From Eunapius fragilis (Eukaryota; Porifera; Demospongiae; Spongillida; Spongillidae), in assembly GCA_963681505.1 (NCBI GenBank), contig OY811990.1, positions 4,628,891-4,692,890 of the forward strand: a DNA stretch of 64,000 bases, in the 5' to 3' direction. Position 1 is the first letter of the stretch; every line of letters begins with the position of its first letter. A program made the translations under genes and the position numbers. Under the pieces are notes generated by a model that had not been told where the DNA came from, ran no database searches, and saw only the letters and a list, made by a program, of their open reading frames with translations. Shown one piece after another: positions 1 through 64,000 of the stretch.

Positions 1-163
1 AGATAGCCAATTTTCTCCCATAGAAATGTATGGGAGGGAACCATTAATCTAATCGCTTTGTAAAGCCAAACCAATGAGACTATTGAAAAGGAGGCATTAT
101 TTAGAGAAAGAGAACAGGTTACTCGTACGTTCCATGAATATGGATCGCAAGTCCACAAGGTTG

Positions 164-2192
164 TTAAATTAACACCTCGGTGGGAAGAGAGCCAATTTTC
201 TCCCATAGTAATGTATGGGAGGGAACCACTAATCTAATCCCTTTGTAAAGCCAAACAAATGAGACTATTGAAAAGGAGGCATTACTTAGAGAAAGAGAAC
301 AGGTTACTCGTACGTTCCATGAATAAGGATCGCAACTCCACAAGGTTGTTAAATTAAACCCTCGGTGGGAAGATAGCCAATTTTCTCCCATAGAAATGTA
401 TGGGAGGGAACCACTAATCTAATCGCATTTAAAATCCAAACCAATGAGACTACTGAAAAGAAGACATTATTATAGGAAAGAGAACAGGTCACTCATACGT
501 TCCATGAATAAGGATCGCAACTCCACAAGGTTGTTAAATTAACACCTCGGTGGGAAGATAGTCAATTTTCTTCCATAGAAATGTATGGGAGGGAACCACT
601 AATCTAATCGCATTGTAAAGCCAAACCAATGAGACTATTGAAAAGGAGGCATTATTTAGAGAAAGAGAACAGGTTACTCGTACGTTCCATGAATATGGAT
701 CGCAAGTCCACAAGGTTGTTAAATTAACACCTCGGTGGGAAGATAGCCAATTTTCTCCCATAGAAATGTATGGGAGGGAACCACTAATCTAATCCCTTTG
801 TAAAGCCAAAGCAATGAGACTATTGAAAAGGAGGCATTAATTAGACAAAGAGAACAGGTTACTCGTACGTTCCATGAATAAGGATCGCAACTCCACAAGG
901 TTGTTAAATTAACACCTCGGTGGGAAGATAGCCAATTTTCTCCCATAGAAATGTATGGGAGGGAACCACTAATCTAATCCGTTTGAAAAGCCAAACCAAT
1001 GAGACTATTGAAAAGGAGGCATTATTTAGAGAAAGAGAACAGGTTACTTGTACGTTCCATGAATAAGGATCGCAAGTCCACAAGGTTGTTAAATTAACAC
1101 CTCGGTGGGAAGATAGCCAATTTTCTCCCATAGAAATGTATGGGAGGGAACCATTAATCTAATCGCTTTGTAAAGCCAAACCAATGAGACTATTGAAAAG
1201 GAGGCATTATTTAGAGAAAGAGAACAGGTTACTCGTACGTTCCATGAATATGGATCGCAAGTCCACAAGGTTGTTAAATTAACACCTCGGTGGGAAGATA
1301 GCCAATTTTCTCCCATAGAAATGTATGGGAGGGAACCACTAATCTATTCGCTTTGTAAAGCCAAACCAATGAGACTATTGAAAAGTTATTTAGAGAAAGA
1401 GAACAGGTTACTCGTACGTTCCATGAATAAGGATCGCAAGTCCACAAGGTTGTTAGATTAACACCTCGGTGGGAAGATAGCCAATTTTCACCCATAGAAA
1501 TGTATGGGAGGGAACCACTAATCTAATCGCTTTGTAAACCCAAACCAATGAGACTATTGAAAAGGAGGCATTATTGAGAGAAAGAGAACACGTTACTCGT
1601 ACGTTCCATGAATAAGGATCGCAAGTCCACAAGGTTGTTAAATTAACACCTCGGTCTGAAGATAGCCAATTTTCACCCATAGAAATGTATGGGAGGGAAC
1701 CACTAATCTAATCCCTTTGTAAAGCCAAACCAATGAGATTATTGAAAAGGAGGCATTATTGAGAGAAAGAGAACAGGTTACTCGTACGTTCCATGAATAA
1801 GGATCGCAAGTCCACAAGGTTGTTAAATTAACACCTCGGTGGGAAGATAGCCAATTTTCACCCATAGAAATGTATGCGAGGGAACCACTAATCTAATCGC
1901 ATTGAAAATCCAAACCAATGAGACTACTGAAAAGAAGGCATTATTATAAGAAAGAGAACAGGTTACTCGTACGTTCCATGAATAAGGATCGCAACTCCAC
2001 AAGGTTGTTAAATTAACACCTCGGTGGGAAGATAGTCAATTTTCTCCCATAGAAATGTATGGGAGGGAACCACTAATCTAATCGCATTGTAAAGCCAAAC
2101 CAATGAGACTATTGAAAAGGAGGCATTATTTAGAGAAAGAGAACAGGTTACTCGTACGTTCCATGAATATGGATCGCAAGTCCACAAGGTTG
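164..2192. repeat. Higher-order repeat A, copy 1 (2,029 bp, 11 monomers)
   Basis: Eleven successive monomers, one of them the 179-bp variant, form a block whose monomer-specific variants recur in the same order at 5,696-7,724 and 7,725-9,753. The spacing is 11 x 185 minus 6, or 2,029 bp. This copy starts with a monomer in which the usual GAAGATAG is GAAGAGAG. Confidence 0.9.
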
Positions 2193-5100
2193 TTAAATTA
2201 ACACCTCGGTGGGAAGATAGCCAATTTTCTCCCATTGAAATGTATGGGAGGGAACCACTAATCTAATCCCTTTGTAAAGCCAAACCAATGAGACTATTGA
2301 AAAGGAGGCATTATTGAGAGAAAGAGAACAGGTTACTCGTACGTTCCATGAATAAGGATCGCAAGTCCACAAGGTTGATAAATTAACACCTCGGTGGGAA
2401 GATAGCCAATTTTCACCCATAGAAATGTATGGGAGGAAACCACTAATCTAATCGCTTTGTAAATCCAAACCAATGAGACTACTGAAAAGAAGGCATTATT
2501 ATAAGAAAGAGAACAGGTTACTCGTACGTTCCATGAATAAGGATCGCAACTCCACAAGGTTGTTAAATTAACACCTCGGTGGGAAGATAGTCAATTTTCT
2601 TCCATAGAAATGTATGGGAGGGAACCACTAATCTAATCGCATTGTAAAGCCAAACCAATGAGACTATTGAATAGGAGGCATTATTTAGAGAAAGAGAACA
2701 GGTTACTCGTACGTTCCATGAATATGGATCGCAAGTCCACAAGGTTGTTAAATTAACACCTCGGTGGGAAGATAGCCAATTTTCTCCCATAGAAATGTAT
2801 GGGAGGGAACCACTAATCTAATCGCTTTGTAAAGCCAAACCAATGAGACTATTGAAAAGTTATTTAGAGAAAGAGAACAGGTTACTCGTACGTTCCATGA
2901 ATAAGGATTGCAAGTCCACAAGGTTGTTAAATTAACACCTCGGTGGGAAGATAGTCAATTTTCTCCCATAGAAATGTATGGGAGGGAACCACTAATCTAA
3001 TCGCATTGTAAATCCAAACCAATGAGACTACTGAAAAGAAGGCATTATTATAAGAAAGAGAACAGGTTACTAGTACGTTCCATGAATAAGGATCGCAACT
3101 CCACAAGGTTGTTAAATTAAAACCTCTGTGGGAAGATAGTCAATTTTCTCCCATAGAAATGTATGGGAGGGAACCACTAATCTAATCGCATTGTAAAGCC
3201 AAACCAATGAGACTATTGAAAAGGAGGCATTATTTAGAGAAAGAGAACAGGTTACTCGTACGTTCCATGAATATGGATCGCAAGTCCACAAGGTTGTTAA
3301 ATTAACACCTCGGTGGGAAGATAGCCAATTTTCTCCCATTGAAATGTATGGGAGGGAACCACTAATCTAATCCCTTTGTAAAGCCAAACCAATGAGACTA
3401 TTGAAAAGGAGGCATTATTTAGAGAAAGAGAACAGGTTACTCGTACGTTCCATGAATATGGATCGCAAGTCCACAAGGTTGTTAAATTAACACCTCGGTG
3501 GGAAGATAGCCAATTTTCTCCCATTGAAATGTATGGGAGGGAACCACTAATCTATTCCCTTTGTAAAGCCAAACCAATGAGACTATTGAAAAGGAGGCAT
3601 TATTGAGAGAAAGAGAACAGGTTACTCGTACGTTCCATGAATAATGATCGCAAGTCCACAAGGTTGATAAATTAACACCTCGGTGGGAAGATAGCCAATT
3701 TTCACCCATAGAAATGTATGGGAGGGAACCATTAATCTAATCGCTTTGTAAATCCAAACCAATGAGACTACTGAAAAGAAGGCATTATTATATGAAAGAG
3801 AACAGGTTACTTGTACGTTCCATGAATAAGGATCGCAAGTCCACAAGGTTGTTAAATTAACACCTCGGTGGGAAGATAGCCAATTTTCACCCATAGAAAT
3901 GTATGGGAGGAAACCACTAATCTAATCGCTTTGTAAATCCAAACCAATGAGACTACTGAAAAGAAGGCATTATTATATGAAAGAGAACAGGTTACTCGTA
4001 CGTTCCATGAATAAGGATCGCAACTCCACAAGGTTGTTAAATTAACACCTCGGTGGGAAGATAGTCAATTTTCTTCCATAGAAATGTATGGGAGGGAACC
4101 ACTAATCTAATCGCATTGTAAAGCCAAACCAATGAGACTATTGAATAGGAGGCATTATTTAGAGAAAGAGAACAGGTTACTCGTACGTTCCATGAATATG
4201 GATCGCAAGTCCACAAGGTTGTTAAATTAACACCTCGGTGGGAAGATAGCCAATTTTCTCCCATAGAAATGTATGGGAGGGAACCACTAATCTAATCGCT
4301 TTGTAAAGCCAAACCAATGAGACTATTGAAAAGTTATTTAGAGAAAGAGAACAGGTTACTCGTACGTTCCATGAATAAGGATTGCAAGTCCACAAGGTTG
4401 TTAAATTAACACCTCGGTGGGAAGATAGTCAATTTTCTCCCATAGAAATGTATGGGAGGGAACCACTAATCTAATCGCATTGTAAATCCAAACCAATGAG
4501 ACTACTGAAAAGAAGGCATTATTATAAGAAAGAGAACAGGTTACTAGTACGTTCCATGAATAAGGATCGCAACTCCACAAGGTTGTTAAATTAAAACCTC
4601 GGTGGGAAGATAGTCAATTTTCTCCCATAGAAATGTATGGGAGGGAACCACTAATCTAATCGCATTGTAAAGCCAAACCAATGAGACTATTGAAAAGGAG
4701 GCATTATTTAGAGAAAGAGAACAGGTTACTCGTACGTTCCATGAATATGGATCGCAAGTCCACAAGGTTGTTAAATTAACACCTCGGTGGGAAGATAGCC
4801 AATTTTCTCCCATTGAAATGTATGGGAGGGAACCACTAATCTAATCCCTTTGTAAAGCCAAACCAATGAGACTATTGAAAAGGAGGCATTATTTAGAGAA
4901 AGAGAACAGGTTACTCGTACGTTCCATGAATATGGATCGCAAGTCCACAAGGTTGTTAAATTAACACCTCGGTGGGAAGATAGCCAATTTTCTCCCATTG
5001 AAATGTATGGGAGGGAACCACTAATCTAATCCCTTTGTAAAGCCAAACCAATGAGACTATTGAAAAGGAGGCATTATTGAGAGAAAGAGAACAGGTTACT

Positions 5101-5325
5101 CGTACGTTCCATGAATAATGATCGCAAGTCCACAAGGTTGATAAATTAACACCTCGGTGGGAAGATAGCCAATTTTCACCCATAGAAATGTATGGGAGGG
5201 AACCATTAATCTAATCGCTTTGTAAATCCAAACCAATGAGACTACTGAAAAGAAGGCATTATTATATGAAAGAGAACAGGTTACTTGTACGTTCCATGAA
5301 TAAGGATCGCAAGTCCACAAGGTTG
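2193..5325. repeat. Higher-order block B, copy 1
   Basis: This block follows copy 1 of repeat A and recurs after copy 3 of repeat A (9,754-13,256). Inside it an 8-monomer unit of 1,474 bp (2,563-4,036) is followed by a near-identical but shorter second unit (4,037 to about 5,325). Matching monomers lie at 2,563/4,037, 3,112/4,586, 3,297/4,771 and 3,482/4,956. Confidence 0.85.
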
Positions 5326-5695
5326 TTAAATTAACACCTCGGTGGGAAGATAGCCAATTTTCTCCCATAGAAATGTATGGGAGGGAACCATTAATCTAAT
5401 CGCTATGTAAAGCCAAACCAATGAGACTATTGAAAAGGAGGCATTACTTAGAGAAAGAGAACAGGTTACTCGTACGTTCCATGAATAAGGATCGCAACTC
5501 CACAAGGTTGTTAAATTAACACCTCGGTGGGAAGATAGCCAATTTTCTCCCATAGAAATGTATGGGAGGGAACCATTAATCTAATCGCTTTGTAAAGCCA
5601 AACCAATGAGACTATTGAAAAGGAGGCATTATTTAGAGAAAGAGAACAGGTTACTCGTACGTTCCATGAATATGGATCGCAAGTCCACAAGGTTG

Positions 5696-7724
5696 TTAAA
5701 TTAACACCTCGGTGGGAAGAGAGCCAATTTTCTCCCATAGTAATGTATGGGAGGGAACCACTAATCTAATCCCTTTGTAAAGCCAAACAAATGAGACTAT
5801 TGAAAAGGAGGCATTACTTAGAGAAAGAGAACAGGTTACTCGTACGTTCCATGAATAAGGATCGCAACTCCACAAGGTTGTTAAATTAAACCCTCGGTGG
5901 GAAGATAGCCAATTTTCTCCCATAGAAATGTATGGGAGGGAACCACTAATCTAATCGCATTTAAAATCCAAACCAATGAGACTACTGAAAAGAAGACATT
6001 ATTATAGGAAAGAGAACAGGTTACTCATACGTTCCATGAATAAGGATCGCAACTCCACAAGGTTGTTAAATTAACACCTCGGTGGGAAGATATTCAATTT
6101 TCTTCCATAGAAATGTATGGGAGGGAACCACTAATCTAATCGCATTGTAAAGCCAAACCAATGAGACTATTGAAAAGGAGGCATTATTTAGAGAAAGAGA
6201 ACAGGTTACTCGTACGTTCCATGAATATGGATCGCAAGTCCACAAGGTTGTTAAATTAACACCTCGGTGGGAAGATAGCCAATTTTCTCCCATAGAAATG
6301 TATGGGAGGGAACCACTAATCTAATCCCTTTGTAAAGCCAAAGCAATGAGACTATTGAAAAGGAGGCATTAATTAGACAAAGAGAACAGGTTACTCGTAC
6401 GTTCCATGAATAAGGATCGCAACTCCACAAGGTTGTTAAATTAACACCTCGGTGGGAAGATAGCCAATTTTCTCCCATAGAAATGTATGGGAGGGAACCA
6501 CTAATCTAATCCGTTTGAAAAGCCAAACCAATGAGACTATTGAAAAGGAGGCATTATTTAGAGAAAGAGAACAGGTTACTTGTACGTTCCATGAATAAGG
6601 ATCGCAAGTCCACAAGGTTGTTAAATTAACACCTCGGTGGGAAGATAGCCAATTTTCTCCCATAGAAATGTATGGGAGGGAACCATTAATCTAATCGCTT
6701 TGTAAAGCCAAACCAATGAGACTATTGAAAAGGAGGCATTATTTAGAGAAAGAGAACAGGTTACTCGTACGTTCCATGAATATGGATCGCAAGTCCACAA
6801 GGTTGTTAAATTAACACCTCGGTGGGAAGATAGCCAATTTTCTCCCATAGAAATGTATGGGAGGGAACCACTAATCTATTCGCTTTGTAAAGCCAAACCA
6901 ATGAGACTATTGAAAAGTTATTTAGAGAAAGAGAACAGGTTACTCGTACGTTCCATGAATAAGGATCGCAAGTCCACAAGGTTGTTAGATTAACACCTCG
7001 GTGGGAAGATAGCCAATTTTCACCCATAGAAATGTATGGGAGGGAACCACTAATCTAATCGCTTTGTAAACCCAAACCAATGAGACTATTGAAAAGGAGG
7101 CATTATTGAGAGAAAGAGAACACGTTACTCGTACGTTCCATGAATAAGGATCGCAAGTCCACAAGGTTGTTAAATTAACACCTCGGTCTGAAGATAGCCA
7201 ATTTTCACCCATAGAAATGTATGGGAGGGAACCACTAATCTAATCCCTTTGTAAAGCCAAACCAATGAGATTATTGAAAAGGAGGCATTATTGAGAGAAA
7301 GAGAACAGGTTACTCGTACGTTCCATGAATAAGGATCGCAAGTCCACAAGGTTGTTAAATTAACACCTCGGTGGGAAGATAGCCAATTTTCACCCATAGA
7401 AATGTATGCGAGGGAACCACTAATCTAATCGCATTGAAAATCCAAACCAATGAGACTACTGAAAAGAAGGCATTATTATAAGAAAGAGAACAGGTTACTC
7501 GTACGTTCCATGAATAAGGATCGCAACTCCACAAGGTTGTTAAATTAACACCTCGGTGGGAAGATAGTCAATTTTCTCCCATAGAAATGTATGGGAGGGA
7601 ACCACTAATCTAATCGCATTGTAAAGCCAAACCAATGAGACTATTGAAAAGGAGGCATTATTTAGAGAAAGAGAACAGGTTACTCGTACGTTCCATGAAT
7701 ATGGATCGCAAGTCCACAAGGTTG
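5696..7724. repeat. Higher-order repeat A, copy 2
   Basis: This 2,029-bp block carries the same monomer order as 164-2,192, shifted by 5,532 bp, including the 179-bp monomer. It is directly followed by copy 3. Confidence 0.9.
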
Positions 7725-9753
7725 TTAAATTAACACCTCGGTGGGAAGAGAGCCAATTTTCTCCCATAGTAATGTATGGGAGGGAACCACTAATCTAATC
7801 CCTTTGTAAAGCCAAACAAATGAGACTATTGAAAAGGAGGCATTACTTAGAGAAAGAGAACAGGTTACTCGTACGTTCCATGAATAAGGATCGCAACTCC
7901 ACAAGGTTGTTAAATTAAACCCTCGGTGGGAAGATAGCCAATTTTCTCCCATAGAAATGTATGGGAGGGAACCACTAATCTAATCGCATTTAAAATCCAA
8001 ACCAATGAGACTACTGAAAAGAAGACATTATTATAGGAAAGAGAACAGGTTACTCATACGTTCCATGAATAAGGATCGCAACTCCACAAGGTTGTTAAAT
8101 TAACACCTCGGTGGGAAGATAGTCAATTTTCTTCCATAGAAATGTATGGGAGGGAACCACTAATCTAATCGCATTGTAAAGCCAAACCAATGAGACTATT
8201 GAAAAGGAGGCATTATTTAGAGAAAGAGAACAGGTTACTCGTACGTTCCATGAATATGGATCGCAAGTCCACAAGGTTGTTAAATTAACACCTCGGTGGG
8301 AAGATAGCCAATTTTCTCCCATAGAAATGTATGGGAGGGAACCACTAATCTAATCCCTTTGTAAAGCCAAAGCAATGAGACTATTGAAAAGGAGGCATTA
8401 ATTAGACAAAGAGAACAGGTTACTCGTACGTTCCATGAATAAGGATCGCAACTCCACAAGGTTGTTAAATTAACACCTCGGTGGGAAGATAGCCAATTTT
8501 CTCCCATAGAAATGTATGGGAGGGAACCACTAATCTAATCCGTTTGAAAAGCCAAACCAATGAGACTATTGAAAAGGAGGCATTATTTAGAGAAAGAGAA
8601 CAGGTTACTTGTACGTTCCATGAATAAGGATCGCAAGTCCACAAGGTTGTTAAATTAACACCTCGGTGGGAAGATAGCCAATTTTCTCCCATAGAAATGT
8701 ATGGGAGGGAACCATTAATCTAATCGCTTTGTAAAGCCAAACCAATGAGACTATTGAAAAGGAGGCATTATTTAGAGAAAGAGAACAGGTTACTCGTACG
8801 TTCCATGAATATGGATCGCAAGTCCACAAGGTTGTTAAATTAACACCTCGGTGGGAAGATAGCCAATTTTCTCCCATAGAAATGTATGGGAGGGAACCAC
8901 TAATCTATTCGCTTTGTAAAGCCAAACCAATGAGACTATTGAAAAGTTATTTAGAGAAAGAGAACAGGTTACTCGTACGTTCCATGAATAAGGATCGCAA
9001 GTCCACAAGGTTGTTAGATTAACACCTCGGTGGGAAGATAGCCAATTTTCACCCATAGAAATGTATGGGAGGGAACCACTAATCTAATCGCTTTGTAAAC
9101 CCAAACCAATGAGACTATTGAAAAGGAGGCATTATTGAGAGAAAGAGAACACGTTACTCGTACGTTCCATGAATAAGGATCGCAAGTCCACAAGGTTGTT
9201 AAATTAACACCTCGGTCTGAAGATAGCCAATTTTCACCCATAGAAATGTATGGGAGGGAACCACTAATCTAATCCCTTTGTAAAGCCAAACCAATGAGAT
9301 TATTGAAAAGGAGGCATTATTGAGAGAAAGAGAACAGGTTACTCGTACGTTCCATGAATAAGGATCGCAAGTCCACAAGGTTGTTAAATTAACACCTCGG
9401 TGGGAAGATAGCCAATTTTCACCCATAGAAATGTATGCGAGGGAACCACTAATCTAATCGCATTGAAAATCCAAACCAATGAGACTACTGAAAAGAAGGC
9501 ATTATTATAAGAAAGAGAACAGGTTACTCGTACGTTCCATGAATAAGGATCGCAACTCCACAAGGTTGTTAAATTAACACCTCGGTGGGAAGATAGTCAA
9601 TTTTCTCCCATAGAAATGTATGGGAGGGAACCACTAATCTAATCGCATTGTAAAGCCAAACCAATGAGACTATTGAAAAGGAGGCATTATTTAGAGAAAG
9701 AGAACAGGTTACTCGTACGTTCCATGAATATGGATCGCAAGTCCACAAGGTTG
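7725..9753. repeat. Higher-order repeat A, copy 3
   Basis: This is the tandem neighbour of copy 2 (shift 2,029 bp), with the same monomer variants in the same order. It is followed by the second copy of block B, just as copy 1 is followed by the first. Confidence 0.9.
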
Positions 9754-12700
9754 TTAAATTAACACCTCGGTGGGAAGATAGCCAATTTTCTCCCATTGAA
9801 ATGTATGGGAGGGAACCACTAATCTAATCCCTTTGTAAAGCCAAACCAATGAGACTATTGAAAAGGAGGCATTATTGAGAGAAAGAGAACAGGTTACTCG
9901 TACGTTCCATGAATAAGGATCGCAAGTCCACAAGGTTGATAAATTAACACCTCGGTGGGAAGATAGCCAATTTTCACCCATAGAAATGTATGGGAGGAAA
10001 CCACTAATCTAATCGCTTTGTAAATCCAAACCAATGAGACTACTGAAAAGAAGGCATTATTATATGAAAGAGAACAGGTTACTCGTACGTTCCATGAATA
10101 AGGATCGCAACTCCACAAGGTTGTTAAATTAACACCTCGGTGGGAAGATAGTCAATTTTCTTCCATAGAAATGTATGGGAGGGAACCACTAATCTAATCG
10201 CATTGTAAAGCCAAACCAATGAGACTATTGAATAGGAGGCATTATTGAGAGAAAGAGAACAGGTTACTCGTACGTTCCATGAATATGGATCGCAAGTCCA
10301 CAAGGTTGTTAAATTAACACCTCGGTGGGAAGATAGCCAATTTTCTCCCATAGAAATGTATGGGAGGGAACCACTAATCTAATCGCTTTGTAAAGCCAAA
10401 CCAATGAGACTATTGAAAAGTTATTTAGAGAAAGAGAACAGGTTACTCGTACGTTCCATGAATAAGGATTGCAAGTCCACAAGGTTGTTAAATTAACACC
10501 TCGGTGGGAAGATAGTCAATTTTCTCCCATAGAAATGTATGGGAGGGAACCACTAATCTAATCGCATTGTAAATCCAAACCAATGAGACTACTGAAAAGA
10601 AGGCATTATTATAAGAAAGAGAACAGGTTACTAGTACGTTCCATGAATAAGGATCGCAACTCCACAAGGTTGTTAAATTAAAACCTCTGTGGGAAGATAG
10701 TCAATTTTCTCCCATAGAAATGTATGGGAGGGAACCACTAATCTAATCGCATTGTAAAGCCAAACCAATGAGACTATTGAAAAGGAGGCATTATTTAGAG
10801 AAAGAGAACAGGTTACTCGTACGTTCCATGAATATGGATCGCAAGTCCACAAGGTTGTTAAATTAACACCTCGGTGGGAAGATAGCCAATTTTCTCCCAT
10901 TGAAATGTATGGGAGGGAACCACTAATCTAATCCCTTTGTAAAGCCAAACCAATGAGACTATTGAAAAGGAGGCATTATTTAGAGAAAGAGAACAGGTTA
11001 CTCGTACGTTCCATGAATATGGATCGCAAGTCCACAAGGTTGTTAAATTAACACCTCGGTGGGAAGATAGCCAATTTTCTCCCATTGAAATGTATGGAAG
11101 GGAACCACTAATCTAATCCCTTTGTAAAGCCAAACCAATGAGACTATTGAAAAGGAGGCATTATTGAGAGAAAGAGAACAGGTTACTCGTACGTTCCATG
11201 AATAATGATCGCAAGTCCACAAGGTTGATAAATTAACACCTCGGTGGGAAGATAGCCAATTTTCTCCCATTGAAATGTATGGGAGGGAACCACTAATCTA
11301 ATCCCTTTGCAAAGCCAAACCAATGAGACTATTGAAAAGGAGGCATTATTTAGAGAAAGAGAACAGGTTACTCGTACGTTCCATGAATATGGATCGCAAG
11401 TCCACAAGGTTGTTAAATTAACACCTCGGTGGGAAGATAGCCAATTTTCTCCCATTGAAATGTATGGGAGGGAACCACTAATCTATTCCCTTTGTAAAGC
11501 CAAACCAATGAGACTATTGAAAAGGAGGCATTATTGAGAGAAAGAGAACAGGTTACTCGTACGTTCCATGAATAATGATCGCAAGTCCACAAGGTTGATA
11601 AATTAACACCTCGGTGGGAAGATAGCCAATTTTCACCCATAGAAATGTATGGGAGGGAACCATTAATCTAATCGCTTTGTAAATCCAAACCAATGAGACT
11701 ACTGAAAAGAAGGCATTATTATATGAAAGAGAACAGGTTACTTGTACGTTCCATGAATAAGGATCGCAAGTCCACAAGGTTGTTAAATTAACACCTCGGT
11801 GGGAAGATAGCCAATTTTCACCCATAGAAATGTATGGGAGGAAACCACTAATCTAATCGCTTTGTAAATCCAAACCAATGAGACTACTGAAAAGAAGGCA
11901 TTATTATATGAAAGAGAACAGGTTACTCGTACGTTCCATGAATAAGGATCGCAACTCCACAAGGTTGTTAAATTAACACCTCGGTGGGAAGATAGTCAAT
12001 TTTCTTCCATAGAAATGTATGGGAGGGAACCACTAATCTAATCGCATTGTAAAGCCAAACCAATGAGACTATTGAATAGGAGGCATTATTTAGAGAAAGA
12101 GAACAGGTTACTCGTACGTTCCATGAATATGGATCGCAAGTCCACAAGGTTGTTAAATTAACACCTCGGTGGGAAGATAGCCAATTTTCTCCCATAGAAA
12201 TGTATGGGAGTAAACCACTAATCTAATCGCTTTGTAAAGCCAAACCAATGAGACTATTGAAAAGTTATTTAGAGAAAGAGAACAGGTTACTCGTACGTTC
12301 CATGAATAAGGATTGCAAGTCCACAAGGTTGTTAAATTAACACCTCGGTGGGAAGATAGTCAATTTTCTCCCATAGAAATGTATGGGAGGGAACCACTAA
12401 TCTAATCGCATTGTAAATCCAAACCAATGAGACTACTGAAAAGAAGGCATTATTATAAGAAAGAGAACAGGTTACTAGTACGTTCCATGAATAAGGATCG
12501 CAACTCCACAAGGTTGTTAAATTAAAACCTCGGTGGGAAGATAGTCAATTTTCTCCCATAGAAATGTATGGGAGGGAACCACTAATCTAATCGCATTGTA
12601 AAGCCAAACCAATGAGACTATTGAAAAGGAGGCATTATTTAGAGAAAGAGAACAGGTTACTCGTACGTTCCATGAATATGGATCGCAAGTCCACAAGGTT

Positions 12701-13256
12701 GTTAAATTAACACCTCGGTGGGAAGATAGCCAATTTTCTCCCATTGAAATGTATGGGAGGGAACCACTAATCTAATCCCTTTGTAAAGCCAAACCAATGA
12801 GACTATTGAAAAGGAGGCATTATTTAGAGAAAGAGAACAGGTTACTCGTACGTTCCATGAATATGGATCGCAAGTCCACAAGGTTGTTAAATTAACACCT
12901 CGGTGGGAAGATAGCCAATTTTCTCCCATTGAAATGTATGGGAGGGAACCACTAATCTAATCCCTTTGTAAAGCCAAACCAATGAGACTATTGAAAAGGA
13001 GGCATTATTGAGAGAAAGAGAACAGGTTACTCGTACGTTCCATGAATAATGATCGCAAGTCCACAAGGTTGATAAATTAACACCTCGGTGGGAAGATAGC
13101 CAATTTTCACCCATAGAAATGTATGGGAGGGAACCATTAATCTAATCGCTTTGTAAATCCAAACCAATGAGACTACTGAAAAGAAGGCATTATTATATGA
13201 AAGAGAACAGGTTACTTGTACGTTCCATGAATAAGGATCGCAAGTCCACAAGGTTG
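9754..13256. repeat. Higher-order block B, copy 2, with two extra monomers
   Basis: Matches block B copy 1 with a shift of 7,561 bp up to about 11,100 and 7,931 bp afterwards. The difference of 370 bp is exactly two monomers, so this copy gained, or the other lost, one dimer by register-shifted exchange. Confidence 0.87.
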
Positions 13257-14730
13257 TTAAATTAACACCTCGGTGGGAAGATAGCCAATTTTCTCCCATA
13301 GAAATGTATGGGAGGGAACCACTAATCTAATCCCTTTGTAAAGCCAAAGCAATGAGACTATTGAAAAGGAGGCATTAATTAGACAAAGAGAACAGGTTAC
13401 TCGTACGTTCCATGAATAAGGATCGCAACTCCACAAGGTTGTTAAATTAACACCTCGGTGGGAAGATAGCCAATTTTCTCCCATAGAAATGTATGGGAGG
13501 GAACCACTAATCTAATCCGTTTGAAAAGCCAAACCAATGAGACTATTGAAAAGGAGGCATTATTTAGAGAAAGAGAACAGGTTACTTGTACGTTCCATGA
13601 ATAAGGATCGCAAGTCCACAAGGTTGTTAAATTAACACCTCGGTGGGAAGATAGCCAATTTTCTCCCATAGAAATGTATGGGAGGGAACCATTAATCTAA
13701 TCGCTTTGTAAAGCCAAACCAATGAGACTATTGAAAAGGAGGCGTTATTTAGAGAAAGAGAACAGGTTACTCGTACGTTCCATGAATATGGATCGCAGGT
13801 CCACAAGGTTGTTAAATTAACACCTCGGTGGGAAGATAGCCAATTTTCTCCCATAGAAATGTATGGGAGGGAACCACTAATCTATTCGCTTTGTAAAGCC
13901 AAACCAATGAGACTATTGAAAAGTTATTTAGAGAAAGAGAACAGGTTACTCGTACGTTCCATGAATAAGGATCGCAAGTCCACAAGGTTGTTAGATTAAC
14001 ACCTCGGTGGGAAGATAGCCAATTTTCACCCATAGAAATGTATGGGAGGGAACCACTAATCTAATCGCTTTGTAAACCCAAACCAATGAGACTATTGAAA
14101 AGGAGGCATTATTGAGAGAAAGAGAACACGTTACTCGTACGTTCCATGAATAAGGATCGCAAGTCCACAAGTTTGTTAAATTAACACCTCGGTCTGAAGA
14201 TAGCCAATTTTCACCCATAGAAATGTATGGGAGGGAACCACTAATCTAATCCCTTTGTAAAGCCAAACCAATGAGATTATTGAAAAGGAGGCATTATTGA
14301 GAGAAAGAGAACAGGTTACTCGTACGTTCCATGAATAAGGATCGCAAGTCCACAAGGTTGTTAAATTAACACCTCGGTGGGAAGATAGCCAATTTTCACC
14401 CATAGAAATGTATGCGAGGGAACCACTAATCTAATCGCATTGTAAATCCAAACCAATGAGACTACTGAAAAGAAGGCATTATTATAAGAAAGAGAACAGG
14501 TTACTCGTACGTTCCATGAATAAGGATCGCAACTCCACAAGGTTGTTAAATTAACACCTCGGTGGGAAGATAGTCAATTTTCTCCCATAGAAATGTATGG
14601 GAGGGAACCACTAATCTAATCGCATTGTAAAGCCAAACCAATGAGACTATTGAAAAGGAGGCATTATTTAGAGAAAGAGAACAGGTTACTCGTACGTTCC
14701 ATGAATATGGATCGCAAGTCCACAAGGTTG
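13257..14730. repeat. Higher-order repeat A, partial copy 4
   Basis: Begins at the monomer equivalent to position 719 in copy 1 (shift 12,538 bp) and runs to the end of the block. The first three monomers of the 11-mer are absent, which is the footprint expected from unequal exchange between out-of-register copies. Confidence 0.85.
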
Positions 14731-17726
14731 TTAAATTAACACCTCGGTGGGAAGATAGCCAATTTTCTCCCATTGAAATGTATGGGAGGGAACCACTAAT
14801 CTAATCCCTTTGTAAAGCCAAACCAATGAGACTATTGAAAAGGAGGCATTATTGAGAGAAAGAGAACAGGTTACTCGTACGTTCCATGAATAAGGATCGC
14901 AAGTCCACAAGGTTGATAAATTAACACCTCGGTGGGAAGATAGCCAATTTTCACCCATAGAAATGTATGGGAGGAAACCACTAATCTAATCGCATTGTAA
15001 AGCCAAACCAATGAGACCATTGAAAACGAGGCATTATTTAGAGAAAGAGAACAGGTTACTTGTACGTTCCATGAATAAGGATCGCAACTCCACAAGGTTG
15101 TTAAATTAACACCTCGGTGGGAAGACAGCCAATTTTCACCCATACAAATGTACGGGAGGGAACCAATAATCTAATCGCATTGTAAATCCAAACCAATGAG
15201 ACTACTGAAAAGAAGGCATTTTTATAAGAAAGAGAACAGGTTACTCGTACCTTCCATGAATAAGGATCGCAACTCCACAAGGTTGTTAAATTAATACCTC
15301 GGTGGGAAGATAGTCAATTTTCTCCCATAGAAATGTATGGGAGGGCACGACTAATCTAATCGCATTGTAAAGCCAAACCAATGAGACTACTGAAAAGGAG
15401 CCATGATTATAAGAAAGAGAACAGGTTACTCGTACGTTCCATGAATAAGGATCGCAATTCCACAAGGTTGTTAAATTAACACCTTGGTGGGAAGATAGCC
15501 AATTTTCTCCCATAGAAATATATGGGAGGGAACCACTAATCTAATCGCATTGTAAAGCCAAACCAATGAGACTATTGAAAACGAGGCATTATTTAGAGAA
15601 GGAGAACAGGTTACTCGTACGCTCCATGAATAAGGATCGCAACTCCACAAGGTTGTTAAATTAACGCCTCGGTGGGAAGACAGTCAATTTTCTCCCATAG
15701 AAATGTATGGGAGGGAACCACTAATCTAATCGCAATGTATAGCCAAACCAATGTCACTATTGAAAAGGAGGCATTATTATAAGAAAGAGAACAGGTTACT
15801 CGTATGTTCCATGAATAAGGATCGCAACTCCACAAGGTTGTTAAATTAACACCTCGGTGGGAAGATAGCCAATTTTCTCCCATAGAAATGTATGGGAGGG
15901 AACCACTAATCTATTTGCATCGTACAGCCAAACCAATGATCTGAATATAGAGGTGGCATTATTTAGAGAAAGAAAACTGGTTACTGGTTCGTTCCAAGAA
16001 GTAGAATCGCAACACCACAAGGTTGTTAAATTAACTCCTTGGTGGGAAGATAGCCAATTTTCTCCCATAGAAATGTATGGGAGGGAACCACTAATCTAAT
16101 CGCAATGTAAAGTCAAACCAATGAGACTATTGAAAAGGAGGCATTATTATAAGAAAGAGAACAGGTTACTCGTATGTTCCATGAATAAGGATCGCAACTC
16201 CACAAGGTTGTTAAATTAACACCTCGGTGGGAAGACAGTCAATTTTCTCCCATAGAAATGTATGGGAGGGAACCACTAATCTAATCGCATTGTAAAGCCA
16301 AACCAATGAGACTATTGAAAAGGAGGTGTATTTTAGAGACAGAGAACAGGTCACTCGTACGTTCCATGAATGAGGATCGCAACTCTACATGTTGTTAAAT
16401 TAACACCTCGGTGGGAAGATAGCCAATTTTTTCCCATAGAAATGTATGGGAGGGAACCACTGATCTATTTGCATCATACAGCCAAACCAATGATCTGAAT
16501 ATAAAGGTGGCTTTATTTAGAGAAAGAATACAGGTTACTCGTTCTTTCCAAGAAGTAGAATCGCAACTCCACAAGGTTGTTAAATTAACTCCTTGGTGGG
16601 AAGATAGCCTATTTTCTCCCATAGAAATGTATGGGATGGAACCACTAATCGATTTGCATGGTACAGCCAAACCAATGAGCTGATGATAGAGGAGGCATTA
16701 TTTAGAGATAGAAAACAGGTTACTCGTTCGTTCCATGAATACGGATCGCAACTCCTCTAGTTTAGAAAATTAACACCTTGGTGGGAAGATAGCCAATTTT
16801 CTCCCATAGAAATGTATGGGAGGGAACCACTAATCAAATCGCATCGTAATGCCAAACCAATGAGACTATTGAAAAGTAGGCGTATTTTAGAGACAGAGAA
16901 CAGGTCACTCGTACGTTCCATGAATGAGGATCGCAACTCTACAAGGTTGTTAAACTAACACCTCGGTGGGAAGATTGCCAATTTTCTCCCATAGAAATGT
17001 ATGGGAGGGAACCACTAATCTATTTGCATCGTACAGCCAAATTAATGATCTGAATGTAGAGGTGGCATTATTTAGAGAAAGAAAACTGGTTACTGGTTCG
17101 TTCCAAGAAGTAGAATCGCAACTCCACAAGGTTGTTAAATTAACTCCTTGGTGGGAAGATAGCCAATTTTCTCCCATAGAAATGTATGGGAGGGACCCAC
17201 TAATCTAATCGCTTTGTAAAGCCAAACCAATGAGACTACTGAAAAGGAGCCATAATTATAAGAAAGAGAACTGGTTACTCGTACGTTCCATGAATAAGGA
17301 TCGCAACTCCACAAGGTTGTTAAACTAAAACCTCGGTGGGAAGATAGCCAATTTTTTTCCCATAGAAATGTATGGGTGGGAACCACTAATCTATTTGCAT
17401 CGTCCAGCCAAACCAATGATCTGAATATAGAGGTAGCATTATTTAGAGAAAGAAAACAGGTTACTCGTTCGTTCCAAGAAGTAGAATCGCAACTCCACTA
17501 GGTTGTTCAATTAACACCTTGGTGGGAAGATAGCAAATTTTCTCCCATAGAAACATGTGGGAGGGAACCACTAATCTATTTGCATCGTACTGCCAAACCA
17601 ATGAGCTGATTATTGAGGTGGCATTCTTTAGAGAAACCTAACAGGTTTCTCGTTCGTTCCATGAATACGGATCGCAACTCCACTAGTTTATAAAATTAAC
17701 ACCTTGGTGGGAAAATAGCCAATTTT

Positions 17727-17731
17727 CTCCC
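17727..17731. repeat. Target-site duplication, left copy (CTCCC)
   Basis: CTCCC lies directly before the left LTR of the BEL/Pao element and again at 22,316-22,320 after the right LTR. Five bases is the usual duplication length in this family. The bases are the first five of the 8-base arm of the monomer hairpin. Confidence 0.95.
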
Positions 17732-17918
17732 TGTAAATAATCAGCTTTTTCCAGTGCGCGCTCTCTTGAACGAAGGGGTGTCGAAAGGAAACTGGCTTGC
17801 GCTAGAGCGTACGAACCTGCTTCTCGCACACTTACGCAACAATGATTTCTGATGCTCACGTGACGCTCACGCATACAATTACACGCAATAATGCAATAAA
17901 TAAACTCAGTTCCAAACA
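17732..17918 (-). repeat. 3' LTR of the BEL/Pao element
   Basis: A 187-bp direct repeat, TGTAAATAATCAGC...TTCCAAACA on the plus strand, identical by eye to 22,129-22,315. It contains an AATAAA-type string near its right end on the plus strand. As the element lies on the minus strand, this is its downstream LTR. Confidence 0.95.
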
Positions 17919-17931
17919 TCCTCCCCCCGTT
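17919..17931 (-). other. Polypurine tract of the BEL/Pao element
   Basis: On the minus strand the bases just before the 3' LTR read GGGGGGAGGA, the purine run expected for plus-strand priming of reverse transcription. Confidence 0.8.
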
Positions 17932-17968
17932 GACCAGACCTGGTCAACAAGGTCCCAAACCAGTGACG

Positions 17969-20900
17969 TTAGTCTTGACTCTGCAGTTCTTGAATCCAGG
18001 CCCTAGTTCGCTGACTGGCCTTCTTAGCAGCAGCACATACCACACGCTTGTTGGACTCAGGGACAATGGGCGTCTGATCTTCTTGAGCTACAGGCACATC
18101 TTCACTGGGGACTTCGGGTTTCTCTGTGTCTATCTCCAATGGGTAGAGAAGTTGTAAAGGCCTTGTTAACAGTGTGGATTGTCGATCTCGAGTAGCCACC
18201 CTTACGAGTGCACTGCGAGGCAGACCATCTCGTCCAGGATGAATTTCCTGGATTTGGCCAAGTTTCCAGAACCCACGAGGTAGAGTTTCATCGTGAATTA
18301 TGACAATGTCCCCAAGTGATACAGTAGGGCGAAGATGAGCCTTCTTGGCAGTTGAGTATCGGTGGCACTCCCTGAGCTCATTCAGGTATTCTGTCCTCCA
18401 TCGCCTCCAGAAATGACTCAGTACACTTGCCAGGTGCTTCATTCTTCTCTTTAGCTGACTATCGTTCACCTCAAAATCTTCATCCCCAGGATCACACACG
18501 TACCCCAGGTAGTCAGGTAGATTCAGCAACCGCCGGCCAACAATAAGGTGGGATGGGGTGAGAGGCTCTTCTAAATCGGTAGAGGAAATGTACGATAGCG
18601 GTCGAGAGTTCATCACTGCTTCAATCTCAGTAACAGCAGTGAGTAATTCATCCTGTGAGAGGTTTGCTCGTCCTACCATTTTGTGCAGACAACGCTTGAC
18701 TACACTGTGATCTTCAGTCTCTAGGAGGAGATAAATCACTGCCGCATACGCCCTTGTCGATGCATCACAGAAGCCACAGAGTGTGAAGGATGTCGCAATG
18801 CTTGTGATGCCGCTGAAATAACTTCTAGGGATAGACACAGATAGGATAACGTTGATGCCTGAGATCAGTTGTTTCCACTCTTCCATCAATTCCTCTGGAA
18901 TAATCTTGTCCCAGTCAGTCTTGCATTGACAAAGCTTCTGGAGAAGAACCTTGAAACGGATGATCACTGGCGACAGAAATCCAAGTGGATCATAGAACTT
19001 GCCAATGAGGCTCACCAGGTTCCTCTTTGTGGGACGGAGATCAAGAGTAAGTTGAGCGAGGTTGTTAATGTCAAAGATGAGTTGATCTGACTCAAGATTC
19101 CAAGTAACAACTAGGACCTTATGTTCTCCAACGATTGAACTCTTGGAAACTCCCAGTGTGTCTTCTGAGAACGTTGGTTCGTCTTGCTGTGGCTGTAGTG
19201 AGCTGTCATTCCTTAACGTCTCCCGCAGGTCGATCCACTCTTGCAACCTCCTAGAGTTAGTTAGGACCTTTCTCAGATTGAATCTTCCTTCACCAAAGAC
19301 CCTCTTTGACTCCACATACAGGTTAAATGCCTCCTCTTCAGTTTGTCCACCAGATATTATGTCGTCAACATATGTTGAATGCAGCAGGCGGTGGACCATG
19401 TCTTTGTTGGTGTCCAGATACCTTTCCAGGTGCATCTGTATAGTGGCGTTTAAAAGGAATGGGCTCGCAGAAACACCAAAGACCACACGGGTGAATCGGT
19501 AGATCCTCAGATCGGGTGAATCCTTGAAGACATCATCCACCCAGATGAACCTAAGCACATCGCGGTCTGCTTCGTCCACGGCCACCATTAAGAATGCCTT
19601 CTCTAGATCTGCTATGAGGGCTACTCTGTAAGACCGGAACCGCACCAATAATTCGAAAATGAGTTGGTTGAACTTGGGGCCCTTCATGAGACAATCATTA
19701 AGCGAAGGGTCATTACCACTCCTGGCAGAAGCATCATAAACTATGCGCACCTTTGTAGTAGACTTATCCTGACGCACAACTGCATGGTGAGGCAAGTAGT
19801 GTATTTTGCCCTCAGGTGGTCTATCTGGTGAAATGTTTTCAATGATCCCTTTCTTCAACTGCTCCTTGATCGTGTCATCGTATTCCTTGAGAACCGCAGG
19901 ATCTTGTTTCAGTCGACGGAGCAGGCCTTGAAGTCTGTTTAAGCTGAGTTGATAGTTGTCTGGCAATGAATCGTGGAACTCCCTCCAAGGTAATGGAACC
20001 TTGTACCTGCCGTTCTCAAACTTGACAGCCTTTGTGAAAGTGTCGTAGAGTGTCTTCTCCTTGTCTGGTATTCCAAGGGCTTCCAGCTCCCAAAATGCTC
20101 GAAGTTGATCTTCCAATGTTTGAGGCTCTATTGGACATGAATCAACATGTAGGACATGAGTAACATTCAAGTTCATAGCACACTGTCCAGGATCTTTGTG
20201 GGAGGATGGACCAGACAACACCCAACCGAGTTTCGTGTGTATTGCTACTGGTCCGCTGACTCCTCTGCAGATGCTCCCTGTCACCAACTCCCAATAGTAG
20301 TCAGATCCCACTAGCATATCCACAGCCACGCTCAACCCGGTGCTATGGACATCGGCCAATTCCAGTCCAAGAAGGTGAGGAAACTGATTGGCACACGCAG
20401 ATACCGACTGCCTAACCAAGGGTTCACAAATGGTGGGCACCACATAGACTGAGAGCAGCATAGACGGGTAACCTCTAAGACACAGGCTAATGTCAACAAC
20501 AGGACATACCCTCGTACTGCCTACGGTTGACCCGAACGTTGCTATAGAGAGCGACTGCTCCTTGGAAGCCTTTAGGTTCAGTAGACGTTGGGTTCGTTCA
20601 GTGATGTACGATCTTTGGCTGCCACCATCGAGAATCAAACGCACTCCAAGTGAGACATGCGGGTCATGTGGTTGGTGAACAACTGCCTTGGCTGTCTGCA
20701 GGAGTACGACCTGTTGATTGTGGGAACATAGTGTGCTCGTTGGTTGAGTTGCCTGAACTAATGGTGCGTCTGAGGCTAACCCAGACTGGACAGAGTGAGA
20801 TGAGCTGGATGGTCGGCTTAGATTGGCATCACAGATAGATGTGTGATGCTTCCTCTTGCACTTCTGACATCTAGAGGTGCTCTTGCAATCACGTGATACA

Positions 20901-22039
20901 TGCTTTCGGCGTAGGCAGTTGAAACACTGTCCATTGGTCTTAAGGATTTGCTTGCGATCAGCAGGAGATGTCACAGATGTGCAGCTTGTGGATGGATGAC
21001 TCTGCAGGCAGTAGCAACACTGTGGATTAGGCTTCGCGTTCTGGGAACCAGAGAACAGAGTAGAGACTGTAGACTGTACCCTTTCTTGACCATGTCGTGA
21101 GGATTGAGAATTTGCTCTCTCCCTAGCAGTCAATTCTTCCTCAAATGTTGCTAGCAATGCATCCATGTCCAGATTGGAGTCTGATACTTTTCTGCTCACA
21201 ATGAGTCTCAGTTCTGGTGGCAACTTGGACAATAAGACGGGTGCAAGGAGAGCTCCATAAGAAGCAGATTCAATCCCCAAAGACTTCAAACTGCGGACAT
21301 GAGATTCAGTGTGGTCATACAGTCGACGCAAGTCCTTGAAGTTTCGGTCAGAGGATATAGCATCAATGTTTAACAAAGTATCCATGTGCTTTGAAATGAT
21401 CAACTGCTTGTTGCCAAATCGTTTAGAAAGGATGTCTATGGCCTGTTGGTAGTTGGCTGAAGAGAGTGTCAGTCCATCGATAGAGTCAAGAGCTGTGTCA
21501 TCGAGTAAAGAACGCAGGTAGTTAAACTTGTCGACTTTGCTAATGTCAGGATTCAAATGAATTGCAGACTGATAAGAGTCCCAGAACGTAGTCCACTTTA
21601 ATGGGTCACCGCTGAACCGAGGCAAAGATATTTTGGGTAGTCGCACCTTGGCTCCTCTAGGTGATCCTGGATCCACATCAGGTGAATCTGTTGCAGTTGA
21701 CGGTTCTATAGCGACTGGACTAGCGTTGGTAGGAGAAGAAGCCGGTTGTGAAGAGGATTCTAACAAGGATAAGGCGTTGTACAGTCGTTCCTTGATTTCG
21801 TCCGCCCGAACTATCTCTTCTTCGATGTCGACTTCCGGAACCAGTGACAGAATTTCTTCATCACACTTAGTTAGCGTTTGCAGCTTCTCTTCAAGGCTTC
21901 GCTTCAATTGGGATATCTTGAAATTATCTCGGGGCGTAGCAGAAACGGATTCGCGTGTTTCCCCCAAGATTCGGGTAAGTGAGGCACGATGCCCACCACG
22001 AACCTTCTTCTTTCTCGCCAGTTGTTCTGTTTCGGACAT
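17969..22039 (-). pseudogene. gag-pol frame of the BEL/Pao element (fossil)
   Basis: One open frame of about 1,356 codons. From its start it shows a charged coiled gag region with the LPKISLPRFSGDP motif typical of DUF1759, a CCHC zinc knuckle (CFNCLRRKHVSRDC), a retropepsin-like segment (LILDGGSQRSYI), the Pao-type reverse transcriptase with YVDD, and a basic C-terminal DUF5641-like region. It is a fossil open frame of an incomplete element (about one break). Gag and pol in one frame is normal for BEL/Pao. Confidence 0.93.
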
Positions 22040-22109
22040 TCTATTTCCACGTGGCGTTCGATATGCGCGTTAACTGGAATCAATCGGATGAGTCGTCTCT
22101 CGATATGAA

Positions 22110-22128
22110 CTCCCGGCTCGAAGGACCA
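22110..22128 (-). other. Primer-binding site (tRNA-Tyr type)
   Basis: On the minus strand, directly after the 5' LTR, the sequence is TGGTCCTTCGAGCCGG. It is complementary to CCGGCTCGAAGGACCA, which I recall as the 3' end of animal tRNA-Tyr including the CCA tail. Confidence 0.8.
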
Positions 22129-22315
22129 TGTAAATAATCAGCTTTTTCCAGTGCGCGCTCTCTTGAACGAAGGGGTGTCGAAAGGAAACTGGCTTGCGCT
22201 AGAGCGTACGAACCTGCTTCTCGCACACTTACGCAACAATGATTTCTGATGCTCACGTGACGCTCACGCATACAATTACACGCAATAATGCAATAAATAA
22301 ACTCAGTTCCAAACA
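22129..22315 (-). repeat. 5' LTR of the BEL/Pao element
   Basis: A 187-bp repeat identical by eye to 17,732-17,918, starting TG and ending CA. It is followed by the second CTCCC duplication at 22,316-22,320. Confidence 0.95.
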
Positions 22316-23574
22316 CTCCCATAGAAATGTATGGGAGGGAACCACTAATCTAATCGCATCGTAAAGCCAAACCAATGAGACTATTGAAAAGGAGGCGTAT
22401 TTTAGAGACAGAGAACAGGTCACTCGTACGTTCCATGAATGAGGATCGCAACTCCATAAGGTTGTTAAATTAACACCTCGGTGGGAAGATAGACAAATTT
22501 TCTCCCATAGAAATGTATGGGAGGGAACTACTAATATATTTGCATCGTACAGCCAAACCAATGAACTGAATATAGAGTAGGCATTATATACAGAAATAAA
22601 ACAGGATACTCGTTCGTTTCATGCATGAGGATCGCAACTCCACTGGGTTGTTAAATTAACACCATGGTGGGAAGGTATCCAAATTTCTCCCATACAAATG
22701 TATGGAAGTGAACCTCTAATCTGTTCGAATCGTATAACCAAACCAATGAGCCCATTGATAAGGAAGCATGATTATGAGAAAGAAAACAGGTCACTCGTTC
22801 GTTCCATGAATGAGGATTGTTACTCCACTTGGTTGTTATATTAACACCATGGTGGGAAGATAGCCAATTTTCTCCAATAGAAATGTATGGGAGGGAACCT
22901 CAAATCTCTTTGCATCGAACAGCCATACCAATGAACTGAATATAGGGGAGGCATTATTTAGAGAAATAAAACAGGGTACTCGATTGTTTCATGCCAAAGG
23001 ATCGCAACTCCACTAGGTTGTTAAATTAACACCTTGGTGTGAAGATAGCCAATTTTCTCCCATAGAAATGTACCGAGGGAACCACTAATCTATTCAAATC
23101 GTATAGCCAAACCAATGAGCCGATTGATAAGGAAGCATTATTATGAGAAAGAAAACATGTCACTCGTACGTTCCATGAATAAGGATCGCAACTCCACAAG
23201 GTTGTTAAATTAACACCTCGGTGGGAAGATAGTCAATTTTCTCCCATAGAAATGTATGGGAGGGAACCACTAATCTATTCGCATTGTAAAGCCAAACCAA
23301 TGAGACTTTTGAAAAGGGGGCATTATTTAGAGAAAGAGAACAGGTTACTCGTACGTTCCATGAATAAGGATCGCAACTCCACAAGGTTGTTAAATTAACA
23401 CCTCGGTGGGAAGACAGTCAATTTTCTCCCATAGAAATGTATGGGAGGGAACCACTAATCTAATCGCAATGTAAAGTCAAACCAATGAGACTATTGAAAA
23501 GGAGGCATTATTATAAGAAAGAGAACAGGTTACTCGTATGTTCCATGAATAAGGATCGCAACTCCACAAGGTTG

Positions 23575-26500
23575 TTAAATTAACACCTCGGTGGGAAGAC
23601 AGTCAATTTTCTCCCATTGAAATGTATGGGAGGGAACCACTAATCTAATCGCATTGTAAAGCCAAACCAATGAGACTATTGAAAAGGAGGTGTATTTTAG
23701 AGACAGATAACAGGTCACTCGTACGTTCCATGACTGAGGATCGCAACTCCACAAGGTTGTTAAATTAACACCTCGGTGGGAAGATAGCCAATTTTTTCCC
23801 ATAGAAATGTATGGGAGGGAACCACTGATCTATTTGCATCATACAGCCAAACCAATGATCTGAATATAAAGGTGGCTTTATTTAGAGAAAGAATACAGGT
23901 TACTCGTTCTTTCCAAGAAGTAGAATCGCAACTCCACAAGGTTGTTAAATTAACTCCTTGGTGGGAAGACAGTCAATTTTTTCCCATAGAAATGTATGGG
24001 AGGGAACCACTAATCTAATCGCATTGTAAAGCCAAACCAATGAGACCATTGAAAACGAGGCATTATTTAGAGAAAGAGAACAGGTTACTCGTACGTTCCA
24101 TGAATAAGGATCGCAACTCCACAAGGTTGTTAAATTAACACCTCGGTGGGAAGACAGTCAATTTTCTCCCATTGAAATGTATGGGAGGGAACCACTAATC
24201 TAATCGCAATGTAAAGCCAAACCAATGTCACTATTGAAAAGGAGGCATTATTATAAGAAAGAGAACAGGTTACTCGTATGTTCCATGAATAAGGATCGCA
24301 ACTCCACAAGGTTGTTAAATTAACACCTCGGTGGGAAGATAGCCAATATTCTCCCATAGAAATGTATGGAAGGGAACCACTAATCTAATCGCATTGTAAA
24401 GCCAAACCAATGAGACCATTGAAAACGAGGCATTATTTAGAGAAAGAGAACAGGTTACTCGTACGTTCCATGAATAAGGATCGCAACTCCACAAGGTTGT
24501 TAAATTAACACCTCGGTGGGAAGACAGCCAATTTTCACCCATACAAATGTACGGGAGGAAACCAATAATCTAATCGCATTGTAAATCCAAACCAATGAGA
24601 CTACTGAAAAGAAGGCATTTTTATAAGAAAGAGAACAGGTTACTCGTACCTTCCATGAATAAGGATCGCAACTCCACAAGGTTGTTAAATTAACACCTCG
24701 GTGGGAAGATAGTCAATTTTCTCCCATAGAAATGTATGGGAGGGCACGACTAATCTAATCGCATTGTAAAGCCAAACCAATGAGACTACTGAAAAGGAGC
24801 CATGATTATAAGAAAGAGAACAGGTTACTCGTACGTTCCATGAATAAGGATCGCAATTCCACAAGGTTGTTAAATTAACACCTTGGTGGGAAGATAGCCA
24901 ATTTTCTCCCATAGAAATATATGGGAGGGAACCACTAATCTAATCGCATTGTAAAGCCAAACCAATGAGACTATTGAAAACGAGGCATTATTTAGAGAAA
25001 GAGAACAGGTTACTCGTACGTTCCATGAATAAGGATCGCAACTCCACAAGGTTGTTAAATTAACACCTCGGTGGGAAGACAGTCAATTTTCTCCCATAGA
25101 AATGTATGGGAGGGAACCACTAATCTAATCGCAATGTAAAGTCAAACCAATGAGACTATTGAAAAGGAGGCATTATTATAAGAAAGAGAACAGGTTACTC
25201 GTATGTTCCATGAATAAGGATCGCAACTCCACAAGGTTGTTAAATTAACACCTCGGTGGGAAGACAGTCAATTTTCTCCCATTGAAATGTACGGGAGGGA
25301 ACCACTAATCTAATCGCATTGTAAAGCCAAACCAATGAGACTATTGAAAAGGAGGTGTATTTTAGAGACAGATAACAGGTCACTCGTACGTTCCATGACT
25401 GAGGATCGCAACTCCACAAGGTTGTTAAATTAACACCTCGGTGGGAAGATAGCCAATTTTTTCCCATAGAAATGTATGGGAGGGAACCACTGATCTATTT
25501 GCATCATACAGCCAAACCAATGATCTGAATATAAAGGTGGCTTTATTTAGAGAAAGAATACAGGTTACTCGTTCTTTCCAAGAAGTAGAATCGCAACTCC
25601 ACAAGGTTGTTAAATTAACTCCTTGGTGGGAAGACAGTCAATTTTTTCCCATAGAAATGTATGGGAGGGAACCACTAATCTAATCACATTGTAAAGCCAA
25701 ACCAATGAGACCATTGAAAACGAGGCATTATTTAGAGAAAGAGAACAGGTTACTCGTACGTTCCATGAATAAGGATCGCAACTCCACAAGGTTGTTAAAT
25801 TAACACCTCGGTGGGAAGACAGTCAATTTTCTCCCATTGAAATGTATGGGAGGGAACCACTAATCTAATCGCAATGTAAAGCCAAACCAATGTCACTATT
25901 GAAAAGGAGGCATTATTATAAGAAAGAGAACAGGTTACTCGTATGTTCCATGAATAAGGATCGCAACTCCACAAGGTTGTTTAATTAACACCTCGGTGGG
26001 AAGATAGCCAATATTCTCCCATAGAAATGTATGGAAGGGAACCACTAATCTAATCGCATTGTAAAGCCAAACCAATGAGACCATTGAAAACGAGGCATTA
26101 TTTAGAGAAAGAGAACAGGTTACTCGTACGTTCCATGAATAAGGATCGCAACTCCACAAGGTTGTTAAATTAACACCTCGGTGGGAAGACAGCCAATTTT
26201 CACCCATACAAATGTACGGGAGGAAACCAATAATCTAATCGCATTGTAAATCCAAACCAATGAGACTACTGAAAAGAAGGCATTTTTATAAGAAAGAGAA
26301 CAGGTTACTCGTACCTTCCATGAATAAGGATCGCAACTCCACAAGGTTGTTAAATTAACACCTCGGTGGGAAGATAGTCAATTTTCTCCCATAGAAATGT
26401 ATGGGAGGGCACGACTAATCTAATCGCATTGTAAAGCCAAACCAATGAGACTACTGAAAAGGAGCCATGATTATAAGAAAGAGACCAGGTTACTCGTACG

Positions 26501-26904
26501 TTCCATGAATAAGGATCGCAATTCCACAAGGTTGTTAAATTAACACCTTGGTGGGAAGATAGCCAATTTTCTCCCATAGAAATATATGGGAGGGAACCAC
26601 TAATCTAATCGCATTGTAAAGCCAAACCAATGAGACTATTGAAAACGAGGCATTATTTAGAGAAAGAGAACAGGTTACTCGTACGCTCCATGAATAAGGA
26701 TCGCAACTCCACAAGGTTGTTAAATTAACACCTCGGTGGGAAGACAGTCAATTTTCTCCCATAGAAATGTATGGGAGGGAACCACTAATCTAATCGCAAT
26801 GTATAGCCAAACCAATGTCACTATTGAAAAGGAGGCATTATTATAAGAAAGAGAACAGGTTACTCGTATGTTCCATGAATAAGGATCGCAACTCCACAAG
26901 GTTG
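23575..26904. repeat. Tandem 1,665-bp higher-order repeat (9 monomers x 2)
   Basis: 23,575-25,239 and 25,240-26,904 match monomer by monomer (23,575/25,240 and 24,685/26,350) at a spacing of exactly 9 x 185 bp. The duplicated region near 33,193-34,857 contains only one such unit, so this tandem doubling is private to one copy. Confidence 0.88.
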
Positions 26905-29900
26905 TTAAATTAACACCTCGGTGGGAAGATAGCCAATTTTCTCCCATAGAAATGTATGGGAGGGAACCACTAATCTATTTGCATCGTACAGCCAAACCAA
27001 TGATCTGAATATAGAGGTGGCATTATTTAGAGAAAGAAAACTGGTTACTGGTTCGTTCCAAGAAGTAGAATCGCAACACCACAAGGTTGTTAAATTAACT
27101 CCTTGGTGGGAAGATAGCCAATTTTCTCCCATAGAAATGTATGGGAGGGAACCACTAATCTAATCGCAATGTAAAGTCAAACCAATGAGACTATTGAAAA
27201 GGAGGCATTATTATAAGAAAGAGAACAGGTTACTCGTATGTTCCATGAATAAGGATCGCAACTCCACAAGGTTGTTAAATTAACACCTCGGTGGGAAGAC
27301 AGTCAATTTTCTCCCATAGAAAAGTATGGGAGGGAACCACTAATCTAATCGCATTGTAAAGCCAAACCAATGAGACTATTGAAAAGGAGGTGTATTTTAG
27401 AGACAGAGAACAGGTCACTCGTACGTTCCATGAATGAGGATCGCAACTCTACATGTTGTTAAATTAACACCTCGGTGGGAAGATAGCCAATTTTTTCCCA
27501 TAGAAATGTATGGGAGGGAACCACTGATCTATTTGCATCATACAGCCAAACCAATGATCTGAATATAAAGGTGGCTTTATTTAGAGAAAGAATACAGGTT
27601 ACTCGTTCTTTCCAAGAAGTAGAATCGCAACTCCACAAGGTTGTTAAATTAACTCCTTGGTGGGAAGATAGCCTATTTTCTCCCATAGAAATGTATGGGA
27701 TGGAACCACTAATCGATTTGCATGGTACAGCCAAACCAATGAGCTGATGATAGAGGAGGCATTATTTAGAGATAGAAAACAGGTTACTCGTTCGTTCCAT
27801 GAATACGGATCGCAACTCCTCTAGTTTAGAAAATTAACACCTTGGTGGGAAGATAGCCAATTTTCTCCCATAGAAATGTATGGGAGGGAACCACTAATCA
27901 AATCGCATCGTAAAGCCAAACCAATGAGACTATTGAAAAGTAGGCGTATTTTAGAGACAGAGAACAGGTCACTCGTACGTTCCATGAATGAGGATCGCAA
28001 CTCTACAAGGTTGTTAAATTAACACCTCGGTGGGAAGATAGCCAATTTTTTCCCATAGAAATGTATGGGAGGGAACCACTAATCTATTTGCATCGTACAG
28101 CCAAACCAATGATCTGAATATAGAGGTGGCATTATTTAGAGAAAGAAAACTGGTTACTGGTTCGTTCCAAGAAGTAGAATCGCAACACCACAAGGTTGTT
28201 AAATTAACTCCTTGGTGGGAAGATAGCCAATTTTCTCCCATAGAAATGTATGGGAGGGAACCACTAATCTAATCGCAATGTAAAGTCAAACCAATGAGAC
28301 TATTGAAAAGGAGGCATTATTATAAGAAAGAGAACAGGTTACTCGTATGTTCCATGAATAAGGATCGCAACTCCACAAGGTTGTTAAATTAACACCTCGG
28401 TGGGAAGACAGTCAATTTTCTCCCATAGAAAAGTATGGGAGGGAACCACTAATCTAATCGCATTGTAAAGCCAAACCAATGAGACTATTGAAAAGGAGGT
28501 GTATTTTAGAGACAGAGAACAGGTCACTCGTACGTTCCATGAATGAGGATCGCAACTCTACATGTTGTTAAATTAACACCTCGGTGGGAAGATAGCCAAT
28601 TTTTTCCCATAGAAATGTATGGGAGGGAACCACTGATCTATTTGCATCATACAGCCAAACCAATGATCTGAATATAAAGGTGGCTTTATTTAGAGAAAGA
28701 ATACAGGTTACTCGTTCTTTCCAAGAAGTAGAATCGCAACTCCACAAGGTTGTTAAATTAACTCCTTGGTGGGAAGATAGCCTATTTTCTCCCATAGAAA
28801 TGTATGGGATGGAACCACTAATCGATTTGCATGGTACAGCCAAACCAATGAGCTGATGATAGAGGAGGCATTATTTAGAGATAGAAAACAGGTTACTCGT
28901 TCGTTCCATGAATACGGATCGCAACTCCTCTAGTTTAGAAAATTAACACCTTGGTGGGAAGATAGCCAATTTTCTCCCATAGAAATGTATGGGAGGGAAC
29001 CACTAATCAAATCGCATCGTAAAGCCAAACCAATGAGACTATTGAAAAGTAGGCGTATTTTAGAGACAGAGAACAGGTCACTCGTACGTTCCATGAATGA
29101 GGATCGCAACTCTACAAGGTTGTTAAATTAACACCTCGGTGGGAAGATAGCCAATTTTTTCCCATAGAAATGTATGGGAGGGAACCACTAATCTATTTGC
29201 ATCGTACAGCCAAACCAATGATCTGAATATAGAGGTGGCATTATTTAGAGAAAGAAAACTGGTTACTGGTTCGTTCCAAGAAGTAGAATCGCAACACCAC
29301 AAGGTTGTTAAATTAACTCCTTGGTGGGAAGATAGCCAATTTTCTCCCATAGAAATGTATGGGAGGGAACCACTAATCTAATCGCAATGTAAAGTCAAAC
29401 CAATGAGACTATTGAAAAGGAGGCATTATTATAAGAAAGAGAACAGGTTACTCGTATGTTCCATGAATAAGGATCGCAACTCCACAAGGTTGTTAAATTA
29501 ACACCTCGGTGGGAAGACAGTCAATTTTCTCCCATAGAAAAGTATGGGAGGGAACCACTAATCTAATCGCATTGTAAAGCCAAACCAATGAGACTATTGA
29601 AAAGGAGGTGTATTTTAGAGACAGAGAACAGGTCACTCGTACGTTCCATGAATGAGGATCGCAACTCTACATGTTGTTAAATTAACACCTCGGTGGGAAG
29701 ATAGCCAATTTTTTCCCATAGAAATGTATGGGAGGGAACCACTGATCTATTTGCATCATACAGCCAAACCAATGATCTGAATATAAAGGTGGCTTTATTT
29801 AGAGAAAGAATACAGGTTACTCGTTCTTTCCAAGAAGTAGAATCGCAACTCCACAAGGTTGTTAAATTAACTCCTTGGTGGGAAGATAGCCTATTTTCTC

Positions 29901-30231
29901 CCATAGAAATGTATGGGATGGAACCACTAATCGATTTGCATGGTACAGCCAAACCAATGAGCTGATGATAGAGGAGGCATTATTTAGAGATAGAAAACAG
30001 GTTACTCGTTCGTTCCATGAATACGGATCGCAACTCCTCTAGTTTAGAAAATTAACACCTTGGTGGGAAGATAGCCAATTTTCTCCCATAGAAATGTATG
30101 GGAGGGAACCACTAATCAAATCGCATCGTAAAGCCAAACCAATGAGACTATTGAAAAGTAGGCGTATTTTAGAGACAGAGAACAGGTCACTCGTACGTTC
30201 CATGAATGAGGATCGCAACTCTACAAGGTTG
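26905..30231. repeat. Tandem 1,109-bp higher-order repeat (6 monomers x 3)
   Basis: Three near-identical copies start at 26,905, 28,014 and 29,123. The unit is six monomers minus one base: one monomer reads CTCTACATGTTG where others read CTACAAGGTTG. Single copies of the same unit lie at 15,841-16,949 and 34,858-35,966, so the triplication is local. Confidence 0.9.
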
Positions 30232-31933
30232 TTAAATTAACACCTCGGTGGGAAGATAGCCAATTTTTTCCCATAGAAATGTATGGGAGGGAACCACTAA
30301 TCTATTTGCATCGTACAGCCAAACCAATGATCTGAATACAGAGGTGGCATTATTTAGAGAAAGAAAACAGGTTACTCGTTCGTTCCAAAAAGTAGAATCG
30401 CAACTCCACAAGGATGTTAAATTAACTCCTTGGTGGGAAGATAGCCAATTTTCTCCCATAAAAATGTATGGGAGGGAACCACTAATCTAATCGCATCGTA
30501 AAGCCAAACCAATGAGACTATTGAAATGGAGGCGTATTTTAGAGACAGACAACAGGTCACTCGTACGTTCCATGAATGAGGATCGCAACTCCACAAGGTT
30601 GTTAAACTAAAACCTCGGTGGGAAGATTGCCAATTTTCTCCCATAGAAATGTATGGGAGGGAACCACTAATCTATTTGCATCGTACAGCCAAACCAATGA
30701 TCTGAATGTAGAGGTGGCATTATTTAGAGAAAGAAAACTGGTTACTGGTTCGTTCCAAGAAGTAGAATCGCAACTCCACAAGGTTGTTAAATTAACTCCT
30801 TGGTGGGAAGATAGCCAATTTTCTCCCATAGAAATGTATGGAAGGGAACCACTAATCTAATCGCTTTGTAAAGCCAAACCAATGAGACTACTGAAAAGGA
30901 GCCATAATTATAACAAAGAGAACAGGTTACTCGTACGTTCCATGGATATGGAACGCACGTCCACAAGGTTGTTAAATTAACACCTCGCTGGGAAGATAGC
31001 CAATTTTCTCCCATAGAAATATATAGGAGGGAACCACTAATCTAATCGCATTGTAAATCCAAACCAATGAGACTACTGAAAAGAAGGCATTATTATAAGA
31101 AAGAGAACAGGTTACTCGAACGTTCCATGAATAAGGATCGCAACTCCACAAGGTTGTTAAATTAACACCTCGGTGGGAAGATAGTCAATTTTCTCCCATA
31201 GAAATGTATGGGAGGGAACCACTAATCTATTTGCATCGTACAGCCAAACCAATGATCTGAATACAGAGGTGGCATTATTTAGAGAATGAAAACAGGTTAC
31301 TCGTTCGTTCCAAGAAGTAGAATCGCAACTCCACAAGGTTGTTAAATTAACTCCTTGGTGGGAAGATAGCCAATTTTCTCCCATAGAAATGTATGGGAGG
31401 GACCCACTAATCTAATCGCTTTGTAAAGCCAAACCAATGAGACTACTGAAAAGGAGCCATAATTATAAGAAAGAGAACAGGTTACTCGTACGTTCCATGA
31501 ATAAGGATCGCAACTCCACAAGGTTGTTAAACTAACACCTCGGTGGGAAGATAGCCAATTTTTTTCCCGTAGAAATGTATGGGTGGGAACCACTAATCTA
31601 TTTGCATCGTCCAGCCAAACCAATGATCTGAATATAGAGGTAGCATTATTTAGAGAAAGAAAACAGGTTACTCGTTCGTTCCAAGAAGTAGAATCGCAAC
31701 TCCACTAGGTTGTTCAATTAACACCTTGGTGGGAAGATAGCAAATTTTCTCCCATAGAAACATGTGGGAGGGAACCACTAATCTATTTGCATCGTACTGC
31801 CAAACCAATGAGCTGATTATTGAGGTGGCATTCTTTAGAGAAACCTAACAGGTTTCTCGTTCGTTCCATGAATACGGATCGCAACTCCACTAGTTCATAA
31901 AATTAACACCTTGGTGGGAAAATAGCCAATTTT

Positions 31934-34900
31934 CTCCCATAGAAATGTATGGGAGGGAACCACTAATCTAATCGCATCGTAAAGCCAAACCAATGAGACT
32001 ATTGAAAAGGAGGCGTATTTTAGAGACAGAGAACAGGTCACTCGTACGTTCCATGAATGAGGATCGCAACTCCATAAGGTTGTTAAATTAACACCTCGGT
32101 GGGAAGATAGACAAATTTTCTCCCATAGAAATGTATGGGAGGGAACTACTAATATATTTGCATCGTACAGCCAAACCAATGAACTGAATATAGAGTAGGC
32201 ATTATATACAGAAATAAAACAGGATACTCGTTCGTTTCATGCATGAGGATCGCAACTCCACTGGGTTGTTAAATTAACACCATGGTGGGAAGGTATCCAA
32301 ATTTCTCCCATACAAATGTATGGAAGTGAACCTCTAATCTGTTCGAATCGTATAACCAAACCAATGAGCCCATTGATAAGGAAGCATGATTATGAGAAAG
32401 AAAACAGGTCACTCGTTCGTTCCATGAATGAGGATTGTTACTCCACTTGGTTGTTATATTAACACCATGGTGGGAAGATAGCCAAATTTCTCCAATAGAA
32501 ATGTATGGGAGGGAACCTCAAATCTCTTTGCATCGAACAGCCATACCAATGAACTGAATATAGGGGAGGCATTATTTAGAGAAATAAAACAGGGTACTCG
32601 ATTGTTTCATGCCAAAGGATCGCAACTCCACTAGGTTGTTAAATTAACACCTTGGTGTGAAGATAGCCAATTTTCTCCCATAGAAATGTACCGAGGGAAC
32701 CACTAATCTATTCAAATCGTATAGCCAAACCAATGAGCCGATTGATAAGGAAGCATTATTATGAGAAAGAAAACATGTCACTCGTACGTTCCATGAATAA
32801 GGATCGCAACTCCACAAGGTTGTTAAATTAACACCTCGGTGGGAAGATAGTCAATTTTCTCCCATAGAAATGTATGGGAGGGAACCACTAATCTATTCGC
32901 ATTGTAAAGCCAAACCAATGAGACTTTTGAAAAGGGGGCATTATTTAGAGAAAGAGAACAGGTTACTCGTACGTTCCATGAATAAGGATCGCAACTCCAC
33001 AAGGTTGTTAAATTAACACCTCGGTGGGAAGACAGTCAATTTTCTCCCATAGAAATGTATGGGAGGGAACCACTAATCTAATCGCAATGTAAAGTCAAAC
33101 CAATGAGACTATTGAAAAGGAGGCATTATTATAAGAAAGAGAACAGGTTACTCGTATGTTCCATGAATAAGGATCGCAACTCCACAAGGTTGTTAAATTA
33201 ACACCTCGGTGGGAAGACAGTCAATTTTCTCCCATTGAAATGTATGGGAGGGAACCACTAATCTAATCGCATTGTAAAGCCAAACCAATGAGACTATTGA
33301 AAAGGAGGTGTATTTTAGAGACAGATAACAGGTCACTCGTACGTTCCATGACTGAGGATCGCAACTCCACAAGGTTGTTAAATTAACACCTCGGTGGGAA
33401 GATAGCCAATTTTTTCCCATAGAAATGTATGGGAGGGAACCACTGATCTATTTGCATCATACAGCCAAACCAATGATCTGAATATAAAGGTGGCTTTATT
33501 TAGAGAAAGAATACAGGTTACTCGTTCTTTCCAAGAAGTAGAATCGCAACTCCACAAGGTTGTTAAATTAACTCCTTGGTGGGAAGACAGTCAATTTTTT
33601 CCCATAGAAATGTATGGGAGGGAACCACTAATCTAATCGCATTGTAAAGCCAAACCAATGAGACCATTGAAAACGAGGCATTATTTAGAGAAAGAGAACA
33701 GGTTACTCGTACGTTCCATGAATAAGGATCGCAACTCCACAAGGTTGTTAAATTAACACCTCGGTGGGAAGACAGTCAATTTTCTCCCATTGAAATGTAT
33801 GGGAGGGAACCACTAATCTAATCGCAATGTAAAGCCAAACCAATGTCACTATTGAAAAGGAGGCATTATTATAAGAAAGAGAACAGGTTACTCGTATGTT
33901 CCATGAATAAGGATCGCAACTCCACAAGGTTGTTAAATTAACACCTCGGTGGGAAGATAGCCAATATTCTCCCATAGAAATGTATGGAAGGGAACCACTA
34001 ATCTAATCGCATTGTAAAGCCAAACCAATGAGACCATTGAAAACGAGGCATTATTTAGAGAAAGAGAACAGGTTACTCGTACGTTCCATGAATAAGGATC
34101 GCAACTCCACAAGGTTGTTAAATTAACACCTCGGTGGGAAGACAGCCAATTTTCACCCATACAAATGTACGGGAGGAAACCAATAATCTAATCGCATTGT
34201 AAATCCAAACCAATGAGACTACTGAAAAGAAGGCATTTTTATAAGAAAGAGAACAGGTTACTCGTACCTTCCATGAATAAGGATCGCAACTCCACAAGGT
34301 TGTTAAATTAACACCTCGGTGGGAAGATAGTCAATTTTCTCCCATAGAAATGTATGGGAGGGCACGACTAATCTAATCGCATTGTAAAGCCAAACCAATG
34401 AGACTACTGAAAAGGAGCCATGATTATAAGAAAGAGAACAGGTTACTCGTACGTTCCATGAATAAGGATCGCAATTCCACAAGGTTGTTAAATTAACACC
34501 TTGGTGGGAAGATAGCCAATTTTCTCCCATAGAAATATATGGGAGGGAACCACTAATCTAATCGCATTGTAAAGCCAAACCAATGAGACTATTGAAAACG
34601 AGGCATTATTTAGAGAAAGAGAACAGGTTACTCGTACGCTCCATGAATAAGGATCGCAACTCCACAAGGTTGTTAAATTAACACCTCGGTGGGAAGACAG
34701 TCAATTTTCTCCCATAGAAATGTATGGGAGGGAACCACTAATCTAATCGCAATGTGTAGCCAAACCAATGTCACTATTGAAAAGGAGGCATTATTATAAG
34801 AAAGAGAACAGGTTACTCGTATGTTCCATGAATAAGGATCGCAACTCCACAAGGTTGTTAAATTAACACCTCGGTGGGAAGATAGCCAATTTTCTCCCAT

Positions 34901-37076
34901 AGAAATGTATGGGAGGGAACCACTAATCTATTTGCATCGTACAGCCAAACCAATGATCTGAATATAGAGGTGGCATTATTTAGAGAAAGAAAACTGGTTA
35001 CTGGTTCGTTCCAAGAAGTAGAATCGCAACACCACAAGGTTGTTAAATTAACTCCTTGGTGGGAAGATAGCCAATTTTCTCCCATAGAAATGTATGGGAG
35101 GGAACCACTAATCTAATCGCAATGTAAAGTCAAACCAATGAGACTATTGAAAAGGAGGCATTATTATAAGAAAGAGAACAGGTTACTCGTATGTTCCATG
35201 AATAAGGATCGCAACTCCACAAGGTTGTTAAATTAACACCTCGGTGGGAAGACAGTCAATTTTCTCCCATAGAAAAGTATGGGAGGGAACCACTAATCTA
35301 ATCGCATTGTAAAGCCAAACCAATGAGACTATTGAAAAGGAGGTGTATTTTAGAGACAGAGAACAGGTCACTCGTACGTTCCATGAATGAGGATCGCAAC
35401 TCTACATGTTGTTAAATTAACACCTCGGTGGGAAGATAGCCAATTTTTTCCCATAGAAATGTATGGGAGGGAACCACTGATCTATTTGCATCATACAGCC
35501 AAACCAATGATCTGAATATAAAGGTGGCTTTATTTAGAGAAAGAATACAGGTTACTCGTTCTTTCCAAGAAGTAGAATCGCAACTCCACAAGGTTGTTAA
35601 ATTAACTCCTTGGTGGGAAGATAGCCTATTTTCTCCCATAGAAATGTATGGGATGGAACCACTAATCGATTTGCATGGTACAGCCAAACCAATGAGCTGA
35701 TGATAGAGGAGGCATTATTTAGAGATAGAAAACAGGTTACTCGTTCGTTCCATGAATACGGATCGCAACTCCTCTAGTTTAGAAAATTAACACCTTGGTG
35801 GGAAGATAGCCAATTTTCTCCCATAGAAATGTATGGGAGGGAACCACTAATCAAATCGCATCGTAAAGCCAAACCAATGAGACTATTGAAAAGTAGGCGT
35901 ATTTTAGAGACAGAGAACAGGTCACTCGTACGTTCCATGAATGAGGATCGCAACTCTACAAGGTTGTTAAATTAACACCTCGGTGGGAAGATAGCCAATT
36001 TTTTCCCATAGAAATGTATGGGAGGGAACCACTAATCTATTTGCATCGTACAGCCAAACCAATGATCTGAATACAGAGGTGGCATTATTTAGAGAAAGAA
36101 AACAGGTTACTCGTTCGTTCCAAAAAGTAGAATCGCAACTCCACAAGGATGTTAAATTAACTCCTTGGTGGGAAGATAGCCAATTTTCTCCCATAAAAAT
36201 GTATGGGAGGGAACCACTAATCTAATCGCATCGTAAAGCCAAACCAATGAGACTATTGAAATGGAGGCGTATTTTAGAGACAGACAACAGGTCACTCGTA
36301 CGTTCCATGAATGAGGATCGCAACTCCACAAGGTTGTTAAACTAAAACCTCGGTGGGAAGATTGCCAATTTTCTCCCATAGAAATGTATGGGAGGGAACC
36401 ACTAATCTATTTGCATCGTACAGCCAAACCAATGATCTGAATGTAGAGGTGGCATTATTTAGAGAAAGAAAACTGGTTACTGGTTCGTTCCAAGAAGTAG
36501 AATCGCAACTCCACAAGGTTGTTAAATTAACTCCTTGGTGGGAAGATAGCCAATTTTCTCCCATAGAAATGTATGGAAGGGAACCACTAATCTAATCGCT
36601 TTGTAAAGCCAAACCAATGAGACTACTGAAAAGGAGCCATAATTATAACAAAGAGAACAGGTTACTCGTACGTTCCATGGATATGGAACGCACGTCCACA
36701 AGGTTGTTAAATTAACACCTCGCTGGGAAGATAGCCAATTTTCTCCCATAGAAATATATAGGAGGGAACCACTAATCTAATCGCATTGTAAATCCAAACC
36801 AATGAGACTACTGAAAAGAAGGCATTATTATAAGAAAGAGAACAGGTTACTCGAACGTTCCATGAATAAGGATCGCAACTCCACAAGGTTGTTAAATTAA
36901 CACCTCAGTGGGAAGATAGTCAATTTTCTCCCATAGAAATGTATGGGAGGGAACCACTAATCTATTTGCATCGTACAGCCAAACCAATGATCTGAATACA
37001 GAGGTGGCATTATTTAGAGAATGAAAACAGGTTACTCGTTCGTTCCAAGAAGTAGAATCGCAACTCCACAAGGTTG
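31934..37076. repeat. Duplicated array segment (copy of 22,316-25,239, 26,905-28,013 and 30,232-31,341)
   Basis: Monomers here match earlier ones in order, but the shift changes from 9,618 to 7,953 to 5,735 bp. Each drop equals a local expansion (1,665 bp and 2 x 1,109 bp) present only in the earlier copy. The first bases of this segment also preserve the retroelement target site without the element. Confidence 0.88.
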
Positions 37077-40000
37077 TTAAATTAACTCCTTGGTGGGAAG
37101 ATAGCCAATTTTCTCCCATAAAAATGTATGGGAGGGAACCACTAATCTAATCGCATCGTAAAGCCAAACCAATGAGACTATTGAAAAGGAGGCGTATTTT
37201 AGAGACAGACAACAGGTCACTCGTACGTTCCATGAATGAGGATCGCAACTCCACAAGGTTGTTAAACTAACACCTCGGTGGGAAGATTGCCAATTTTCTC
37301 CCATAGAAATGTATGGGAGGGAACCACTAATCTATTTGCATCGTACAGCCAAACCAATGATCTGAATGTAGAGGTGGCATTATTTAGAGAAAGAAAACTG
37401 GTTACTGGTTCGTTCCAAGAAGTAGAATCGCCACTCCACAAGGTTGTTAAATTAACTCCTTGGTGGGAAGATAGCCAATTTTCTCCCATAGAAATGTATG
37501 GGAGGGAACCTCTAATCTAATCGCTTTGTAAAGCCAAACCAATGAGACTACTGAAAAGGAGCCATAATTATAAGAAAGAGAACAGGTTACTCGTACGTTC
37601 CATGAATAAGGATCGCAACTCCACAAGGTTGTTAAATTAACACCTCGGTGGGAAGATAGTCAATTTTCTCCCATAGAAATGAATGGGAGGGAACCACTAA
37701 TCTAATCGCATTGTAAAGCCAAACCAATGAGACTATTGAAAAGGGGGCATTATTTAGAGAAAGAGAACAGGTTACTCGTACGTTCCATGAATAAGGATCG
37801 CAACTCCACAAGGTTGTTAAATTAACAGCTCGGTGGGAAGACAGTCAATTTTCTCCCATAGAAATGTATGGGAGGGAACCACTAATCTAATCGCAATGTA
37901 AAGTCAAACCAATGAGACTATTGAAAAGGAGGCATTATTATAAGAAAGAGAACAGGTTACTCGTATGTTCCATGAATAAGGATCGCAACTCCACAAGGTT
38001 GTTAAATTAACACCTCGGTGGGAAGACAGTCAATTTTCTCCCATAGAAATGTATGGGAGGGAACCACTAATCTAATCGCAATGTAAAGTCAAACCAATGA
38101 GACTATTGAAAAGGAGGCATTATTATAAGAAAGAGAACAGGTTACTCGTATGTTCCATGAATAAGGATCGCAACTCCACAAGGTTGTTAAATTAACACCT
38201 CGGTGGGAAGATAGCCAATTTTCTCCCATAGAAATGTATGGGAGGGAACCACTAATCTATTTGCATCGTACAGCCAAACCAATGATCTGAATATAGAGGT
38301 GGCATTATTTAGAGAAAGAAAACTGGTTACTGGTTCGTTCCAAGAAGTAGAATCGCAACTCCACAAGGTTGTTAAATTAACTCCTTGGTGGGAAGATAGC
38401 CAATTTTCTCCCATAGAAATGTATGGGAGGGAACCACTAATCTAATCGCAATGTAAAGTCAAACCAATGAGACTATTGAAAAGGAGGCATTATTATAAGA
38501 AAGAGAACAGGTTACTCGTATGTTCCATGAATAAGGATCGCAACTCCACAAGGTTGTTAAATTAACACCTCGGTGGGAAGACAGTCAATTTTCTCCCATA
38601 GAAATGTATGGGAGGGAACCACTAATCTAATCGCATTGTAAAGCCAAACCAATGAGACTATTGAAAAGGAGGTGTATTTTAGAGACAGAGAACAGGTCAC
38701 TCGTACGTTCCATGACTGAGGATCGCAACTCCACAAGGTTGTTAAATTAACACCTCGGTGGGAAGATTGCCAATTTTCTCCCATAGAAATGTATGGGAGG
38801 GAACCACTGATCTATTTGCATCATACAGCCAAACCAATGATCTGAATATAAAGGTGGCTTTATTTAGAGAAAGAATACAGGTTACTCGTTCTTTCCAAGA
38901 AGTAGAATCGCAACTCCACAAGGTTGTTAAATTAACTCCTTGGTGGGAAGATAGCCTATTTTCTCCCATAGAAATGTATGGGATGGAACCACTAATCGAT
39001 TTGCATGGTACAGCCAAACCAATGAGCTGATGATAGAGGAGGCATTATTTAGAGATAGAAAACAGGTTACTCGTTCGTTCCATGAATACGGATCGCAACT
39101 CCTCTAGTTTAGAAAATTAACACCTTGGTGGGAAGATAGCCAATTTTCTCCCATAGAAATGTATGGGAGGGAACCACTAATCTAATCGCATCGTAAAGCC
39201 AAACCAATGAGACTATTGAAAAGGAGGCGTATTTTAGAGACAGAGAACAGGTCACTTATACGTTCCATGAATGAGGATCGCAACTCTACAAGGTTGTTAA
39301 ATTAACACCTCGGTGGGAAGATAGCCAATTTTTTCCCATAGAAATGTATGGGAGGGAACAACTAATCTAATTGCATCGTACAGCCAAACCAATGATCTGA
39401 ATACAGAGGTGGCATTATTTAGAGAAAGAAAACAGGTTACTCGTTCGTTCCAAGAAGTAGAATCGCAACTCCACAAGGTTGTTAAATTAACTCCTTGGTG
39501 GGAAGATAGCCAATTTTCTCCCATAAAAATGTATGGAAGGGAACCACTAATCTAATCGCATCGTAAAGCCAAACCAATGAGACTATTGAAAAGGAGGCGT
39601 ATTTTAGAGACAGACAACAGGTCACTCGTACGTTCCATTAATGAGGATCGCAACTCCACAAGGTTGTTAAACTAACACCTCGGTGGGAAGATTGCCAATT
39701 TTCTCCCATAGAAATGTATGGGAGGGAACCACTAATCTATTTGCATCGTACAGCCAAACCAATGATCTGAATGTAGAGGTGGCATTATTTAGAGAAAGAA
39801 AACTGGTTACTGGTTCGTTCCAAGAAGTAGAATCGCAACTCCACAAGGTTGTTAAATTAACTCCTTGGTGGGAAGATAGCCAATTTTCTCCCATAGAAAT
39901 GTATGGGAGGGAACCACTAATCTAATCGCTTTGTAAAGCCAAACCAATGAGACTACTGAAAAGGAGCCATAATTATAAGACAGAGAACAGGTTACTCGTA

Positions 40001-41199
40001 CGTTCCATGAATAAGGATCGCAACTCCACAAGGTTGTTAAATTAACACCTCGGTGGGAAGATAGTCAATTTTCTCCCTTAGAAATGTATGGGAGGGAACC
40101 ACTAATCTAATCGCATTGTAAAGCCAAACCAATGAGACTATTGAAAAGGGGGCATTATTTAGAGAAAGAGAACAGGTTACTCGTACGTTCCATGAATAAG
40201 GATCGCAACTCCACAAGGTTGTTAAATTAACAGCTCGGTGGGAAGACAGTCAATTTTCTCCCATAGAAATGTATGGGAGGGAACCACTAATCTAATCGCA
40301 ATGTAAAGTCAAACCAATGAGACTATTGAAAAGGAGGCATTATTATAAGAAAGAGAACAGGTTACTCGTATGTTCCATGAATAAGGATCGCAACTCCACA
40401 AGGTTGTTAAATTAACACCTCGGTGGGAAGATAGCCAATTTTCTCCCATAGAAATGTATGGGAGGGAACCACTAATCTAATCGCATCGTAAAGCCAAACC
40501 AATGAGACTATTGAAAAGGAGGCGTATTTTAGAGACAGACAACAGGTCACTCGTACGTTCCATGAATGAGGATCGCAACTCCACAAGGTTGTTAAACTAA
40601 CACCTCGGTGGGAAGATAGCCAATTTTTTCCCATAGAAATGTATGGGTGGGAACCACTAATCTATTTGCATCGTCCAGCCAAACCAATGATCTGAATATA
40701 GAGGTAGCATTATTTAGAGAAAGAAAACAGGTTACTCGTTCGTTCCAAGAAGTAGAATCGCAACTCCACTAGGTTGTTCAATTAACACCTTGGTGGGAAG
40801 ATAGCAAATTTTCTCCCATAGAAACATGTGGGAGGGAACCACTAATCTATTTGCATCGTACTGCCAAACCAATGAGCTGATTATAGAGGTGGCATTATTT
40901 AGAGAAACCTAACAGGTTTCTCGTTCGTTCCATGAATACGGATCGCAACTCCACTAGTTTATAAAATTAACACCTTGGTGGGAAGATAGCCAATTTTCTC
41001 CCATAGAAATGTATGGGAGGGAACCACTAATCTAATCGCATCGTAAAGCCAAACCAATGAGACTATTGAAAAGGAGGCGTATTTTAGAGACAGAGAACAG
41101 GTCACTCGTACGTTCCATGAATGAGGATCGCAACTCCATAAGGTTGTTAAATTAACACCTCGGTGGGAAGATAGACAAATTTTCTCCCATAGAAATGTA

Positions 41200-42266
41200 T
41201 GGGAGGGAACTACTAATATATTTGCATCGTACAGCCAAACCAATGAACTGAATATAGAGTAGGCATTATATACAGAAATAAAACAGGATACTCGTTCGTT
41301 TCATGCATGAGGATCGCAACTCCACTGGGTTGTTAAATTAACACCATGGTGGGAAGGTATCCAAATTTCTCCCATAGAAATGTATGGAAGGGAACCTCTA
41401 ATCTGTTCGAATCGTATAACCAAACCAATGAGCCCATTGATAAGGAAGCATGATTATGAGAAAGAAAACAGGTCACTCGTTCGTTCCATGAATGAGGATT
41501 GTTACTCCACTTGGTTTTTATATTAACACCATGGTGGGAAGATAGCCAATTTTCTCCAATAGAAATGTATGGGAGGGAACCTCAAATCTCTTTACATCGA
41601 ACAGCCATACCAATGAACTGAATATAGGGGAGGCATTATTTAGAGAAATAAAACAGGGTACTCGTTTGTTTCATGCCAAAGGATCGCAACTCCACTAGGT
41701 TGTTAAATTAACACCTTGGTGTGAAGATAGCCAATTTTCTCCCATAGAAATGTACGGAGGGAACCACTAATCTATTCAAATCGTATAGCCAAACCAATGA
41801 GCCGATTGATAAGGAAGCATTATTATGAGAAAGAAAACATGTCACTCGTACGTTCCATGAATAAGGATTGTTACTCCACTTGGTTGTTAAATTAACACCA
41901 TGGTGGGAAGATATCCAATTTTCTCCCATAGAAATGTATAGGAGGGAACCACTAATCTATTTGCATCGTACAGCCAAACCAATGAACTGAATATAGAGGA
42001 TGCATTATATACAGAAAGAAAACTGGTTACTCGTTCGTTTCATTCATAAGGATCGCAACTCCACTGGGTTGTTAATGTAACACCATGGTGGGAAGATATC
42101 CAATTTTCTCCCATAGAAATGTATGGAAGGGAACCACTAATCTATTCGAATTGTATAGTCAAACCAATGAGCGGATTGATAAGGAAGCATTATTATGAGA
42201 AAGAAAACAGGTCACTCGTACGTTCCATGAGTAAGCATTGTAACTCCACTTGGTAGTTAAATTAAC
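41200..42266. repeat. Diverged edge of the satellite array
   Basis: Monomers near the right boundary carry many private changes, such as ACACCATGGTGGGAAGATATCC, GGATTGTTACTCCACTTGG and AGCCGATTGATAAGGAAGC, and are less alike than those inside. This is the usual pattern where array ends escape homogenisation. The boundary with non-satellite DNA is at about 42,266. Confidence 0.85.
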
Positions 42267-42876
42267 CTTATTCAACTGAACTAGGTACCCTCATGACCAA
42301 AAGTGCCCCAGGAAGACAGGGGAAGAAACGTATGGGCACGAGAACCTGGTAGAAAGTTCCTTTGATCATATTAGCATCATCTGAAATGAGGAAATCTATA
42401 CCTTCCTATCTTACATTCAGAGTAACTAAAAAGAATAGTGATAAAAAATCATTATAAAAAGCAATTTTCCATACATCTCTATGGAGGAGTACTAATCCTT
42501 AAGAGGAAGCCAGCAACAGTTGCTGAAAATTCCATCAACCTGGCAGAGTGATAGGTTATCAAATCATCCATCATGGGGCTTCTGGAAAACTTAAATAGCG
42601 AATTTCCCTGATTTATGGTATTAAAAAATGAACTTTACCCCATACATTAATTTATAAGGACGCGTGCGCGGGAATTGTGATGGACGTTTGCAAAATTGGC
42701 CAGGAATTGCTAATGAGCGTCCGAAATTTCTCGCAATGGAAGCTGTTACGGCACTACTTCATTTTGGGCGTGGTCTTGGTGGAGCGAATCCACATACAAC
42801 CATGATGAATCGCATCCGCTGCCTAAAGCTTAGTTCACAAATTGACGCAGGACCCACGTACGTCGTACGTACGTAC
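42267..42876. other. Array-to-gene transition, no gene seen
   Basis: About 600 bp of non-repetitive DNA. Open frames here are short, overlap on both strands and show no family resemblance. From 42,660 the sequence becomes CpG-rich, in contrast to the AT-rich satellite. Confidence 0.6.
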
Positions 42877-42911
42877 GTCGCAGGAATGGAAAGCATTTCT
42901 ATTCCTGCGAC
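42877..42911. repeat. Perfectly nested hairpin
   Basis: GTCGCAGGAAT and ATTCCTGCGAC are exact inverted repeats, continued inward by GAAA/TTTC around a GCA loop. Upstream lies a run of alternating ACGT (TACGTCGTACGTACGTACG). It could be the core of a foldback DNA element or a cruciform-prone site. No target duplication was identified. Confidence 0.75.
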
Positions 42912-43027
42912 GCGATGCGACGTCGCAGCGATAAACCACACCTAAACCATGCCCGATACTGGTACGTTATTAAAAAGTGACGGCCGAGGCCAGTGCAGAA
43001 CTTTTTTTAATTCATCGCGACGCCTGT

Positions 43028-43111
43028 AGTCTCGTACCCAGACCCCCACATCTCTGCTACGCGAGTGATGTAATCTATCCGCAGCTGCGATGTGGGTCTG
43101 AGTACGAGACT
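43028..43111. mobile_element. Short foldback element (MITE-like)
   Basis: AGTCTCGTACCCAGACCC at the left end and GGGTCTGAGTACGAGACT at the right end are inverted repeats of 18 bp with one mismatch, bounding an 84-bp unit. The structure fits a miniature inverted-repeat DNA element. No clear target duplication was seen. Confidence 0.7.
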
Positions 43112-43339
43112 ATTACGCGCCCACGAATCATTGTGCACGTGATTCGTTGGTGAATAAAGCCGGCTGTGGAATATTGCGCATGCGTTAAACTGTCGCGTAC
43201 ATGTGCTCCGATTGTTGCAAAGAACGGGGCGGATTTCTTTTTCGTTCACAGGAGCCTGCTTCTCAATAGTTTCGTGTATTCAAAGGTTACTGGTACTTCC
43301 TTTTTGATGTTACAATCCCTCTTTTTATACGTGTGCACT
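43112..43339. other. Presumed promoter side of the snoRNA host gene
   Basis: About 230 bp lie between the foldback element and the first supported exon of the host gene. Pyrimidine-rich runs occur (for example TTTCTTTTTCGTTCAC near 43,230), as in 5' TOP host promoters, but no start site can be fixed. Confidence 0.35.
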
Positions 43340-43435
43340 CAACAGCTGAGAGCTAAGGTGACAACTCCCAAATCATGTCGAGGCGAAGATGAAGCGAGTA
43401 GCGGTCATCTGTACGCTGGTAAGCGGTTGCTATGT

Positions 43436-43527
43436 GCAGAGCAAGTGATGAGGGAATAGGGACAGCTGAGAGCCATCACAAAATGGTGGTCTGTGAAGCT
43501 AATACCTAATGGGAATCTCGCTGATGC
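43436..43527 (+). ncRNA. C/D box snoRNA family B, copy 1 (dual 28S guide)
   Basis: C box GTGATGA, D' CTGA, C' TGTGAAG and D CTGA lie in order over 92 nt. The D' guide ATAGGGACAG and the D guide TGGGAATCTCG are antisense to neighbouring parts of the conserved 28S segment CGAGATTCCCACTGTCCCTA. By the box+5 rule they would methylate the A of CGAGA and the C of CTGTC, which I recall as the human SNORD79 (A3809) and SNORD74 (C3820) sites. This copy has GATGAGGGAA where the others have GATGAGAGAA. Confidence 0.88.
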
Positions 43528-43687
43528 AATAACGTGAAATGTGAACCAGCGCAGAGCGCTTTTGATCGACTTTTGATTTCATAGGACACTTAAAAATCTT
43601 CTCTTTCTCTCCAGAAGTTAAAGTCCTGAAATCTGATCTATACGAAAAGGTATTAAACTATTAGGGTTAGTGTGTGTTTGTGTGTGT

Positions 43688-43771
43688 CATCTGCTATGAT
43701 GAGCTAATCAGTTGACTAGAGTCTCTGAAGTCTCCTATGACTGATAAACCCCTTGGCTGGCTGAGCAGATG
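43688..43771 (+). ncRNA. C/D box snoRNA family A, copy 1
   Basis: An 84-nt unit closed by the 7-bp stem CATCTGC/GCAGATG, with C box ATGATGA, D' CTGA and D CTGA. The guide before D' (GACTAGAGTC) is antisense to the conserved 28S sequence GACTCTAGTC. Box+5 points to the U of GACU, which I recall as yeast Um2421 (snR78) and human U3904 (SNORD52). The guide before D (ACCCCTTGGCTGG) has no target I can name. Confidence 0.87.
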
Positions 43772-43935
43772 TCATTAACTGTATGTATTGTATAATTCAT
43801 AATCCCTTTTTTTAGGTGGGTGCAAACATTACTCCCATCATCAGGGTTTGAGCTGCGTTGTGATGTAAGTCACGGGATGTCTTAGCATGAGGTGGTAGAG
43901 TGTGTGTGTAGCATGTGAGGTGTAGGGAAGTGTGT

Positions 43936-44019
43936 CATCTGCTATGATGAGCTAATCAGTTGACTAGAGTCTCTGAAGTCTCCTATGACTGATAAACCCC
44001 TTGGCTGGCTGAGCAGATG
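43936..44019 (+). ncRNA. C/D box snoRNA family A, copy 2
   Basis: Identical to copy 1 across stem, boxes and both guides. It sits in the intron between exons 43,816-43,864 and 44,075-44,106. Confidence 0.87.
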
Positions 44020-44141
44020 TCATTCTATAACTGCCTGAATGTTGTCATCTTCTTGTACTTTGATATTCATGCAGGCTCCTCGCTTTTTGATATCGAACAC
44101 GAAAGGGTCAGTGTAGAGATCATTATAATTATGTATTAAAA

Positions 44142-44232
44142 TGTGCAGGTGATGAAGCAATGGGATATGGCTGAGGGCGTGGGCCTTGTGAAGTCAAAAT
44201 CCTAATGGGAATCTTGTTGATTCTGATGCACA
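44142..44232 (+). ncRNA. C/D box snoRNA family C, copy 1
   Basis: Closed by TGTGCA/TGCACA, with C box GTGATGA, D' CTGA, C' TGTGAAG and D CTGA. It is similar to family B in layout and in CCTAATGGGAATCT, but the D-side reads CTTGTTGATTCTGA instead of CTCGCTGA, which places the D box 7 nt further on. One extra G (GTGGGCC) distinguishes this copy. Its D' guide (GGGATATGG) has no target I can name. Confidence 0.8.
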
Positions 44233-44551
44233 ATTTTTGTAATTCTTGCTTGTTTGGTGTGTTCTGGTCTTAATGTATCCATATCGTAGGTCATGCAAGT
44301 CCTTGCAGTCATAAGAATTGTCCTGCTTTTCTGTTGACAATCAGCCTTTCTTTAAGAAAGGTAGGCTTTTTTTTTGCGTGGTTGTGAAAAAATGCTTGTG
44401 ATTCAAGCCCTCCACATGAGTAGACCTGGATGACTAAGAATATCTTTGTATGCCCTGTACAGGTTAATATTCGTTCTTGTGGTTTAGGAGCCTCATACCC
44501 TAAGGGCGTCTGAAGATAAGGTGAGCTGTGTATTGTATGAGTTTGGGTAGT

Positions 44552-44635
44552 CATCTGCGGTGATGAGCTAATCAGTTGACTAGAGTCTCTGAAGTCTCCT
44601 ATGACTGATAAACCCCTTGGCTGGCTGAGCAGATG
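44552..44635 (+). ncRNA. C/D box snoRNA family A, copy 3
   Basis: Same 84-nt unit; the C box is GTGATGA rather than ATGATGA. The intron starts at the gtgagc donor near 44,520. Guides are unchanged. Confidence 0.87.
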
Positions 44636-44739
44636 TTATATAACATATTTGAATGTGGTGTGGTTTTGACCACTGGCCTTATCCCTTGTAGGATGAAGTC
44701 TTTCTGAACACATCACCAAAGTAAGTTACCATATATGGT

Positions 44740-44831
44740 GCAGAGCAAGTGATGAGAGAATAGGGACAGCTGAGAGCCATCACAAAATGGTGGTCTGTGA
44801 AGCTAATACCTAATGGGAATCTCGCTGATGC
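44740..44831 (+). ncRNA. C/D box snoRNA family B, copy 2
   Basis: Same boxes and both 28S guides as copy 1. It lies 19 nt after the gtaagt donor at 44,720/44,721. Confidence 0.88.
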
Positions 44832-44951
44832 TTTTATCCCTGCTGTACCAGACTACCAGTATAACTGTTGCCTCCACTTAATGCAGCTGCCTCCAGTATA
44901 GCCATGTTGCTACAAGGAAACCATGTAAGGTAATACACAAAATGGTTATGT

Positions 44952-45035
44952 CATCTGTGATGATGAGCTAATCAGTTGACTAGAGTCTCTGAAGTCTCCT
45001 ATGACTGATAAACCCCTTGGCTGGCTGAGCAGATG
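44952..45035 (+). ncRNA. C/D box snoRNA family A, copy 4
   Basis: Same unit with TGTGATGATGA at the C box, so the last pair of the closing stem is a G-U wobble. Guides are unchanged. Confidence 0.86.
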
Positions 45036-45198
45036 TCATTAACTGTGTGTATTGTGTAATTCATCATCCCTTTTTTAGGTGGGTGCAAACATTACTCCCA
45101 TCATCAGGGTTTGAGCTGCGTTGTGATGTAAGTCACGGGATGTCTTAGCATGAGGTGGTAGAGGGTGTGTGTAGCATGTGAGGTGTAGGGAAGTGTGT

Positions 45199-45282
45199 CA
45201 TCTGCTATGATGAGCTAATCAGTTGACTAGAGTCTCTGAAGTCTCCTATGACTGATAAACCCCTTGGCTGGCTGAGCAGATG
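45199..45282 (+). ncRNA. C/D box snoRNA family A, copy 5
   Basis: Identical to copy 2. It lies 1,263 bp downstream of copy 2 in a near-identical duplicated segment that also carries the flanking exons. Confidence 0.87.
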
Positions 45283-45404
45283 TCATTCTATAACTGCCTG
45301 AATGTTGTCATCTTCTTGTACTTTGATATTCATGCAGGCTCCTCGCTTTTTGATATCGAACACGAAAGGGTCAGTGTAGAGATCATTTTAATTGTGTATT
45401 AAAA

Positions 45405-45494
45405 TGTGCAGGTGATGAAGCAATGGGATATGGCTGAGGGCGTGGCCTTGTGAAGTCAAAATCCTAATGGGAATCTTGTTGATTCTGATGCACA
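45405..45494 (+). ncRNA. C/D box snoRNA family C, copy 2
   Basis: A 90-nt copy, 1,263 bp downstream of C copy 1 in the same duplicated segment. It lacks the extra G of C copy 1. Confidence 0.8.
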
Positions 45495-45825
45495 ATTTTT
45501 GTAATTCTTGCTTGTTTGGTGTGTTCTGGTCTTAATGTATCCATATCGTAGGTCATGCAAGTCCTTGCAGTCATAAGAATTGTCCTGCTTTTCTGTTGAC
45601 AATCTGCCTTTAAAAAAGGTAGGCTTGCTTTTTTTGTTGTTTTTTTGCGAGGTCGTGAAAAGATGCTTGTGATTGAAGTGCTCCACATGAGTAGGCCTGG
45701 GTGACTAAGAATATCTTTGTGCCCTGCCCTGTATAGGTTAATATTCGTTCTTGTGGTTTCGCAGCCTCATACCCTAAGGACGTCTGAAGATAAGGTGAGC
45801 TGTGTATTGTATGAGTTTGGGTAGT

Positions 45826-45909
45826 CATCTGCGGTGATGAGCTAATCAGTTGACTAGAGTCTCTGAAGTCTCCTATGACTGATAAACCCCTTGGCTGGCT
45901 GAGCAGATG
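45826..45909 (+). ncRNA. C/D box snoRNA family A, copy 6
   Basis: Identical to copy 3 in the snoRNA itself (GCGGTGATGA). Its upstream exon is also the counterpart of that before copy 3. Confidence 0.87.
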
Positions 45910-46073
45910 TTATGAACTGTGTGTATTGTGTAATTCATCATCCCTTTTTTTAGGTGGGTGCAATCATTCCTATCATCAAGGCTTGAGCTGCGTTTTGATG
46001 TAAGTCACGGGATGTCTTAGCAGGAGGTGGTTAGAGGGTGTGTGTAGCTTGTGAGGTGTGGAGGGAAGTGTGT

Positions 46074-46157
46074 CATCTGTGGTGATGAGCTAATCAGTTG
46101 ACTAGAGTCTCTGAAGTCTCCTATGACTGATAAACCCCTTGGCTGGCTGAGCAGATG
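46074..46157 (+). ncRNA. C/D box snoRNA family A, copy 7
   Basis: Same 84-nt unit with CATCTGTGGTGATGA at its start, giving a wobble pair at the base of the stem. Guides are unchanged. Confidence 0.86.
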
Positions 46158-46303
46158 TTATGTTTGGTCATCATCATTAAGTGCTTTGTTTGAATGTTTA
46201 ATTTACCATCACACGTTTTGATTTGTAGTGGCCTTGCACACTGACCTCAGGTCCTTCAGGCTGAAGTTGTTGAGGTAACCACAATTGACGTGTTTGTGTG
46301 CCA

Positions 46304-46395
46304 GTGTGCAGGTGATGAAGCAATGGGATATGGCTGAGGGCGTGGCCTTGTGAAGTCAAAATCCTAATGGGAATCTTGTTGATTCTGATGCACAC
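46304..46395 (+). ncRNA. C/D box snoRNA family C, copy 3
   Basis: Closed by the longer stem GTGTGCA/TGCACAC and followed by ACAACGTT. Stem and 3' flank match the copy inside ATP5F1B intron 1 and differ from C copies 1 and 2, so this is the closest relative of that relocated copy. Confidence 0.82.
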
Positions 46396-46678
46396 AACGT
46401 TGTGTTTGTAACATTGAGTGTGATATGTGCTAAATGTTGTGTGGTTCTTTGTTAGATGATGAAGACATGAAAATGTCTCGATCCCCATGGATGGACTATG
46501 GTCCTGTTTTGAGAGGGGGGTTGTGACATCTTAAAGGACATTAGTACTACTTTGGGTACAGTCACACCCACCCCCGTCTTTTGAGGATTCCAGTGCTTAG
46601 GTGACCACTGGCCTTATTCCCTTGAAGGATGATGTCTGTTTCTGAACACATCACCACAAGTAAGTTACCATATATGGT

Positions 46679-46770
46679 GCAGAGCAAGTGATGAGAGAAT
46701 AGGGACAGCTGAGAGCCATCACAAAATGGTGGTCTGTGAAGCTAATACCTAATGGGAATCTCGCTGATGC
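46679..46770 (+). ncRNA. C/D box snoRNA family B, copy 3
   Basis: Identical boxes and guides to B copy 2, and 1,939 bp downstream of it within a second duplicated segment that also carries A copy 8. Confidence 0.88.
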
Positions 46771-46890
46771 TTTTATCCCTGCTGTACCAGACTACCAGTA
46801 TAACTGTTGCCTCCACTTAATGCAGCTGCCTCCAGTATAGCCATGTTGCTACAAGGAAACCATGTAAGGTAATACACAAAATGGTTATGT

Positions 46891-46974
46891 CATCTGCGGT
46901 GATGAGCTAATCAGTTGACTAGAGTCTCTGAAGTCTTCTATGACTGATAAACCCCTTGGCTGGCTGAGCAGATG
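46891..46974 (+). ncRNA. C/D box snoRNA family A, copy 8
   Basis: Same unit with one change, AAGTCTTCTATG in place of AAGTCTCCTATG, between D' and C'. Boxes and guides are intact. Confidence 0.86.
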
Positions 46975-47142
46975 TCATTAACTGTGTGTATTGTGTAATA
47001 ATTCATCATCCCTTTTTAGGTGGGTGCAAACATTACTCCCATCATCAGGGTTTGAGCTGAGTTGTGATGTAAGTCACGGGGTGTCTTAGCAGGAGGTGGT
47101 TAGAGGGTGTGTGTAGCTTGTGAGGTGTGGAGGGAAGTGTGT

Positions 47143-47226
47143 CATCTGCGGTGATGAGCTAATCAGTTGACTAGAGTCTCTGAAGTCTCCTATGACTGAT
47201 AAACCCCTTGGCTGGCTGAGCAGATG
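47143..47226 (+). ncRNA. C/D box snoRNA family A, copy 9
   Basis: An intact 84-nt copy with C box GTGATGA. It is preceded by an exon-like block (acceptor ttttag, GTGGGTGCAAACATTACTCC) that also precedes copies 2 and 5. Confidence 0.87.
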
Positions 47227-47409
47227 TCATTAACTGTGTGTATTGTGTAATTCATAATCCCTTTTTTTAGGTGGGTGCAATCAGTATTCATTCCCCTCAC
47301 CGAGGTCACATTTTGGTGTGAGCCTGCGTTGTGATGTAAGTCACAGAATGTCTTAGCAGGAGGTGGTTAGAGGGTGTGTGTAGCATGTGAGGTGTGGAGA
47401 AAGTGTGTC

Positions 47410-47506
47410 CATCTGTGATGATGAGCTAATCAGTTTACTAAGACTTTGATTTCTCATAAGGTGCGGACAGAAGAGTCTGAAGTCTCCTATGACTGATAAA
47501 CCCCTA
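47410..47506 (+). pseudogene. Decayed family A snoRNA
   Basis: Starts like family A (CATCTGTGATGATGAGCTAATCAG) but the D' guide is changed and about 30 bp are inserted (ACTTTGATTTCTCATAAGGTGCGG). After CTGATAAACCCC the D box and the 3' arm of the closing stem are missing. It is very unlikely to form a stable C/D particle. Confidence 0.8.
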
Positions 47507-47568
47507 TAAAACATGTGGTTTTGACCACTGGCTTTATCCCTGTTTCAAAGTAAGTTACCATATATGGT

Positions 47569-47660
47569 GCAGAGCAAGTGATGAGAGAATAGGGACAGCT
47601 GAGAACCATCACAAAATGGTGGTCTGTGAAGCTAATACCTAATGGGAATCTCGCTGATGC
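47569..47660 (+). ncRNA. C/D box snoRNA family B, copy 4
   Basis: Same boxes and guides; one change (GAGAACCATC for GAGAGCCATC) lies outside the guides. It is in the last recognised intron of the host gene. Confidence 0.88.
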
Positions 47661-47869
47661 TTTTATCCTAGCAGTACCAGACTATGGTTCTTATTGTTAA
47701 TGCTGCTACCCCAAATAGTGCTCACCAACTACAGGAGAACTTGACAACAGACAGTCATTACAAAGGCCCATGGTTTCAAAACATCAAACCCAGAGAAGAA
47801 AAATGCCATGAACGCTTTGTATGCTGCCGTCGTATTAATGTGCGTACAATTTTTGTATTGCTCTGAAAA

Positions 47870-47875
47870 AATAAA
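47870..47875 (+). terminator. Poly(A) signal of the snoRNA host gene
   Basis: AATAAA preceded by an A-run and followed by TCTTTGTTG, at the end of the last host exon and about 380 bp before the ATP5F1B start codon. Confidence 0.65.
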
Positions 47876-47890
47876 ATCTTTGTTGAATAA

Positions 47891-48256
47891 CGTCTACTGG
47901 AATATGACGTGTAAATCATTTACCGGATTATGATTAACCACACGTCCCCGGGGGCGGTTGTCTTGCGAAACATTGATCGGTGTTACCGTAGGCATTATAA
48001 AATTTGACACACCCTCTGGGGCCTGTTAAGTTTCCTTACCTCGGGCTAAGAGATGTTTGCAATGGCTTCACAATGAATAATTTTGTTTGCAAGTGAAGCC
48101 AGTGGTTAAAGAGAAGACCCGGACGAGTTGTGCTTCTATACATGTTTGCTCTAGGCGCCATATTATCTGTTGTGTATTTCTTCAGCGGGCACGCCCACTT
48201 TGCCCTCACGCGCATGCGTCTGTGTCTTTCGCGCTCACGTTTTTTCACGGTTGAAA
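47891..48256 (+). promoter_or_regulatory. ATP5F1B promoter and 5' leader region
   Basis: Gap of about 370 bp between the host-gene poly(A) signal and the ATP5F1B start codon. The last 90 bp are GC-rich with CpGs (CACGCGCATGCGTCTG). No TATA box is obvious. The start site is not fixed by sequence. Confidence 0.45.
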
Positions 48257-51729
<3,473 letters not shown>

Positions 51730-51765
51730 AACATTGTCAGCTTAGCTTACCAGTGATTTCTTGTA

Positions 51766-51771
51766 AATAAA
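51766..51771 (+). terminator. Poly(A) signal of ATP5F1B
   Basis: AATAAA lies 37 bp after the stop codon. Confidence 0.85.
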
Positions 51772-52070
51772 AAAGAACTGGATTTGTTTACAGCAGCACC
51801 CAGTTTTTTTTGGCGTTATGTATGTGTGTACATGCAGAGGTATCTATGGTTACCAGGATATTAGCTTTATATCATATTGTGTTAGTATGGTAATATTGTG
51901 TGGGAGGGGTTTGGGTATGTTGGAGAATGAAACCAGGAGGAAACAACGCAGAGAACTATTCAGAATGTCAAGATTTCATAAAGCTGCTGAAAGTGTCAGG
52001 AGAATACACCATCGCAGAACTCTTCTACATACTGCAGACCAAATAGAGATACCTGAAGAGTTAGAAGGGC

Positions 52071-52922
52071 TTATGGACTAACCTTTCTTTGAGGCAGGCA
52101 AGGACCAAAGGCCTCTATTAGTAGCCTCTCCTTTGTCACCGTAACCTTGTACTCATCCAAGGTCACCTTCTGGTGCCCTTGGTCCTGTCAGTGTGTAAAA
52201 AGGTGAAATGTGAGTGTGTGTGTAAAAGGGGGGGGGGGTGGGGTAGTGTTCTTGCCAGTTTGGCTCACCATTCTTTTGAACATCATCTCCACGAGGTCCT
52301 TGATACCCTCGTCTGGGTCCTCCTCAGTGGGCTGCTTCACCATTGTGTTCTTCAACATCTGAAACATCTCCTCACGTGATATCTGACCATCGCTGTTCAG
52401 GTCATATATGAAGAAGCAAACTGTTGGGGGTAGTGTAAATTGTCTGAAAAAGTCATTGGTTGCAGGTCCCTTACACTTGATCTTCTCGTCCAAGGTGCCA
52501 CGGAGGAACACGGAGAGGCCGCTTACCCATTCCTCCTGGCTGAGGTAGCCGTCAGTGTCCTTGTCAAAAGCTCTGAACACTGCATGGCACGGAAGATTGC
52601 ATATCCAACGACAATTTATTTATTTATTTATTTTGCTTACCTCTGTCCATGAAGAAGTCGTCACTCATGCCGAACGTATCGTGGAGCAAGTCTCTGAACT
52701 TCACCCTGTCGATTCTATCGCCAGTGATGGCGCGATATTTGTACAGTAACTTTTCTGTCTCTTCCTTGGTGACTACATGATGCAATCGGCTGTTTAAAAA
52801 AAGTGACCAGCCAGCCACGCCTCCTGGTACTTACAGTGGGTCGACTTGTACAGCTGTTCTGCTGTCTTCACCAAGTTTTTTCTCTCGATAGCATTGAGCT
52901 GAACCTGACCGTATTCGTCCAT
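52071..52922 (-). CDS. CLXN: Calaxin (EF-hand protein of the outer dynein arm)
   Basis: Calcium-binding protein of the NCS-like family that regulates outer-arm dynein in motile cilia (also called EFCAB1). Exons on the minus strand: 52,922-52,835, 52,772-52,641, 52,579-52,475, 52,420-52,269 and 52,184-52,071. They give 196 codons with closed phase (human about 211). Family signatures include [20 protein letters not shown], the first canonical loop [12 protein letters not shown], the second [12 protein letters not shown], then [17 protein letters not shown], and AFGPCLP near the C-terminus. The third loop reads [12 protein letters not shown] and lacks the usual acidic ligands, so it probably does not bind calcium. 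For exon 2, the acceptor catgtag is chosen over an earlier aacag because only it keeps the frame. The gene is convergent with ATP5F1B. Confidence 0.93.
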
Positions 52923-53086
52923 CCTCAAGTCCACTACTGCTAGTACTTAGGTAATAAACGTTTCCAGGGGGATTTAAATACTCACGTGATGTTAACCACA
53001 CGTGTACGTGAAACAATCAGGCCCAGCACGGCCCCATGCAGCAATAAATTAATATTATTAAAACACGACTATATAAAAAAAAAAAG
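52923..53086. promoter_or_regulatory. Shared head-to-head promoter of calaxin and NMT
   Basis: Only 164 bp separate the two start codons. The interval contains CACGTGATG and CACACGTGTACGTG near its middle, which are palindromic E-box-like motifs, and an A-run just before the NMT start. A bidirectional promoter follows from the spacing; strengths and start sites are unknown. Confidence 0.6.
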
Positions 53087-56000
53087 ATGGCAGAAGCGGA
53101 GCCCAAGGAAGTAGTGGAAGACGAGGAAGAGGAGGGCGAAGAGGCGGAGGCCAAAGACGAAGAAGAGAAGCCAAAAAATCCAGCTGCAACCGGAACGAGC
53201 GGTGCCAAGACTGAGAAAAAGGTTCACTGATGATTGGTATTATTTTTAAAAAGTGCAGATGAATTTAAAATGTTCTGCCTTGCAAGAAAAAGAAAGCGAG
53301 AAAGGAGAAGAAAGCAGCCGACCCTACCAAGCCCTCACTGCCGACCATCAACAACAGAGACATCAAAGAGCTGTTGAGCAAACTGCAAGTGGACGAAAAG
53401 AAGAAAGAACACCAATTTTGGGATACCCAGCCGGTTCCCAAGCTAGGTAAACCAGTAAACTAGTCAATATAGCATTCTCATACCACCATTACCATGGAAA
53501 CCAGCTCACTCTCCTGTTTTTACACATGTGTACAAATATGCACTTGCATGTGCACACACATAACGTGTGTTATCGACCCATTGCAGTGGAGAAGGTAACA
53601 GACTCAGGACCACTTGAACCTGTGAAGGATGATGTGAGACAGGAACCATTAACTCTTCCAGACCAGTTCAAATGGGTGGAGGTTGATCTCTGTAATTTTT
53701 CTCAGGTAATTGATGTTGTGGTGTGATGGTGTGATGTGGGTGATGGTGTGATGTGGGTGATGGTGTGATGTGGGTGATGGTGTGATGTGGGTGATGATGT
53801 GATGTGGGTGATGGTGTGATGTGGGTGATGATGTGTTGTGATGGTGATGTTGTGAAGTGATGTGGGATGGTGGTGACATTGTGCTGTAATAGATTTGGAT
53901 TGTATTTTATATGCTTAGTTCATTGCATTATAGGTTTATGCAATTCTAATACTTGCCCACCTTCCAATGCTCTTGTGTTGCCCCGCCCCCTCCCTCCCTA
54001 GTTGGAAGAGGTATACTCTCTTCTCAATGAGAACTACGTAGAAGACGATGACAACATGTTTCGCTTCGACTACAGTCGTCCGTTCCTCCAGTGGGCCCTC
54101 CAACCCCCGGGGTGGAGGAAGGAGTGGCACTGCGGGATAAGGACCACCACTACTGGGAAGTTGGTTGGCTTCATCAGCGCTGTACCTGCTGATATACGTA
54201 TTAGGGACCAGTAAGTGGGCGTGTCCAGGAGCAAGGGGAGTATGCACGTGCTGTGAGGTGTGTGTGCATGTGTGAGGTGTGGAGATGTCTAATGTGTGTG
54301 CACATGTGGAGATGCCTATTGTGGAGGTATGTGCGTACATGTGCTGTAGGTGGATGTACACCCTGTGACATTCTTCCCCTTGTCATGTGACGTCCTTCCC
54401 CTTGTCATGTGACGTCCTTCCCCTTGTCATGTGACGTCCTTCCCCTTGTCATGTGACGTCCTTCCCCTTGTCATGTGACGTCCTTCCCTTGTCATGTGAC
54501 GTCCTTCCCCTTGTCATGTGACACCTTCCCTTGTCATGTGCCGTCCTTCCCCTTGTCATGTGACATCCCCTTGGACCTCAGCACACAGACAATGGTGGAG
54601 ATCAACTTCCTGTGTGTGCACAAGAAGCTGCGTAGTAAGAGGGTAGCCCCCGTCCTCATCAAGGAGATCACCAGGAGGGTACACTGCAAGGGGATCTTCC
54701 AGGCTGTATATACCGCAGGCGTGCTCCTGCCTAAACCTGTGGCTTCCTGTAGGTGAGATGGGTGTGGCTTGAGTTGGTGAAGGTGGGTGTGGCTTCCTGT
54801 AGGTGAGAATGGGTGTGGTTTGAGTTGGGGGGTGGGTGTGGCTTACGTTAGTGTGGATGGGTAGGCATCTCATTTGCGTTGTATATTTTATTACTTCTAA
54901 TTAATGCCCCTGTTGTGTGTACATCATTGAAATAAGCATATTAGGAACAATGTCTTGCTACAATTGGGTACATCTAGTTTGTACAGGTGAATTGCCTTCG
55001 CTTTGCCATATGCCACAGGCTGTGGTGATGTACGCATGCATGTGCAATAAAACTGCATGGAGGTCATGTGACTGTGACCCCACCCACCTTTGCACGTAGG
55101 TACTGGCACCGTTCCCTCCACCCCAAGAAGCTTGTTGAGGTACAGTTCTCGGCCATCCATCGTCACATGACCATGCAGAGGATGATACGTCTGTACAAGC
55201 TGCCTGAGGTGTGTGGGTGGGTGGGTGTGTGTGGGTTGTCATGGTGACTCACATGGTGTTCCTACGCACAGACCACTAAGACGGTTGGTCTCAGACCAAT
55301 GGAACCAAGAGATGTACCAATAGTGCATGCACTTGTGAACAAGGTGGGTGTGGTTTGGGTTGCGTGGTTACCGGGACTAATGTGTTGAGTGCCCTATGGT
55401 TTGTTTGCTGGCTGGATCAAGTACTTGGAAAAATTCGACCTGGTTCCAGTGTTTAAGACAGAGGAAGACATTGCACACTGGTTTTTACCAAGGTCCAGCA
55501 TAGTCTCAAGCTACGTGGTGGAGGTGTGTGTGTGTGTGTGTGAATTGCATGTGTGTGTGTGTGTGTGTGTGTATGTGCATGGATTTATTTGGCTATCATA
55601 GGCAATAGGGCGCGGGTGGGTTAACACAACCATGGAAGTTACCACCCATCTTGTATCAGTTATAACTGACCCACTCTAGCTGCTGCCAGATATATTTACA
55701 TCTGTAGTAATGAATATACCATACTGTGTTTAATGACGCCTATCAATCTAACCTGAAACAAGAAAGCTATCATACCTTATTAACATACCTATATTAACAC
55801 TATCGTACTTATTAACATTAACTATTGTACCTTATTAATATTAACATTAACTATGCACAATAGTATGTAACTAGTCTTATGTAGCCACACCCACCCCTTG
55901 TGTATCAGAGGATATGAAGAGTGGAGTCGTACTGATTTTGTAATGAGCACATTGAAAATAGGGAACAGATGACCCTACTTCCTAACATCAACATTTCATG

Positions 56001-56917
56001 AAATAACTATTGCAGCATGATTTTGATAAATGTTTATTTTAACAAGTCATGGGGGGGGGGGTGTTATGGTTTATGTGGTAATTGAATTATTAGTGGGACC
56101 ATTATCACCATCGATGTAATCAAGCAGCAGCACTTGGGTGGTGTGCCCTGTGCCACTGGCTAGATACAAAGTGGTGAGTGATTAGAACTATCTCAATAAA
56201 TTACTACCATCCAATGTAATTTCATGGGTTACCCGGGTAAGCTTCTAAAGTCAGAGTGGGTAGAAGGGGTTACAGGAATCCCTGATGCTATGTGTGTGTA
56301 CGTGTTTGTATGTGTGCGTGCGTGTGTGCATATATGTATGTTTCTATGCATATTAAATGGGTATAACCCTTCCCCCCCCCCCCCCCCCCATCCCCCCATT
56401 AATAGCACCCTGATGCCAAGGCTGTGACGGACGTAGTGAGCTTCTACCACTTACCCTCCACGGTGGTCAGCCACCCTGTGCACAAGACACTGAACGCTGT
56501 GTACTCCTTCTACAACGTGACCACCTACACACCTCTCAAAGACCTCATGCAGGACGCCCTCATCCTCGCTAAGCAGGTATTGGGGGCTGGTGGGGGAGGA
56601 GATTATTTTCTTTTAGAGACAGCGAGGGATGTTTATTTGGTGGTTTTTGATTACCTTTCTCCTCCCCTCCCTCTCCCTCCCCTCCCTTTCTCTCCTCCCT
56701 CTGAAGCAAGGAGCGGATGTCTTCAATGCACTTGACCTGATGGATAACGCACAGTTCCTCGAAGAGCTCAAGTTTGGGACTGGGGACGGGCACCTTCGGT
56801 ACTACCTATACAACTGGAAGTGTCCCGAAATGCCTCCAGAGAAGGCAGGTGTGGTCACATGGCGTGCATGTTTAAATAGTTCCTCCCCTCTTATAGGTTG
56901 GACTGGTTTTGCAGTGA
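53087..56917 (+). CDS. NMT: Glycylpeptide N-myristoyltransferase
   Basis: Transfers myristate from myristoyl-CoA to N-terminal glycine of cytosolic proteins. Eleven exons: 53,087-53,221, 53,287-53,446, 53,587-53,705, 54,002-54,210, 54,582-54,752, 55,100-55,208, 55,272-55,343, 55,422-55,523, 56,406-56,576, 56,707-56,844 and 56,897-56,917. The total is 468 codons (vertebrate NMT1 about 496). The N-terminus is acidic, then Lys-rich, as in animal NMTs. The catalytic region starts at [48 protein letters not shown] and DVFNALDLM are family hallmarks, and the protein ends VGLVLQ, the conserved C-terminus whose last carboxylate acts in catalysis. The last intron must be GC-AG to reach that end. Confidence 0.96.
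53715..53870 (+). repeat. 18-bp minisatellite in NMT intron 3
   Basis: Repeats of GTGTGATGTGGGTGATGG begin a few bases after the exon 3 donor. Confidence 0.85.
54362..54575 (+). repeat. 22-bp minisatellite in NMT intron 4
   Basis: About nine or ten copies of CTTCCCCTTGTCATGTGACGTC, with small length changes, run up to the exon 5 acceptor. The repeat is pyrimidine-rich and also supplies the polypyrimidine tract of that acceptor. Confidence 0.9.
54738..54837 (+). repeat. Tandem 50-bp duplication containing the exon 5 splice donor of NMT
   Basis: TGTGGCTTCCTGTAG/gtgaga occurs at the true exon 5 end and again 50 bp downstream, with similar following sequence. Only the first site joins in frame to exon 6. 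Confidence 0.88.
55524..56405 (+). other. Large NMT intron 8
   Basis: This is the longest intron of the gene (882 bp). It holds TG runs, an AT-rich stretch of TATTAACATTAAC repeats near 55,790-55,860, an 11-base G-run at 56,051-56,061, and an 18-base C-run (56,372-56,389) just before the acceptor. No further gene is evident. Confidence 0.6.
56845..56896 (+). other. GC-AG intron (NMT intron 10)
   Basis: The exon ends CCAGAGAAG and the intron starts gcaggt and ends ttatag. Splicing here gives EKVGLVLQ-stop, the conserved NMT terminus. The nearby GT (GGCAG/gtgtgg) would give an unrelated tail. Confidence 0.85.
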
Positions 56918-56965
56918 AATATCAATCTATAGAAGAAGCATTTTGTACAGCTGTATGTATGTTAC

Positions 56966-56971
56966 AATAAA
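56966..56971 (+). terminator. Poly(A) signal of NMT
   Basis: AATAAA lies about 50 bp after the stop codon. Confidence 0.8.
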
Positions 56972-56989
56972 TATTTGTTTGGAATACAT

Positions 56990-58150
56990 ACAATTAAGTT
57001 ATTATGAAATCATAACTAAGTCAAGAAATTATAATTTACTCCATGAATGAGGCTAGAGGAGTACCATCATCAAACCCCAGCCCAGCCCACCTCTCTCCTG
57101 TGTGTGACCCTCTCAGACAGAGGATCACAGCTCAAACCCCTGCAAAAGCAAGCTGTGATCTGACGTAACTGCTGGTAACGAAATAGGCTTGAAGGACAGA
57201 GCAGTGGCCATGTGCTTTAGGAAGTGACTAGCCTCTTGAAGTAGTCCATCCATGGAAAGGACAAATGGCCTGGGATAAAGATGGCTCTTCTATCTCCTAC
57301 TCTTCTTCTGTGAGCTAGATCAAGAATGGCATTTGGTGCTTGATGGCAGTGTGACGGGGTGTCAGTGTCTACAACACGGAGATTAGATGAATGTTAGAGC
57401 TAGGCCATCTCTGAGCTGCATTGGAGCCAAATCAAAGTGCAGGGTTGGCCATAGCGTAGTAGAAAACACTCTGCCGCTGTATAGAATCAGATTCGTTGGG
57501 ACCAGCACCACCTTTGATTATGTGGGCTACATATTCAACATGCAATGCAGTAATGTATGTCAACGTCTATCAATGGCTGGTTTGGGGTGGGATAAGGGTG
57601 TTTTTCTTTCAGGATCTCAAGCACAATCTTACCAGTACCTTAGACAGTCCTCAACACTCCTCCTGTTCTCCTCTCAGTATGGGCGTGGTCTTTTCATATT
57701 GATATCATACATGTGCCCTCACATAGATGTTACGGTAATGGTTTCTTTAAGATGTCCACACCTATATTATGAGGTCATGGCAGCTGAAGGACCTAGCGCA
57801 TGCTATAAAAAATCTCCCAGTAGTCCATGCATGCAATAAAAATGTACACGTAATAAAAAATTCAGGACCCTGTAACTCCATGATGGTCAGTCTAATTTCC
57901 AGTGTGTAAGAAAGAAGTTCTGGAGGACATTAAAATATAGTGTGCCTCTTGGAATATGAAAAAAAACTTGAAAAAATATGCGCTAAGTCCCTTATCGCTG
58001 CTGCGATCCCATACATGCATGCAGCAACCTCAGTACCTTTATGTATAATTCCCCACCCATCCCAACGCACTACCAGGTCTTAATAACCACCAAGGGATTT
58101 TTCATCAAGTGAACACTGTTATTGATACAGACATAAGGTGTACCATCGAG
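56990..58150. other. Interval between convergent NMT and PSMC5, no gene assigned
   Basis: About 1.1 kb. Several short open frames occur on both strands, but none shows a recognised domain. On the minus strand near 57,170-57,560, coding-like stretches are split between frames, which would suit a decayed repeat. Plus-strand AATAAA strings lie near 57,835 and 57,855. Confidence 0.5.
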
Positions 58151-58151
58151 G

Positions 58152-61647
<3,496 letters not shown>

Positions 61648-61721
61648 GGTTAAAGAAAGTAATAATCGCTTAATTGGATGGTTTGTAAATTAACAACAGC
61701 CTGGGTACGACCATATACCCT

Positions 61722-61743
61722 CCCCCCCCCCCCCCCCCCCCCC
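61722..61743. repeat. Poly-C tract upstream of PSMC5
   Basis: A run of 22 C lies about 75 bp upstream of the PSMC5 start codon and about 85 bp beyond the end of the NHL gene. Confidence 0.9.
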
Positions 61744-61826
61744 TAATCACTCCATTGTTTGCTTGTCATCCCGATCCAGATGATAGTGTCATATGTTCAA
61801 CCTACCATTTTATGCATACATCATCA

Positions 61827-64000
61827 CTACAAGGAATATTTCAATACAGTGTTAGCACCACAGTTGGCTACATACAGACTACCACTTATAGGATCCAGAG
61901 CAATACCAAATGGTTCATTGAGATTGCCAACTGAGTGGATCTTGTTTCCCTGAGGATCAAAGATGGAGAGACAATTGCCACTGCGCTCACAGACAAGGCT
62001 GTAACCAGTGGCGGATCCAGGAATTCCGGAAGGGGGGGGTCTAAAATCAAATTCATGAAGGGGGTGGGTGTGGGAGGGGGTGTGCCCCCTCCCGTGGCGG
62101 GGCCTGGGGCACAGCCCCAGCCGCTTTTTTAAGTTTCCCATTGATTTGGCATGAAAATTAAAGCACTTCACAGCCCAGCCGCTTTTTTAAGTTTCCCATT
62201 TATTTGGCATGAAAATTAAAGCACTTTTCACAATGATACTGTTCCTAAACAACTTAATATTGACAGCATATAACCTTTGGGCTAGCTATACTCTGAAAAA
62301 GGGTTCATTAACAAAAGCAAAAGCCTGCGTGGGTAACGACGAGTAAACTCTTCAACCACCGCTTCTGGATTCAACTCCGGTCCACATCTCTATAGTTCCG
62401 CTGTCTTTGTTATAGATCGCCCCCCACCAAACCTCCTGGCTACGGGCCTGTGTCAATGTATCAACCAGTAGAGCAACACGATAATCAATTCTGTTTTTAC
62501 GACCAGCGAAGCACGTGATTAAGTTCAGTTAATTACGTAATCATCATTATTGAGGGGGGGGTCCGGACCCCCAGGACCCCCTCGCTGGATCCGCTACTGC
62601 TGTAACCTTCTTCATCTATTGCTATTCCAGTTGGACACTTTACATCTCCATATGATCTGACATAGGTTCCCTCTGGTGTGAAGACTTTGATGGTGTTAGA
62701 ACCAAAGGCTGCAACATGGATGTTCCCTTGAGGGTCCAAGGCAAGACCCCATGGATCCTTAAAACCCTGAGCATCAGAGACATTACCATTTATGGTCAAT
62801 AGCCAGCTGCCATTTTGATCCAATATTACTACCCTATGGTTGTCACTGTCAGCAACAATCATCCTATCTCTTTGGTCAACAATAACTGATACTGGTCCAT
62901 CAAACTGTCCCTGACCTGATCCATGTTGGCCAAACTTTTGTAGGAACTGTCCTCCTGTTGTCAGCTTCTGAATGAGATTATTGCTAGTGTCAGCAACATA
63001 CATCACATCTCCCTTGATGGATATACCAAATGGTCCACTGAGCTGACCATCACCACTTCCACTTCTACCTATGGTTCTCTTTTCATGACCACCTTGGTCA
63101 AACACACGAATACAGTCATCCCAACAGGCTACATAGATGTCTCCACTGTCATGGATGGCTATACCATCTGGACCACCACTACAACTGATAACTTGCTGGA
63201 GGTTACATAAGGTGCTGTAGCTAGGCCTCACATCAAGGTCATGAGGACTGCCCTGTACATGTTCACCATCCATTGTGATGAGGAGCTGGTGAGGACCAGC
63301 AGCCTGAGGGGTGAGGGTGATGGTGTAGGTACCATCTCCATGGTCCTCCACTCTTCCTGGGACAACTGCTCCATCATGTGACTTGGGCCTCAGCTCAGCC
63401 TTCCTCTGCAGACCACCATATGGGTACCTCTCTCCCTCTGAGCTCTTGGTCTCCACTTTTACACTATACACCTTGTCCATCCTGGCTGCTGACTTAGAAG
63501 ACCATGTGCTTTGTGATGGAGCCAATACACGTCCAAATAAGGAGAGTTCCTTCATCAGAGAATCAGTTTGAAGGGTCACATGTATGTCACTGGACTGACT
63601 AGGAGTGAGGGAGACTCCCTCAACCTTCTTCAGGGTGGCCTTCAGTTCAGTGGGTAGCAGATCTCCAAGAGCTACCACCTCATGGTCAATGTGGGTCTGG
63701 AGGATGTGGGAGGTCATCTCAGTGTAGTGACCAATCTCATCTTGTATCTTCACTAACTGTTCCTTCAAGAGGGACAGAGCTGTTGTCTTGGAAAGTGAAA
63801 TGGCCTCCATCTCTGACAACAGTGTCTTCTTCCTTTCCTCTATGGCTTGGTGGAGCTGTTCAAAGGCTTGGTTAATGAGCAGTGTGGCATTCTCTCTGGA
63901 AGTCTCAACCTGTTCTGCCATCTTGACATTAGCACCAATGACACTGGTCAGCTTTGAGGTCATTTCTTGTGCATACACAAGTGCCTCTCTCATTCCATCT
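61827..64000 (-). CDS. TRIM2/3/71-like coiled-coil, filamin and NHL-repeat protein (5' end outside the window; interrupted)
   Basis: The frame is open to the window edge, so the N-terminal RING/B-box part, if present, lies outside. Visible are a coiled coil (about the first 150 residues), an immunoglobulin-like filamin domain (from about AARMDKVYSVKVETK to GSPHDLDVRPS), then six NHL propeller repeats with GPxGIAI, YVAD and IxxF signatures. This is the layout of TRIM2/3/TRIM71-type ubiquitin ligases and their sponge or cnidarian expansions. The fifth repeat is split by a 592-bp DNA element at 62,007-62,598; read straight through, the frame runs about 20 codons into the element and stops. Beyond the element, SLVCERSGNCLSIFDPQGNK continues the propeller to a stop at 61,827. 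The last exon appears otherwise intact, so this may be a recent or allelic insertion. Confidence 0.87.
61998..62607. mobile_element. Inverted-repeat DNA element (hAT-like MITE) with target duplication, within the NHL exon
   Basis: GCTGTAACC occurs at 61,998-62,006 and 62,599-62,607. Between them lies a 592-bp element with ends AGTGGCGGATCCAG and CTGGATCCGCTACT, 14-bp inverted repeats with one mismatch. If the ends are taken as CAGT...ACTG the duplication shortens to 7 bp; an 8-bp duplication, typical of hAT, fits one intermediate choice. CAGTGGCGGATCCAG-type ends are common in hAT-derived MITEs. No transposase frame is present. Confidence 0.9.
62100..62225. repeat. Tandem duplication of about 62 bp inside the MITE
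   Basis: CAGCCGCTTTTTTAAGTTTC...GGCATGAAAATTAAAGCACTT appears twice in a row with one or two differences. Confidence 0.88.

What the first reader, a model, noticed from the sequence alone, without database searches (positions are those of the whole stretch)
43436..47660. One snoRNA carries two guides that abut exactly on 28S rRNA
In family B the D guide pairs with CGAGATTCCCA and the D' guide with CTGTCCCTAT. In the conserved 28S segment these two stretches are consecutive with no gap, so one RNA covers about 21 contiguous rRNA bases. The predicted sites lie 11 nt apart and equal the sites that in vertebrates, as I recall, need two snoRNAs (SNORD79 and SNORD74), both hosted by GAS5. A fused ancestral guide, or a merger in this lineage, would be informative about snoRNA evolution. 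Seen: boxes and guides. Known: box+5 rule. Inferred: site identity.
Basis: partly seen in the sequence, partly recalled or inferred. Interest (0 to 1): 0.82.

Follow-up and report, generated by a model that had tools for sequence, protein, structure and literature searches.

The report
Animal snoRNA with two adjoining guides
A small RNA gene in this animal-like genome appears to direct two neighbouring chemical marks on ribosomal RNA at once, the way a known plant RNA does but unlike vertebrates, which use two separate RNAs; it is a new member of a known kind.

Summary
Four near-identical box C/D snoRNA copies (family B) carry a D' guide (ATAGGGACAG) and a D guide (TGGGAATCTCG). On a eukaryotic 28S these pair with directly adjoining stretches; the box+5 rule gives a C and an A 11 nt apart, equivalent to human C3820 (U74) and A3809 (U79) (literature).

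What changes is the novelty. This pair of sites in one RNA is already known in plants: Arabidopsis SnoR44 is assigned to 25S A2327 and C2338 in a RiboMeth-seq map and is one of six snoRNAs whose two guides hit sites 11-18 nt apart (PMC8053127). The window copies match that Rfam family (RF00357, 38.0-45.2 bits; gathering score 48). A second family in the array (A) also has a plant-type pair of sites (SnoR37).

So this is an animal counterpart of snoR44, not a fusion private to this lineage. Common descent with plants is plausible but not shown: outside boxes and guides, similarity does not exceed shuffles. The species' own 28S, methylation and expression could not be examined.

The parts
43438..43530 (+). 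family B snoRNA copy 1: C box 43446-43451, D' guide 43456-43465, D' box 43466-43469, C' box 43492-43498, D guide 43510-43520, D box 43521-43524
   Evidence: (RF00357, 38.0 bits)
44742..44834 (+). family B copy 2: C 44750-44755, D' guide 44760-44769, D' box 44770-44773, C' 44796-44802, D guide 44814-44824, D box 44825-44828
   Evidence: (44.6 bits)
46681..46773 (+). family B copy 3: C 46689-46694, D' guide 46699-46708, D' box 46709-46712, C' 46735-46741, D guide 46753-46763, D box 46764-46767
   Evidence: (44.6 bits)
47571..47663 (+). family B copy 4: C 47579-47584, D' guide 47589-47598, D' box 47599-47602, C' 47625-47631, D guide 47643-47653, D box 47654-47657
   Evidence: (45.2 bits)
43456..43465 (+). 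D' guide (copy 1), pairs with CTGTCCCTAT; box+5 gives the C equivalent to human 28S C3820
43510..43520 (+). D guide (copy 1), pairs with CGAGATTCCCA; box+5 gives the A equivalent to human 28S A3809
43687..47227 (+). family A snoRNAs, 9 intact copies (starts 43687, 43935, 44551, 44951, 45198, 45825, 46073, 46890, 47142); guides fit the equivalents of human C3848 and U3904
   Evidence: (RF00333, 44.3-50.8 bits)
44142..46394 (+). family C snoRNAs, 3 copies (44142, 45405, 46305), resembling B, with a CTGA 6 nt further from the B-like D guide

Best explanation
Family B is a functional counterpart, and probably a homologue, of the plant dual-guide box C/D snoRNA snoR44, present as four copies in a multi-snoRNA locus upstream of the ATP synthase beta gene. 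Shown: boxes, guides, adjoining complementarity to a eukaryotic 28S, sub-threshold family match. Inferred: each copy is cut from an intron, binds the core box C/D proteins and lets fibrillarin methylate two 28S riboses, the A opposite D-guide nucleotide 5 (human A3809) and the C opposite D'-guide nucleotide 5 (human C3820). Because the 5' guide pairs with the 3' rRNA stretch and the 3' guide with the 5' stretch, both could bind at once, each duplex steadying the other.
For: Box and guide layout in 4 of 4 copies; exact adjoining pairing, sites 11 nt apart; full-length alignment to RF00357 covering both guides and the C and D boxes, 45.2 bits for copy 4. Arabidopsis A2327 and C2338 both assigned to SnoR44, with the text saying that such paired sites can in principle bind simultaneously (PMC8053127, Table 1 excerpt, section 13). 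Plant snoR44 is listed opposite both U79 and U74 in the chicken table. Copy 1 shares 92-93 of 94 nt with the other three while its 60-nt flanks are at random level (0.55-0.58; random mean 0.56). Family A sites lie +28 and +84 from the C site, the spacing of Arabidopsis C2366 and U2422, both assigned to SnoR37.
Against: All four copies are below the RF00357 gathering score. Outside boxes and guides, similarity of copy 4 to the RF00357 consensus does not exceed shuffles (0.168 of 20,000), so common descent is not shown. The Neurospora table names U79, not snoR44, in what I take to be its plant column for the A site, at odds with the chicken and Arabidopsis tables. Identity among copies 2-4 is weak evidence of constraint: their flanks are also alike (0.68-1.00), so they are recent duplicates. 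By eye, copy 1 can form less of a terminal stem than the others (sequences). No expression, methylation or own-species 28S data.
Confidence: 0.85

Rival explanations
1. Convergence: plants and this animal each put the two guides into one RNA independently, because adjoining sites help each other bind. (This concerns origin; the mechanism stays as above.)
For: Similarity outside boxes and guides is not above shuffles; Neurospora, and by spacing Dictyostelium, list separate guides; simultaneous binding requires this guide order, so the shared order is weak evidence for descent.
Against: The same array holds a second plant-type pair, family A, whose sites are 56 nt apart, so adjacency cannot explain it.
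Confidence: 0.35
2. Only one of the two guides is active; the other duplex is an accessory pairing that strengthens binding.
For: In Arabidopsis 45 of 104 assigned sites make extra pairs, more than half of these immediately adjacent to the primary pair. The C' box here is TGTGAAG, imperfect by the recalled consensus.
Against: Both Arabidopsis sites are methylated and assigned to SnoR44; both human equivalents are in a list of methylated sites (PMC10657414).
Confidence: 0.12
3. The copies are decayed or silent duplicates and other genes guide these sites in this species.
For: Tandem duplication is evident, and a tenth family A copy (47409-47512) has an insertion and a lost D guide.
Against: Guides and boxes are intact in 4 of 4 B copies, and copy 1 is alike far beyond its flanks.
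Confidence: 0.05

Closest known systems
Plant snoR44 / J54 / Z268 (Rfam RF00357)
   Same: One box C/D snoRNA; guides for the C and A sites, 11 nt apart on the large-subunit rRNA; the consensus aligns over its full length, with both guides in the same order.
   Different: Score below gathering. By eye, the consensus base next to each box does not pair with the rRNA stretch seen in L002, so those duplexes would not abut exactly; the D' box is CTGA here and CAGC-like in the consensus. Lies in an animal-like genome.
Vertebrate SNORD74 and SNORD79 (GAS5)
   Same: Same two target nucleotides; also in a multi-snoRNA host.
   Different: Two separate RNAs, both with the guide at the 5' (D') element in the chicken table.
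Fungal snR64 / Neurospora CD36 and CD14
   Same: snR64 and CD36 guide the C site, CD14 the A site.
   Different: Separate RNAs, both using D' in Neurospora.
U24
   Same: Dual-guide snoRNA with close 28S sites (human C2338 and C2352), listed with SnoR44 among RNAs hitting sites 11-18 nt apart in Arabidopsis.
   Different: Different rRNA region.

Membership tests
box C/D snoRNA | C (TGATGA) and D (CTGA) boxes near the ends, internal C'/D' | tested here: met
   4 of 4 copies; C' is TGTGAAG
box C/D snoRNA | terminal stem | tested here: inconclusive
   Short stem possible by eye in copies 2-4, weaker in copy 1; the free folds do not isolate it
box C/D snoRNA | rRNA guide of at least nine base pairs next to D or D' | tested here: met
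   11 and 10 bp on L002; the nine-pair yardstick is
snoR44_J54 (RF00357) | score at or above the Rfam gathering score (48 bits) | tested here: not met
   38.0, 44.6, 44.6 and 45.2 bits; hence called a counterpart and probable homologue
snoR44_J54 (RF00357) | both guides, for the C and A sites, in one RNA in the order D' then D | tested here: met
snoR44_J54 (RF00357) | shared sequence beyond boxes and guides | tested here: not met
   copy 4 against the printed consensus, hand-cut segments: total 0.168; per segment 0.10, 1.0, 0.85, 0.028, 0.068
SNORD74 / SNORD79 | separate RNAs, one per site | tested here: not met
   both guides in one RNA; a genome-wide search for further separate genes was not possible
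snoR44_J54 (RF00357) | directs methylation of both sites | not testable with these tools
   needs RiboMeth-seq in this species

The most novel reading that the evidence does not exclude
The last common ancestor of plants and animals already used dual-guide RNAs of the snoR44 and SnoR37 types; this animal keeps both in one locus, while vertebrates, fungi and amoebae each went over to separate single guides.
Probability: 0.35. Interest if true: 0.5.

Novelty: new member of a known kind. Interest (0 to 1): 0.3.

Why it matters
It puts two plant-type dual-guide snoRNAs in an animal-like genome, which makes the direction of change (fused to split, or split to fused) testable by sampling a few deep lineages. 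It changes nothing about how guide RNAs are thought to work.

Tried and rejected
Viral contig scans for the 28S stretch and for a dual-guide pattern found nothing. Rfam at gathering scores found nothing in the window.

A Drosophila lead from memory (guides named for 28S A2634 and C2645, 11 nt apart) could not be confirmed: no paper holds either full name; the eight papers hold the string c2645 but not a2634, look unrelated by title and were not opened; neither number occurs in the main text of PMC13228274 or PMC5932544. The sponge intron snoRNA paper (PMC3412847, passages) has no hit for U74, U79 or snoR44. PMC10912645 was a false lead (snoR442).

Family C target: with up to two G-U pairs, nine stretches of 9 nt matched L002. 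One lies next to the D box (45476-45484 with L002 2015-2023, two G-U pairs, weak); another is the B-like stretch matching 2693-2701, which no longer abuts the CTGA. Nothing matched next to its D' box.

No report of an animal snoR44-type dual guide was seen in the listings (open-licence PMC library; the listings were cut short). Papers: PMC8053127 section 13 whole plus passages; PMC2653536 section 5 whole plus passages; PMC5122169, PMC2780460, PMC6856654, PMC10657414, PMC8817022, PMC8522698, PMC10912645, PMC13228274, PMC5932544 and PMC3412847 passages only; all others listings only.

Full report
Observation. The 43.4-47.7 kb stretch is an array of three box C/D snoRNA families on the + strand: ten A-type copies (one degenerate), four B and three C. 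Family B copies start at 43434, 44738, 46677 and 47567 and agree in 92-94 of 94 positions pairwise. Each has one TGATGA, two CTGA and one TGTGAAG at the same offsets. Copies 2 and 3 also share their flanks (0.92 and 1.00) and copy 4 partly (0.68-0.72), so these are recent duplicates; copy 1 has flanks at random level (0.55-0.58; random mean 0.56) yet 92-93 of 94 identical positions, which points to constraint or to conversion confined to the snoRNA.

Targets. Seven contigs of public MAG records hold the conserved 28S stretch; Rfam matches eukaryotic LSU rRNA in three (L002, L003, L004), with L002 spanning model positions 334-2671 of 3401. On L002 the D guide TGGGAATCTCG pairs with 2691-2701 and the D' guide ATAGGGACAG with 2702-2711, exactly and without a gap. 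In 5 of 7 contigs both guides match in full; in L003 and L004 the run after CTGTCCCT differs and only the D part reaches 10 nt. The contigs were chosen by a pattern holding all of the D target and eight bases of the D' target, so this confirms pairing and register, not that the target exists in the window's species. Of 20,000 dinucleotide shuffles of copy 4, none had both guides matching L002; the stretches tested were chosen because they match.

Sites. Counting five nucleotides up from each box gives L002 A2695 (D) and C2706 (D'), 11 nt apart (my count). Human A3809 and C3820 are in a list of methylated sites (PMC10657414); C3820 is tied to U74 and loses about 34% of its methylation signal in a U74-mutant line (PMC6856654). 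The chicken table gives A3319 with U79 and C3330 with U74, in introns 9 and 1 of one gas5-like host (PMC2653536).

What is already known. The chicken table lists plant snoR44 as functional homologue of both U79 and U74. In Arabidopsis, A2327 and C2338 are both assigned to SnoR44 in a RiboMeth-seq map, and SnoR44 is one of six snoRNAs whose dual guides hit sites 11-18 nt apart (PMC8053127). The window copies align with Rfam RF00357 (snoR44/J54/Z268) over its full length at 38.0-45.2 bits, below the gathering score of 48. That RF00357 is a plant family is from recall plus the plant papers.

Family A. Its D guide pairs with L002 2731-2740 and its D' guide with 2787-2798 (one G-U in the latter); box+5 gives C2734 and U2790, +28 and +84 from the family B C site (my count). 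Arabidopsis C2366 and U2422, +28 and +84 from C2338, are both assigned to SnoR37, and human C3848 and U3904 have the same spacing. So two plant-type pairings lie in one locus. Family A's best Rfam match is RF00333, named snoZ157/R69/R10 (44.3-50.8 bits against 55 for nine copies); I did not resolve how that name relates to SnoR37.

Descent or convergence. With boxes and guides set aside, similarity between copy 4 and the RF00357 consensus is not above shuffles in total (0.168); one of five hand-cut segments stands at 0.028. Neurospora lists CD14 for Am2288 and CD36 for Cm2299, separately, and in what I take to be the plant column names U79 for the first and snoR44 for the second. Dictyostelium lists CD34 for Am2592 and CD26 for Cm2603; that table gives no human or plant counterpart for Am2592, and matching it to the human A site is my inference from the 11-nt spacing. 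Fused and split states are thus both scattered. The second shared pairing, family A, favours descent. Chicken U79 and Neurospora CD14 use D' for the A site where family B uses D, so the split forms are not simple halves.

Setting. ATP synthase beta lies just downstream (PF02874 in the 48170-48715 ORF); a 72-residue fragment at about 50.6 kb scores highest with bovine and similar chains (138 bits, against about 120 for entries that I recall as yeast). This fits an animal; the species was not identified. A GT[AG]AG motif lies within 159 nt upstream of 13 of 17 snoRNA starts, including 4 of 4 B copies (no chance control was run), consistent with one snoRNA per intron of a short-exon host gene; no transcript evidence was available.

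Verdict. Real, correctly read at the level of sites, and an animal counterpart of a known plant dual-guide snoRNA. Modest interest, mostly for the history of guide RNAs.

Noticed in passing
window 43687-47227 (family A): Nine intact copies whose two guides fit the equivalents of human C3848 and U3904; Arabidopsis assigns both positions to one RNA, SnoR37, while U53 (chicken table) and U52 are named for the vertebrate sites.
   Followed up: partly
window 44142-46394 (family C): Three near-identical copies that look like diverged B: the B-like D guide remains but sits 6 nt further from the CTGA, and the D' guide differs; no convincing target in L002.
   Followed up: partly
window 47409-47512: A tenth A-type copy with an insertion and a lost D guide, probably a decayed duplicate.
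   Followed up: no
L001, L005, L006, L007 contig ends: The 28S stretch lies at a contig end and Rfam finds no LSU match at gathering score on these contigs; they could be retroelements inserted in rDNA (recalled idea, untested).
   Followed up: no
window 17969-22039 (-): Long ORF with Pao-type retrotransposon domains (DUF1759, Peptidase_A17, RVT_1, DUF5641).
   Followed up: no
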